Source: Gammaproteobacteria bacterium (GTDB lineage Bacteria; Pseudomonadota; Gammaproteobacteria; Steroidobacterales; Woeseiaceae). From it: a stretch of DNA of 43,363 nt. The translations under genes and the position numbers were made by a program. The notes beneath the pieces are model-generated. The model worked only from the letters and a program-made list of their open reading frames with translations, was not told the origin of the DNA and made no database searches. The DNA lies in the NCBI GenBank assembly GCA_024639825.1, contig JAHEGH010000022.1:1-43363 (forward strand), given 5' to 3'. Positions 1-43,363 of the stretch are shown one piece after another. The first letter of the stretch is position 1; each line of letters starts with the position of its first letter.

Positions 1-491
1 GAATGACTGATCAGTGCGACATTGCCGGGTGCCTCATGAAACGCGCTATCGAAGCCGCAGGTCCAGACGTGATCGCGGACGTTGTAGAAGCCCATGCCGT
101 TGGCACCGCACACGAGCATGCCGGAAGCCTGAATCTTTTCACGTACCCTCTCGCGCAGTGGCGGATCTGAATCATCATCCAGATAGAGCGTGGACTGCAG
201 GACCGCAGCAGGAACGCCGGCGGCAATAGCTGCGTCCAGCGAGCCTTCAATGCGCTGGTCACCGACCGCGAAGATGACAAGGTCTGGCGTCTCAGGCAGA
301 TCCCGAAGTGACGCATAACATCGATGACCCTGCAGTTCGTCGTAGTTTGGATTGACCGGATAGATACTCCCCGGGTAGCCGCCCAGACCGAGATTCCGGA
401 GTGCCCATTCCCCCAGCGAATCGGTACGTGCCGACGCGCCCACAACCGCGACCGAACGCGGCCGCAGTAATGGGTCGAGTCGGTGCTTCAC
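1..491 (-). CDS. Acyl-CoA synthetase (NDP-forming) family protein, N-terminal part
   Basis: This is the first 163 codons of a gene that leaves the window at base 1. It starts at GTG 489-491, with GGGAG just upstream and 12 bases after the stop of the aminomethyltransferase gene. The translation opens with a CoA-binding Rossmann fold: 'RPRSVAVVGASARTDSLGEWALRNL', then 'YPVNPNYDELQGHRCYASLRDLP'. That pattern is typical of ADP/NDP-forming acetate-CoA ligase and acyl-CoA synthetase proteins. The family converts acids to CoA thioesters with ATP. As the last visible gene of the minus-strand operon it probably activates an acid produced by the upstream oxidoreductases and aminotransferase. The ATP-grasp half lies outside the window, so substrate and completeness cannot be judged. 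Confidence 0.82.
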   Translation of the reverse strand, partial: MKHRLDPLLRPRSVAVVGASARTDSLGEWALRNLGLGGYPGSIYPVNPNYDELQGHRCYASLRDLPETPDLVIFAVGDQRIEGSLDAAIAAGVPAAVLQSTLYLDDDSDPPLRERVREKIQASGMLVCGANGMGFYNVRDHVWTCGFDSAFHEAPGNVALISH

Positions 492-503
492 GACCGGCTC
501 CCG

Positions 504-1700
504 CTAATACGGTCCGGGCGGTGTTGCACCGCGTCGCGGCGGGAACCAGAACGGCTTGTCGACGACTGTTGCTTTCGCCATCTTGCGGTTCCAGTGCATT
601 TCGCGCTGGTAGTAGATCTCGACCCAGACCGTGTCGCCGGGTTTGCCGTGCGGTGTCTTTACCGTACCGAGCGCAATATTCTGTTTGCAGACCGGCGACC
701 ACACGGCTGATGTGACAAATCCAATGTTGCCGCCGCGCGCCTTCGCGTTCGAGAAGATGTAGGAGTGGTGCGCTTCCTTGTTGCCCTCGATATCGAGTTT
801 GACGAGACGCCAGGTTGATCCGTTGCGCTTTTCTTCTGCCAGTGCCCGGCGACCGTTGAAGTTCGGCTTCTTGAAGTCAACCAGCCAGTCGAGGCCCAAC
901 TCCAGTGGGGAACGTGACACGCCGGTGCGCACCGTTTCGTCGGCTGGCAGGAACTCCTCGTACGCTGCGAGATAACCAGCCTCGATCCGTGCCATCTCGA
1001 GTGCCGTCGTACCGATGGCGCGAATACCGTGCAGCTCACCGGCTTCGAATAATGCGTCCCAGAGCGCTTCGGCCTTGTCAGGATCGATCCAAAGCTCGTA
1101 GCCCAGGTCACCCGTGAAGCCTGTGCGTGAAATCATGAGCTCACTGCCCTGGAAATCGAAATGCATCAGGCCGAACGGTTTCAACTCCTCGAGCCCCTCG
1201 AGGTTCATTTTGCTGAGCACGCTGTATGACGTCGGACCCTGCACTGCGAGCGCCGCAACGTCATCGGTCTCGTGGGTAATCGTCACGTCGAAACCGATGG
1301 CCGCCGCTTTAAGCCATGCGAAGTGACGCTCCTGCGAGCACAGGCGATATTCCCCCTCGCGCAGGTGGAAGATCGTTCCGTCGTCGATGACCTGGCCATT
1401 GTCGTCACACCAGACCGCGTAAGCCACGCGTCCCGGGCGAATTTTCGCCATGTCGCGCGTCACCAGCCGGTTAAGGTAGTCCAGCGCGTCGGGACCCGTA
1501 ATGCGGTATTTGGTCATCGGCGTCAGATCGAATACACCTGTCGCATTACGAATTGCAAAGTATTCGGTATCGGAACAGTAAAGCTGGTCTGCACTCGAAT
1601 AGCCCTTCCACTGGTGCCACTCGTTGACGGTGTCGAGACGCTCGAGGCGGGAATAAAACGGCGATTTCAGGCGCCCTTGATGTACTGGCTCGTGCTTCAT
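504..1700 (-). CDS. GcvT-like aminomethyltransferase family protein
   Basis: The 398-residue protein starts 'MKHEPVHQGRLKSPFYSRLE'. It has the folate-binding GcvT fold: 'FAIRNATGVFDLTPMTKYRITGPDA', 'LVTRDMAKI', 'RTGFTGDLGYELWID', and a C-terminal barrel ('FVTSAVWSPVCKQNIALGTV'). Members move one-carbon units from N- or S-methylated substrates to tetrahydrofolate (T-protein, sarcosine and dimethylglycine oxidases, DmdA). The ATG at 1698-1700 overlaps the TGA of the upstream FAD oxidoreductase (ATGA), so translation is probably coupled. Paired with FAD oxidoreductases and a Rieske oxygenase, the likely role is capture of a methyl-derived carbon from an N-methylated compound. It is not the housekeeping glycine-cleavage T-protein, because no gcvH or gcvP is present. 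The exact substrate is unknown. Confidence 0.85.
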   Translation of the reverse strand: MKHEPVHQGRLKSPFYSRLERLDTVNEWHQWKGYSSADQLYCSDTEYFAIRNATGVFDLTPMTKYRITGPDALDYLNRLVTRDMAKIRPGRVAYAVWCDDNGQVIDDGTIFHLREGEYRLCSQERHFAWLKAAAIGFDVTITHETDDVAALAVQGPTSYSVLSKMNLEGLEELKPFGLMHFDFQGSELMISRTGFTGDLGYELWIDPDKAEALWDALFEAGELHGIRAIGTTALEMARIEAGYLAAYEEFLPADETVRTGVSRSPLELGLDWLVDFKKPNFNGRRALAEEKRNGSTWRLVKLDIEGNKEAHHSYIFSNAKARGGNIGFVTSAVWSPVCKQNIALGTVKTPHGKPGDTVWVEIYYQREMHWNRKMAKATVVDKPFWFPPRRGATPPGPY

Positions 1701-3241
1701 AGTGCTTTCTCCCGCCTCAGGATCGTTCGGGCCGCGTTTCTGCCCGCTGCGCCGCTGACACCTCCGCCCGGATGCGCGCCCGCACCGCACAGGAACAGGC
1801 CATCGATCGGCAACTTGTACTGCGCAGCACCATTAACCGGACGCACAAACAGGAACTGATCGAGTGTCAACTCGGCGTGATGCCAGTGGCCGCCTGTAAT
1901 GTGGAATTCGCTTTCGATGTCAGCCGGCGTCAGCAATTCACTGGCCGTGATGCGTTGTTCAATATCCGGCGCATACCGGGCGATTGTTGTGATGACGGCC
2001 TGTTTGAACGCTTCTTTCGCCGCGTCATCCCATCCTTCCTTAAGCCCGTATGGCGCATACTGCACGACAGCAGACATGACATGCTTCCCGGTCGGCGCGA
2101 GCGACTCGTCGCGGAAACTCGGAAACGTCATTTCGACGACCGGGTGGGGTGAGAACTCACCGTACTTGGCCGGGTTGAACGCGCGTTCTACATAGTGCTC
2201 GTCCCCTGCAATAACAATCCGCTGGCCGAAGTCCTTCTTGTCCAGACCCTTGATCGACGGCAGCCCGTCCAGCGCCAGATGCAACTTGGCCGCGTTACCG
2301 CGTGCACGCAGGTGGTGAATGCGACGGCCAAAGCCTGTTTCGACGTGCTTGGCACCGACGAGGTTCATGACCGTGCGCTTCGGATCGGCGTTCGAAATAA
2401 CCGTGTAGCTCGAGAATGTCTCGCCGCTCTCGGTTTCCACGCCGCTCACCCGGCCGTTATCCACGACGATTCGCTTTACAGGCATGCTCGTCCTGATCGT
2501 GACACCCGCAGCCCTTGCAGCTTGCGCAAGTTCATCACTAATAGCGCCCATCCCGCCTTGCGGCGCGGATGCGCGTCCATGGTCGCCGGCCTGGCGATAC
2601 AGGTAGGTCATGATCGTATTCGGGGATCGCGGACCCAGGTGAGTGCCGAGCACGGCATCAAGACTGATGGCTCCCTTGAGCAGCGGGCTGTCAAAACGCT
2701 CCGTCACCTCATCATGAATATTCATGCCGATGAGCCGGAGGAACTCCTGCATCTCTTCCTTGCCAAGACGACGAATATCAAAACCGAGCTGGGCCAGTGT
2801 GAGCAGGTCCTTGAAGTTCTTCGTGCCAAGACGCGGTGGCGGCTTGTTGAAATAGGTGCGCAGCAGATCGGCAAATCGTGTCATGCGTTTACGGAAACGA
2901 CGGTACTGCCGCGCGTCGTCATCTGAAACACCTTTGACCTTGTCGCCCTTGATGCGCAGATGCTGGCCGTCCTCGGCCAGGGCGATCGTCGTCATATCCT
3001 CGGTTGCGAGTTTCGGCGAGAGCCTGAGTTCTTTGCGCACTTCCGGCTGCAACTGGTAGAGCAGATGCGCGCAGGCGGACACGGAATACCCGTCGGCAAA
3101 TTCGCGCGTCACTGCGGCGCCACCGACCTGATCGTTTGCTTCCAGAACCAGCACGTTCTTGCCGGCTTTCGCGAGCAACGCTGAACAAACGAGGCCGTTA
3201 TGGCCAGCTCCGACTACTATGGCATCGTATTTGTCAGTCAT
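1697..3241 (-). CDS. FAD-dependent phytoene-desaturase/PYROXD2-like oxidoreductase (copy 1)
   Basis: The protein has 514 residues. Its N-terminus carries the dinucleotide-binding motif 'DAIVVGAGHNGLVCSALLAKAG', followed by the acidic end of beta-2 ('VLVLEAND'). The C-terminus has the second FAD motif ('GLFLCGAGAHPGGGVSGAAG'). This is the CrtI/PYROXD2-like amine or carotenoid oxidoreductase fold. Carotenoid genes are absent here, so amine or amino-acid oxidation fits the context better than carotenoid desaturation. The start overlaps the end of the second FAD gene by 8 bases, and the end overlaps the next ATG. It is clearly a paralogue of the upstream gene ending at 3234, sharing N- and C-terminal signatures. 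The two may form a heteromer or act on successive intermediates; this is inference. Confidence 0.85.
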   Translation of the reverse strand: MTDKYDAIVVGAGHNGLVCSALLAKAGKNVLVLEANDQVGGAAVTREFADGYSVSACAHLLYQLQPEVRKELRLSPKLATEDMTTIALAEDGQHLRIKGDKVKGVSDDDARQYRRFRKRMTRFADLLRTYFNKPPPRLGTKNFKDLLTLAQLGFDIRRLGKEEMQEFLRLIGMNIHDEVTERFDSPLLKGAISLDAVLGTHLGPRSPNTIMTYLYRQAGDHGRASAPQGGMGAISDELAQAARAAGVTIRTSMPVKRIVVDNGRVSGVETESGETFSSYTVISNADPKRTVMNLVGAKHVETGFGRRIHHLRARGNAAKLHLALDGLPSIKGLDKKDFGQRIVIAGDEHYVERAFNPAKYGEFSPHPVVEMTFPSFRDESLAPTGKHVMSAVVQYAPYGLKEGWDDAAKEAFKQAVITTIARYAPDIEQRITASELLTPADIESEFHITGGHWHHAELTLDQFLFVRPVNGAAQYKLPIDGLFLCGAGAHPGGGVSGAAGRNAARTILRREKAL

Positions 3242-4850
3242 CGCCCCAGTTCTCCGGAACAGTGTTCGGCCTTCTCAGGTCGGAAAGAATCTCGCGCGCC
3301 GCATTCGCACCTGGCGCCGCCATGATGCCGCCACCCGGATGGTTGCTTGACCCGCACATGTACAGACCGTTGATCGGTCCCCGGTATTGCGCGTAGCCCG
3401 GTATCGGCCGGTTAAAGAGCAGCTGGTCCATCGTCAGTTCGCCGTGAAAGATATTGCCCTCGGTGATGCCGATCTCGTCCTCGATGTCCTGCGGCGTCCG
3501 AATCTCGGCATGCAGGATCAGGTCCTTGAAATCGGGACTGTAGTTCGCAATCTGATTGATCACCGTCGCGCCGAACGCCTCTTTTTCTTCCTGCGTCCAG
3601 CGGCGACCGTCGATCTGGTGTGGGCAGTACTGCACGAAACAGCTCATGAAGTGCTTGCCCGGCGGCGCCATCGTCGGATCGCTCAGCGTCGGGATGACCA
3701 TGTCGATGTAGGGGTCCTGTGACCAGGTGCCTGACTTCCAGTCGTCATAGGCGCGCTCCATGCGTTCCATCGAATCGATGAAATGCATATCGCTATGGTA
3801 CAGCGAGCTCCCTTCGGGCAACGCAGGAAACGTCGGCATGCCATCCAGGGCAATGTTCACCTTGCCGGACGAGCCACGAATCTTGAAGTTCTCAACACGC
3901 TTATGGAATTTCTCAGGCAGGTCGCTCTTGTTCATGCACGTCAGGAACGTGCGTTTTACGTCCATCGCCGAAACAACGATGTGACCGTGGATTTCGTCAC
4001 CATTCTCAAGTGCAACGCCCGTGACCTTGCCATTCTTTACGATAATCTGGTCGACGCCGGACTCAGTTCGCAACTCACCACCGGCTGCCTGGTAGGCACC
4101 TGCGATCGCCTTCGACACAGCTCCGGTACCACCGCGCGCGAAACCCCAGGATCCAACGTTACCGTCAACATCACCCATATAGTGATGCAGCAACACATAC
4201 GCTGTTCCCGGCGAGTGAATGCCCAGCGCGGTGCCAATGATGCCACTGCCCGAGAAGGCCGCCTTGATTACATCCGTTTCGAAGTATTCGTCGAGGTACT
4301 CGGCGACACTCATCGTCCAGAAACGGATCGTTTCGTACATGCGCTCTTCACCCATGCCCATGAACTTGCCGCCTATGCGTGCGAGCTCCATCAGGTCTTT
4401 GGGTTTGAACGATGTGGGATCCGGCGCCGTGCTCAGCAGGAAGTCACGAATGAAGCGGCACTGACGCATCGTGTCTGCCGAATAGGTCTTGTAAGCATCT
4501 GCATCGTGACGAGAGAAGCGTGCCATCTCGCGATAGGCGACCTCTTCGTCGTGGTAGGAGCCGTAGTAGTCGCCGTTCTCCATGAACTGCACGGATCCGC
4601 CGTAAGGCGTTACCTGCAGTCCGTGCTTGTGCAGTTCCAGCTCACGATAAATCTCCGGGCGCAGGAGGCTGCAGACGTAGGAGCAGTTTGAGTACCACCA
4701 GTCCTTGTAGAGATTGCGACTTACGGTGGCCCCACCGATGTAGTCGTTCTTCTCCACGCAGACGACATCCAATCCGGCCTTCGCGAGGAAAGCAGCGTTG
4801 GTCAGGCCGTTATGCCCCGCACCAACAACAATTGCGTCATAAGTTTTCAT
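3234..4850 (-). CDS. FAD-dependent phytoene-desaturase/PYROXD2-like oxidoreductase (copy 2)
   Basis: The protein has 538 residues when started at ATG 4848-4850 ('MKTYDAIVVGAGHNGLTNAA'). The open frame runs further upstream, but that stretch is antisense-like sequence inside the aminotransferase gene, and the Rossmann motif begins right after this ATG. It has the same N-terminal FAD motif and C-terminal 'GLYMCGSSNHPGGGIMAAPG' segment as its downstream paralogue. The middle parts differ considerably, so this is an old duplication rather than a recent copy. The start lies 14 bases inside the end of the aminotransferase gene, consistent with a translationally coupled operon. Expected role: flavin-dependent oxidation of an amine-containing substrate; the substrate is unknown. 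Confidence 0.85.
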   Translation of the reverse strand: MKTYDAIVVGAGHNGLTNAAFLAKAGLDVVCVEKNDYIGGATVSRNLYKDWWYSNCSYVCSLLRPEIYRELELHKHGLQVTPYGGSVQFMENGDYYGSYHDEEVAYREMARFSRHDADAYKTYSADTMRQCRFIRDFLLSTAPDPTSFKPKDLMELARIGGKFMGMGEERMYETIRFWTMSVAEYLDEYFETDVIKAAFSGSGIIGTALGIHSPGTAYVLLHHYMGDVDGNVGSWGFARGGTGAVSKAIAGAYQAAGGELRTESGVDQIIVKNGKVTGVALENGDEIHGHIVVSAMDVKRTFLTCMNKSDLPEKFHKRVENFKIRGSSGKVNIALDGMPTFPALPEGSSLYHSDMHFIDSMERMERAYDDWKSGTWSQDPYIDMVIPTLSDPTMAPPGKHFMSCFVQYCPHQIDGRRWTQEEKEAFGATVINQIANYSPDFKDLILHAEIRTPQDIEDEIGITEGNIFHGELTMDQLLFNRPIPGYAQYRGPINGLYMCGSSNHPGGGIMAAPGANAAREILSDLRRPNTVPENWGDD

Positions 4851-6162
4851 GCGTTGTTTCCAGTTTTGGAAGCGTAATGTCCACCGCCCGTTCGAACTTG
4901 TCCAGTGTTTCTCCCAGACATCCCACATTGTGAGATTCGCACAGAAACCACGGCTCACGCGAGTCGGGTTCGACGAGAATTCCCAGGTCGTGCAAAGCCG
5001 GAGCCAGGGTGTCATAGAACTGGTAGTCGGAGCGCACCCACTCACGATAATTGCGCGGCGGCTGTTCCGCAAAGAACAAACCCATGAGCGCCGGGTGGCC
5101 GGTAAAGCAGTGCGGAATATCCCGATCGTCAAGTATCTGGCTGAGGCCTGCCTGTAATTTCCGGCCGTACTGTTCTATGTTGGCCAGCGCGGCGGTCTCG
5201 TCAAGAATTTCAAGCGTCTTCGCTGCAGCTGCCAGCGAAACGCTGTGCGCTGTAAATGTGCCTCCGTGAGCTACACCATCGCCGATAGATCGCATGACAT
5301 CTTCGCGCCCCGCCAGCACGGACAACGGATAACCATTGCCGATCGCTTTCGCAAAGGTGCAAAGGTCCGCCTTGATGCCATACAGCTCCTGGACACCACC
5401 TTTCGCCACGCGGAAGCCGGTTTTAACCTCGTCGATGATCAGCAGGACGTCGTATCGGTCGCAGATCTCCCGCACATCCTTCATGTACTGCGCATCCGCG
5501 GTAATCGCGCAGCAGTTCCCCATGATGGGCTCCATCAGGAACGCGCCGATCTCATTGTGCTTTTTCTTAAGCAGATCTTCGAGCGCGTTCGCATCGTTCA
5601 TTGGCACGAGGTGAAACAGCTGCTTGGTCACTGCCGGAACGCCGTCACCATAGGGCTCGATGGACGGCTCCGCGTCTCCTGGCAGCCAGTCGTCAAACTC
5701 CTTCCCCCACATGACCAGGTTGGACAAGCCGTGGTACCCACCCTCCATGACCACGTGGCTGTCCTTGCCGGTGAATGCACGCGCTACCCGCATCGCAGCC
5801 ATGACCGCTTCGGTGCCTGAATTGGAGAAACGCACAAGTTCGGCGGCCGGGACCATCTTGTTGATGCGGCACGCGACTTCGTATTCCTTTTCGGTCGATA
5901 AGGCGAAGACACCGCCGACGTTCATCCCCTCGCGCGCGGCCTCGTCAACGCGCTCGTCTGCATAGCCCAGGATGGTCGGGCCATAGCCGAGGCGGTAGTC
6001 GATGTACTCGTTACCGTCGATATCCCAGATGCGGCCGCCCTTGCCATGATCGACATAGATCGTCTTGTCGTCTCCCCAGTAGCGGAAGTTGGATGCGACG
6101 CCGAGCGGCAGCTTCGAGCGGGCTTTTTGAAAGTGCTCGTTGGAACGGGCGAGTTTGCGCAT
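4837..6162 (-). CDS. Class III (glutamate-1-semialdehyde-type) PLP aminotransferase
   Basis: The protein has 441 residues from ATG 6160-6162 ('MRKLARSNEHFQKARSKLPL'). Family marks are 'FSNSGTEAVMAAMRVAR' (phosphate cup), 'LLIIDEVKTGF' (PLP Asp about residue 244) and 'TFAKAIGNGYPLSVLAG' (Schiff-base Lys about 272). It resembles the glutamate-1-semialdehyde aminomutase / omega-amino-acid transaminase group. An in-frame ATG 14 codons upstream (6202-6204) lies inside the palindromic operator, so I reject it as start. It is the first gene of the minus-strand operon. It probably removes or moves an amino group from the compound imported by the divergent transporter operon. A housekeeping heme-pathway role is unlikely in this setting. 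Confidence 0.87.
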   Translation of the reverse strand: MRKLARSNEHFQKARSKLPLGVASNFRYWGDDKTIYVDHGKGGRIWDIDGNEYIDYRLGYGPTILGYADERVDEAAREGMNVGGVFALSTEKEYEVACRINKMVPAAELVRFSNSGTEAVMAAMRVARAFTGKDSHVVMEGGYHGLSNLVMWGKEFDDWLPGDAEPSIEPYGDGVPAVTKQLFHLVPMNDANALEDLLKKKHNEIGAFLMEPIMGNCCAITADAQYMKDVREICDRYDVLLIIDEVKTGFRVAKGGVQELYGIKADLCTFAKAIGNGYPLSVLAGREDVMRSIGDGVAHGGTFTAHSVSLAAAAKTLEILDETAALANIEQYGRKLQAGLSQILDDRDIPHCFTGHPALMGLFFAEQPPRNYREWVRSDYQFYDTLAPALHDLGILVEPDSREPWFLCESHNVGCLGETLDKFERAVDITLPKLETTHENL

Positions 6163-6184
6163 GTTGGGAAACAGAAGGCCAAAA

Positions 6185-6204
6185 ATGAATGAGTATTCAT
6201 TCAT
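6185..6204. promoter_or_regulatory. TetR-type operator between divergent operons
   Basis: The sequence ATGAATGAGTATTCATTCAT is a 20-bp palindrome in which nine of ten base pairs match across the dyad. The inner 18 bases fit, as I remember it, the TGAATGA-N-TA-N-TCATTCA box bound by the TetR-family FadR of Bacillus. It sits 19 bases before the regulator ATG (6224) and 22 bases before the aminotransferase ATG (6162). A bound dimer would therefore block both divergent promoters. The palindrome and position are directly visible; binding by the adjacent regulator is inference. Confidence 0.8.
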
Positions 6205-6223
6205 ATTATGGCAGAATCAGTCG

Positions 6224-6850
6224 ATGGCAGCTACCGCAAGATCAACCGGGCGAACGGCCAGCCGCGAACGGCGGCGGCGCCAGCTCATTGCCGCAACGAT
6301 GAAGTGTATTGCGCGTAACGGTATGAGCAGCACATCGATCGGCGACGTAGCCAAAGAAGCGGGACTGTCGCAGGGTATCGTTAACCTGCATTTCGAGAGC
6401 AAGGACAACCTGCTCACCGAGACGCTGCGACATCTGGCAGACGACTACAAGACTCGTTTCAACAAGGCACTCGAAGCCTCGGGACCCGATGCTGCAGGCA
6501 AACTGCTCGCCGTAATGGAGCTCGACCTGCGCCCTTCTGTCATCGACCGGCAAAAAATCGCCGTGTGGTTCGCGTTCTGGGGTGAGGTCAAGTCGCGGCC
6601 GACTTATCGCAGGATATGCAATGAGCAGGACCGGTTTTACGACGAGGTCGTCGCGAACCTATGCGCAGAAATCATCGCGGACGGTAACTACAAGGACGTC
6701 CGCGCAGCATCGGTGGCCACAGCACTGACATCGATGACTAACGGTATGTGGCTGTCATACCTGATCAGCCCACGGTCGTTCGACCGTGACCAGGCAAGGC
6801 GAGCGATCACGGACCTGCTGCGCCGCTATTTCCCAAAACATTATTCCTGA
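6224..6850 (+). CDS. TetR-family repressor, BetI-like
   Basis: The 208-residue protein starts 'MAATARSTGRTASRERRRRQ'. The helix-turn-helix lies at about residues 20-65 ('MSSTSIGDVAKEAGLSQGIVNLHFESKDNLL'). The ligand domain contains 'KIAVWFAFWGEVKSRPTYRRI', very like the BetI choline-responsive repressors (usually about 195 residues). I chose ATG 6224 because the next upstream in-frame Met lies in the operator. It is divergent from the aminotransferase operon and is followed 10 bases later by the acyl-CoA dehydrogenase gene, so it probably controls both directions and itself. A BetI-like sensor domain suggests that a quaternary ammonium or betaine-type molecule, or a derived aldehyde or CoA ester, is the inducer. 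Confidence 0.88.
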   Translation: MAATARSTGRTASRERRRRQLIAATMKCIARNGMSSTSIGDVAKEAGLSQGIVNLHFESKDNLLTETLRHLADDYKTRFNKALEASGPDAAGKLLAVMELDLRPSVIDRQKIAVWFAFWGEVKSRPTYRRICNEQDRFYDEVVANLCAEIIADGNYKDVRAASVATALTSMTNGMWLSYLISPRSFDRDQARRAITDLLRRYFPKHYS

Positions 6851-6860
6851 CGAGAACGCC

Positions 6861-8021
6861 ATGGAAATCCCAGTGAGTAAAGATGCCCGAAAGTGGCAAC
6901 GAATCGCCCGCGATTACGCCGACGAGTATCTGCAACCGCATGAAGTAGAAGCCGAATTGAATGAGGGAGCATTGCCCGCTGAGATTACAGCCCGCAACAA
7001 GCGGCGCGCCATCGAACTCGGATTCACGGCGATCGATGTGCCGAAGAGTCACGGAGGACTCGAGCTGGCCATGGAGTCACAGGTCGCTATCTGGGAACAG
7101 CTGGGTCGTGTTACCAACGCGTTGTCATGGTGTTTCCCCGAGGCACAGTCCTGGATGTTCGAGGCCTGCACCGAAGAGCAACTGCAGAAGTACATCCTGC
7201 CGATGATGCGCGGTGAGAAAAAGGACTGCTATGCGATTACGGAGGCCGGTCCGGGGTCGGATGTATCGGGCCTCGAGGCAACTGCGGTTCGCGACGGTGA
7301 CGACTATGTGCTGAACGGCGAGAAATGGTACGTAACAAGCGGCAACCTTTCGACGTTCATGTGGTTCCAGGCGAACCTGACCGACGAGGACGATGAAGCG
7401 CTTTTCCTTGTCGACTCTGACACAGCAGGTATCGAGATCATTGCCAACCCGAAGTTCAGCCACACCTACGCGTCGCACCACCCGACCTACCTTTTCAAGG
7501 ACGTGCGCGTCCCTGTCGCACAGCGCGTTGGGCAACCCGGCGATGGTATGGCCTTTACGCACAGCTGGTTCCGGCATGAACGCCTTATGATCGGCGCCCG
7601 CAGCTGTGGTGCCATGGCGAGGCTCATCGAAGATACGATGGCCTTCGCTAACGAACGCATCATCGATGGCGCCCCGCTGAGCCAGAAACAGGCCATTCAA
7701 TTCATGCTTGCCGATTGCGCGACCGAGTTGTATGCCGCTCGGCTCATGACGTATGACGCGGCACGCGCCTCCGACGACGGCGCCGACCTCAAGACACAGC
7801 ACAGTCGCTGCTCCATGGTGAAACTCTATGTCTCCGAGGCCGCAAACCGCGTCGCCGACCGTGCCGTACAAATCTTCGGCGGTCGCGGCTACATGCGCGA
7901 GAACGTAGCCGAGCGTTTCTTCCGCGAACTCCGGGTCGACCGCATTTGGGAAGGCACGAGCGAGATACAACGGCTTATAATCGCTCGATCGCTTTTGAAG
8001 CGCGGCCTGGACGGCATGTGA
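6861..8021 (+). CDS. Acyl-CoA dehydrogenase
   Basis: The protein has 386 residues, the usual length for the family. The N-terminal helical domain is followed by the FAD/substrate signature 'CYAITEAGPGSDVSGLEATA' and by 'LNGEKWYVTSGNLS'. The C-terminus has 'QIFGGRGYMRENVAERFFRELRVDRIWEGTSEIQR'-type sequence, whose WEG Glu matches the catalytic base of medium-chain enzymes. The reaction would be alpha,beta-oxidation of a CoA thioester with electrons passed to ETF. It starts at ATG 6861, ten bases after the regulator, and its TGA overlaps the GTG of the binding-protein gene. Its presence with an acyl-CoA synthetase suggests that a carboxylate from the imported compound is degraded as a CoA ester. 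Confidence 0.9.
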   Translation: MEIPVSKDARKWQRIARDYADEYLQPHEVEAELNEGALPAEITARNKRRAIELGFTAIDVPKSHGGLELAMESQVAIWEQLGRVTNALSWCFPEAQSWMFEACTEEQLQKYILPMMRGEKKDCYAITEAGPGSDVSGLEATAVRDGDDYVLNGEKWYVTSGNLSTFMWFQANLTDEDDEALFLVDSDTAGIEIIANPKFSHTYASHHPTYLFKDVRVPVAQRVGQPGDGMAFTHSWFRHERLMIGARSCGAMARLIEDTMAFANERIIDGAPLSQKQAIQFMLADCATELYAARLMTYDAARASDDGADLKTQHSRCSMVKLYVSEAANRVADRAVQIFGGRGYMRENVAERFFRELRVDRIWEGTSEIQRLIIARSLLKRGLDGM

Positions 8022-9133
8022 CGAAGACACGACTTATCCTCGTAAGCTGCCTGCTGGCCGCTGCAGCCCTCGGAGCCTGCACCGATACGTCAAACGAAGA
8101 CCCGTCCGGGCAGAATGTTGTCAACGTCTATAACTGGGCCGACTACATCGACCCTGATGCGATCGCATTGTTCGAAGCCGAGACCGGCATCAAGGTGAAC
8201 TACGATACCTACGACTCGTCCGAGGTTCTCGACGTTAAGCTGCTCACCGGCAGCAGCGGCTACGACGTTGTCGTCCACAGCAACCGCTTCGCCACGCGTC
8301 TCACACCGATCGGCGTTTTCGAGAAACTCGACACGAGCCGGCTCGAAAACCTGGACAATCTCGATCCGGTCTTACTGGCGCGCCTTGATATCTTTGCGGC
8401 AGTCCGGGGATACCAGGTCCCTTACCACTGGGGCACGACGGGCTACGCCTGGAACGCAACGCTGGTTCGCGAACGGCTTCCCGACCATCCGATGGACAGT
8501 GCCGACGTGCTCTTTGATCCCGAGGTCGTCGCCAAACTCGCCGACTGTGGCGTCAGCCTGCTCGACAGCACATCCGACCTGTTTCCGATGACACTCGTTT
8601 ACCTTGGTCATGATCCCGCCTCGTTTGATGCCGAGAGTGTTGCCGAAATTGAAGAGACCCTGCAGTCCGTTCGACCGTATGTCCGCTACTTCAGCAACAC
8701 GAAGATGGTCTCGGACATGCCGAACAGGGAGGTTTGTGTCGCGATGAGCTGGTCCGGTGACTATGCGACGGCCAAGGCACGCGCCAGTGAGGCCGGTCTC
8801 GATATCGACCTGCGCTACACCATGCCGAAAGAGGGCTCGGGACTTTGGGTCGATGGCCTTTACATACTCGCCGACGCACCCCACCGGGACAACGCCTATC
8901 GATTTATCAATTTCCTGCAGCGGGGTGACATCGCAGCTCTGAACGCCTCGCAGACCTTCTATGCCAACGCGAATCGTGCATCGTGGAAATATCTCGATCC
9001 CGAAATCATTAACAACCCGGCGATCTACCCAAGTGATGAGGACTGGGAGCGAATCTATGCGATACCGCAGCCATCACCCAAGGAAGACCGTGTCATGACC
9101 CGAACCTACGCAAGGATCAAGAGCGGCATATGA
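8018..9133 (+). CDS. Spermidine/putrescine-type ABC transporter substrate-binding lipoprotein
   Basis: The 371-residue protein starts at GTG 8018-8020, which overlaps the preceding TGA. The N-terminus is a lipoprotein signal ('TKTRLILVSCLLAAAALGAC', modified Cys at residue 21). The mature part opens 'VVNVYNWADYIDPDAIALFEAETGIKV', the hallmark of PotD/PotF proteins. It also has 'YQVPYHWGTTGYAWN' and 'MPKEGSGLWVDGLYI', typical ligand-pocket stretches. A lipid anchor is unusual for Gram-negative PotD/PotF proteins, which are normally free in the periplasm. In this cluster the ligand may be a methylated amine or betaine rather than putrescine. Family assignment is firm, ligand is not. Confidence 0.9.
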   Translation: MTKTRLILVSCLLAAAALGACTDTSNEDPSGQNVVNVYNWADYIDPDAIALFEAETGIKVNYDTYDSSEVLDVKLLTGSSGYDVVVHSNRFATRLTPIGVFEKLDTSRLENLDNLDPVLLARLDIFAAVRGYQVPYHWGTTGYAWNATLVRERLPDHPMDSADVLFDPEVVAKLADCGVSLLDSTSDLFPMTLVYLGHDPASFDAESVAEIEETLQSVRPYVRYFSNTKMVSDMPNREVCVAMSWSGDYATAKARASEAGLDIDLRYTMPKEGSGLWVDGLYILADAPHRDNAYRFINFLQRGDIAALNASQTFYANANRASWKYLDPEIINNPAIYPSDEDWERIYAIPQPSPKEDRVMTRTYARIKSGI

Positions 9134-10221
9134 AGGACTTCATTCGCATCCGAGGCATTAGCAAGCACTTCGGCGATTTCGCGGCTGTCGATAATGTCGA
9201 CCTGACAATTGAAAAAGGAGAGCTGTTCGCGATTCTCGGTGGTTCGGGCTGCGGCAAGACGACGCTGTTACGGATGCTGGCCGGCTTCGAAACGCCGACC
9301 TCGGGCACGATTGAAATCGATGGCGTGGACGTGACCAACCAGCCGCCTTACGAACGTCACGTCAATATGATGTTCCAGTCCTACGCCGTGTTCCCGCACA
9401 TGTCTGTAGAGAAGAACATTGCCTATGGACTGCGCAAGGAAAGAACGCCCGGAAAAGAAATCGCGAAGCGGGTGGACGAAATGCTCGAACTGGTGCAGCT
9501 TGGGAATTTTCGATCGCGCAAGCCGGATCAGTTGTCTGGTGGCCAACGACAGCGCGTTGCCCTCGCTCGTGCACTCATCAAGCGGCCAAAAGTCCTGCTG
9601 CTTGACGAACCCCTCGCCGCCCTGGACAAGAAGTTACGCGAACGGACCCAGTTCGAACTCATGAACATCCAGGATGAACTGGGCGTGACTTTCGTCGTCG
9701 TCACTCATGATCAGGAAGAGGCGATGACGCTGTCGACACGAATCGCCGTAATGGATAACGGCCGCTTCCAGCAGATCGGCACGCCCAAGGAAATCTACGA
9801 ATTCCCTGCCAACCGGTTTGTCGCGGAGTTCATCGGCACGATCAACACATTTAAAGGGCGAGTAGCTGCCGTTGCTGACGAAGGCATCAAGGTCTACTCC
9901 ACCGAAGCTGGGGTAACGCTTACTGCGCTCGGCAAACAGCTGGTCGAAGAAGGACAGGAGATCGAAGTAGCCGTTCGTCCGGAAAAGATTTTCATCAGCA
10001 AGGAAAAGCCTGAAAGTGACGACGATGTCTGTATTGAAGGTGTCGTCGACGACCTGGGTTACCTGGGCAACCGGTCCCTGTACCGGATTCGACTGGAGAG
10101 CGGCAAGATCGTGCAGGTCAGCTCGCAGAATCGTCGCAGGTCGATCACGCGTTTCCTCGAGTGGGAGGACAAGGTCTGGATCTCATGGCGCGCGGGCAGC
10201 GCCGTGGTACTGCTGGACTAG
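9130..10221 (+). CDS. Spermidine/putrescine-type ABC transporter ATP-binding protein
   Basis: The protein has 363 residues. Walker A is 'GGSGCGKTT' (about 37-45). The ABC signature 'LSGGQRQRVALARAL', Walker B 'VLLLDEPLAALD' and the switch His in 'VVVTHDQEEA' are all intact. A C-terminal TOBE-like domain follows ('IEVAVRPEKIFIS', then small beta-rich sequence to the end), as in PotA/PotG. It energises import by the two permeases that follow. The ATG overlaps the TGA of the binding-protein gene (ATGA), and the next gene starts 5 bases after this stop. Sequence appears complete and functional. Confidence 0.93.
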   Translation: MKDFIRIRGISKHFGDFAAVDNVDLTIEKGELFAILGGSGCGKTTLLRMLAGFETPTSGTIEIDGVDVTNQPPYERHVNMMFQSYAVFPHMSVEKNIAYGLRKERTPGKEIAKRVDEMLELVQLGNFRSRKPDQLSGGQRQRVALARALIKRPKVLLLDEPLAALDKKLRERTQFELMNIQDELGVTFVVVTHDQEEAMTLSTRIAVMDNGRFQQIGTPKEIYEFPANRFVAEFIGTINTFKGRVAAVADEGIKVYSTEAGVTLTALGKQLVEEGQEIEVAVRPEKIFISKEKPESDDDVCIEGVVDDLGYLGNRSLYRIRLESGKIVQVSSQNRRRSITRFLEWEDKVWISWRAGSAVVLLD

Positions 10222-10225
10222 GCGC

Positions 10226-11068
10226 ATGTGGAAGAAAGCCCTCATCGCTGCGCCGTATCTGTGGTTGTTGCTGTTCTTTCTTGCACCGTTCGCGATCGTA
10301 CTGAAGATCAGTCTCGCTGAGCCCGTATTCGGCCAGCCACCCTACACGCACACCGTATCGCTTGAGAACTTCGCCTTCCTGTTCTCCGACAAGCTGTACG
10401 CTATCACCTACCTGCGATCTGTTTTCATGGCGGCCTGCGCGACCCTGCTCTGCCTCGCCCTGGGATTCCCGATGGCGTACGGCATTGCGCGCTGCGGTCG
10501 CGCCACGCGCAGCCTGCTGCTCATGCTAATCATCCTGCCGTTCTGGATCTCGTTCCTGCTTCGTGTGTACGCGTGGATGGGCCTTATGAATAACTACGGC
10601 ACGATCAATTCGCTGCTCCTTTGGGCGGGCGTAATCGATCAACCCATGCAGCTCATGTACACCGACTTTGCGGTGTTCGTCGGCCTCGTGTACTCCTACC
10701 TGCCATTCATGATTCTGCCGCTGTATGCCTCGCTTGAACGTATGGACCTCGATCTGGTGGAAGCCGCTCAGGATCTCGGCGCGTCAGGATCCCGGGCCTT
10801 CTGGGACGTGACCTGGCCGCTCGCACGCCCGGGTGTCATCGCAGGCTGTCTGCTGGTCTTTATCCCCGCCATTGGCGAGTACGTCATTCCCTATCTGCTC
10901 GGTGGGCCCGAGTCGCTGCTCATCGGCCGCGTGCTCTTCGATGAGTTCTTCGTCAACCGCGACTGGCCGCTGGCGTCGGCGGTCGCCATCGTCCTGCTGC
11001 TTTTGCTCGTGGTTCCCATTGTGCTGCTGCAACGCTACCAGTCCCGCGACCAGGAGAATACGGCATGA
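10226..11068 (+). CDS. ABC transporter permease, PotB/PotH type
   Basis: The 280-residue inner-membrane protein starts 'MWKKALIAAPYLWLLLFFLAP', the typical first membrane helix of PotB/PotH. About six hydrophobic segments are visible. The EAA loop that docks on the ATPase is 'EAAQDLGASGSRAFWDVTWPLARPG'. The open frame extends 70 codons upstream in antisense-like sequence, but the ATG at 10226, right after the ATPase stop, matches the family start. Its TGA overlaps the ATG of the second permease. It forms the membrane channel with that partner. Confidence 0.92.
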   Translation: MWKKALIAAPYLWLLLFFLAPFAIVLKISLAEPVFGQPPYTHTVSLENFAFLFSDKLYAITYLRSVFMAACATLLCLALGFPMAYGIARCGRATRSLLLMLIILPFWISFLLRVYAWMGLMNNYGTINSLLLWAGVIDQPMQLMYTDFAVFVGLVYSYLPFMILPLYASLERMDLDLVEAAQDLGASGSRAFWDVTWPLARPGVIAGCLLVFIPAIGEYVIPYLLGGPESLLIGRVLFDEFFVNRDWPLASAVAIVLLLLLVVPIVLLQRYQSRDQENTA

Positions 11069-11859
11069 ATCGGCAGTCCCGCTTCATTGTGTCCGTGCTC
11101 GCCTTTGGCTATGCATTTCTCTATATCCCGCTCGTGCTGGTCATCGTGTACTCCTTCAATGACTCGCGCATCGCCACGGTCTGGGGAGGGTTTTCGACCC
11201 GCTGGTACGGCGAGCTTTTGCGCAACGAGCAGATTCTCGATGCGGCTTTCCTTAGCCTTCGGATCGCGCTCACCTCCGCGACAATCGCAACGATATTCGG
11301 GACGATGGCAGGAATCGCGCTCGCGCGTTTTCGCCGCTTCAGAGGACGCACGCTGTTCTCGGGAATGATCGTATCGCCGATGGTCATGCCCGAGGTGATT
11401 ACAGGCCTGTCGCTGCTATTGCTGTTCGTCACGCTTCAACAACTCACCGGATGGCCGGCACAGCGAGGCTTCGGGACGATCACTATCGCCCATACAACCT
11501 TCGCGATGGCCTACGTCGCCATCATCGTTCAATCTCGCCTGATGTCGATGGACGAGTCACTGGAAGAGGCCGCGATGGATCTCGGCGGCCATCCGCTGCG
11601 TGTGATGTTCGATATCACACTGCCACTTATCGCGCCGGCCATGGTCGCCGGGTGGCTGCTTGCCTTCACGCTGTCGCTGGATGACCTGGTGATAGCCAGC
11701 TTCGTGTCCGGCCCCGGCAGCAATACCCTGCCCATGTACATCTTCTCGAAGGTGAAGCTGGGCGTATCGCCCGACATCAACGCCCTGGCGACGTTGATCA
11801 TTCTGCTTGTCAGCAGTGGTGTCCTGTTGTCCTGGCTGGTCGCCCGCCGCAGGACCTAG
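11065..11859 (+). CDS. ABC transporter permease, PotC/PotI type
   Basis: The 264-residue inner-membrane protein has an N-terminal helix ('FIVSVLAFGYAFLYIPLVLVIVYSFNDSR') typical of PotC/PotI. The EAA loop is 'EEAAMDLGGHPLRVMFDITLPLIAPA'. Near the C-terminus is 'LSLDDLVIASFVSGPGSNTLPMYIFS', strongly conserved in this subfamily. It is the last gene of the plus-strand transport operon. Its TAG overlaps by four bases (CTAG) the stop of the convergent Rieske gene, so there is no room for a private terminator between them. Confidence 0.93.
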   Translation: MNRQSRFIVSVLAFGYAFLYIPLVLVIVYSFNDSRIATVWGGFSTRWYGELLRNEQILDAAFLSLRIALTSATIATIFGTMAGIALARFRRFRGRTLFSGMIVSPMVMPEVITGLSLLLLFVTLQQLTGWPAQRGFGTITIAHTTFAMAYVAIIVQSRLMSMDESLEEAAMDLGGHPLRVMFDITLPLIAPAMVAGWLLAFTLSLDDLVIASFVSGPGSNTLPMYIFSKVKLGVSPDINALATLIILLVSSGVLLSWLVARRRT

Positions 11860-13049
11860 GCCCGTAATTCCCGCAGAATCCACTCGATATAGGAACGCTC
11901 TTCTTTTTCCATTTTGGAGAAAGGGCCCGGCTCGTAGTACTTCGAGTGCACGCCTTTGGAATTGTTGACGATGATTTCCTTGTCCGAAATGGTTGTGATG
12001 TCCCACAGCCAGGTCAATTCGTCGACATCGTAGTCTTTTCCTTCGACGGCATCGCCCCGCACCATCCAGTAGATCTCACATCGCGAGTTGGTATGGTCGA
12101 TCGGCGTAAAGACATAAGCAACGATATGATCGCTGTACGCGAGCATGAATGAGAATGGTCCGAAGTTGAAATCGGAACCTCCATGGTCGTAATCCGTGAA
12201 CTCACCAAGCAGCGGCGCAACCGGACTGCCGTCCTTGCTGCCCGTTTTGTATTTCTCAAACAGCGCAGTCCGGCTGTACGCATAGCCCATCTCACCCGGA
12301 GGTGCGGCTGCGTCGGTGAAATTGATATTGATGTCGCGCACACCGCAGGCTTCCATTCGCTCTTTCATAGGCTCCTGAACCCTGGCCCTCCGATCCTGGC
12401 CCAGCATCAGTGTGTGCATTCGAGCGTACTCCGGGTGTGCGGTCGCGCAGTGGTAGCACTCCTGGTAGTTTTCGATCGACAGCTTCCAGTTCGCGGGAAT
12501 ATCGTATGTCTTTTGCGCGGCAACTTTGAGGTTCTCGAAATCAAACATCGCCATCGGCTCGGCGAGGTCACGCCTGCAGCTTTCAAGCGACAGGGGGTTA
12601 TCGGTAAAACACACGAACACGAGCCCATGTACAACTTCGACCGATACGCGTTTGAGTGAGCGGGATCCCCTGTCGAAATCATCCGGCATATCCCGCGCCG
12701 CAATAAGTTTGCCGTCGAGATCGTACATCCAGCCATGATAAGGGCAGGAAAACTTGTCGGTATTACCGTTATCTTCGAGACAAACAAGGGAGCCGCGGTG
12801 ACGACAGACGTTGGCAAAGCCGTTCAGTTCACCATCCTGGCCGCGCACGATAATTGCTGACTCGCCAGCGACGTTCAGAACGCGAAAATCGCCGGGCTCG
12901 GCAAACTGCGAGACATGGCCGGCAAGAATCCAGTGCTGATAGATAATTCGTTCGAGCTCCAGCTCGTAGATTGCCGGATCGGCATAAAACCGTTGATCCA
13001 GCGAGTAGCCGGGCTGCTGATCTGCGATAAGTTGTTCGATCGAACGCAT
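11856..13049 (-). CDS. Rieske non-heme iron oxygenase alpha subunit (quaternary-amine type)
   Basis: The 397-residue protein starts at ATG 13047-13049 with GTGGAA upstream. The Rieske cluster ligands are C82-x-H84 and C102-x2-H105 ('CRHRGS' and 'CPYHGW'). The mononuclear iron site shows 'NYQECYHCATAHPEY' (H200 and H205). The residue bridging the two centres is Glu (E197) where ring-hydroxylating enzymes have Asp. Glu is the pattern I know from choline monooxygenase, carnitine oxygenase CntA and glycine-betaine demethylase GbcA. It therefore probably oxidises a C-N bond of a quaternary ammonium compound. No ferredoxin-reductase partner gene lies nearby, so electrons must come from elsewhere. 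Ring hydroxylation is the less likely alternative. Confidence 0.88.
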   Translation of the reverse strand: MRSIEQLIADQQPGYSLDQRFYADPAIYELELERIIYQHWILAGHVSQFAEPGDFRVLNVAGESAIIVRGQDGELNGFANVCRHRGSLVCLEDNGNTDKFSCPYHGWMYDLDGKLIAARDMPDDFDRGSRSLKRVSVEVVHGLVFVCFTDNPLSLESCRRDLAEPMAMFDFENLKVAAQKTYDIPANWKLSIENYQECYHCATAHPEYARMHTLMLGQDRRARVQEPMKERMEACGVRDININFTDAAAPPGEMGYAYSRTALFEKYKTGSKDGSPVAPLLGEFTDYDHGGSDFNFGPFSFMLAYSDHIVAYVFTPIDHTNSRCEIYWMVRGDAVEGKDYDVDELTWLWDITTISDKEIIVNNSKGVHSKYYEPGPFSKMEKEERSYIEWILRELRA

Positions 13050-13172
13050 AGCTAATTCCACACTATGAAACAAGAGGTTAGACGTATTGCTACGATAGCA
13101 CAGGACATTTTTGTTCGGACATATGGCGTGTTCCGAAAGCTGTTACGCAGGGCGGGATTTTGAGCATAAATA
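13050..13172. other. Intergenic region between Rieske gene and signalling cluster
   Basis: These 123 bases must hold the promoters of the Rieske gene (minus) and of the signalling cluster (plus). An inverted repeat TTCGGA-N12-TCCGAA is visible at 13114-13137 and could bind a dimeric regulator or form a weak hairpin. I see no copy of the TGAATGA-type palindrome found at 6185, so the Rieske gene is not obviously under the same repressor. No convincing -35/-10 pair can be assigned by eye. Confidence 0.35.
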
Positions 13173-13307
13173 ATGAGCGATCGGCACTACAACATCGAGT
13201 TTGGCAGCACGGGAGCCTGCTCCCTGTGCGGACCAACGACGTTCAAGGGGTTTCACAGCAAAGATGGGGTGACAATCGAGTCAGAATCCTGCCTGCCACC
13301 CGACTGA
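13173..13307 (+). CDS. Small Cys-containing ORF, 44 residues, unknown
   Basis: An ATG-to-TGA frame encodes 44 residues beginning 'MSDRHYNIEFGSTGACSLCG' and ending 'ESESCLPPD'. A CxxC pair and a third Cys could bind metal or be redox active. The ribosome-binding site is weak (only GAG about 9 bases upstream). It lies 43 bases before the cyclase-like gene on the same strand and could be the first gene of the signalling operon. I do not recognise the sequence. It may also be a chance frame or the remnant of a longer gene. Confidence 0.35.
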   Translation: MSDRHYNIEFGSTGACSLCGPTTFKGFHSKDGVTIESESCLPPD

Positions 13308-13350
13308 ATGCGCGATATACTCCCTAAGCAGCCAATACATACAAGAAGAA

Positions 13351-14016
13351 ATGGGGATCAAGATGGCGGAAAACGCCTTTCACCAGCCCCTTACGGGGCA
13401 TGCCGAATTCGACAGACTGATCGCGGAGTTCGCAGACGAACCCGATGCCGATCGCGCTGAGAGCATTCGCTGCGGTATCTGGGACAAGTTTGGCGTCGAA
13501 GGCGCCGTATTCATTTCGGATATGGCTAGCTTTTCGAGTACGTCGCGAAAGCTCGGCGTGTGTCACTTTCTGAAGATGATCCACCGCGCCCGGCAAATTA
13601 TCGTGCCTGTAATCGAAGCAAACAACGGAATCATGCTGAAGTGCGATGCCGACAATTGCTACGCGTTTTTCGAGAGTCCCGACGATGCCATCAAGGCCAG
13701 TTTCGACGTGAACGCGACCCTGTTTCATGCCAATGAGGAATTCGGTATGGGCGAACAGATCTACCTGTCTGTTGGAATCGACTATGGGCGGGTGCTCCTG
13801 GTCGGCGACGTGGAGTTTTTCGGCGACCCGGTAAACACGGCCTCCAAACTGGGTGAAGACCTGGCGGTTCGTGAGGAGGTGCTCGTGACGCATCGTGCCA
13901 TTGAGCATTCCAAATTTGTGATTCCGGAACGTGCAGAGCGGATGGTCGCGCGTATCTCGGAGATCAAGATAAAGTATGTGCGACTGCCTATGACAGAAGT
14001 TATTGGAGACCGCTAG
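13351..14016 (+). CDS. Class III adenylate/guanylate cyclase-domain protein, possibly degenerate
   Basis: The soluble 221-residue protein is essentially one class III cyclase domain. Metal-binding Asp residues are D57 ('FISDMASFS') and D101 ('KCDADNCYAFF'). K97 and D159 ('FFGDPVN') match adenine-selecting positions. N162 of the 'VNTASKL' motif is kept, but the position four residues later, normally the transition-state Arg, is Lys (K166). Activity may therefore be low or absent, and the domain could act as a nucleotide sensor. No membrane segment or other domain is present. It is immediately followed by the GAF-SpoIIE phosphatase, so it probably feeds into or reads the partner switch. An alternative ATG at 13363 is possible. 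Confidence 0.8.
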   Translation: MGIKMAENAFHQPLTGHAEFDRLIAEFADEPDADRAESIRCGIWDKFGVEGAVFISDMASFSSTSRKLGVCHFLKMIHRARQIIVPVIEANNGIMLKCDADNCYAFFESPDDAIKASFDVNATLFHANEEFGMGEQIYLSVGIDYGRVLLVGDVEFFGDPVNTASKLGEDLAVREEVLVTHRAIEHSKFVIPERAERMVARISEIKIKYVRLPMTEVIGDR

Positions 14017-14020
14017 CATC

Positions 14021-15277
14021 GTGGGAAAAGACTCGGATGACACGCTGGCACTGCGCCAGATACTCGAGGTCACTCGTAAACTCGCCGCGCCCTTCGATCT
14101 GGACACAATGCTTGCCGAGGTCGTTGATGCATCGCGCGAGGTGCTTAATGCCGATCGCGGCACGGTGTTTCTCTATGATGACGCGGCCGACGAACTTGTC
14201 GTGCGCGTCGGTACCGGTCTGGACCACATACGCATTCCGGCGAACAAGGGCATCGTCGGGGAGTCCGCGCAGACCCGTAAACTGATCAATGTCCCCGACT
14301 GTTACGCCGACGATCGCTTCAATCGTGCGATCGACCGGCAGACTGGTTATCGTTCTCGCTGCATGTTGACCATCCCGCTGGTCGGGTATGAAGACTCACT
14401 GGTCGGCGTCCTGCAGATACTCAACAAGAATGAAGGCGTGTTTGACGAAAAAGACGAGTTCGTCGGACAGGCGCTTGCTGCGCAGGCTGCGGTAGTGCTG
14501 CACCGCGCAAAGATTACGGAGCAGATGATCGCATCGGAGCGTCTGGACCGGGAGATATCGGTAGCACGCGACGTTCAGATGGGCACCCTGCCGAAGAACA
14601 TGCCCATGATCGATGGTTATGATTTCGGAGGAGCTTTCGCACCAACCGATCAGACCGGCGGCGACCTCTACGACTTCGTTCCGCTCGACGACAAACGCCT
14701 GTTCCTGCTTATGGGCGATGCCACCGGCCATGGCATTGGTCCCGCACTCAGTGCGACCCAGGTGCGTGCCATGCTGCGCGTTGCAATTCGCCTGGAGTCC
14801 AGTCTTGACGACGCCTTCGTGCACATCAACGACCAGCTCTGCGAAGACCTGCCCGATGACCGCTTCGTCACCGGCTTCTTCGGCCTGTTGGATGCTGAGA
14901 CCCACACGGTCCGTTTCCACTCCGGCGGCCAGGGTCCGATCATGCATTACCAGGCTGAAATGGGTGAGTTCGAGTGGCATCCGGCAACGACGTTTCCGCT
15001 CGGTTACATCCCCCAGACGGACTTGCAGCCCCCGGTTGTGTCCGTGCTCGAGCCCGGCGATGTCCTCGGCCTGATTTCCGATGGCATCTACGAATATGAA
15101 AATGAACACGGGGCACAGTTCGGCCGCCAGGGTGTGATCCGGGTACTGGATGAAAACCCCGATGCGAGCGCCCAGGAACTCGTTGACAAGATCATGGCGG
15201 CTGCCCGCGAGCACGGCGGCACGGCGCCTCAGGCCGACGACATCACCATCGTCCTCGCCCGCCGGCTACCTGAGTAA
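14021..15277 (+). CDS. GAF domain-SpoIIE (PP2C) serine phosphatase
   Basis: The protein has 418 residues from GTG 14021, with GGAG about 12 bases upstream; a TTG at 14003 inside the previous gene is an alternative start. An N-terminal GAF domain (about 15-165, 'VVDASREVLNADRGTVFLYDDAADELVVRVG') is followed by a short helical linker. A SpoIIE-type PP2C domain (about 185-415) comes next. Metal motifs 'GGDLYDFVPLDD', 'MGDATGHGIGPAL', 'LISDGIYEYENEHG' and 'QADDITIVLARR' are intact. By family precedent it dephosphorylates a STAS-domain antagonist, here the product at 15719. The GAF domain is the likely input sensor. It sits in the same operon as the kinase and antagonist. Confidence 0.92.
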   Translation: MGKDSDDTLALRQILEVTRKLAAPFDLDTMLAEVVDASREVLNADRGTVFLYDDAADELVVRVGTGLDHIRIPANKGIVGESAQTRKLINVPDCYADDRFNRAIDRQTGYRSRCMLTIPLVGYEDSLVGVLQILNKNEGVFDEKDEFVGQALAAQAAVVLHRAKITEQMIASERLDREISVARDVQMGTLPKNMPMIDGYDFGGAFAPTDQTGGDLYDFVPLDDKRLFLLMGDATGHGIGPALSATQVRAMLRVAIRLESSLDDAFVHINDQLCEDLPDDRFVTGFFGLLDAETHTVRFHSGGQGPIMHYQAEMGEFEWHPATTFPLGYIPQTDLQPPVVSVLEPGDVLGLISDGIYEYENEHGAQFGRQGVIRVLDENPDASAQELVDKIMAAAREHGGTAPQADDITIVLARRLPE

Positions 15278-15285
15278 ACTCGGCC

Positions 15286-15732
15286 ATGCGACGCGACTTC
15301 CCCAGGAACCTCGACTCGCTGTCACCACTGTACGAGTTCGCCGAGAAGCTTTTCGAAACCAACGATATCTCACCGGGCGTGCGCTTCCCGGTCCATCTCG
15401 CAATGGAAGAGCTGTTCGTCAATATGGTCAAGTACAACCCCAACGTAACGACCGACATCACCGTGGAGGTGACAGTCACCTTTTTGGGAGAAGCCACTAA
15501 CGACGCCACCTCCAGCAAGGAGGTGACTGTCACTTTGGTCGATGATGGCGGCGTCGAGTTTGACGTAACGGCGAAGCGCCAGGTGAACATCGACGCCCCC
15601 CTGGAGGAGCGCACACCCGGCGGTCTGGGCATTCACCTCATCCAGAATCTGGCGGACAGGCTCGAATACACCTACAAAGATGGCCGTGGCGAGGTAATAT
15701 TTACCAAGGGTTCAGGGAATGAAGATGTTTGA
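15286..15732 (+). CDS. RsbW-like ATP-binding anti-sigma/serine kinase
   Basis: The 148-residue protein has the GHKL fold of RsbW/SpoIIAB. The N-box is 'AMEELFVNMVKY', the G1 box 'LVDDGGVEFD' and the G2 box 'GGLGIHLIQNLAD'. Members phosphorylate a STAS antagonist and sequester a sigma factor or other target. Between N-box and G1 there are two similar strands ('VEVTVTFLG' and 'KEVTVTLVD') separated by a Thr/Ser/Asn-rich loop. At DNA level this corresponds to a repeat of GGAGGTGAC-N-GTCAC 54 bases apart, so the loop looks like a local duplication. It begins 8 bases after the phosphatase stop, and the STAS gene overlaps its end by 14 bases. Confidence 0.88.
   Translation: MRRDFPRNLDSLSPLYEFAEKLFETNDISPGVRFPVHLAMEELFVNMVKYNPNVTTDITVEVTVTFLGEATNDATSSKEVTVTLVDDGGVEFDVTAKRQVNIDAPLEERTPGGLGIHLIQNLADRLEYTYKDGRGEVIFTKGSGNEDV
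15465..15536 (+). repeat. Imperfect direct repeat with nested palindromes inside the RsbW-like gene
   Basis: GGAGGTGACAGTCACCTT (15465-15482) recurs as GGAGGTGACTGTCACTTT (15519-15536), exactly 54 bases (18 codons) apart. The first copy contains the palindrome GGTGACAGTCACC. A CACCTCC (15507-15513) pairs perfectly over a 5-base loop with GGAGGTG (15519-15525). It could be a small in-frame duplication or an RNA structure that lowers translation of this gene. Confidence 0.7.
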
Positions 15733-16018
15733 GATCGAATACGGAGATGACGGCGAGGTATTGTGCCGTGGGCGGCTGGATGCCGCGCAATGCGAAAAAG
15801 CACAGGGGTTCATGGATGGACTGGAGGGCGCCAATACGCTGGATTTTGCCGACCTTGAATACATCTCCAGCGCCGGTCTCGGCATACTGCTGAAGACACA
15901 GAAACGCCTTGTGGGGAGTAGCTCAGGGCTAAAAATAATAAATGTAAACAACCACATACGCGACGTCTTCCGATATTCCGGGTTTCACACCATATTCGAC
16001 ATAGAAGCAAAAGAATAA
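15719..16018 (+). CDS. STAS-domain anti-sigma factor antagonist
   Basis: The 99-residue single-domain STAS protein has the conserved 'LEYISSAGLGILLKTQKRL' loop, whose Ser is the phosphorylation site in SpoIIAA/RsbV. Unphosphorylated antagonist binds the RsbW-like kinase and frees its target; the SpoIIE phosphatase resets it. The start is ATG 15719 (AAGGG 8 bases upstream) or ATG 15725. It overlaps the kinase gene by 14 bases and ends 45 bases before the sigma-factor gene. The released target is not known in this system. The neighbouring sigma factor is a candidate, although ECF sigma factors are normally held by their own anti-sigma factor. Confidence 0.9.
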   Translation: MKMFEIEYGDDGEVLCRGRLDAAQCEKAQGFMDGLEGANTLDFADLEYISSAGLGILLKTQKRLVGSSSGLKIINVNNHIRDVFRYSGFHTIFDIEAKE

Positions 16019-16034
16019 GTCGAAGCAACTATTC

Positions 16035-16061
16035 ACCAACCTTTTGCCGAGTCAGTTGTAC
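16035..16061 (+). promoter_or_regulatory. Putative ECF-sigma promoter before the sigma gene
   Basis: ACCAACCTTTTGCCGA is followed by 7 bases and GTAC. The same pattern with the same spacing occurs at 17402-17428 before the repeat-protein gene. An AAC plus T-run at -35 is typical of ECF sigma promoters. The GTAC ends only 2 bases before the ATG at 16064, so the transcript would be leaderless or nearly so. That short distance is the main weakness of the call. Confidence 0.55.
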
Positions 16062-16063
16062 GT

Positions 16064-16600
16064 ATGAGTAAGACAGACGATACGAAATTGATTGAACGGT
16101 GCAGTGCAGGCGACCGACAGGCGTTTGAAGCCTTGTTGGCTGAGTATGAGAAACCCGTCTATAACGCGGCCTATCGAATGCTCAACAACCGGGACGATGC
16201 CAGGGATGTGACCCAGACGGTTTTCCTGAAAGTCTTCCAGAACTTTAGTCAGTACGACCCGTCGCGCCGTTTCTTCAGTTGGATCTACCGAATCACGTTG
16301 AATGAATCGATCAACTGGCTCGGCAAAGCGAACAGACTCGAGCCGCTGGCTTTCGACGCGGCCGATGAAGGGAAAGGACCGGAGCAGCAGCTTGAGAGCG
16401 CCAGGGTGTCTGCCACCGTGCAGGCGGCACTGATGACGATCAATACCGACTACCGGACCGTCGTAGTTTTGAAGCACTTCCTGGGATGCAGTTATGTGGA
16501 AATTGGCGAAATCCTCGAAATCCCGGAAAAGACCGTTAAATCACGTCTTTACACTGCTCGACAGCAGCTCAAAGACGCACTGACCGAACTGGGCTTATGA
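16064..16600 (+). CDS. ECF-type RNA polymerase sigma factor
   Basis: The protein has 178 residues. Region 2 spans about 18-90 ('AFEALLAEYEKPVYNAAYRML', 'DARDVTQTVFLKVFQNFSQYD', 'SWIYRITLNESINWL'). Region 4 spans about 120-175 ('VVLKHFLGCSYVEIGEILEIPEKTVKSRLYTARQQLK'). No region 1 or 3 is present, as expected for ECF sigma factors. The following gene overlaps by four bases and encodes a single-pass membrane protein, the usual cognate anti-sigma arrangement. The upstream motif shared with 17402 suggests autoregulation and control of the repeat protein. It follows a complete partner-switch set on the same strand, an unusual combination. Confidence 0.93.
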   Translation: MSKTDDTKLIERCSAGDRQAFEALLAEYEKPVYNAAYRMLNNRDDARDVTQTVFLKVFQNFSQYDPSRRFFSWIYRITLNESINWLGKANRLEPLAFDAADEGKGPEQQLESARVSATVQAALMTINTDYRTVVVLKHFLGCSYVEIGEILEIPEKTVKSRLYTARQQLKDALTELGL

Positions 16601-17361
16601 CAATAGAGCAAAAATTCACAGACCTGATCAACGCCGACATTGACGGTGACATCAGCGAAGCAGAAAAGGCCGAACTGCAGGCATTCCTCAGCGACAACGC
16701 TGAAGGACGTGCAATGCACGACGAGCTTGCTGCTCTCTGTGACACGCTCGAAGGCGTCGAACAGGAAGCCCCCCCGCCCTACATGAGGCATGTCATCATG
16801 AATTCCGTACCACCGACCGGGAGTAAAGAAGAGTCCCCGGGGTTCCTCCAGATACTGTTTGCGACACCTGCGCTGAAGTACGCGGTAACGTTCGCAGCCG
16901 GCGTCTTTCTCACGCTGAGCATGTTGAGTTCCAGCCAGATTTCAAACCAGACCTTTGACAACGTAACCGGGCTGGTCGGAACGGTAGCAGAGCCAGTCAA
17001 TACAACATTTGCCCGGTCTGTGACGCTAAGCGAGACCGATATCGCGGGCACTGTGTCGTTACGCAGCGCCGGCTCGATCATGATTCTCGATTTCGATTTG
17101 GTCTCTACGGACCATATAGAGGTTCAGGCCGACTACACCGACAGGACAATCTGGTTTAACGGCTTTGCGCAGCTCGAGAGCGAAGGAACGACGGTTTCTG
17201 CGGAAGCGGGCCGGGTGCGGCTGAACATGGAAGAAGGCAAACGGCGCTATGCCGTTTATCTGCATAACCAGGGCGCCCGTCGTACAACCGTCAGCCTGCG
17301 CTTCCTGGCTGACGGCAAGGTTGTCCATCAGGCGAAACTCGACTATTCGCCTGGTCACTAA
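16597..17361 (+). CDS. Membrane anti-sigma factor (probable)
   Basis: The protein has 254 residues and starts at ATGA overlapping the sigma stop. A cytoplasmic N-terminus (about 1-90) resembles anti-sigma domains ('LINADIDGDISEAEKAELQAFLSD'). It lacks the HxxxCxxC zinc motif and has only one His and one Cys in that area. A membrane helix lies at about 93-112 ('LKYAVTFAAGVFLTLSMLSSS'). The remaining 140 residues are periplasmic and beta-rich, with a C-terminal Ig-like stretch ('RYAVYLHNQGARRTTVSLRF'). Regulated cleavage is the usual way to free the sigma factor in such pairs, and a PrsW-type protease is encoded at 21620. The assignment rests on position and topology more than on sequence motifs. 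Confidence 0.75.
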   Translation: MTIEQKFTDLINADIDGDISEAEKAELQAFLSDNAEGRAMHDELAALCDTLEGVEQEAPPPYMRHVIMNSVPPTGSKEESPGFLQILFATPALKYAVTFAAGVFLTLSMLSSSQISNQTFDNVTGLVGTVAEPVNTTFARSVTLSETDIAGTVSLRSAGSIMILDFDLVSTDHIEVQADYTDRTIWFNGFAQLESEGTTVSAEAGRVRLNMEEGKRRYAVYLHNQGARRTTVSLRFLADGKVVHQAKLDYSPGH

Positions 17362-17481
17362 AGCCCTGCAGGGCTGGTTCGCGAGTCGATTGGCGCAAGA
17401 CACCAACTTTTTGTCGACCGGCCGGTACTGCAGATAAGACGAACACCACAGAGCCCGATACAGGGCCAAGGGGATGGAAAG
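17362..17481 (+). other. Intergenic region before repeat-protein gene
   Basis: These 120 bases start with the perfect 14-bp palindrome AGCCCTGCAGGGCT (17362-17375). No T-run follows it, so it is not a clear terminator. The ECF-like promoter at 17402-17428 lies in the middle. A weaker sigma-70-like pair, TTGTCG (17411) and GATAAG (17433) with a 16-base spacer, overlaps it. The purine-rich AAGGGGATGGAAAG before ATG 17482 is the ribosome-binding region. Confidence 0.5.
17402..17428 (+). promoter_or_regulatory. Putative ECF-sigma promoter before the nonapeptide-repeat gene
   Basis: ACCAACTTTTTGTCGA, 7 bases, then GTAC. It matches the element at 16035-16061 at 14 of 16 positions in the first block and fully in GTAC, with identical spacing; the 7-base spacer differs. 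This is the pattern expected of a sigma factor that controls both its own gene and a target gene. It lies 53 bases before the ATG at 17482, a normal 5' leader length. Confidence 0.62.
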
Positions 17482-18546
17482 ATGGCTACAAGCAACAAAA
17501 CAATTCCTGTCATATTGATCGGCGTCGCAGCGCTGGCCGTGGTCGCGTACTTCGGCATGAACAACCCGGCAGGTGACGAAGTCGCCGGTACGGTTGCTCC
17601 GGCGGAGCGCTATCGCGCCACTCAGGACAATGAAATCCAGCTCGGCGACGAGTCGATCCAGGAAGTCATGCAGTCCGACGTGTTTGCGCGCCTGGTCGCC
17701 GATGACGCATTCCGCGAGGCCATGCGCAGCGAAGCTTTCCGTAATGCACTGTCCAGCGACGCGCTTCGCGACGCTTTCGCAAGCGCTTCATTCCGCGACG
17801 CATTGTCCAGCGCTTCATTCCGTGACGCACTGTCCAGTGATCGCCTTCGCGATGCATTTTCGAATGCCTCGATGCGCGACGCCTTTGCCAGCGCCTCATT
17901 TCAGGACGCACTGAATAGCGACGCATTACGCGAGGCATTTACGAGCCGTTCTATGCAGGACGCCTTCGCGAATGCTTCATTCCGCGATGCGATGTCGGAC
18001 AAAGCATTCCGCGACGCGCTGCGTAGCGACAAACTGCGCGAGTCAATGATGAGCCAGTCGTTCGCAGACGCACTGCGCAGCGAAAACTATCGTGACGCGT
18101 TCAGCAGCGCAGCATGGGCCGACGCAATGCGCAGCAACGCATTCTCCGATGCATTGAGCAGCGCTTCGTTCCGCGACGCTCTGGCCAGCGACAACCTGCG
18201 CAATGCCTTGGCCAGCCAGTCATTTGCCGACGCTCTGGCCAGCGACAACCTGCGCAACGCGCTGTCGAGTGACGCTCTCCGCGATGCACTGACCAGCGAC
18301 GCACTGCGTGATGCCTTTGCCAGCGCTTCGTTCCGCGACGCAATGGCCAGCAACGCCTTCCGCGATGCACTCTCAAGTGATGCACTGCGCGACGCCTTTG
18401 CCAGCGCTTCGTTCCGCGACGCAATGGCCAGCAACGCCTTCCGCGACGCGCTGGCCGCCGACAATCTGCGCCTGGCCTTCTCCAATCGTGGATTCATGGA
18501 AGCCCTGCGTTCCGACGCTCTGAGAGACAACCTGAGCGAGCGGTAG
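17482..18546 (+). CDS. Membrane-anchored nonapeptide-repeat protein
   Basis: The 354-residue protein is not one I recognise. Residues 8-25 form a single hydrophobic helix ('IPVILIGVAALAVVAYFG'), so it is an inner-membrane anchor or uncleaved signal. After a linker, residues 57-353 consist of exactly 33 consecutive 9-residue units with no gap. The consensus is x-[AS]-[FL]-R-D-A-[FLM]-x-S, for example DALRDAFAS and ASFRDALSS. Position 3 is aromatic or aliphatic, position 6 almost always Ala and position 7 hydrophobic. It is not the Gly/Asp-rich RTX nonapeptide. It may form an elongated periplasmic solenoid or helical rod. It follows the sigma/anti-sigma pair and has a matching sigma promoter, so it is a likely target of that sigma factor. 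Confidence 0.9.
   Translation: MATSNKTIPVILIGVAALAVVAYFGMNNPAGDEVAGTVAPAERYRATQDNEIQLGDESIQEVMQSDVFARLVADDAFREAMRSEAFRNALSSDALRDAFASASFRDALSSASFRDALSSDRLRDAFSNASMRDAFASASFQDALNSDALREAFTSRSMQDAFANASFRDAMSDKAFRDALRSDKLRESMMSQSFADALRSENYRDAFSSAAWADAMRSNAFSDALSSASFRDALASDNLRNALASQSFADALASDNLRNALSSDALRDALTSDALRDAFASASFRDAMASNAFRDALSSDALRDAFASASFRDAMASNAFRDALAADNLRLAFSNRGFMEALRSDALRDNLSER
17650..18540 (+). repeat. Tandem 27-bp coding repeats, 33 units
   Basis: The 891 bases are 33 in-frame units of 27 bp. Most units have diverged in DNA, but some are fresh copies. A 53-base stretch at 18313-18365 is identical to 18394-18446 (81 bases, three units apart). A 29-base stretch at 18175 recurs at 18229 (two units apart). 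The array therefore grows by duplication of blocks of two or three units, and copy number may vary between strains. Confidence 0.95.
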
Positions 18547-18592
18547 GCCCTTATCCCCGGCCTCACGCTCAGGCGAAAAAGAGGAGCAAGAC

Positions 18593-18622
18593 CTGAGGAC
18601 GCGACATGGCTCGCGTCCTCAG
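18593..18622 (+). promoter_or_regulatory. 12-bp perfect hairpin in the leader of the peptidase-barrel gene
   Basis: CTGAGGACGCGA (18593-18604) pairs perfectly with TCGCGTCCTCAG (18611-18622) across a 6-base loop CATGGC. No T-run follows, so it is not an ordinary terminator. The loop holds an in-frame ATG (18606) for the downstream gene, 45 bases before the preferred start. It could be an RNA control element, a processing site between the repeat-protein and peptidase messages, or a DNA-binding site. Confidence 0.6.
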
Positions 18623-18650
18623 TACGTTGGAGGAAATAAAGGGAGAGAAC

Positions 18651-21623
18651 ATGCGAAACGCAGGCGCCCGATATTTAATCACCATGGCACTGGCCGTCCT
18701 GGTCGGTGCCAACGCGTTTGGGCAGCAACTTAGTTCCGTCGAAACGGACAAGCTCAGACTGCTGTACTTCGATCCAACTGAAACCTACCTCGTCCCGCGA
18801 GTCATCCAGACATTTCATAACTCGATGGAGCGTCAGGAAAGTATTCTCGGTTACACGTCCGACGAAAAAATCACCATCCTGCTTACCGACTTTGCCGATT
18901 ACGGCAATGCCGGGGCAACGTCCGTCCCGGCAAGCTCTGTCGTTATCGACATTGCACCCATTCCTCTGACATTCGAGACATCGGCCGTAACCGAACGAAT
19001 GTATACGATCATGAACCATGAGCTGGTTCATATCAGTAATACCGATCAGGCAGCGCCGGCCGACCTTAAGGCCCGACGTTTTTTCCGCGGAAAAGTACTC
19101 GCCATCCCCGAACATCCCGAGACGATTCTCTACCAGTACCTTACAGCTCCCCGCAAAACCAGTCCCCGTTGGTTCCTGGAAGGTATGGCGGTATTTCTCG
19201 AGACCTGGATGGCAGGCGGTCATGGCCGCGCCCAGGGCGCCTACGACGAGATGGTCTTCCGCGCCATGGTTCGTGATGACGCACACTTTTATGACCCGCT
19301 GGGTCTCGTGGCCGAGGGCGTCAAGGTCGACTTCCAGGTTGGTGCCAATGCCTACCTCTACGGCGCGCGCTTCATCACCTGGCTTGCCTACGAGTACTCT
19401 CCCGAGAAAGTAGTCGAGTGGGCACAACGTACCGAAGGCAGCCACCGCTCCTATGAGGAAGAGTTCAATCGTGTTTTCGGCAAGCGCCTTAATGACGCCT
19501 GGCAGGACTGGATCGCTTTCGAACACAAGTACCAGGAAGAAAATCTTGCGCGCATCCGCGAATTCGCGACGACCCCTTACGAACCCCTCACACGCGAGGC
19601 CGTGGGCTCGATCTCTCGCGCCTATTATGACGCCAGCACCAACAGCCTGATTGCCGGCTTTCGCGAGCCGGGCGTGACCGCAAATATCGGCGAACTTTCG
19701 CTCGAGAACGGCAACCTTCGACGCCTTGAGGACGTCAAGGGACCGATGGTCTACCGCGTCGCCTCTGTGGCCTTCGACAACGACTCGGACACGATCTTTT
19801 ACACGACCGACAACTATGCCTATCGGGATCTTATGCGGCTGGATCGCAAGACAGGCAAAGCCAGCATGCTGCAACGCGATGCGCGTATCGGCGAGATTGT
19901 TTTCAATCCACAGGACCGTTCGCTGTGGGGCGTGCGTCACCTGAACGGTTACGCGTCGATTGTGCGCATACCGCATCCCTATACGGAGTGGAACCTGGTC
20001 AAGACCCTGCCCTATGGCGGGATTGCCTACGATCTCGATATATCACCCGACGGGACAAAACTGTCGGGTTCGTTTGGCGATCTCCAGGGAAAGCACGCTC
20101 TGCAGGTTCACGACATTGAGACATTACTGAATGACAGGCTGGAACCTGTTGCCGAGTACATATTCGGCGATACGATTCCGGAAAGCTTTGTGTTTTCGCC
20201 CGATGGTCGATACCTGTTCGGCAGCAGTTACTACACTGGCGTGTCGAATATCTTTCGCTTCGAGTATCAAACGGGCGCACTCGAGGCGGTCAGCAATACC
20301 GAGACCGGCTTCTTCCGCCCGATCCCGATCGACAACGATAAGCTGATTGTTTTCAGTTACACGGGGCAGGGATTCATGCCCGCCCGAATATCGGCCAAGC
20401 CGCTCGACGACGTGAGTCCAATCGTCTACCTCGGAGCGCGGACAATCGCGAAACACCCGGTGCTCGAAACCTGGCGTGCTGGCTCTCCCGATGATATCGA
20501 TGCCGAGGACCGTATTGTCTCCCGAAGCAGCTACTCCGCGATCGAAAATCTCGGCACAGAATCTATATACCCGGTGCTGCTCGGATATAAGGATTCGGTG
20601 TCGGTTGGTCTAAAGGCAAACTTCTCCGACAAACTGCGTCTCGATACGCTGAGTATCGGCGCAGGCTACACAACTGACAGCGACCTGCCTTCCGACGAGC
20701 GCGCCAACTTCAGCATCGTGTATCGCCACAATGTCATCAGCGCGAGTCCGCTTTCCGGTGCGTGGACGTTCTCGGCAAAACGAAACAATGCTGACTTTTA
20801 TGATCTCTTCGGTCCGACCAAACGCAGCCGCAAGGGTAACCAGTTCTCGATCGAGTTCGACAGGGCACTGATCTCGGACAGTCCGCGGCGGCTCGACCTG
20901 GCCATGAATTTAAGCCACTTCACGGACATGGACAGCCTGCCGCGCTACCAGAATATCCCGGCGGCCTTTGATAAATTGTCAGCATTCGAGGCAAGCCTCG
21001 AATACTCGGATGTGAAAGCTTCGCTCGGTGCAGTTGATGACGAGAAGGGCTATAAGTGGATCCTGGGAAGCAGCTTCAACTACGTCGACTCAGACACGAT
21101 CCCCAAATTGGTGGCCGGCTTCGACTTCGGGTTTGCCCTGCCCTGGAAACACTCCTCCATCTGGCTGCGCAACTCGGCCGGTGGGGCATTTGGTGAGACT
21201 TCGGACGTCTTTGCGAACTTCTACTTCGGCGGCTTTGGCAATAACTATGTGGATCGCAGTTCGGTCAAACGCTATCGCGACGCCATTTCGATGCCGGGCT
21301 TTGAGATCAATGCTGTACCAGGTCGCAATTTCCACCGCGCAATGCTCGAATGGAACCTGCCGCCTGTAAGATTCACGCGAGTCGGAACGCCGGGCTTCTA
21401 CCTGAGCTGGGCACGGCCTGCAGTTTTCGTGAGCGCTCTGACAACGAACCTCGACGACAGCACCCTCCGCCAGGAAGTACAGAGCGCGGGCTTTCAGATC
21501 GACTTCCGCTTCACTGTCCTGTCGCGCCTGAATATGACCCTTTCGGCGGGCTATGCGAAAGGCTTCGGTAACAGCATAATCCCCGATGATGAGGAGTTTA
21601 TGTTGTCGCTGAAGATATTGTGA
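18651..21623 (+). CDS. Secreted HExxH peptidase/beta-propeller/outer-membrane beta-barrel fusion
   Basis: The 990-residue protein starts at ATG 18651 (GGGAGAG upstream) with a signal peptide ('MRNAGARYLITMALAVLVGA', cut near 'AFG/QQ'). An N-terminal zinc-peptidase domain carries 'IMNHELVHIS' (H123, E124, H127) and a downstream 'WFLEGMAVFLE' with the likely third ligand E177, a gluzincin arrangement. Residues of roughly 310-640 hold TolB/WD40-like blades ('DLDISPDGTKLSGSF', 'FVFSPDGRYLFGSSYYTGVSNIFR'). The last 300 or so residues alternate in beta-barrel style ('SVGLKANFSDKLRLDTLSIGAGYTT'), as in D15/surface-antigen barrels, but the chain ends in Leu rather than Phe. An alternative in-frame ATG at 18606 would add 15 residues. 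The peptidase probably faces the periplasm or the surface. Confidence 0.82.
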   Translation: MRNAGARYLITMALAVLVGANAFGQQLSSVETDKLRLLYFDPTETYLVPRVIQTFHNSMERQESILGYTSDEKITILLTDFADYGNAGATSVPASSVVIDIAPIPLTFETSAVTERMYTIMNHELVHISNTDQAAPADLKARRFFRGKVLAIPEHPETILYQYLTAPRKTSPRWFLEGMAVFLETWMAGGHGRAQGAYDEMVFRAMVRDDAHFYDPLGLVAEGVKVDFQVGANAYLYGARFITWLAYEYSPEKVVEWAQRTEGSHRSYEEEFNRVFGKRLNDAWQDWIAFEHKYQEENLARIREFATTPYEPLTREAVGSISRAYYDASTNSLIAGFREPGVTANIGELSLENGNLRRLEDVKGPMVYRVASVAFDNDSDTIFYTTDNYAYRDLMRLDRKTGKASMLQRDARIGEIVFNPQDRSLWGVRHLNGYASIVRIPHPYTEWNLVKTLPYGGIAYDLDISPDGTKLSGSFGDLQGKHALQVHDIETLLNDRLEPVAEYIFGDTIPESFVFSPDGRYLFGSSYYTGVSNIFRFEYQTGALEAVSNTETGFFRPIPIDNDKLIVFSYTGQGFMPARISAKPLDDVSPIVYLGARTIAKHPVLETWRAGSPDDIDAEDRIVSRSSYSAIENLGTESIYPVLLGYKDSVSVGLKANFSDKLRLDTLSIGAGYTTDSDLPSDERANFSIVYRHNVISASPLSGAWTFSAKRNNADFYDLFGPTKRSRKGNQFSIEFDRALISDSPRRLDLAMNLSHFTDMDSLPRYQNIPAAFDKLSAFEASLEYSDVKASLGAVDDEKGYKWILGSSFNYVDSDTIPKLVAGFDFGFALPWKHSSIWLRNSAGGAFGETSDVFANFYFGGFGNNYVDRSSVKRYRDAISMPGFEINAVPGRNFHRAMLEWNLPPVRFTRVGTPGFYLSWARPAVFVSALTTNLDDSTLRQEVQSAGFQIDFRFTVLSRLNMTLSAGYAKGFGNSIIPDDEEFMLSLKIL

Positions 21624-22633
21624 CGGGAAGCTATGTAATTCATACCCTGCTTGGCCTGCTGCCCGTATGCTGTTTCCTGGCAGCACTCATTTACCTGGAC
21701 AGCTACAAGCTTGTTCCGATTCGCTGGGTTCTCTCTGCAATCGGGCTCGGCTGCTTCGCAGGCATACTCAGCTACCCGCTAAATGTAGGTGCTGCAGCGC
21801 TGCTTGATATCGAGTTCGTGTCGCTGACCCGATATGTTGCCCCGTTTATTGAGGAATCCCTCAAAGCGATCATCATCATTGTTTTGATGCGCAACAACCG
21901 GGTGGGATTTCTTGTCGATGCAGCAATCTTCGGCTTTGCGGTCGGTGCCGGGTTCGCCATCTTTGAGAACCTGTATTACCTGCAGGTAGCGCCGGACATG
22001 CAGCTCGGCACGTGGATCGTTCGCGGCTTCGGCACCGCCATGATGCACGGCGGCGCAACTGCAATCTTCGCCATCACGTCGCATACATTGATGGGCGAGC
22101 ACCCGACGAAGGGCATCGTCCTTCTGCTGCCGGGCTTCCTCGTCGCAGCCATTGCCCATTCTGTCTACAACCACTTCTTTTTCGCGCCGATTATTAACAC
22201 GATGATTATCCTGGCATCCCTGCCAGTACTGCTGACAGTCGTTTTCCAGCAAAGCGAACGATCCGTTTCAGACTGGCTGGGCATGGGTTTCGATGCGGAT
22301 ACCGAACTGCTTCAACTGATCAACTCCGGTGAGTTTTCGACGTCGAATGTCGGCCATTACCTGCACTCGCTGAAGGAGAAATTCGAGGGGCCCATCGTGG
22401 TCGACCTGCTCTGCTACCTGCGGCTGCACACGGAACTGTCGATCCGGGCAAAGGGGCTGCTCATGATGCGTGAACAGGGATTTATGGATAAGGCCGGGGA
22501 AGAAACGAAGGCCAAGCTCGAGGAACTAAAGTTCCTCGAGTCCAGTATCGGTACAACGGGACTGCTCGCTATGAAGCCCTTCATGCATATGAGCCAGAAG
22601 GACCTCTGGCAGTTTTACATGCTCGCAAACTAG
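21620..22633 (+). CDS. PrsW-family intramembrane metalloprotease
   Basis: The 337-residue protein starts at GTG 21620, which overlaps the previous TGA. Several membrane helices carry the PrsW/CPBP-like motifs: EE at residues 78-79 ('APFIEESLKA'), 'GAGFAIFEN' (E116, N117), 'MMHGGATA' (H143) and 'AHSVYNHF' (H180, N184). In Bacillus, PrsW makes the first cut in anti-sigma factor RsiW. Here a membrane anti-sigma factor is encoded 4.3 kb upstream on the same strand. The C-terminal 120 residues form a soluble helical tail absent from a minimal PrsW. Coupled to the peptidase-barrel gene, it is a good candidate for the sigma-releasing protease; this link is inference. Confidence 0.88.
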   Translation: MTGSYVIHTLLGLLPVCCFLAALIYLDSYKLVPIRWVLSAIGLGCFAGILSYPLNVGAAALLDIEFVSLTRYVAPFIEESLKAIIIIVLMRNNRVGFLVDAAIFGFAVGAGFAIFENLYYLQVAPDMQLGTWIVRGFGTAMMHGGATAIFAITSHTLMGEHPTKGIVLLLPGFLVAAIAHSVYNHFFFAPIINTMIILASLPVLLTVVFQQSERSVSDWLGMGFDADTELLQLINSGEFSTSNVGHYLHSLKEKFEGPIVVDLLCYLRLHTELSIRAKGLLMMREQGFMDKAGEETKAKLEELKFLESSIGTTGLLAMKPFMHMSQKDLWQFYMLAN

Positions 22634-22637
22634 AAGC

Positions 22638-23795
22638 TCAGCGCTCGCTAAAGCTGGAAGGCGCAGCCAGCGTTCTGAGAAATGCCTCCAGATACGCCAA
22701 TTCAAGCTTGCTAAGGCCTAGTGGCTTGGTCTCGTTATGGCCGATCATGGCATCCGGCGCCTCATTATAGTGCGCCAGCATATCCGCTAACGTTGCGACC
22801 TGGCCTTTATGGCCGTAAGGCGCCGTATTTTCGAGATTGCGCAGAGACGGCGTGCGAAACGCGCCGATCAGTTCCGGACCCGTGTGCGCGAAGTCCAGTT
22901 CGGCACATTCCCTGGCCGGATCGTCGCTGTGCGCACCCCTGCAATTGAAAGGCTGCTCCAGGACCTCGCGAATGCCGACGATGCGACCCTTGTCGGGTGC
23001 CTCGCCCTCGAAATTGATCAGACCTGTATTGTGAAACTCGTTGTCGGTGAGTAGCGGACCGTTGTGGCACTGCGTGCAATTGGCTTCACCGATGAATAGC
23101 CGCAGACCGCGCACCTCTTCATCGGTAAATAATGCGGCTTGCTGAGCTTTGTCACCGGCAACCACGGCTGCCACATAACGATCGAAACGTGATGGCGTTG
23201 GCATGATCGTGCGCTCGAAGGCTGCAATAGCCTTGCCGATGTTCGAGAACATCGTGTCCACACTCGACGCTTCGCCGAACAGCGCCTTGTACATGCGCCA
23301 GTAGTCCTTGTCTTCGACAACAATCGCGATGGTCGTAAGCCTGTTCACGGCATGCTCATCCGGATCCTCGAGCGGCGACAGGGCCTGCGACCACTGGCTA
23401 TCGCGGCGCCCATCCCGGTAGAACCAGGGGCTGTAGGCCGTGCCGACGATGCTGGGGGTATTTCGTTTCGACGTACCTATCGCAACGCCCTTCGGCAGAC
23501 CATCAGCAAAGTGTCGCTCGGGCTGGTGACAGGTCCCACAGGAAACCGCACCATTCGTGCTGAAGCGGGTATCAAAGAAAAAGCGTCGACCAAACTCCAC
23601 AGCGCGTGGATCATCCGCGACGCCATTCGTGGGATCCGGTGGCAGATCCGGAAGCGATTCGAGCCAGAGGGACTCGAGAACAGCGATGCCCTCTTCTGAC
23701 CAGCCTCGCGGCTGATAATGCCACCTCGACACGAGCCATACGATGGTCACGATCGTTAGCGCAAGAGCGGCAAAGGTGATGAGGCGGATTCTCAC
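22638..23795 (-). CDS. Di-heme cytochrome c peroxidase/MauG family protein
   Basis: The 385-residue protein starts at GTG 23793-23795. An N-terminal membrane helix (about 5-22) anchors it or directs export. Two heme c sites are visible: C86-G-T-C-H90 and C240-T-Q-C-H244. Other family stretches are 'RRFFFDTRFSTNGAVSCGTCH', 'FRTPSLRNLENTAPYGHKGQ' and 'FLRTL'. The family reduces peroxide or carries out MauG-like oxidations in the periplasm. Its stop is four bases from the PrsW stop on the other strand. No electron-donor cytochrome gene is adjacent. Specific substrate is unknown. Confidence 0.9.
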   Translation of the reverse strand: MRIRLITFAALALTIVTIVWLVSRWHYQPRGWSEEGIAVLESLWLESLPDLPPDPTNGVADDPRAVEFGRRFFFDTRFSTNGAVSCGTCHQPERHFADGLPKGVAIGTSKRNTPSIVGTAYSPWFYRDGRRDSQWSQALSPLEDPDEHAVNRLTTIAIVVEDKDYWRMYKALFGEASSVDTMFSNIGKAIAAFERTIMPTPSRFDRYVAAVVAGDKAQQAALFTDEEVRGLRLFIGEANCTQCHNGPLLTDNEFHNTGLINFEGEAPDKGRIVGIREVLEQPFNCRGAHSDDPARECAELDFAHTGPELIGAFRTPSLRNLENTAPYGHKGQVATLADMLAHYNEAPDAMIGHNETKPLGLSKLELAYLEAFLRTLAAPSSFSER

Positions 23796-23799
23796 AGGG

Positions 23800-23892
23800 T
23801 TAACGACACCACCACGGTTTCTTCTGATGCGTCAGCGCGGCCGACGGCATCGCCAACAGCAAAATCAGAAGCGCCAGTCCGGACCGAATCAT
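23800..23892 (-). CDS. Possible 30-residue secreted peptide upstream of the peroxidase
   Basis: ATG 23890-23892 to TAA 23800-23802 encodes a 30-residue frame. It begins 'MIRSGLALLILLLAMPSAAL', a good signal-peptide-like stretch, and ends 'THQKKPWWCR'. It stops 4 bases before the peroxidase GTG, as an operon partner would. Against it: the ribosome-binding site is weak, and its promoter would have to lie inside the divergent gene at 23908. It may be chance. Confidence 0.3.
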   Translation of the reverse strand: MIRSGLALLILLLAMPSAALTHQKKPWWCR

Positions 23893-23907
23893 GAGACTAT
23901 TCTTAAC

Positions 23908-24510
23908 ATGAATTTTCTGTTCAGCACACTCGCGCTCCTGCTGGGGCCGTTCATCTATGCCCTCGGTCGGCGAAATAGTGCAATCAGACATGGTCTGGAT
24001 GCATTCATCATCATCGCCGTGGCCTGGATTATTGGTGTGCATATCATTCCCGAGTCTGTCGAGACCGGCGGCCTGCTCGCGATTGCTTTCCTGGCAGCCG
24101 GGATCGCGTTCCCGCTGGTCATGCAGCGTGTTCTGCACGTTGCTACAGGAACGACCCACGTCGCTATGACCCTGCTGGCCGCGATGGCCCTGGCCTTGCA
24201 CGCCATCATCGATGGCATCGCGCTGATTCCCGGTCATGGGGAGCACCTGCCCGCGGCGGTCATTTTGCATCGCCTGCCGGTCGGCATGGCTATCTGGTGG
24301 ACGTTTCGGCCAACGATCGGCCGCGCATCCGCTATCGCGGCATTTGTAATTATTATTGCGGCGACCGGATCTGCCTTCTATTCCGCCGCGCCTGTCGTCG
24401 AACTGGCCGAGAGCAGGAGCTTCGCGCTGTTCCAGGCCTTTGTGTCCGGATCACTCATCGACCTGGTCGTCTCACTCGGCCGCCAGATGTGGAAAACCCG
24501 CGCCAACTAG
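23908..24510 (+). CDS. ZIP-like membrane protein, putative metal permease
   Basis: The 200-residue protein is mostly membrane helices (about six). Two helices carry 'LALHAIIDGIALIPG' and 'ILHRLPVGMAIWW'. These recall the HxxxDG and HExP metal sites of ZIP transporters, although the second site has Arg instead of Glu. Length is below the usual 250-300 residues, so the N-terminal helices may be reduced. ATG 23908 was chosen because upstream codons are polar antisense-like sequence. It converges on the flavin-reductase gene with 4 bases between stops. The metal-transport role is tentative. Confidence 0.55.
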   Translation: MNFLFSTLALLLGPFIYALGRRNSAIRHGLDAFIIIAVAWIIGVHIIPESVETGGLLAIAFLAAGIAFPLVMQRVLHVATGTTHVAMTLLAAMALALHAIIDGIALIPGHGEHLPAAVILHRLPVGMAIWWTFRPTIGRASAIAAFVIIIAATGSAFYSAAPVVELAESRSFALFQAFVSGSLIDLVVSLGRQMWKTRAN

Positions 24511-24514
24511 TCGC

Positions 24515-25027
24515 TCAGTTTGTGCCGCCCGAGTTCGGCTCACCCTTTCGATGAAAGTGACCGCGGTAGAAAATCAGCGGGTCTTCGTCGCGATCCTCAA
24601 GGCGCAGCACACGACCGACGATAATCTTATGATCGCCACCATCGTGGCGCACCTCAGTGCGACACTCGAAGCACGCGGCATACTTCGGCAGTATCGGTGC
24701 CCCGTGCAGGCCTTCTCGGCACTCCAGACCATCAAACTTATCGGTGCGCCTGCTGGCGAACCGCGATGACAGCTCCTGTTGTCCGATCGTAAGAACATTG
24801 ACCGCGAAGTACTCCGCGCGCATGAACGTTTCGTAATTAGCCGAGTTGTTGGCGATGCTCCAGAGCACGAGTGGCGGATCCATGGACACCGAATTAAAGC
24901 TACTGACGGTCATGCCAGCCCAATCGCCGTTGGCATCAACAGTGGTCACTACGGCGACGCCGGTTGCGAAACAACCCAGTGCACGTCGAAATTCGTCCAG
25001 GTTGATTTGAGGATCATCAGTACTCAA
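24515..25027 (-). CDS. Flavin reductase family protein
   Basis: About 170 residues from TTG 25025-25027, which has AAGGAA seven bases upstream; a TTG at 25048 would add 7 residues. The core 'FRRALGCFATGVAVVTTVDANG', 'GMTVSSFNSVSMDPPLVLW', 'FAVNVL' and 'HDGGDHKIIVGRVLRL' matches the FMN-binding split-barrel flavin reductases (HpaC/DIM6-NTAB family). Such enzymes supply reduced flavin to monooxygenases or act as stand-alone reductases. No partner monooxygenase is adjacent. Function beyond the family is open. Confidence 0.87.
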   Translation of the reverse strand: MSTDDPQINLDEFRRALGCFATGVAVVTTVDANGDWAGMTVSSFNSVSMDPPLVLWSIANNSANYETFMRAEYFAVNVLTIGQQELSSRFASRRTDKFDGLECREGLHGAPILPKYAACFECRTEVRHDGGDHKIIVGRVLRLEDRDEDPLIFYRGHFHRKGEPNSGGTN

Positions 25028-25123
25028 GCGCGGTTCCTTGCTGGTCAACGAAATTGGCAGGCGCTACGGTAACACCCGGGCATTGTGAAATCAGCTCTGT
25101 TGCGCGTTCCCAAGCATGCGTGT

Positions 25124-26059
25124 CTAGTCTGACCTGACGTAGCCGGGCTCGCCTCGAATAACATCGAGCTGCCTGAAAAACGCAGCCAGCAGGCCGCCGG
25201 CGATAAGGTGCCATACGCCCCAGACGGCGGCTATGGCCGCCGCGCCGCCCAGTCCCTTCAACTGGCTCAGCAAAATGACGAGCGCCAGGCCCGAATTCTG
25301 AATGCCGATCTCGAAAGTCAGTGCTCGCCGTGTCGCAGACAACCGTGACAACGCCCTTCCGGCCAGCGCGCCCGTCGCGAATGCCAGCGCGTTATGCAGG
25401 ACCACGATCCCGCCAAGCAAGGGTAGCGCCGGGAACAGGACGGGGAAGAAATAGACGATGCCGTAGATGATCACGCCCACAAGGACCGAGACGCCCAACA
25501 CCGTCGTGCGTTGTTTGATGCGCGCAGCAACATCGGGAGCCCTGGCCGCTAACACCATGCCGAGCACCAGTGGTACAGCCAGCAGCAACGTTGTCTGTCC
25601 GATGAAAATCAGCGGATTGACGTCGAGCGTTCGCAACAGCGTTGCCGTCGGTTCATACGCCTGAGACCAGAACAGAATTGACGTTGGCGTCAGAATGGCC
25701 GCCAGCAGGCTCGATGTCGCCGTCAACGCCACGGACACGGCAACATTGCCGCGCGACAGGTAAGTCAGCAAATTCGAAACAGCGCCGCCCGGGCAACACG
25801 CGACGACAATCATGCCAAGCGCAATTGACGCTGCCGGCCGCAGCGCCAGAATAAGCAGAAACGTCACGAGCGGCAGGATCACAACCTGCGATATCACGCC
25901 GCCCGCGAACAACAGGGGCTTTTCACGCAGAAATGAGAAGTCATCTACGCGCAGCCCCAGTGCTACGCTGAACATGACCAGGACCAGCGCCAGCGCAACG
26001 CCGGCCTGTCCGACCGGGTCGAGCATGATCCGCAGGCTGTCGAGGGCGCCGATATCCAA
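25124..26059 (-). CDS. Bile acid:sodium symporter (BASS) family transporter
   Basis: The 311-residue inner-membrane protein has 9-10 hydrophobic segments. BASS marks are 'VACCPGGAVSNLLTYLSRGNVAVSV' and 'TFEIGIQNSGLALVILLSQ', which form the crossed sodium-binding helices. It probably starts at TTG 26059, with GGAGAGAC five bases upstream; ATG 26026 is an alternative. Bacterial members move organic anions such as pantoate or keto acids with sodium. The upstream small frame and esterase gene read in the same direction with touching stops and starts, so they may be cotranscribed. Substrate unknown. Confidence 0.88.
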   Translation of the reverse strand: MDIGALDSLRIMLDPVGQAGVALALVLVMFSVALGLRVDDFSFLREKPLLFAGGVISQVVILPLVTFLLILALRPAASIALGMIVVACCPGGAVSNLLTYLSRGNVAVSVALTATSSLLAAILTPTSILFWSQAYEPTATLLRTLDVNPLIFIGQTTLLLAVPLVLGMVLAARAPDVAARIKQRTTVLGVSVLVGVIIYGIVYFFPVLFPALPLLGGIVVLHNALAFATGALAGRALSRLSATRRALTFEIGIQNSGLALVILLSQLKGLGGAAAIAAVWGVWHLIAGGLLAAFFRQLDVIRGEPGYVRSD

Positions 26060-26149
26060 CTAGAGTCTCTCCGCTTCGACGAAGGGTTTCACACCGACCG
26101 CATGCTTGGCGTCCATGGGTGGCCAGGTCACGGCAGTCGCGATTCTCAT
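26060..26149 (-). CDS. Possible 29-residue ORF between esterase and BASS genes
   Basis: ATG 26147-26149 overlaps the esterase TAA (TAATG), and the TAG abuts the BASS TTG start. The 29 residues begin 'MRIATAVTWPPMDAKHAVGV' and end 'KPFVEAERL'. The perfect tiling of stops and starts suggests translational coupling, so it could be a real small protein or a coupling leader. I do not recognise it. Confidence 0.35.
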   Translation of the reverse strand: MRIATAVTWPPMDAKHAVGVKPFVEAERL

Positions 26150-27237
26150 TATTCTTCCCCCACGTGAGCGCTGAAGAACTCGAACAGCAGTCGAGACCCC
26201 CAAAAATCGGTGTTTTCTTCCGGTGCTATGCAAATTGTCTGGTCCGGCATGCTGGCCGCCTGAAGTTCGGTTACACAATAGCCGTTGCTACCGCGAAAGT
26301 CTGCCGTACCTGGCCAGCGATGGTTGCCTTCCGGCCACAGGCAGTCGATGGATGGCTCGCCGGTAGCCCCACAGGCAATCGTGCATTGCACATGCTTGCC
26401 CGCAATAACGGGTGACGACCAGTCTTCAAGCTCCACGCCGCAGGATCGGCCCTCGTTCCAGTGACGCGTGACCGACGTCGTACTCGCGTAGAACCAGCCG
26501 CCCGAACTGACCCGACCGTCCGCGGGAACCGTCTCGTCCGTACCGCCATTGATCTGCAGTAACGGCAGGCGCTTGGTTGGCGTGCACTCGAAGCCCCGCT
26601 CCAGGCGGCCTCCGACCAACGCGACCGAGGCAAACAGTTCCGAGGCCTCGCACGCAGCACGATTGGCCATCATTGCGCCGTTGCTGAATCCGGTGATATG
26701 CAGTTGTTGGGCATCGACATTCCAATTGCTGGTGATCTGAGCAACCAGTGCTCGCAGGAACCCGACATCGTCGTTGCAGGAGCTCCAGCCGCAGTGGCCA
26801 CAATTGCCGCACTCCGGCGGGCATGGCACCTGGTCGCGATCCGGAGTACAGATGGGACCGTCTGGCCCGTGGTCGAACCCGTCCGAGATGTGATTCCAGG
26901 ATGTCACTTCCCAGGGTTTGCCGCCATCTGCGCTCGACATGAACCAGGTGCCCTGCGGATACACCATGACGTAGCCATATTCCTCGGCGTACTGGTTCAG
27001 TCCCTGCGCGACCTCTGCCTCGGTACCCGTAGCGGTGCCGCCATAGCCGTGCATGAAAATGGCAACGGGGAGTTCCTGTTGCCCGTCGTAGCGACTCGGC
27101 AGAAACACAAAATACTCGCGCGTGATTCCGTCATGCTGCAGCGTATGGCGCTGCATGTCAGGTTGATGAATTTCGATCTCCTTGCTGCAGGCTACCAGCG
27201 CAAGGGACGCTATTAATAGGAGTAGGGTCTTCCTCAT
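26149..27237 (-). CDS. Secreted poly(3-hydroxybutyrate) depolymerase/feruloyl esterase-like lipoprotein
   Basis: The 362-residue protein has a lipoprotein signal ('LLLLIASLALVACSKE', Cys 17). It has an alpha/beta-hydrolase fold of the LpqC/PHB-depolymerase type: 'LPVAIFMHGYGGTATGTEA' (oxyanion region), nucleophile S185 in 'ITGFSNGAMMA', Asp D234 in 'NGGTDETVP' and His H306 in 'EGNHRWPG'. An insertion at about 130-154 has six Cys ('CPPECGNCGHCGWSSC'), which may form disulfides or bind metal and is unusual. It is divergent from the amidohydrolase pair across 67 bases. It probably hydrolyses polyester or aromatic esters outside the cytoplasm. Confidence 0.85.
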   Translation of the reverse strand: MRKTLLLLIASLALVACSKEIEIHQPDMQRHTLQHDGITREYFVFLPSRYDGQQELPVAIFMHGYGGTATGTEAEVAQGLNQYAEEYGYVMVYPQGTWFMSSADGGKPWEVTSWNHISDGFDHGPDGPICTPDRDQVPCPPECGNCGHCGWSSCNDDVGFLRALVAQITSNWNVDAQQLHITGFSNGAMMANRAACEASELFASVALVGGRLERGFECTPTKRLPLLQINGGTDETVPADGRVSSGGWFYASTTSVTRHWNEGRSCGVELEDWSSPVIAGKHVQCTIACGATGEPSIDCLWPEGNHRWPGTADFRGSNGYCVTELQAASMPDQTICIAPEENTDFWGSRLLFEFFSAHVGEE

Positions 27238-27247
27238 AGCGCCACAT

Positions 27248-27266
27248 CATAGCGGTTCTTGCTATG
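27248..27266. promoter_or_regulatory. Inverted repeat between divergent esterase and amidohydrolase genes
   Basis: CATAGC-GGTTCTT-GCTATG is a perfect 6-bp inverted repeat with a 7-base spacer. It lies in the 67-base gap between two divergent genes, where both promoters must be. A repressor site is plausible but unproven; the arms are short. Confidence 0.35.
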
Positions 27267-27304
27267 CTTGCCGAAAAACCGATACCTGATTCGGGGGAAT
27301 CTCA

Positions 27305-28678
27305 GTGAAATTATTATCAGTCGCACTCGCGACCTTCGTCCTGCTGGCTGCAGGCTGTGGCAAATCGGCCGACGACAGCGGCCTCAACGGCTCGGCGCCG
27401 TTCGAGAGCCGCTACGAGGGCCTCTCGGCCCAATCCACGCTCATTACGGGCGCCACCATTCTCACCGGGACGGGTGAACGTCTCGACAATGCCGACCTGT
27501 TGCTTCTCGACGGTAAGATCGCCGAAATCGGTACGGGCCTGAGTGCTGCTGGTGCTGACGTTGTCGATGCCGAGGGCAAGTGGGTCACGCCGGGCGTCAT
27601 CGACGTGCACTCGCATCTCGGCGTGTATGCCTCACCCGGAACGCAGTCTCACTCCGACGGCAACGAGGCGACGGCACCCGTTACGGCGGAGGTTTGGGCA
27701 GAACACAGCGTCTGGCCGAATGACCCGGGCTTCACGACCGCACTCGCCGGCGGCGTAACGGCCATGCAGATCCTGCCGGGTTCCGCCAACCTGATCGGCG
27801 GTCGCGGGGTAACGCTCAAGAACGTACCGGGCCGCAACGTCATGGACATGAAGTTCCCGGGCGCCCCGCACGGTCTCAAAATGGCCTGCGGCGAAAACCC
27901 CAAGCGCGTTTACGGCAGTCGAGGCCAGGCGCCAGCAACCCGCATGGGTAACGTGGCGGGTTACCGCGCGGCATGGATCGACGCAGCCGAGTATCGCGAC
28001 AAGATCAAGGCTGCCGAGGAAGGCCAGGGTGAAATGCCCAAACGCGACCTGCGGCTCGAAACGCTGATGGGCGTGCTCGAAGGCGAGATTATCGTGCACA
28101 ACCATTGTTACCGTGCCGACGAGATGTCGGTCATGCTCGAGATTGCGAAAGAGTTTGGCTACAAGGTGGGTACCTTCCACCACGCCGTCGAGTCCTACAA
28201 GATCGCCAACCTGCTGGCGGAAGCGGATACCTGCTCCGCGATGTGGGCCGACTGGTGGGGCTTCAAGATGGAAGCCTTCGACGGCATTCGCGAGAACGCA
28301 GCGATCGTCGACAAGGCGGGTGCCTGTGCGATCATTCATTCGGATTCGGAAATGGGCATTCAACGCCTTAACCAGGAAACCGCGAAAGTCATGGGCGCAG
28401 CGGCACGCGCGGGCATGGACATACCCCCGGAGAGTGCGATTCGCTGGATCACGGCAAACGCCGCCAAGTCACTCGGCATTGCGGACCAGACGGGTACGCT
28501 GGAGGCCGGCAAGATGGCTGACGTCGTCGTCTGGGATGGCAACCCGTTCAGCGTCTACACCAGGGCCGAACGCGTCTATATCGATGGCGCGCTAGCCTTC
28601 GAACGTGGCAACGATGCCGTCAACCCGGTCACTGATTTCACACTCGGCACAGCAGCTGCCGCCGGAGGTGCACAATGA
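27305..28678 (+). CDS. Secreted amidohydrolase (imidazolonepropionase-like), catalytic
   Basis: The 457-residue protein starts at GTG 27305. A lipoprotein-like signal ('LSVALATFVLLAAGCGKSAD', Cys 18) places it at the envelope. The metal motif H102-S-H104 ('GVIDVHSHLGVY') is intact. Further likely ligands are in 'IIVHNHCYRADEM', 'VGTFHHAVESYK' and 'AIIHSDSEMG'. The C-terminus returns to the composite beta domain ('GTLEAGKMADVVVWDGNPFS'). Envelope amidohydrolases of this type may act as peptidases or cyclic-amide hydrolases. It overlaps by four bases (ATGA) a paralogue that has lost its metal ligands. Confidence 0.88.
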   Translation: MKLLSVALATFVLLAAGCGKSADDSGLNGSAPFESRYEGLSAQSTLITGATILTGTGERLDNADLLLLDGKIAEIGTGLSAAGADVVDAEGKWVTPGVIDVHSHLGVYASPGTQSHSDGNEATAPVTAEVWAEHSVWPNDPGFTTALAGGVTAMQILPGSANLIGGRGVTLKNVPGRNVMDMKFPGAPHGLKMACGENPKRVYGSRGQAPATRMGNVAGYRAAWIDAAEYRDKIKAAEEGQGEMPKRDLRLETLMGVLEGEIIVHNHCYRADEMSVMLEIAKEFGYKVGTFHHAVESYKIANLLAEADTCSAMWADWWGFKMEAFDGIRENAAIVDKAGACAIIHSDSEMGIQRLNQETAKVMGAAARAGMDIPPESAIRWITANAAKSLGIADQTGTLEAGKMADVVVWDGNPFSVYTRAERVYIDGALAFERGNDAVNPVTDFTLGTAAAAGGAQ

Positions 28679-29961
28679 GCCGCCTGATTACTGGACTCGC
28701 CCTCCTCGCCCTGGCGCTGCCGGCCTCCGCCGCCACAACCGCCATTGTCGGCGGCAAGGTCCACACCGTTGGGCCGCAGGGCACTATTGAAAACGGCACG
28801 GTCCTGATTGTTGACGGACGCATCGCCGCTGTCGGTGCCGATGTCGATGTGCCGGCCGATGCCGAAACGATTGACGCGAGCGGCAAAGTCGTCACGCCGG
28901 GACTGTTCTCACCGTTCGGCCAGCTCGGCCTCGTTGAAGTTGGCTACTCGGCAGGTCCGCTCGACTACTCACAGCGAGGCGAGCAGTTCACCGCCGGTTT
29001 CGATATTGCGGATGCCTACAATCCACGATCGACGCTCATTGCGATTAACCGCATTGAAGGTGTAACACGTGCGGTCGTTGCTCCCGAGCCCGGATATCCG
29101 GACGAGACCGGCACAGGACACATCCTCGCCGGCCTCGCCGCCATCGTGAACCTGGGCGATGGTGATTTTCTGGACCAGCGGGCCGCGGCGATGGTTGTCG
29201 TACTCGGTGAAGGTGGTGCGTCACTCTCTGGTGGAACACGCACGGGTGCCTGGCTGACGCTGCGCAATTCACTGGACGAAGCACTCGACTATCGCGAGAA
29301 CAAAGGTGACTTTGAACGCGGTATGCGTCGCACCTATACGCACAGCATGGCGGACCTCGATGCGCTGCAGGGCGTTATCAACGGCAACACGCCACTGCTC
29401 GTGAGCATCGACCGCGCCAGCGACATCAAAGTACTGATCGATCTGGTCAACGAGTACGGCCTCAGCGCCATTATTATCGGTGGCTCCGAAGCCTGGATGC
29501 TGGCCGACAAACTAGCGGCAGCGCGTATTCCGGTCATCGTTGGTCCGACGGCGAACCTGCCTGGCAACTTCGATCGCATCAACGCGCGACTGGGTACTGC
29601 GTCTATCCTGTTAGATGCCGGTGTCAAAGTCGCCATAGCGGATTCTGATGCGCAGACGCATAACGCTCGCAATATGACGCAGTCAGCCGGTAATGCAGTT
29701 GCCTTCGGTCTCGAGTGGGATGCGGCACTGCGTGCCATTACGCTCACGCCCGCCGAAATCTTCGGCATGGCGGCGACGACGGGCAGTCTCGAGACCGGCA
29801 AAGTCGCTGATGTCGTAATCTGGCCCGGCGACCCGCTGGAGCTGACGAACTACCCGGACGCCGTGTTCATCAATGGTGAAGCTGTGCCGATGGTTAGCCG
29901 TCAAACTTTGCTGCGCGATCGTTACCTGCAGACGGAGAAGCTGCCGGCGTATCGGGACTAA
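28675..29961 (+). CDS. Amidohydrolase-like paralogue lacking metal ligands
   Basis: The 428-residue protein has a cleavable signal peptide ('MSRLITGLALLALALPASA'). It keeps the full amidohydrolase layout, including 'TAIVGGKVHTVGPQGTIENG' and 'GSLETGKVADVVIWPGDPLE'. The catalytic HxH is replaced: 'VTPGLFSPFGQLGLVE' stands where its partner has 'VTPGVIDVHSHLGVY', so both His are Phe/Gln. The later His positions also read Ser/Ile ('LLVSIDRASD') and Gly ('IIIGGSEAWM'). It is probably not a metal-dependent hydrolase. As it is translationally coupled to the active paralogue, it may be a structural or regulatory subunit of a heteromer. Confidence 0.85.
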   Translation: MSRLITGLALLALALPASAATTAIVGGKVHTVGPQGTIENGTVLIVDGRIAAVGADVDVPADAETIDASGKVVTPGLFSPFGQLGLVEVGYSAGPLDYSQRGEQFTAGFDIADAYNPRSTLIAINRIEGVTRAVVAPEPGYPDETGTGHILAGLAAIVNLGDGDFLDQRAAAMVVVLGEGGASLSGGTRTGAWLTLRNSLDEALDYRENKGDFERGMRRTYTHSMADLDALQGVINGNTPLLVSIDRASDIKVLIDLVNEYGLSAIIIGGSEAWMLADKLAAARIPVIVGPTANLPGNFDRINARLGTASILLDAGVKVAIADSDAQTHNARNMTQSAGNAVAFGLEWDAALRAITLTPAEIFGMAATTGSLETGKVADVVIWPGDPLELTNYPDAVFINGEAVPMVSRQTLLRDRYLQTEKLPAYRD

Positions 29962-29971
29962 GGCTGGATCT

Positions 29972-32077
29972 TCAGCGCAACGCCAGCTTGCCGGCGCGAA
30001 GCTCGAAGACGCGATCTGCAGCCCGCAGTACGGCTGGGCTGTGGGTAACGACAATGCGCGTGGCCGGGAGACGGACTAAAGATCGCAGCACGAGGCGCTC
30101 GGTGTCGGCGTCGAGCCCACTCGTAAACTCGTCCAGCAGGAGCAGGGCGGGACGACGATACAGCGCACGGGCAAACAGTAAGCGTTGCACCTGTCCGGTC
30201 GATAGTGCCGACCCAAGGTCGCCGATCGGCGTTTCGTAGCCCATCGGCAGCGCTTCGATAGCACTGTCGACGGCCGCCAGACCCGCCATCCTGCGAATGC
30301 GCTTGTCGCTGCGTGCCGGATCAAACAGTGCGATATTTTCAGCGATGGAGCCTGATATCAGTGCATCGTCATGAAACACGGTGGCAATGCTGCGCCGCAC
30401 TGCTGCCTGTGGCCATTTGCTAACTGGCTTACCGTCGTAACACAGCACACCGGACGAAGGTTTCTCGATGCCTGCAAACAAACGCAGCAAGGTACTTTTG
30501 CCGCTGCCCGAACACCCACAAATGGCAATCAGTTCACCACGTGCAACGTTGACCGACACATCGCTCAGTAGTGGGGTATCCGAGCCTGGGTGCGTAAAGG
30601 TCAGTTTGCCCGCCATCAAATTTCCTGTGAGCCTGGACCTGTCATCCGGCTCGCCCTGAGGCGCTTCAACCTCGTTGAACACGATGTCGGCCAGACGATC
30701 CAATGGCACCTGCAGGAGCCGATACTCAAAGATACGGTTAACAATGCCGCCGGCCCTTGTCACGAACATGGCGGCATAGGCGACGAATGCAGATAACGTG
30801 CCGATCGACATCTCGCCGCGCTGTACCTGCTGTGCAAGCAGAAATATGACGCCGATGTGCAGCCCCTGGAACAGTGCCTGGTGAACGGCGCCATCTGCAA
30901 TCGCAAGGTTACCGGCGCGTATTTGCGTGTTGATACGACGTACAAAATGATTCTGCCAGTCGATGGTTCGGCGTGACTCGCCTGAGCACATCTTGATCGA
31001 CTGTATGCTGCGCAAGGACTCAAGCAGGTGCGATTGGGTCGCAGCATCTGCGCGCACAACCTTGCCTGTCTGTTCCAGCATGGCCGGAAATATCAGCATT
31101 CGCCAGAGCAGGTACAGGCCAGCTGTAGCGACTACGACGAACGCAAGCGCCGGCGAATAGGCGACCATCAGTACCACAACGATGACAAGGAATACGCAAT
31201 CGAGCACAAGCGCTGGCAACGATTCGGTCATGAAGGACTGAATTCCCGCAAGTGAACGCAAGCGCTGTTGAATGTCGCCCGTGCGCCTTGCACGGAACCA
31301 CGATACCGGCAGGCGCAGCAGGTGACGCATTACGCGTGATGCAAGACTGAACACGGTCACTTGCGACAAGAACTGAAACGTCAGTTGCCGCAGAACGCTT
31401 GCGACAAGTTGGAAAACAGCGATGACCACGAAACCGAGCGCTAGCGCTGGTAGCAGCAGGTGGTCGCCGCGTGTCAGGACCTGGTCGATGACGGTTTGCA
31501 GATAGAACGGCATGACCAGCAGCAGCAACTCCGACACGACCGCAAGCACCAGCGCGATGGAAACTGACCGTGAAAAACTCAGGTCAATCACCACAAGGTC
31601 GGTAAGCTTTAATCGGCGCACCGGCTTCCGCTGCAAAAAATCCCTGGTCGGAGCGACCTCGAGGACCACACCAGTAAATTTTGCATCTGCCTCTGCAAAA
31701 GACAGGCTTAGCGCGCCGCCGGCCGGATCGTGAACCAGCAGTCGCGTGCTTGTTACTTTTTTCAGTACCACAAAGTGATTGAACCCCCAGTGCAGAATGC
31801 AGGGTTGCTGCAAGCGCGCAAGTTCGGACAAGCTGCAGCGCAGCGCCCGCCCGGACAAATGCAGTGCGTCAGCTACTCGTATCAACGAAGCAAGATTTTC
31901 ACCAGTGAGCGAAGTACCAAAGCGGCGACGCAGGCTGGTCAGGTCTGTGGTGTTCCCAAAATAGGCGGCGACCATGGCGATGCAGGCAAGACCGCAATCG
32001 GCGACCGTTGACTGCCGAATTACGGGTAGACGCGCTCTTCCCGACACGTTCAGCCACGGTATCGTCAGGTGTCGCAT
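29972..32077 (-). CDS. C39-peptidase ABC exporter (bacteriocin/microcin type)
   Basis: The protein has 701 residues. The N-terminal C39 peptidase has Q22 and C28 ('RQSTVADCGLACIAMVAAYFG'), H101 ('HWGFNHFVVL') and D117 ('VHDPAGG'), so it looks active and should cut double-glycine leaders. A six-helix membrane domain follows (about 165-450). The ATPase domain has Walker A 521-529 ('GCSGSGKST'), signature 'LSTGQVQRLLFARAL' (Thr for the usual first Gly), Walker B 'LLLLDEFTSGLD' and switch His 'RIVVTHSP'. It starts directly after the HlyD gene stop. With that adaptor it forms a CvaB-like peptide exporter. No precursor peptide gene with a GG leader was found nearby. Confidence 0.92.
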   Translation of the reverse strand: MRHLTIPWLNVSGRARLPVIRQSTVADCGLACIAMVAAYFGNTTDLTSLRRRFGTSLTGENLASLIRVADALHLSGRALRCSLSELARLQQPCILHWGFNHFVVLKKVTSTRLLVHDPAGGALSLSFAEADAKFTGVVLEVAPTRDFLQRKPVRRLKLTDLVVIDLSFSRSVSIALVLAVVSELLLLVMPFYLQTVIDQVLTRGDHLLLPALALGFVVIAVFQLVASVLRQLTFQFLSQVTVFSLASRVMRHLLRLPVSWFRARRTGDIQQRLRSLAGIQSFMTESLPALVLDCVFLVIVVVLMVAYSPALAFVVVATAGLYLLWRMLIFPAMLEQTGKVVRADAATQSHLLESLRSIQSIKMCSGESRRTIDWQNHFVRRINTQIRAGNLAIADGAVHQALFQGLHIGVIFLLAQQVQRGEMSIGTLSAFVAYAAMFVTRAGGIVNRIFEYRLLQVPLDRLADIVFNEVEAPQGEPDDRSRLTGNLMAGKLTFTHPGSDTPLLSDVSVNVARGELIAICGCSGSGKSTLLRLFAGIEKPSSGVLCYDGKPVSKWPQAAVRRSIATVFHDDALISGSIAENIALFDPARSDKRIRRMAGLAAVDSAIEALPMGYETPIGDLGSALSTGQVQRLLFARALYRRPALLLLDEFTSGLDADTERLVLRSLVRLPATRIVVTHSPAVLRAADRVFELRAGKLALR

Positions 32078-33328
32078 TCAGAGGCGCGCCCGTATCGGGG
32101 CCAGGAACCAGTCAGCCAGCCTGCGGCTCTCCAGAACCACCTCCGCGGCCAACGCCATACCGGGTCGCAATGCATAGCGACCCTGTGCGTCCTCAACATG
32201 GTCATCGGCAATAAGAATGCGAACTTTATATGCCGCCTCCTGCAGCCCGGATGCCACCGGCATGTCACCGGGAAGAGAAACGAACCCGGCGACCGCGGCC
32301 ACCTCTCCTCGCGCCGTCCCGAATTGCTGGTGAGGAAATGCGTCATATCGCAACCGAACAGCCTGCCCGGGGCGCACCATGCCCACCGCTCGAGACGCAA
32401 TATAGACATCGGCCACGAGCGAGGAATTCTCGGGCACCACGGTCGCCAACAACTGCTGAGGACGAATCGAACTGCCAGCCACAACGTCAATCGTTGCAAT
32501 CGTCCCGCTTACCGGTGATCGCACGCTGAGAGATCGCTGCTGTTCGTGCCGGGCGATGCGTTGCTGCAACTCGGCCCGCTCCGTATCGAGCAGAGCAAGC
32601 CGCCGTTCGAGTTCGATTCCGAGTCGCTCCTGCGTCGCAAGCAGTTCGTTGCGCTTGCGGCCGAGCGAGTTTCCCTCCTGGCGAAGACGTGCGACAGTCT
32701 GCTGCATGGTCGCCAGCTCATCCCGCTGCCGGGCCACGTCTACTTTGGCAATCGCACCGCGTTTGAGGGCCAACTCCAGGTCACTAAGCCGACCGGCATT
32801 CCGCTGCACCCGTCCGCCCTGCTCTCGCTGCTGGCTATCGAGCGCGTCGATTTCTCGCTCGAGCCGCAGTAACTGCGCCTCGAGCGCCCGATGATCCGCA
32901 CCGAATTGCTCGCGCGCCAATGCTGCACGGTCATTCACGCCCGTCAGTTGCTCTTGCAGTTTCTCGAGTACGAGCAGAACAGTGTCTGTGCCATCGTCCA
33001 GCGTCACTTTCGACGTGAGGCGCACGATAGCATCGCCGCGTCGGACAGGGTCGCCCGCCACGCGGTCAATGCTGGCTACTGTCGCGAAATCTCCGTGTGC
33101 CAGCCTGACGACGCCCGGCTCTGCCACCAGCCAGCCACGAACGGTTTCCTTGCGTGCGTACTCGACATGCCACAGGAATGAGCCTGCACTGACAACAAAG
33201 GTCGCACAGAACAGAGCCAGCCAAACCCAGGATTTCGGCATGAGAGCGATTGGCCGGCCATCGAGCCTTGCTGCCAACGCATTGATCGCGTTCTGGCGAA
33301 AAAGATTTTCGATCTGTCTGGCCTGCAT
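32078..33328 (-). CDS. HlyD/CvaA-family periplasmic adaptor
   Basis: The 416-residue protein has one N-terminal membrane helix (about 33-54, 'WVWLALFCATFVVSAGSFLW'). A lipoyl-like half ('VVRLAHGDFATVASIDRVAG') comes next, then a long coiled-coil (about 125-275, rich in L, R, E, Q) and a second lipoyl/beta-barrel part ('VRSPVSGTIATIDVVAGSSI'). This is the standard adaptor for type I export of peptides, linking the ABC exporter to a TolC-like outer-membrane channel (not seen here). It is immediately upstream of the exporter with no gap. A terminator at 33389-33416 isolates this operon from anything upstream on the minus strand. Confidence 0.9.
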   Translation of the reverse strand: MQARQIENLFRQNAINALAARLDGRPIALMPKSWVWLALFCATFVVSAGSFLWHVEYARKETVRGWLVAEPGVVRLAHGDFATVASIDRVAGDPVRRGDAIVRLTSKVTLDDGTDTVLLVLEKLQEQLTGVNDRAALAREQFGADHRALEAQLLRLEREIDALDSQQREQGGRVQRNAGRLSDLELALKRGAIAKVDVARQRDELATMQQTVARLRQEGNSLGRKRNELLATQERLGIELERRLALLDTERAELQQRIARHEQQRSLSVRSPVSGTIATIDVVAGSSIRPQQLLATVVPENSSLVADVYIASRAVGMVRPGQAVRLRYDAFPHQQFGTARGEVAAVAGFVSLPGDMPVASGLQEAAYKVRILIADDHVEDAQGRYALRPGMALAAEVVLESRRLADWFLAPIRARL

Positions 33329-33388
33329 GCCCTATTACTAGGATATGAGTACAGCGCGGTGCAAAAACAGAATGGCGGCAATACGCAC

Positions 33389-33416
33389 AAAAAGGCAGCG
33401 GCCCGAGGGCCGCTGC
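33389..33416 (-). terminator. Rho-independent terminator (minus strand)
   Basis: GCAGCGGCC (33395-33403) pairs perfectly with GGCCGCTGC (33408-33416) over a 4-base loop. Read on the minus strand the stem is followed by CC and five T (33389-33393). It lies 25 bases after the stop of the TonB-receptor tail, exactly where that gene's own terminator would be. Confidence 0.82.
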
Positions 33417-33441
33417 AAGCAGTCAACCCACGTCTTGACGA

Positions 33442-33513
33442 CTAGAACGAGAACTTCAGGTTATCAGTACGGCCCATCGGGTCGAACAAGCGTGGGAACC
33501 TGTTGCCAATAAA
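33442..33513 (-). pseudogene. Vestigial C-terminal end of a TonB-dependent receptor
   Basis: On the minus strand, codons ending at TAG 33442-33444 read 'FIGNRFPRLFDPMGRTDN' then 'LKFSF'. This resembles the last strand of TonB-dependent receptors, where a '(G)N-x-FP-x-x-(Y/F)D-x-(L/M)GR' stretch precedes a terminal aromatic residue. Upstream the frame continues only as antisense of the Lrp-like gene, with no receptor-like sequence. The rest of the receptor has therefore been lost, probably by the rearrangement that placed the Lrp-like gene here. The following hairpin terminator supports a once-real gene. Too short for certainty. Confidence 0.55.
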
Positions 33514-33565
33514 TACTGTCAGAACTCTTGTAGTTGCGGATTTCCGTGAAGGGGAGACTGTGCGT

Positions 33566-34066
33566 ATGGGGCGGCGTAGCCTGGAACTGGATCGATACGA
33601 TGTGGCAATTCTGTCAGCTTTGTCAGTGAACACTCGACTGACAACTGTCGAGCTGGCGCAAAAAGTCCACCTGTCGCGTACCGCCGTATCCCGGCGCATT
33701 ACTGCATTAAAAAGGATGAATGTCCTGAACGACGCAGCCGATGTCCTCAACTATGAGTCCATGGGCTTCAAGGTGCGTGCAAGTGTCGAAATCTCGGCGC
33801 CAGGACAAGCATCCAACGTCATCAAACCAAGACTTCTGATGCGCCCCGAGGTTCTTAGTGTCGCCGTCATCGCGGGTGATGGGCTGTTGTGCCTCGATGT
33901 CATAGCCGTCGATATGGATCACTTGCACAGCTTTATTAACTCGGTGCAGGAAAACTGCGATATCACAACGAAAGTGGTCTTTGCGGAAGAAAAGTCACAG
34001 CTCACACTCGTCGAACGCATGCGCAGACTGGGCGAAGAATCCAACAGCGGTCTCGTTCGCACCTAG
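33566..34066 (+). CDS. Lrp/AsnC-family transcriptional regulator
   Basis: The 166-residue protein starts at ATG 33566, with AAGGGGAG nine bases upstream. The N-terminal helix-turn-helix is 'LDRYDVAILSALSVNTRLTTVELAQKVHLSRTAVSRRITALK', the Lrp/AsnC pattern. The C-terminal half fits the ligand-binding RAM-like domain ('GFKVRASVEIS', 'VLSVAVIAGDGLLCLDVIAVD'). Such proteins form octamers and sense amino acids. Codons upstream of 33566 overlap the TonB-receptor remnant, so the promoter region is of mixed origin. Target genes cannot be deduced. Confidence 0.87.
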   Translation: MGRRSLELDRYDVAILSALSVNTRLTTVELAQKVHLSRTAVSRRITALKRMNVLNDAADVLNYESMGFKVRASVEISAPGQASNVIKPRLLMRPEVLSVAVIAGDGLLCLDVIAVDMDHLHSFINSVQENCDITTKVVFAEEKSQLTLVERMRRLGEESNSGLVRT

Positions 34067-34087
34067 CGGCCCTGCTATTCTCCCGGC

Positions 34088-35272
34088 ATGACGAATGCCG
34101 ATGTCCTTATTATTGGTGGCGGCGCAGCCGGCCTCATGTGTGCCATTACCGCAGCGGGACGTGGGCGTAACGTCATTGTTCTCGAGGGATCCAACAGGAT
34201 TGGCAAGAAGATCCTGATGTCGGGAGGTGGCCGGTGCAACTTCACCAACCTCTACTGCGAGCCGTCGAACTTCCTGTCTCATAACGCGCACTTCTGTAAA
34301 TCGGCCCTGTCGCGCTACACACAGCATGATTTCATCGCGCTGGTTGTACGCCACGGCATCGCCTACCACGAGAAAACAGCCGGCCAGCTGTTCTGCGATA
34401 AATCGTCCAAGGACATCGTCGCGATGCTGCAGAACGAATGCGACACCGCCGGCGTGCACATCATCACCGACAGCGAGATACAAAGCGTGGCGTTTAACGA
34501 GGTGTACCAGGTCGACTGTGGCAGCGGCAAGTTCACAGCGCCATCCCTCGTCGTCGCGTCAGGCGGACTTTCCATACCCAAGATGGGGGCCACCGGGTTC
34601 GGCTATGACATTGCCCGGCAGTTCGGGCTCAAGGTTTTCGAGACGCATGCCGGCCTGGTGCCTTTCACCTTTACGGGCGCGCTGCATGAACTCATGGAGA
34701 ACCTGTCGGGCATCAGCTTGCGCGCGTCAGTGACCGCAAACAGCACCACCTTCGTGGAAGATATACTCTTTACACATCGCGGCCTGAGCGGACCGGCTAT
34801 CCTGCAGGCCTCGAGTTTCTGGAGTCCGGGCGACACCATTGAAATCGACCTCCTGCCCGGAATCGATGCCAGCGAACTACTGGTCACCACCAAAGCCGAA
34901 CAGCCACGAGCGCTGCTGCGCACCGTCCTCGCAGCACACCTGGCGCGAGCGCTGGTTGTCGAGCTTCAGGATCACCTCTGGCGTCGACGCGCGGAAACGC
35001 CGTTGGCCGAACAAAGCAACGACAGCCTTCGTGAACTTGGGCGCACCCTCAACCGGTGGGTCATCAAGCCGGCGGCAACTGAGGGCTATCGAACGGCCGA
35101 GGTGACACTGGGTGGCGTCGATACGAACGAACTGTCGTCGAAGACCATGGAGACCCACCGCCAGCCAGGGCTCTATTTCATTGGCGAGGTCGTGGACGTG
35201 ACGGGCCATCTCGGTGGCTTCAATTTCCAGTGGGCGTGGTCGTCTGGCCATGCCGCGGGTCTCGTCGTCTGA
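34088..35272 (+). CDS. HI0933/YhiN-family flavoprotein
   Basis: The 394-residue protein starts 'MTNADVLIIGGGAAGLMCAITAAGRG', an FAD-binding Rossmann motif. 'VLEGSNRIGKKILMSGGGRCNFTN' and the C-terminal 'QPGLYFIGEVVDVTGHLGGFNFQWAWSSGHAAG' are diagnostic for the HI0933/YhiN family. The family is common and flavin-binding, but its reaction is not established. It lies 21 bases after the Lrp-like gene on the same strand. Confidence 0.92.
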   Translation: MTNADVLIIGGGAAGLMCAITAAGRGRNVIVLEGSNRIGKKILMSGGGRCNFTNLYCEPSNFLSHNAHFCKSALSRYTQHDFIALVVRHGIAYHEKTAGQLFCDKSSKDIVAMLQNECDTAGVHIITDSEIQSVAFNEVYQVDCGSGKFTAPSLVVASGGLSIPKMGATGFGYDIARQFGLKVFETHAGLVPFTFTGALHELMENLSGISLRASVTANSTTFVEDILFTHRGLSGPAILQASSFWSPGDTIEIDLLPGIDASELLVTTKAEQPRALLRTVLAAHLARALVVELQDHLWRRRAETPLAEQSNDSLRELGRTLNRWVIKPAATEGYRTAEVTLGGVDTNELSSKTMETHRQPGLYFIGEVVDVTGHLGGFNFQWAWSSGHAAGLVV

Positions 35273-35277
35273 TTTGC

Positions 35278-35303
35278 TAACGTTTTCGCGTTACGCTGCA
35301 TCC
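35278..35303 (+). promoter_or_regulatory. Possible ECF-sigma promoter before the second sigma gene
   Basis: TAACGTTTT (35278-35286) resembles an ECF -35 element, with an AAC-N-TTTT core like that at 16035 and 17402. CATCC (35299-35303) is a possible -10. The start codon follows within 9 bases, so the message would be nearly leaderless. Weak call based on similarity of the -35 only. Confidence 0.35.
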
Positions 35304-35311
35304 AAGTGATT

Positions 35312-35851
35312 ATGGCGGCAGTTATCCAGATCGGCAGCAACCCACCGTCGCGGGCGGATTTTCACCGGGCAATCACACAGCGCTCGGATCGCTGGTATTC
35401 GGCGTGCCTGAAAATAACTCGTAATCCGGACCTGGCCGCTGATGCCGTACAGGACGCATTGCTGAACGCGTGGCGCAAGCGCGACCAGTTCAGGAGCACC
35501 TCCAGGCTCGACACCTGGATTCATCGCATCGCGGTCAATGCTGCCCTGAACCTGCTCCGAAAATCGCGGCCCGGCGTCTTCGAAGCACTCGACCACGATG
35601 TCGAGGACGACACGGATGACCCCGAGCGGACCTTGCTCGACCACGAACTCGAAAGCGATCTCGCCGCCTCTCTTGCACGCCTTACCGAAGTAGAGCGTGT
35701 TTGCTTTGTGCTTAAGCATCTCGAGCAATGGCGCGTCCGTGAAATCTCGGAAGAGATCGGCACCAACGAAGGTCGCGTCAAACAAGCTGTGTTCAGGGCA
35801 GTGCACAAGCTGCGCGTGGACATGCAGCACCTACAGGAACATGAATCATGA
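35312..35851 (+). CDS. ECF-type RNA polymerase sigma factor (second)
   Basis: The protein has 179 residues from ATG 35312; GTG 35306 would add two. Region 2 includes 'WYSACLKITRNPDLAADAVQDALLNAWRKRDQF' and 'TWIHRIAVNAALNLLRK'. Region 4 includes 'LTEVERVCFVLKHLEQWRVREISEEIGTNEGRVKQAVFRAVHKLR'. A four-base overlap links it to a single-pass membrane protein, the likely anti-sigma factor. It is clearly different from the sigma factor at 16064. Confidence 0.9.
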   Translation: MAAVIQIGSNPPSRADFHRAITQRSDRWYSACLKITRNPDLAADAVQDALLNAWRKRDQFRSTSRLDTWIHRIAVNAALNLLRKSRPGVFEALDHDVEDDTDDPERTLLDHELESDLAASLARLTEVERVCFVLKHLEQWRVREISEEIGTNEGRVKQAVFRAVHKLRVDMQHLQEHES

Positions 35852-36456
35852 ACGACAACACTGACGAACTCGTTGCTGCGCATCGCGCGGACAGGCACTC
35901 GCCACCGCCCGCCACCGTGCAGCGCTGGCATGACGCTCTTGATGCCGCCGCCGCAGGAGAGCAGATCGCCACCCGGCCCACGAGGAGCACATGGCACCCG
36001 ACTTCATTCTTCATGGGCATGGCGATTGCGGCGACGCTTGCTCTGGGTATCGCGATCGGTTTTTTCCTCGGTGACGATGACCCGGCCGTCGATATGCCGA
36101 TGGCTGGTGTCGAAACTCCAGCCGTAGTCATGCCCGACGCACTATCGCGCGGCTTGCAGGTGCACTTTCGCGACAGCCGCCAGCAGATCATGAATCTGCC
36201 GGACGCGGAAGATCGCACCCAGCTGGTCCTGCGCATCATCGAGCAGAACCGGATGTTCGAGAACGCAGCGGTGAGCGGCGACGCGCCAAAACTGGCGCGT
36301 GTTCTGCGCGCATTCGAACCCATCCTTTTGCGGCTGGCCGCCGACGATCTCGCCCCTGCGGACGCTGCGGCCCTGCAGGCGCAGCTCGCGTTTGAGCTGA
36401 ACGTGATGCTAACCAAACTCAGTGCTGAATCATCTGATGATTCACACACCACATGA
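35848..36456 (+). CDS. Probable membrane anti-sigma factor of the second ECF system
   Basis: The 202-residue protein begins inside the sigma stop (ATGA). About 50 cytoplasmic residues are followed by a membrane helix (about 53-75, 'SFFMGMAIAATLALGIAIGFFLG') and an all-helical periplasmic part ('LQVHFRDSRQQIMNLPDAEDRTQLVLRIIEQNRMFENAA', 'LAPADAAALQAQLAFELNVMLTKL'). The helical periplasmic half recalls sensor domains of the CnrX/heavy-metal type, but I cannot see metal ligands. No zinc-finger anti-sigma motif is present. Assignment rests on gene order and topology. Confidence 0.7.
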   Translation: MNDNTDELVAAHRADRHSPPPATVQRWHDALDAAAAGEQIATRPTRSTWHPTSFFMGMAIAATLALGIAIGFFLGDDDPAVDMPMAGVETPAVVMPDALSRGLQVHFRDSRQQIMNLPDAEDRTQLVLRIIEQNRMFENAAVSGDAPKLARVLRAFEPILLRLAADDLAPADAAALQAQLAFELNVMLTKLSAESSDDSHTT

Positions 36457-36471
36457 TTTAAGGAAGCTCGC

Positions 36472-37374
36472 ATGAACACAATATCGAAACTGGCCATTGG
36501 CGCCGCCCTGCTACTGCTGGCGACGAGCAGCCTGGCGCAGACCGACGCGGCCGACGATGCCGACAGCCTTCGCAGGGCTGCGCTCGAAGCGCTAATCAGC
36601 GCTCCACCCGAGCGTGCGCTGCCGATCGTCGACAAAGTCCTGTCCGGAAATCACAGCGCGGAACTCAAAGAGAGCGCCCTGTTTATCCTCAGCCAGATGG
36701 AAACACCGGAATCGCAGTCGCGCCTGTTGGCGTTTGCCAATGACAGTCAGAGTGAGCTGCAGGCCGAAGCCATTCGCATGATCGGCATCGGCGGAGACAA
36801 GGCTGCACTGGCTGCCCTTGGTGATATTTATCGCAATGGAAGCGGCGAGGTACGCGAAGCTGTGCTTGAGGCCTACCTGATTGCCGGCGACAAGGATGCC
36901 GTCTTCAACATTGCTGTCAATACCGAAAACGAAGAAGAATTCTCGGACGCCGTCAACATGCTCGGCGCGATGGGTGCCAATGAGCAGCTACGGGAACTGC
37001 GGGGCCGTACCGGACTCTCGGAGCCCTTGATCGAGGCCTACGCCATCTCAGGAGACTCTGACTCGTTGCGCGAACTTGCAATGGATGCCAGCAACCCCGA
37101 GATGCAGAAACGCGCTATTGAGGCGCTCGGAATTGTTGGCGGCGACGAGGTTAATCAGACGCTTATCGCACTCTATGACAGTACCGAAAACAGCGATATC
37201 CGCGAATCAGCACTGGAGGGAATGCTGATTGCCGGCCATGACGCGGGCGTACTGGAACTCTATCGAAAGGCCGACAATGCTGCCGAGAAACGGCGCTTGC
37301 TCGAGTACCTTGTCATGATGGACAGCGATGCCGTCTGGGATCTGATCGACAGTGCGCTTGAGGGGTCAGAGTAA
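36472..37374 (+). CDS. Periplasmic HEAT-repeat protein
   Basis: The 300-residue protein starts 'MNTISKLAIGAALLLLATSSLAQTD', a signal peptide cut after 'LAQ'. The rest is about eight helical repeats of roughly 30 residues, HEAT/PBS-lyase like, for example 'ELKESALFILSQMETPESQSRLLAFAN', 'ELQAEAIRMIGIGGDKAALAALGDIY' and 'DIRESALEGMLIAGHDAGVLELY'. It is 15 bases downstream of the anti-sigma gene and joined by TAATG to the next gene. Periplasmic HEAT solenoids usually bind other proteins, so it may sense or present a signal to the anti-sigma factor. Function unknown. Confidence 0.82.
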   Translation: MNTISKLAIGAALLLLATSSLAQTDAADDADSLRRAALEALISAPPERALPIVDKVLSGNHSAELKESALFILSQMETPESQSRLLAFANDSQSELQAEAIRMIGIGGDKAALAALGDIYRNGSGEVREAVLEAYLIAGDKDAVFNIAVNTENEEEFSDAVNMLGAMGANEQLRELRGRTGLSEPLIEAYAISGDSDSLRELAMDASNPEMQKRAIEALGIVGGDEVNQTLIALYDSTENSDIRESALEGMLIAGHDAGVLELYRKADNAAEKRRLLEYLVMMDSDAVWDLIDSALEGSE

Positions 37375-37769
37375 TGCGCTCCTGCAGGAATGCCGCGCTG
37401 GCTTTGTTGGGGCTCGCGCTGCTGTGGGGCGCATCGGCCAGCAGCGCACCGGCGGTCGGCGCTGCTGATGGCTGGTACAAATGGCAGGTAGACGGCGCCA
37501 CGACGACGCTGTTCCTGCGCCAGGAGAATGGCAAACCAGCGAGCATCCTCATGTTTAGTCCGGACTGTCGGTGGTCTTCGAACGGTATCAGCGGCGACGT
37601 CACCGACATGGGCGTGCTATCGCTGGACGACAGCGTCGATATGCTACTCGATATCGTGAGCGCGAAAGATCTCGATATGGACGTGCGCGAAGAGGCGCTG
37701 TTCGGCCTGGCGCAGTCGGACTCCGATACTGCGTTCGCGTATCTCGATCGGCTCCTGTTCGACAACTAG
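37374..37769 (+). CDS. Small exported protein with HEAT-like tail, unknown
   Basis: The 131-residue protein starts with a signal peptide ('MRSCRNAALALLGLALLWGA', cut near 'SAS/SAP'). Its middle 'GWYKWQVDGATTTLFLRQENGKPASILMF' is beta-rich. The end 'DLDMDVREEALFGLAQSDSDTAFAYLDRLLF' is one HEAT-like repeat, matching the style of the upstream protein. The ATG overlaps the TAA of the HEAT gene. It is the last gene of the second sigma operon. I do not recognise a named family. Confidence 0.75.
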   Translation: MRSCRNAALALLGLALLWGASASSAPAVGAADGWYKWQVDGATTTLFLRQENGKPASILMFSPDCRWSSNGISGDVTDMGVLSLDDSVDMLLDIVSAKDLDMDVREEALFGLAQSDSDTAFAYLDRLLFDN

Positions 37770-37887
37770 CTGGACGTCACAGAAGCAGTCAGGCGGGCGC
37801 CATATGCACTAAGCGAATACAGGTATAACGAAAGCGTCTGGCGCTCGCCTTGTCCTGCGTTCCCGCCTATATAGACTCGGCATTCTT

Positions 37888-38853
37888 ATGAATGCAAACG
37901 TTGAAACCCTGTATCCGGACCAGACCGAAGTTTACGACAGCATCGTAGACCTGGTGCCAGGACCCAATAACCCGACCCCAATGGTACGTATTGGAGAGCG
38001 CTTCAATCCGTACCCTGACTTCGAGCTCCTTGTAAAACTTGAGGGCATGAATCCATTTGGGTCGATCAAAGATCGCACCGCCATGTTCATGCTCAATGGT
38101 CTGCGGCTTAGCGCCGACCAATCGCTGGTCGAGCCCTCGGCGGGAAACACGGGCATCGCCCTCGCTGCGCTCGCCAACGCCCGTGGAACGCCGATCGAAA
38201 TCGCGGTCCCTGATGGCGTGCCGGAGGAGAAAAAAGCATTACTCAGGTTCCTCGGTGCCGAGCTGATCGAAGTTGAGGACGAACTGTGCCCCATCTACCC
38301 ATCCGAGGGTGCGCGTGGTGTTGTTAAGAGCATGGTTGAGAGCGAGGCCTATGGTGGCAAGTACGTCAGCCCAAACCAGTACGAGAGTGAGCTTAACGTC
38401 GCCGCGCACTACCACACGACTGGCCCGGAAATCTGGCGCCAGACGGCTGGCCGACTCGACTACTTCTTTGCCGGCATCGGCACGGGCGGCACAATAACGG
38501 GTGTCGGGCGTTACCTGAAGGAACGTAACCCGAACATCAAAATCATCGGCGTCGAACCGGCCGTTCGCCACCACAAGCTATCAGGACTGAAGCGCGTTAC
38601 CGGTTTGCCCGAAGAGCACTTCCCGAAGATCCTCGATAAGAACGTCGTCGACGAATACCTATCGGTGGCGGACGAGGATGCTTTCAAGGCGGGTATCCGA
38701 GTAGCTCGCAGCGACGGCGTCATGGTGGGGCCGACGACCGGCGCATTGCTGCACGCAGCAACGGAATGGGCCGCGGATCATAAAGGGACGGCTGTCGTCA
38801 TCTCCGGTGACAATGCGGCGAAGTACGTTTCCGCGTATGCGGAGTATCTATAG
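37888..38853 (+). CDS. Cysteine synthase/cystathionine beta-synthase-like PLP enzyme
   Basis: The 321-residue protein has the PLP Lys at K61 ('MNPFGSIKDRTAMFML'), the substrate loop 'EPSAGNTGIALAALAN' (82-97) and the phosphate loop 'AGIGTGGTITGVGRYLK'. Length and motifs match O-acetylserine sulfhydrylase (CysK/CysM) and the catalytic core of cystathionine beta-synthase. The substrate loop reads SAGNTG rather than the TSGNTG of true CysK, so the substrate may differ. It is a single gene after a 118-base gap. Its stop overlaps the stop of convergent hemG by six bases. Confidence 0.87.
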   Translation: MNANVETLYPDQTEVYDSIVDLVPGPNNPTPMVRIGERFNPYPDFELLVKLEGMNPFGSIKDRTAMFMLNGLRLSADQSLVEPSAGNTGIALAALANARGTPIEIAVPDGVPEEKKALLRFLGAELIEVEDELCPIYPSEGARGVVKSMVESEAYGGKYVSPNQYESELNVAAHYHTTGPEIWRQTAGRLDYFFAGIGTGGTITGVGRYLKERNPNIKIIGVEPAVRHHKLSGLKRVTGLPEEHFPKILDKNVVDEYLSVADEDAFKAGIRVARSDGVMVGPTTGALLHAATEWAADHKGTAVVISGDNAAKYVSAYAEYL

Positions 38854-39375
38854 CCCTGTAATCATCCGGCCGAATGCATCGACTTTATCCCAGTCGGTGA
38901 ACTCGACCACTGCGGTCGGATCGGTTGGGCCCTTCGTCATCCACATGATGAACCGAATCATCTGCTTATCGACGAAACCGTAGTCGGGGTAGCTGATCTT
39001 GCCCGCAAAGACCCCCAGATTCTGCGGTTGCCACTCAATTTGCTTGAGAAACTTCTGCAGGTAGGGGTTGGTCTCGGGCGTGTTCTTCTCCGGCTTGCGG
39101 GCCACGACGTTGACCGAGAACAGCGCATTCGGGTGAGCCTCCAGCCTTGCCTGGTTCTTGTTGATGAAGTCGTACACCGCCGCTTGGTGCTTGCCGTAAC
39201 GAATGCTGGCGCCGATCACAACCTTGTCGAACTCTCGTCCTTCCAGCGTCGGACCGTCTATCAGGTTGACCAGGTCAACGTTGTCCCCGCCCTGCTCGAT
39301 AACCGACTGCAGGCGCTTGCATATCTCCACCGTGTGACCATCTGTCGTCGAATAGAGTATGAGTACTTTTGCCAT
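38848..39375 (-). CDS. hemG: Menaquinone-dependent protoporphyrinogen IX oxidase
   Basis: The 175-residue flavodoxin-fold protein starts 'MAKVLILYSTTDGHTVEICKRL' (FMN phosphate loop). 'VVIGASIRYGKHQAAVYDFI', 'NVVARKPEKNTPETNPYLQKFL' and 'RFIMWMTKGPTDPTAVVEFTDW' match E. coli HemG closely, including the long loop that separates HemG from ordinary flavodoxins. It oxidises protoporphyrinogen IX to protoporphyrin IX with electrons to quinone, the penultimate heme step, at the inner membrane. It is divergent from pyruvate kinase across 47 bases. Confidence 0.92.
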   Translation of the reverse strand: MAKVLILYSTTDGHTVEICKRLQSVIEQGGDNVDLVNLIDGPTLEGREFDKVVIGASIRYGKHQAAVYDFINKNQARLEAHPNALFSVNVVARKPEKNTPETNPYLQKFLKQIEWQPQNLGVFAGKISYPDYGFVDKQMIRFIMWMTKGPTDPTAVVEFTDWDKVDAFGRMITGL

Positions 39376-39422
39376 CTGGAACCTCCACTAATAATGGTGC
39401 AAAGTACAGCAGGAGATTATCC

Positions 39423-41228
39423 ATGGCCAGCCACGCGGACATCGAACAGGTACGGGAGCAGCTTCGGTCGATTCACGATCGGGCGACCGCCCTGGAAGCA
39501 AAGTACGCGACCGAACTCTCCAGCGTGCATCCAGCCTTTCGCGAGGGCGCCAGGAACCTGGTTCACTACCTCGCGCTGCGCAAGTCCAATACGCATGATC
39601 TGCGCCGGAAGCTGCGCCGACTCGGCCTGTCATCGCTTGCCCACGCGGAACGCAACGTCCTTGGCTCGATCGACGCAGTACAGACAGCTATCGATCGCCT
39701 CGTCGGCGATGGCGCAGTAGACGCCGACGCCCTTGCGGCGGCACTTCAGGGTTCGAATCCTACGGCCGACGAGCATCGCCACGCCATGCTTGGCCCCAGC
39801 CCGGAGGGTCGGGATGTGAGCATCATGGTCACACTGGGGGCGGAAGCTGCCGACAGCCCGGAGTTGGTCGCCGAAATGCTGGCTGCCGGCATGAATCTGG
39901 CGCGTATCAACTGTGCTCGCGATGATCCAACGACGTGGAAACACATGGTCGAGAACGTACGCCGAGCGGCGGACGACGCCGGCACCGAATGCCGCATTGT
40001 CATGGACCTGTCGGGCCCCAAACTCAGAACCGGCGAACTTAGTCCCGGGCCGCGAGTCATTCACATTCGTCCTAAACGGGATCCGCTGGGCAACGTTATC
40101 GCGCCACGCCGCATTCGGCTGATACCGGATGATGTGCTGCAACACGGCACCAAGGTCGCGGTCATCCCAGTGCCCAGCGAATGCATTGAGCAGGCGCAGG
40201 AGGGCGACACGATTCGCTTCCGGGATACGCGCGGCAAGAAGCGGCGTCTCGTTGTCTCCAGCAAAGACGACAAGGGGCTCGTGCTCGAATCCTTCCAGGG
40301 CGCCTATGTCGCCACCGGTACGACGCTCACCCTGAGACCGGCCGACAAGGGAGAAAAACACACCTACAAGGTAGGCGAACTTCCTGCCGTCGAGCTACCG
40401 CTGCTCCTGCACATAGGCGATACGCTGATCATTCATCGGGACGCGGTACCCGGTGAACCCGCCATAGAGGATGCCGACGGCGTGGTTCTTGAACCTGCAC
40501 ACATCGCGTGCCAGCAGCCGGAGGTGTTCGAGTATTTGTCACCGGGTGAAGCGATATCGCTCAACGATGGAAAAATTTCCGGCGTCATTCGCAACGTGAG
40601 CGATGAACAACTCGAAGTCGAAATCACCAAAGCAAAACCCACAGGCAGTCGCCTGCGAGGACAGCGTGGTATCAACTTCCCGAACAGCGATATTCGCTTA
40701 CCTGGCCTGACCAAAACCGACGAGGAAAACCTCGCTTTCGTCGCGGAGCACGCCGACGCAGTCAGCCTGTCATTCATTCGCAAGCCGAAAGATGTCGAAG
40801 CGCTGTTGCAGGCACTGGACCAGCTGTCCGCCGATCATCTCGGCCTTGTCATCAAGATCGAAACCAACAAGGGCTTCAAGAGACTTCCCAAGGTCATGCT
40901 GGCTGCGATGCGACGCTACCCCGTAGCCGTGATGATCGCCCGCGGCGACCTGGCTGTGGAATGCGGGTGGGAGCGTCTCGCCGAACTGCAGGAGGAAATC
41001 CTCTGGGTGTGCGAAGCTGCACGCATGCCCGTCATGTGGGCCACGCAGGTGCTCGAACAGGAAGCAAAAAAGGGGTTACCCTCGCGTGCCGAAATAACCG
41101 ACGCGGCGCAATCGCAGCGCGCGGACTGTGTCATGCTCAATAAGGGACCACATATCCTCGCGGCAATTCACACACTCGACAGCATCCTGCGTGGCATGCA
41201 GTCGCTGCACTTCAGGAAGACATCCTGA
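39423..41228 (+). CDS. pyk: Pyruvate kinase, atypical (N-terminal extension, no C-terminal domain)
   Basis: The 601-residue protein starts at ATG 39423 with AGGAG seven bases upstream. The first 125 or so residues are a helical extension not found in classic enzymes. The kinase barrel follows: 'MNLARINCARDD', 'IVMDLSGPKLRTG', 'LSFIRKPKDVEALL', 'VIKIETNKGFKRLP' (catalytic Lys), 'VMIARGDLAVECGWERLAELQEEIL', 'MPVMWATQVLEQ' and 'PSRAEITDAAQ'. The B-domain is enlarged (roughly 200-390). The chain ends soon after the barrel, so the allosteric C-terminal domain is missing. Lys stands where K+-dependent enzymes have Glu in 'GPEIRTG', a change linked to K+-independence. Whether it is a true pyruvate kinase needs assay. 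Confidence 0.85.
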   Translation: MASHADIEQVREQLRSIHDRATALEAKYATELSSVHPAFREGARNLVHYLALRKSNTHDLRRKLRRLGLSSLAHAERNVLGSIDAVQTAIDRLVGDGAVDADALAAALQGSNPTADEHRHAMLGPSPEGRDVSIMVTLGAEAADSPELVAEMLAAGMNLARINCARDDPTTWKHMVENVRRAADDAGTECRIVMDLSGPKLRTGELSPGPRVIHIRPKRDPLGNVIAPRRIRLIPDDVLQHGTKVAVIPVPSECIEQAQEGDTIRFRDTRGKKRRLVVSSKDDKGLVLESFQGAYVATGTTLTLRPADKGEKHTYKVGELPAVELPLLLHIGDTLIIHRDAVPGEPAIEDADGVVLEPAHIACQQPEVFEYLSPGEAISLNDGKISGVIRNVSDEQLEVEITKAKPTGSRLRGQRGINFPNSDIRLPGLTKTDEENLAFVAEHADAVSLSFIRKPKDVEALLQALDQLSADHLGLVIKIETNKGFKRLPKVMLAAMRRYPVAVMIARGDLAVECGWERLAELQEEILWVCEAARMPVMWATQVLEQEAKKGLPSRAEITDAAQSQRADCVMLNKGPHILAAIHTLDSILRGMQSLHFRKTS

Positions 41229-41244
41229 CAGGAGGTATTGATCC

Positions 41245-42000
41245 ATGGCCGGAGTCGACGGACGCGTAGCCCTTGTAACGGGTGGAGGTCGCGGCATAGG
41301 ACGTGCAACGGCGGACCTGTTGGCATCCCGCGGTGCTCGAGTGCTGTGTGTCGGACGAAGCCAGCAGGAACTGGAGAGCACTGGCTTCGAGTACTCGGTA
41401 GCCGATCTTGGAACGCCAGAAGGTTGTGCCAGGGCGGTAGCAGATACGATGCAGCGACTCGGGCCAATCGAGATTCTTGTCTGCAACCATGGCATCGGAT
41501 CGGCACACGAACGTGTCATCTGGGAACAGGAACCAGGCGTCTGGGATGAGTCGATGCGAGTCAATCTTGATGGACCGTTTCATCTTTCAAGGCTGGTGAT
41601 GCCGGCAATGATCGAGCGCAAATACGGTCGACTGGTTTACACGAGTTCCACAGCCGGCCTGGTTGCCGAGCATGCAGGCAGTGCCTATAACAGCTCCAAG
41701 CATGGCCTTCTGGGTTTGATGCGCTCGGTTGCCCAGGATGGCGGAGCGTATGGCATTACGTCGAATGCGGTATTGCCCGGCTGGGTACGTACTGAAATGG
41801 CCGAACGCTCGGCGCGCCAGGAAGCTACCGATCGCAGCATTTCTACCGAGCAAGTGTGGAAAGAACGGGCTGCTCTATATCCTCCCGGCCGCGTTGTTAC
41901 GCCGGAGGAAGTCGCAGAGATGATCGCGTTCCTGGCGTCCGAGGAATCCAGCGGCGTCAGCGGAGAAGCGATCAGGGTTGCGCTTGGGAGTGTGTGGTAA
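41245..42000 (+). CDS. Short-chain dehydrogenase/reductase
   Basis: The 251-residue classical SDR starts at ATG 41245 with AGGAGG eight bases upstream. The cofactor motif is 'VTGGGRGIGRATADLL' (12-19 region), followed by 'NHGIG'. The active-site Ser is in 'RLVYTSSTAG', and Tyr148 and Lys152 are in 'SAYNSSKHGLLG'. The C-terminal 'VSGEAIRVALGSVW' matches FabG-like members. It uses NAD(P)H on an alcohol or ketone; the substrate is unknown. It follows pyruvate kinase by 16 bases and may be cotranscribed. Confidence 0.9.
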   Translation: MAGVDGRVALVTGGGRGIGRATADLLASRGARVLCVGRSQQELESTGFEYSVADLGTPEGCARAVADTMQRLGPIEILVCNHGIGSAHERVIWEQEPGVWDESMRVNLDGPFHLSRLVMPAMIERKYGRLVYTSSTAGLVAEHAGSAYNSSKHGLLGLMRSVAQDGGAYGITSNAVLPGWVRTEMAERSARQEATDRSISTEQVWKERAALYPPGRVVTPEEVAEMIAFLASEESSGVSGEAIRVALGSVW

Positions 42001-42044
42001 GTCTTCCACGGCGATTCGTGGCCACGGGATTTTCCGATCTGTAT

Positions 42045-42242
42045 TTATAATCCAGATGAGTTGTGGCGTATCAGCGCGGTGCCGACACCGAGCGCAATCA
42101 CTGTAGAAAATAAGGTCGCCAAAATGAGCAGCTCAGATATGTCCTCATCGTGTGGCCCCAGGTCAACGTTTCCGCCGACCAGCAGGAATGTGGCGACCAG
42201 GCTAATGACACCAAAAAGCGGCGTCAGCATTCCGAATACCAC
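42045..42242 (-). CDS. Small two-helix membrane protein, unknown
   Basis: A 65-residue frame from GTG 42240-42242 (or ATG 42230) encodes two hydrophobic helices: 'MLTPLFGVISLVATFLLVGG' and 'LLILATLFSTVIALGVGTALI'. A short acidic loop ('DLGPHDEDIS') joins them. It follows the lipase-like gene by 19 bases on the same strand and is probably its operon partner. I do not recognise a family. Confidence 0.55.
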   Translation of the reverse strand: MVFGMLTPLFGVISLVATFLLVGGNVDLGPHDEDISELLILATLFSTVIALGVGTALIRHNSSGL

Positions 42243-42261
42243 CCCGCTTCATGCTAACGCC

Positions 42262-43350
42262 TCATCCCGACTCTTGCAGCCAGGTACTTATCTGGCGATA
42301 GGCCTCGGGACGACTCAGGAGGTCGCGGTGGCCCATCCCGTATCCAACCCACTGACGGGTTTTGGGAATTGCCAACCTGCGCGCTTTATCCCGATGTCTT
42401 CCCAGCGCGCTATCGAGCGTCACCAGCCCGTCTCCAATTAATCGCTCGCTGAGCCGGCTACGCTTTGCCGCTCGCACCGCAGCTGCTGCATAGCATTTCA
42501 CATCCGAAGGCAGCGGCACACTGTCTTTCCCTGCCAGGATCGAGCCGTGGCGCAGGTCGGTGATACCCGCGCTGCGCGCCTTGCTTAAGCGTGTGAGCGG
42601 CATCGAGTAAGGACTTAGGTCCATCGCGAGATCGAGACCATGGCCGCCGCGCTCCAACGGGGCTCCGTGATGCGGTGTGCCCAAAAATACGAGCTTAGCA
42701 AGGTGCTTTAACCACTCGTGCCCGGCCTCGCGTGCGTGATGACAGGCACTGCGAGCGACAAGCCCTCCCATACTGTGACCCATGATGACCACTTCATCCA
42801 GCGGCTTCGTCCAATTCCCGATCAGCGTCTCCAGCATTTCCGCGAGCAGGCGGCCATTACTGGAGATTTGCAGGCCGCTGTTGTAGCGCAAGTAGAGTGG
42901 CAGATATCCGAGTTCATTGGAGAGCTCTGCACCGTGGTCATGTCCATCGCGACCCCACTGTCGATCGTTCATGCAGAGCCCGTGTACAAGCACCAGGATT
43001 TTGTTGTCACGCTGCAGATCACCGTGCTGTTCGAGCACACTCGACGGATCGTGGATATCGACTGGTCGACCGTGATGACGCAGGCTCATTTCGATAGCCA
43101 GCGGGTTCCCGGTCCGCACAAGATAGTCGCCATACACGCCGTTGGCCGCGGATCGGTACGCTTCCAGAGCCGGTGACGACTCCCCGTCCGGCAGCAATGT
43201 TGAGACACCCGAGAGACTGGCATCGACAGCATGCCCGACGAGACGTATACCCCCTCGAACGCAGCGATAGACAAGACCCGTGACCCCGCTCGGACGATCA
43301 GTCGCTGGAGCGCCGAGGGGTCGTGGCCGCAGCTGTATGGTGCGGTGCAT
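42262..43350 (-). CDS. Lipase-like alpha/beta hydrolase (PGAP1/EstA type)
   Basis: At least 362 residues. The nucleophile elbow is 'VVIMGHSMGGLVARSACHH' (S193). Oxyanion region 'NKILVLVHGLCMNDRQW', an acidic candidate in 'IGDGLVTLDSALG' and the His in 'GYGMGHRDLLSR' complete a likely triad. 'LVFLGTPHHGAPLERGG' is typical of PGAP1-like and triacylglycerol lipases. The first in-frame ATG is at 43348-43350, but no stop occurs between it and the window edge and the ribosome-binding site is weak. The true start may therefore lie outside. No signal peptide is seen with this start. Confidence 0.82.
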   Translation of the reverse strand: MHRTIQLRPRPLGAPATDRPSGVTGLVYRCVRGGIRLVGHAVDASLSGVSTLLPDGESSPALEAYRSAANGVYGDYLVRTGNPLAIEMSLRHHGRPVDIHDPSSVLEQHGDLQRDNKILVLVHGLCMNDRQWGRDGHDHGAELSNELGYLPLYLRYNSGLQISSNGRLLAEMLETLIGNWTKPLDEVVIMGHSMGGLVARSACHHAREAGHEWLKHLAKLVFLGTPHHGAPLERGGHGLDLAMDLSPYSMPLTRLSKARSAGITDLRHGSILAGKDSVPLPSDVKCYAAAAVRAAKRSRLSERLIGDGLVTLDSALGRHRDKARRLAIPKTRQWVGYGMGHRDLLSRPEAYRQISTWLQESG

Positions 43351-43363
43351 CGTCTCGACGACC

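Follow-up and report, generated by a model that had tools for sequence, protein, structure and literature searches.

Does a series of genes that combines a cytoplasmic partner switch, an ECF sigma factor with a membrane anti-sigma, a repeat protein, a large outer-membrane protein and a PrsW protease form one envelope signalling system, and, if so, what would that system control? The question is raised by contig C145 of a 3.4-Mb draft genome whose near relatives include Woeseiaceae MAGs; the whole stretch analysed, 43,363 nucleotides, is referred to below as the window. Nine plus-strand genes follow one another between positions 13351 and 22633 with overlaps or gaps of no more than about 120 nt, encoding in order a cyclase homologue, a GAF-SpoIIE phosphatase, an RsbW-like kinase, a STAS protein, an ECF sigma factor, an anti-sigma, a repeat protein (the rod), a barrel protein and PrsW. 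A preliminary description had counted ten uninterrupted genes; nine were found where it placed them, and the tenth, a small cysteine-containing ORF, is not a component of the system. This ORF (13173-13307, 44 residues) is the C-terminal remnant of an ornithine/diaminopimelate-type decarboxylase, as indicated by Pfam and by alignment to the intact gene of relative L059 (3519-4667), with which 22 of 36 residues are identical. At the other end, a gene for a MauG/MbnH-like di-haem protein (22638-23795; family matches under cut-offs) converges on prsW, and, of 26 loci compared, 7 have a strong match next to prsW. The features of the locus are as follows.

13351..14016, plus strand: class III cyclase-like protein, peripheral (weak Pfam Guanylate_cyc match, E 6e-4, under cut-off)
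14003..15277, plus strand: GAF-SpoIIE phosphatase (Pfam SpoIIE, E 8e-41)
15286..15732, plus strand: RsbW-like HATPase, the kinase (HATPase_c_2, E 2e-16)
15719..16018, plus strand: STAS antagonist with Ser50/Ser51 in ISSAG (STAS_2, E 6e-8)
16036..16062, plus strand: promoter-like site with two mismatches; it begins about 28 nt upstream of the sigma ORF
16064..16600, plus strand: ECF sigma factor (Pfam and NCBIfam family matches)
16597..17361, plus strand: membrane anti-sigma (NF052375, E 9e-5, under cut-off)
16978..16983, plus strand: juxtamembrane Gly128-Thr129 of the anti-sigma (alignment of 31 anti-sigmas)
17403..17429, plus strand: exact promoter-like site CCAACTTTTT-N12-GTACT, ahead of rod-barrel-prsW (motif search)
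17482..18546, plus strand: rod, a repeat protein with an N-terminal transmembrane segment (repeats 17680-18543)
17587..17616, plus strand: rod motif GTVAPAERYR
17690..21600, unstranded: allele-replacement block covering rod repeats and barrel gene, approximate (against L041/L065)
18606..21623, plus strand: outer-membrane barrel protein (three domains from the structure model)
21620..22633, plus strand: PrsW intramembrane protease (Pfam, E 4e-20)

Conservation of the gene order, on which the preliminary description had staked its proposal, was found in many relatives. Comparisons were based on 90 non-redundant loci found via the barrel gene (the best 80 of 193 relatives, the window and nine others), with 17 duplicates left out of the counts and each count limited to loci with enough flank. 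PrsW lies directly after the barrel gene in 77 of 81 testable loci, the misses being L054, L091, L095 and L092, the last of which has PrsW further on and its parts in another order. The rod precedes the barrel in 49 of 51 (all except L053 and L054), and barrel and rod are the most constant neighbours of PrsW. An ECF sigma gene is found upstream of the barrel in 32 of 44 testable loci, STAS in 32 of 44 and the phosphatase in 27 of 40; the neighbourhood is also kept, in another order, in an acidobacterial MAG. The idea of a conserved envelope system stands for sigma, anti-sigma, rod, barrel and PrsW, which occur together, and fails for the small cysteine ORF, for a rod spacer of fixed length and for the cyclase, which is present in only 11 of 39 testable loci and is peripheral. 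L054 is the second barrel gene of genome G099 and stands alone, with neither PrsW nor rod.

The barrel gene gave strong matches in 40 of 149 genomes (the window's own and near relatives) and weak ones in four more. Wide occurrence in the phylum is contradicted by its absence, at E<=1e-30, from all 397 other genomes sampled from the phylum. In a collection of 84,980 species it occurs in 193 stretches, the best 80 of which include Beta- and Alphaproteobacteria, Acidobacteria and one Gemmatimonadaceae MAG; nearly all of these 80 are metagenome-assembled, but they include one sequence from an isolate, Rhizobacter sp. Root404 (L106). Carriage on plasmids was rejected as well, as tblastn with the barrel gave no match in 72,556 plasmid records.

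A single path through all ten genes, as proposed in the preliminary description, was not borne out. The modules are separable, because the partner switch occurs without sigma in L098 and L099, alphaproteobacterial loci have neither, and sigma occurs without the switch in L053. Specifically, L098 and L099 encode a fused phosphatase-kinase, STAS, rod, barrel and PrsW with no sigma or anti-sigma; all nine alphaproteobacterial loci with 5 kb of upstream sequence consist of rod-barrel-PrsW without sigma or STAS; and L053 encodes sigma, anti-sigma, a small lipoprotein-like ORF with AGTIMAAKRATD, barrel and PrsW, with the partner switch not nearby. No close sigma relative was detected in ten genomes with sigma-less loci that were searched whole, where the best matches reached 2e-21 to 8e-13 and one genome had no sigma match at E<=1e-12; for comparison, sigma orthologues at such loci score 9e-52, 5e-48 and 4e-46. 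The STAS protein was likewise absent from all three alphaproteobacterial genomes searched, in which PrsW still stands beside the barrel. The constant core is rod-barrel-PrsW, with sigma/anti-sigma and the partner switch as separable regulators. Two of these loci carry further genes of note: the lipoprotein-like ORF of L053 (8001-8700), between anti-sigma and barrel, is perhaps a degenerate rod, and a LuxR-type regulator (by eye) is encoded just upstream of the rod in the sigma-less alphaproteobacterial locus L129 (7089-7799), where it is possibly a replacement regulator.

The description of the barrel protein as metallopeptidase, propeller and barrel was upheld by a confident structure model (pLDDT 88, pTM 0.87). 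In this model, the 1005 residues form an HExxH peptidase domain (42-317), a TolB-like propeller (325-596) and a BamA-like barrel (639-1005); the barrel is preceded by the alpha-rich peptidase domain and the propeller, and no POTRA-like domains are present. The protein matches no Pfam family above cut-off, and no Pfam match to a TonB receptor with a signalling domain was obtained at E<=0.1, the fold being BamA-like. The rod has one transmembrane segment (residues 8-26) followed by nonapeptide repeats, as the preliminary description stated, with 32 units counted (residues 67-354) in place of its 33. It passes the DUF826 cut-off as a whole (28.9 versus 25 bits) and in no single stretch, and this match is taken as an effect of repeat composition. 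No secretion domain was recognised in it by Pfam, and its AlphaFold model (pLDDT 41) was unusable for assigning a fold. A constant-length ruler across the periplasm was rejected, since 57 rod ORFs range from 154 to 614 aa, lengths that are affected by N-terminal fusions, by doubtful start codons and by truncation where contigs end, and have differing repeat bodies. In L107, L131, L098 and L099 the rod body consists of simple repeats of the types (NAS)n, (GTSGLS)n, (DGRG)n and (GNAA)n, and the GT..PAxRYR head is kept. Of 149 genomes, 35 have the rod N-terminus, and all but two of these (33) are barrel-positive.

Comparison with the closest relatives indicates that rod and barrel change together. 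Between the window and L065 (on the same contig as L041), six other proteins of the locus are 86-95% identical, in contrast to 52% for the rod and 62% for the barrel protein. At the nucleotide level, the two are about 90% identical on either side of a stretch from about 17.7 to 21.6 kb, within which identity drops to about 60%; in the pair L040 and L065, the rod is 84% and the barrel 83% identical. Trees of 13 of the 16 compared loci (L060, L066 and L069 lack some genes) pair the window with L065 in the backbone, whereas the window's barrel groups with L059 and L034; the barrel alignment (A2) holds 47 of the 90 loci, those left out including L079 (internal stop) and L090 (split frame). Forcing window and L065 together in the barrel tree was rejected (AU test, p 3e-42), as was forcing window and L059 together in the backbone tree (p 1e-68), the groups for both tests having been picked after the identity table was seen. 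The joint change is explained by one recombination tract, and these comparisons show rod and barrel to be inherited as a matched pair; the two proteins may touch in the periplasm. Surface variation as the cause of the block was rejected, because the barrel domain has diverged less (72% identity) than the peptidase (61%) or the propeller (56%).

For transcription, the sigma factor has SigW as its top NCBIfam row (E 2e-36), with 125 bits against a cut-off of 209. A motif, CCAACTTTTY-N12-GTAYT, which we judge to be an ECF-type promoter, is present with at most three mismatches and an invariable spacing of 12 in 17 of 22 gaps between anti-sigma and rod genes; it is lacking from the gaps of the other five loci (L081, L085, L089, L095 and L097), each of which instead carries a site with no more than one mismatch at its sigma gene. 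When up to two mismatches are allowed, 38 of the 41 loci with sigma (all except L092, L107 and L132) have a site immediately ahead of the sigma or rod domain, and L066 and L069, which are cut off before sigma, have one ahead of the rod; only six other such sites occur in 1.32 Mb of loci. The window holds three sites at this threshold, one of them inside the barrel gene, against 0.11 expected, and the pre-sigma site has the same position in many relatives. The exact motif is found in 26 of 149 genomes, the window's own included (30 sites), and its reversed control in none of them. It occurs in 23 of 40 barrel-positive genomes, being missing in 17, and in 3 of 109 barrel-negative ones, among which the four weak barrel matches (E 4e-4 to 9e-4) were counted; the Fisher p of 2.4e-13 takes related genomes as independent and is descriptive only. 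With GTAHT as second half, the motif was present in four and missing in three of seven sigma-bearing genomes of other lineages, and was absent from all 13 genomes whose loci have no sigma. Ten of these 13 were the ones searched whole for sigma; of the other three (L127, L133 and L138), L127 and L133 have only 0.8-1.4 kb ahead of the rod. We conclude from the placement of these sites that sigma probably drives transcription of both its own gene and the unit formed by rod, barrel and prsW.

A large regulon was rejected: the window's genome contains one exact site and, with one mismatch allowed, one more, and the reversed control at that threshold also has two. Of twelve stretches inspected because they surround extra sites or sites on split contigs, those from G025, G020 and G032 hold the system's own rod or sigma sites and seven led to nothing clear. 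In L141 (G052) and L145 (G059), an exact site is followed at a short distance by two genes, first one for a sigma-54-activator-like AAA+ protein and then a YbaK-like one, the former assigned by Pfam on the G052 copy only and the latter by eye; G059 has no barrel match, and the activator-like gene is a possible further regulon member. Exact sites were also seen just after prsW in G105 (L089 14173 / L144 1276), with no clear gene close downstream, and in L053 after the anti-sigma gene, ahead of the lipoprotein-like ORF.

The anti-sigma consists of an N-terminal anti-sigma-like domain, one transmembrane segment (residues 92-110) and a periplasmic domain, and its relatives are 23-86% identical to it in local alignments; no FecR-family Pfam match was found in it up to E 1. 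Gly128 is present in all 31 anti-sigmas and Thr129 in 30, with L075 reading GA. A GT[IVML] triplet occurs within 30 residues of the transmembrane segment, located by hydropathy, in 30 of the 31 anti-sigmas and in every one of the 57 rods, against a shuffling expectation of about 1.9 per set that is descriptive because the sequences are related. In both proteins it sits 8-21 residues outside the single transmembrane segment; rods L126, L129 and L136 were scored on an earlier GT at the end of that segment, and all three also have a later one. The rod pattern extends to GT[IV]..RY after the membrane segment in 56 of 57 cases, L135 having GTIAPVQRTQ. The sharing of this signature may reflect a structural role, or the descent of both proteins from a fused ancestor.

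Such fused proteins exist. In ten distant loci (L083, L105, L106, L107, L114, L122, L123, L128, L131 and L135), one open frame encodes a scored anti-sigma domain (E 7e-16 to 1e-4), a transmembrane segment, the motif and the rod, and L132 has an eleventh, similar frame with no scored anti-sigma domain. Across the linker of these 11 loci, at least one other frame contains stops in ten, and both others do in seven. In 8 of 11, the fused frame contains a promoter-like site with no more than two mismatches (L107, L122 and L132 have three, four and six mismatches, respectively), located 80-160 nt ahead of an internal ATG. By eye, a Shine-Dalgarno-like, purine-rich stretch precedes this ATG in 8 of the 11 loci; the internal starts were scripted as the last ATG before the transmembrane region and seem to be misplaced in at least L131 and L132. 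Both a long product (anti-sigma plus rod) and a short one (rod only) are possible from these loci.

The candidate enzymes of the locus are well conserved. In PrsW, E78, E79, E116, H143, H180 and N184 are present in 76 of 76 sequences, preserving EExxK, FxxxE, H and HxxxN, which we take to be the active-site motifs of the family, and it is plausible that PrsW acts on the anti-sigma of the locus. However, since sigma-less genomes keep PrsW beside the barrel, the anti-sigma need not be its substrate. A second, distant PrsW-like protein (28% identity) is encoded elsewhere in the window's genome (G000:C46 3820-4305). Phosphatase residues D221, D239, D360, D412 and D413 occur in 35 of 35 sequences (its true start may be later than the listed TTG), kinase residues E41, E42, N46, G112, G113 and G115 in 37 of 37, and STAS residues S50 and S51 in 39 of 39; kinase and phosphatase are fused in L098, L099, L105, L128 and L135. 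Together, the SpoIIE phosphatase, the HATPase kinase and the STAS protein, which carry the residues usually conserved in such proteins, make up an RsbW-type partner switch. Its presence without sigma in L098 and L099 suggests that the kinase may have a target other than sigma. In the cyclase, D57, K97 and D101 are among the residues invariant in 13 sequences.

The reading that we favour, at roughly even confidence, is that the locus encodes an ECF sigma that is autoregulated and controlled by proteolysis, and that serves mainly to produce its own envelope machine. It is preferred because of the kept neighbourhood, the promoter motif, the GT signature, the fused frames, the co-occurrence and co-replacement of the rod and the conserved PrsW residues. 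The conserved head of the rod would engage the periplasmic propeller and peptidase part of the BamA-like protein, and PrsW, or a Gly-Thr self-cleavage aided by PrsW, would cut rod and anti-sigma at the common GT. Changed rod supply or engagement, through envelope damage, assembly stress or a ligand, might be the trigger; PrsW would then cut the anti-sigma, whose degradation would be completed by a site-2 protease and by proteases of the cytoplasm, and the freed sigma would make more rod, barrel and PrsW, thereby reporting the state of the rod-barrel machine. The phosphatase/kinase/STAS switch would be a separable, optional cytoplasmic input. Another form of the coupling, which we think rather unlikely, is that anti-sigma and rod are alternative substrates of one protease, with rod supply or export titrating PrsW off the anti-sigma; in the fused lineages, the nested sigma-type promoter would then add rods without the anti-sigma domain.

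Secretion or surface display is a possible account, although one we lean against: the BamA-like protein would export or anchor the rod, PrsW would free it from the inner membrane, sigma would be no more than the expression switch of the machine, and the fused anti-sigma would report rod export like other export-coupled anti-sigmas. The barrel model, however, has no POTRA-like domains, the rod has no recognised secretion domain, and the barrel domain is more conserved than propeller and peptidase, unlike what surface variation would produce. It is improbable that the anti-sigma and rod simply break at Gly-Thr by an N-O acyl shift at maturation, as FecR/FoxR proteins do, with PrsW acting on another step or substrate. 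The near-invariance of GT in both proteins agrees with such self-cleavage, and FoxR breaks at Gly191-Thr192 without a protease in the accessible part of PMC9249621; but the GT here is only 8-21 residues from the membrane, whereas the FoxR site reads, in that part of the source, as well inside the periplasmic domain, and the anti-sigma lacks a FecR match. Little credence is likewise given to a loose cluster in which partner switch and sigma/anti-sigma are merely neighbours of envelope genes, with no proteolytic link. The occurrence of the modules apart, in L098, L099, L053 and the alphaproteobacterial loci, agrees with it, but the GT signature common to anti-sigma and rod, their single-frame fusions and the common promoter motif speak against it.

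If the favoured reading of an autoregulated, proteolysis-controlled sigma is true, the locus would represent an outer-membrane-linked, PrsW-controlled ECF pathway in Gram-negative bacteria and would supply candidate natural PrsW substrates, together with a candidate cleavage signature (GT just outside the transmembrane segment) and a defined promoter, both open to point mutation. The combination of peptidase, TolB-like propeller and BamA-like barrel is a protein type covered by no Pfam family above cut-off, and the natural fusions, sigma-less genomes and co-replaced rod/barrel alleles are ready-made evolutionary experiments.

The locus is a conserved combination of known parts that was not found described. 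The statement that no described system has all these parts held in literature searches, which returned no paper joining PrsW, ECF sigma and SpoIIE/RsbW/STAS with an outer-membrane barrel, most subscription papers being outside their reach. In two-partner secretion and Omp85 systems, a BamA-like barrel is found next to a repeat protein, and here, too, a BamA-like barrel stands beside a repeat protein and is replaced together with it; in contrast to those systems, propeller and peptidase take the place of POTRA domains and the rod keeps a transmembrane anchor. Unlike TolB, the propeller belongs to a protein of 1005 residues that also contains the peptidase and the barrel. We know of no rod, outer-membrane barrel or partner switch in the sigmaW/RsiW/PrsW system of B. 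subtilis, and here PrsW is encoded after the barrel. The likeness to that system, as far as the accessible text of PMC4598750 describes it, lies in ECF sigma, membrane anti-sigma and PrsW-family protease; in the window, a membrane anti-sigma is encoded with the ECF sigma, and PrsW has conserved active-site motifs. In the accessible parts of the respective papers, PrsW is given as a releasing peptidase (PMC3482391) and RsiW as cut by PrsW (PMC8844934), and the main texts of PMC8103513, PMC8999054 and PMC7406223, as far as accessible, are without PrsW or SpoIIE. The Bordetella BtrS/BtrU/BtrV/BtrW/BtrA system also has SpoIIE phosphatase, kinase and STAS near an ECF sigma, but its anti-sigma, BtrA, is secreted and linked to type III secretion, and no PrsW, rod or barrel is among the btr genes given in the accessible part of PMC7498569. 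The FecA/FecR/FecI and FpvA/FpvR systems share the order from outer-membrane protein through inner-membrane anti-sigma to ECF sigma, as well as a Gly-Thr bond in the anti-sigma, which in FecR/FoxR-type proteins breaks without a protease (PMC9249621, accessible part). Here, in contrast, where neither a TonB-receptor nor a FecR family match was obtained, the outer-membrane protein is a BamA-like barrel with propeller and peptidase, and PrsW is in place.
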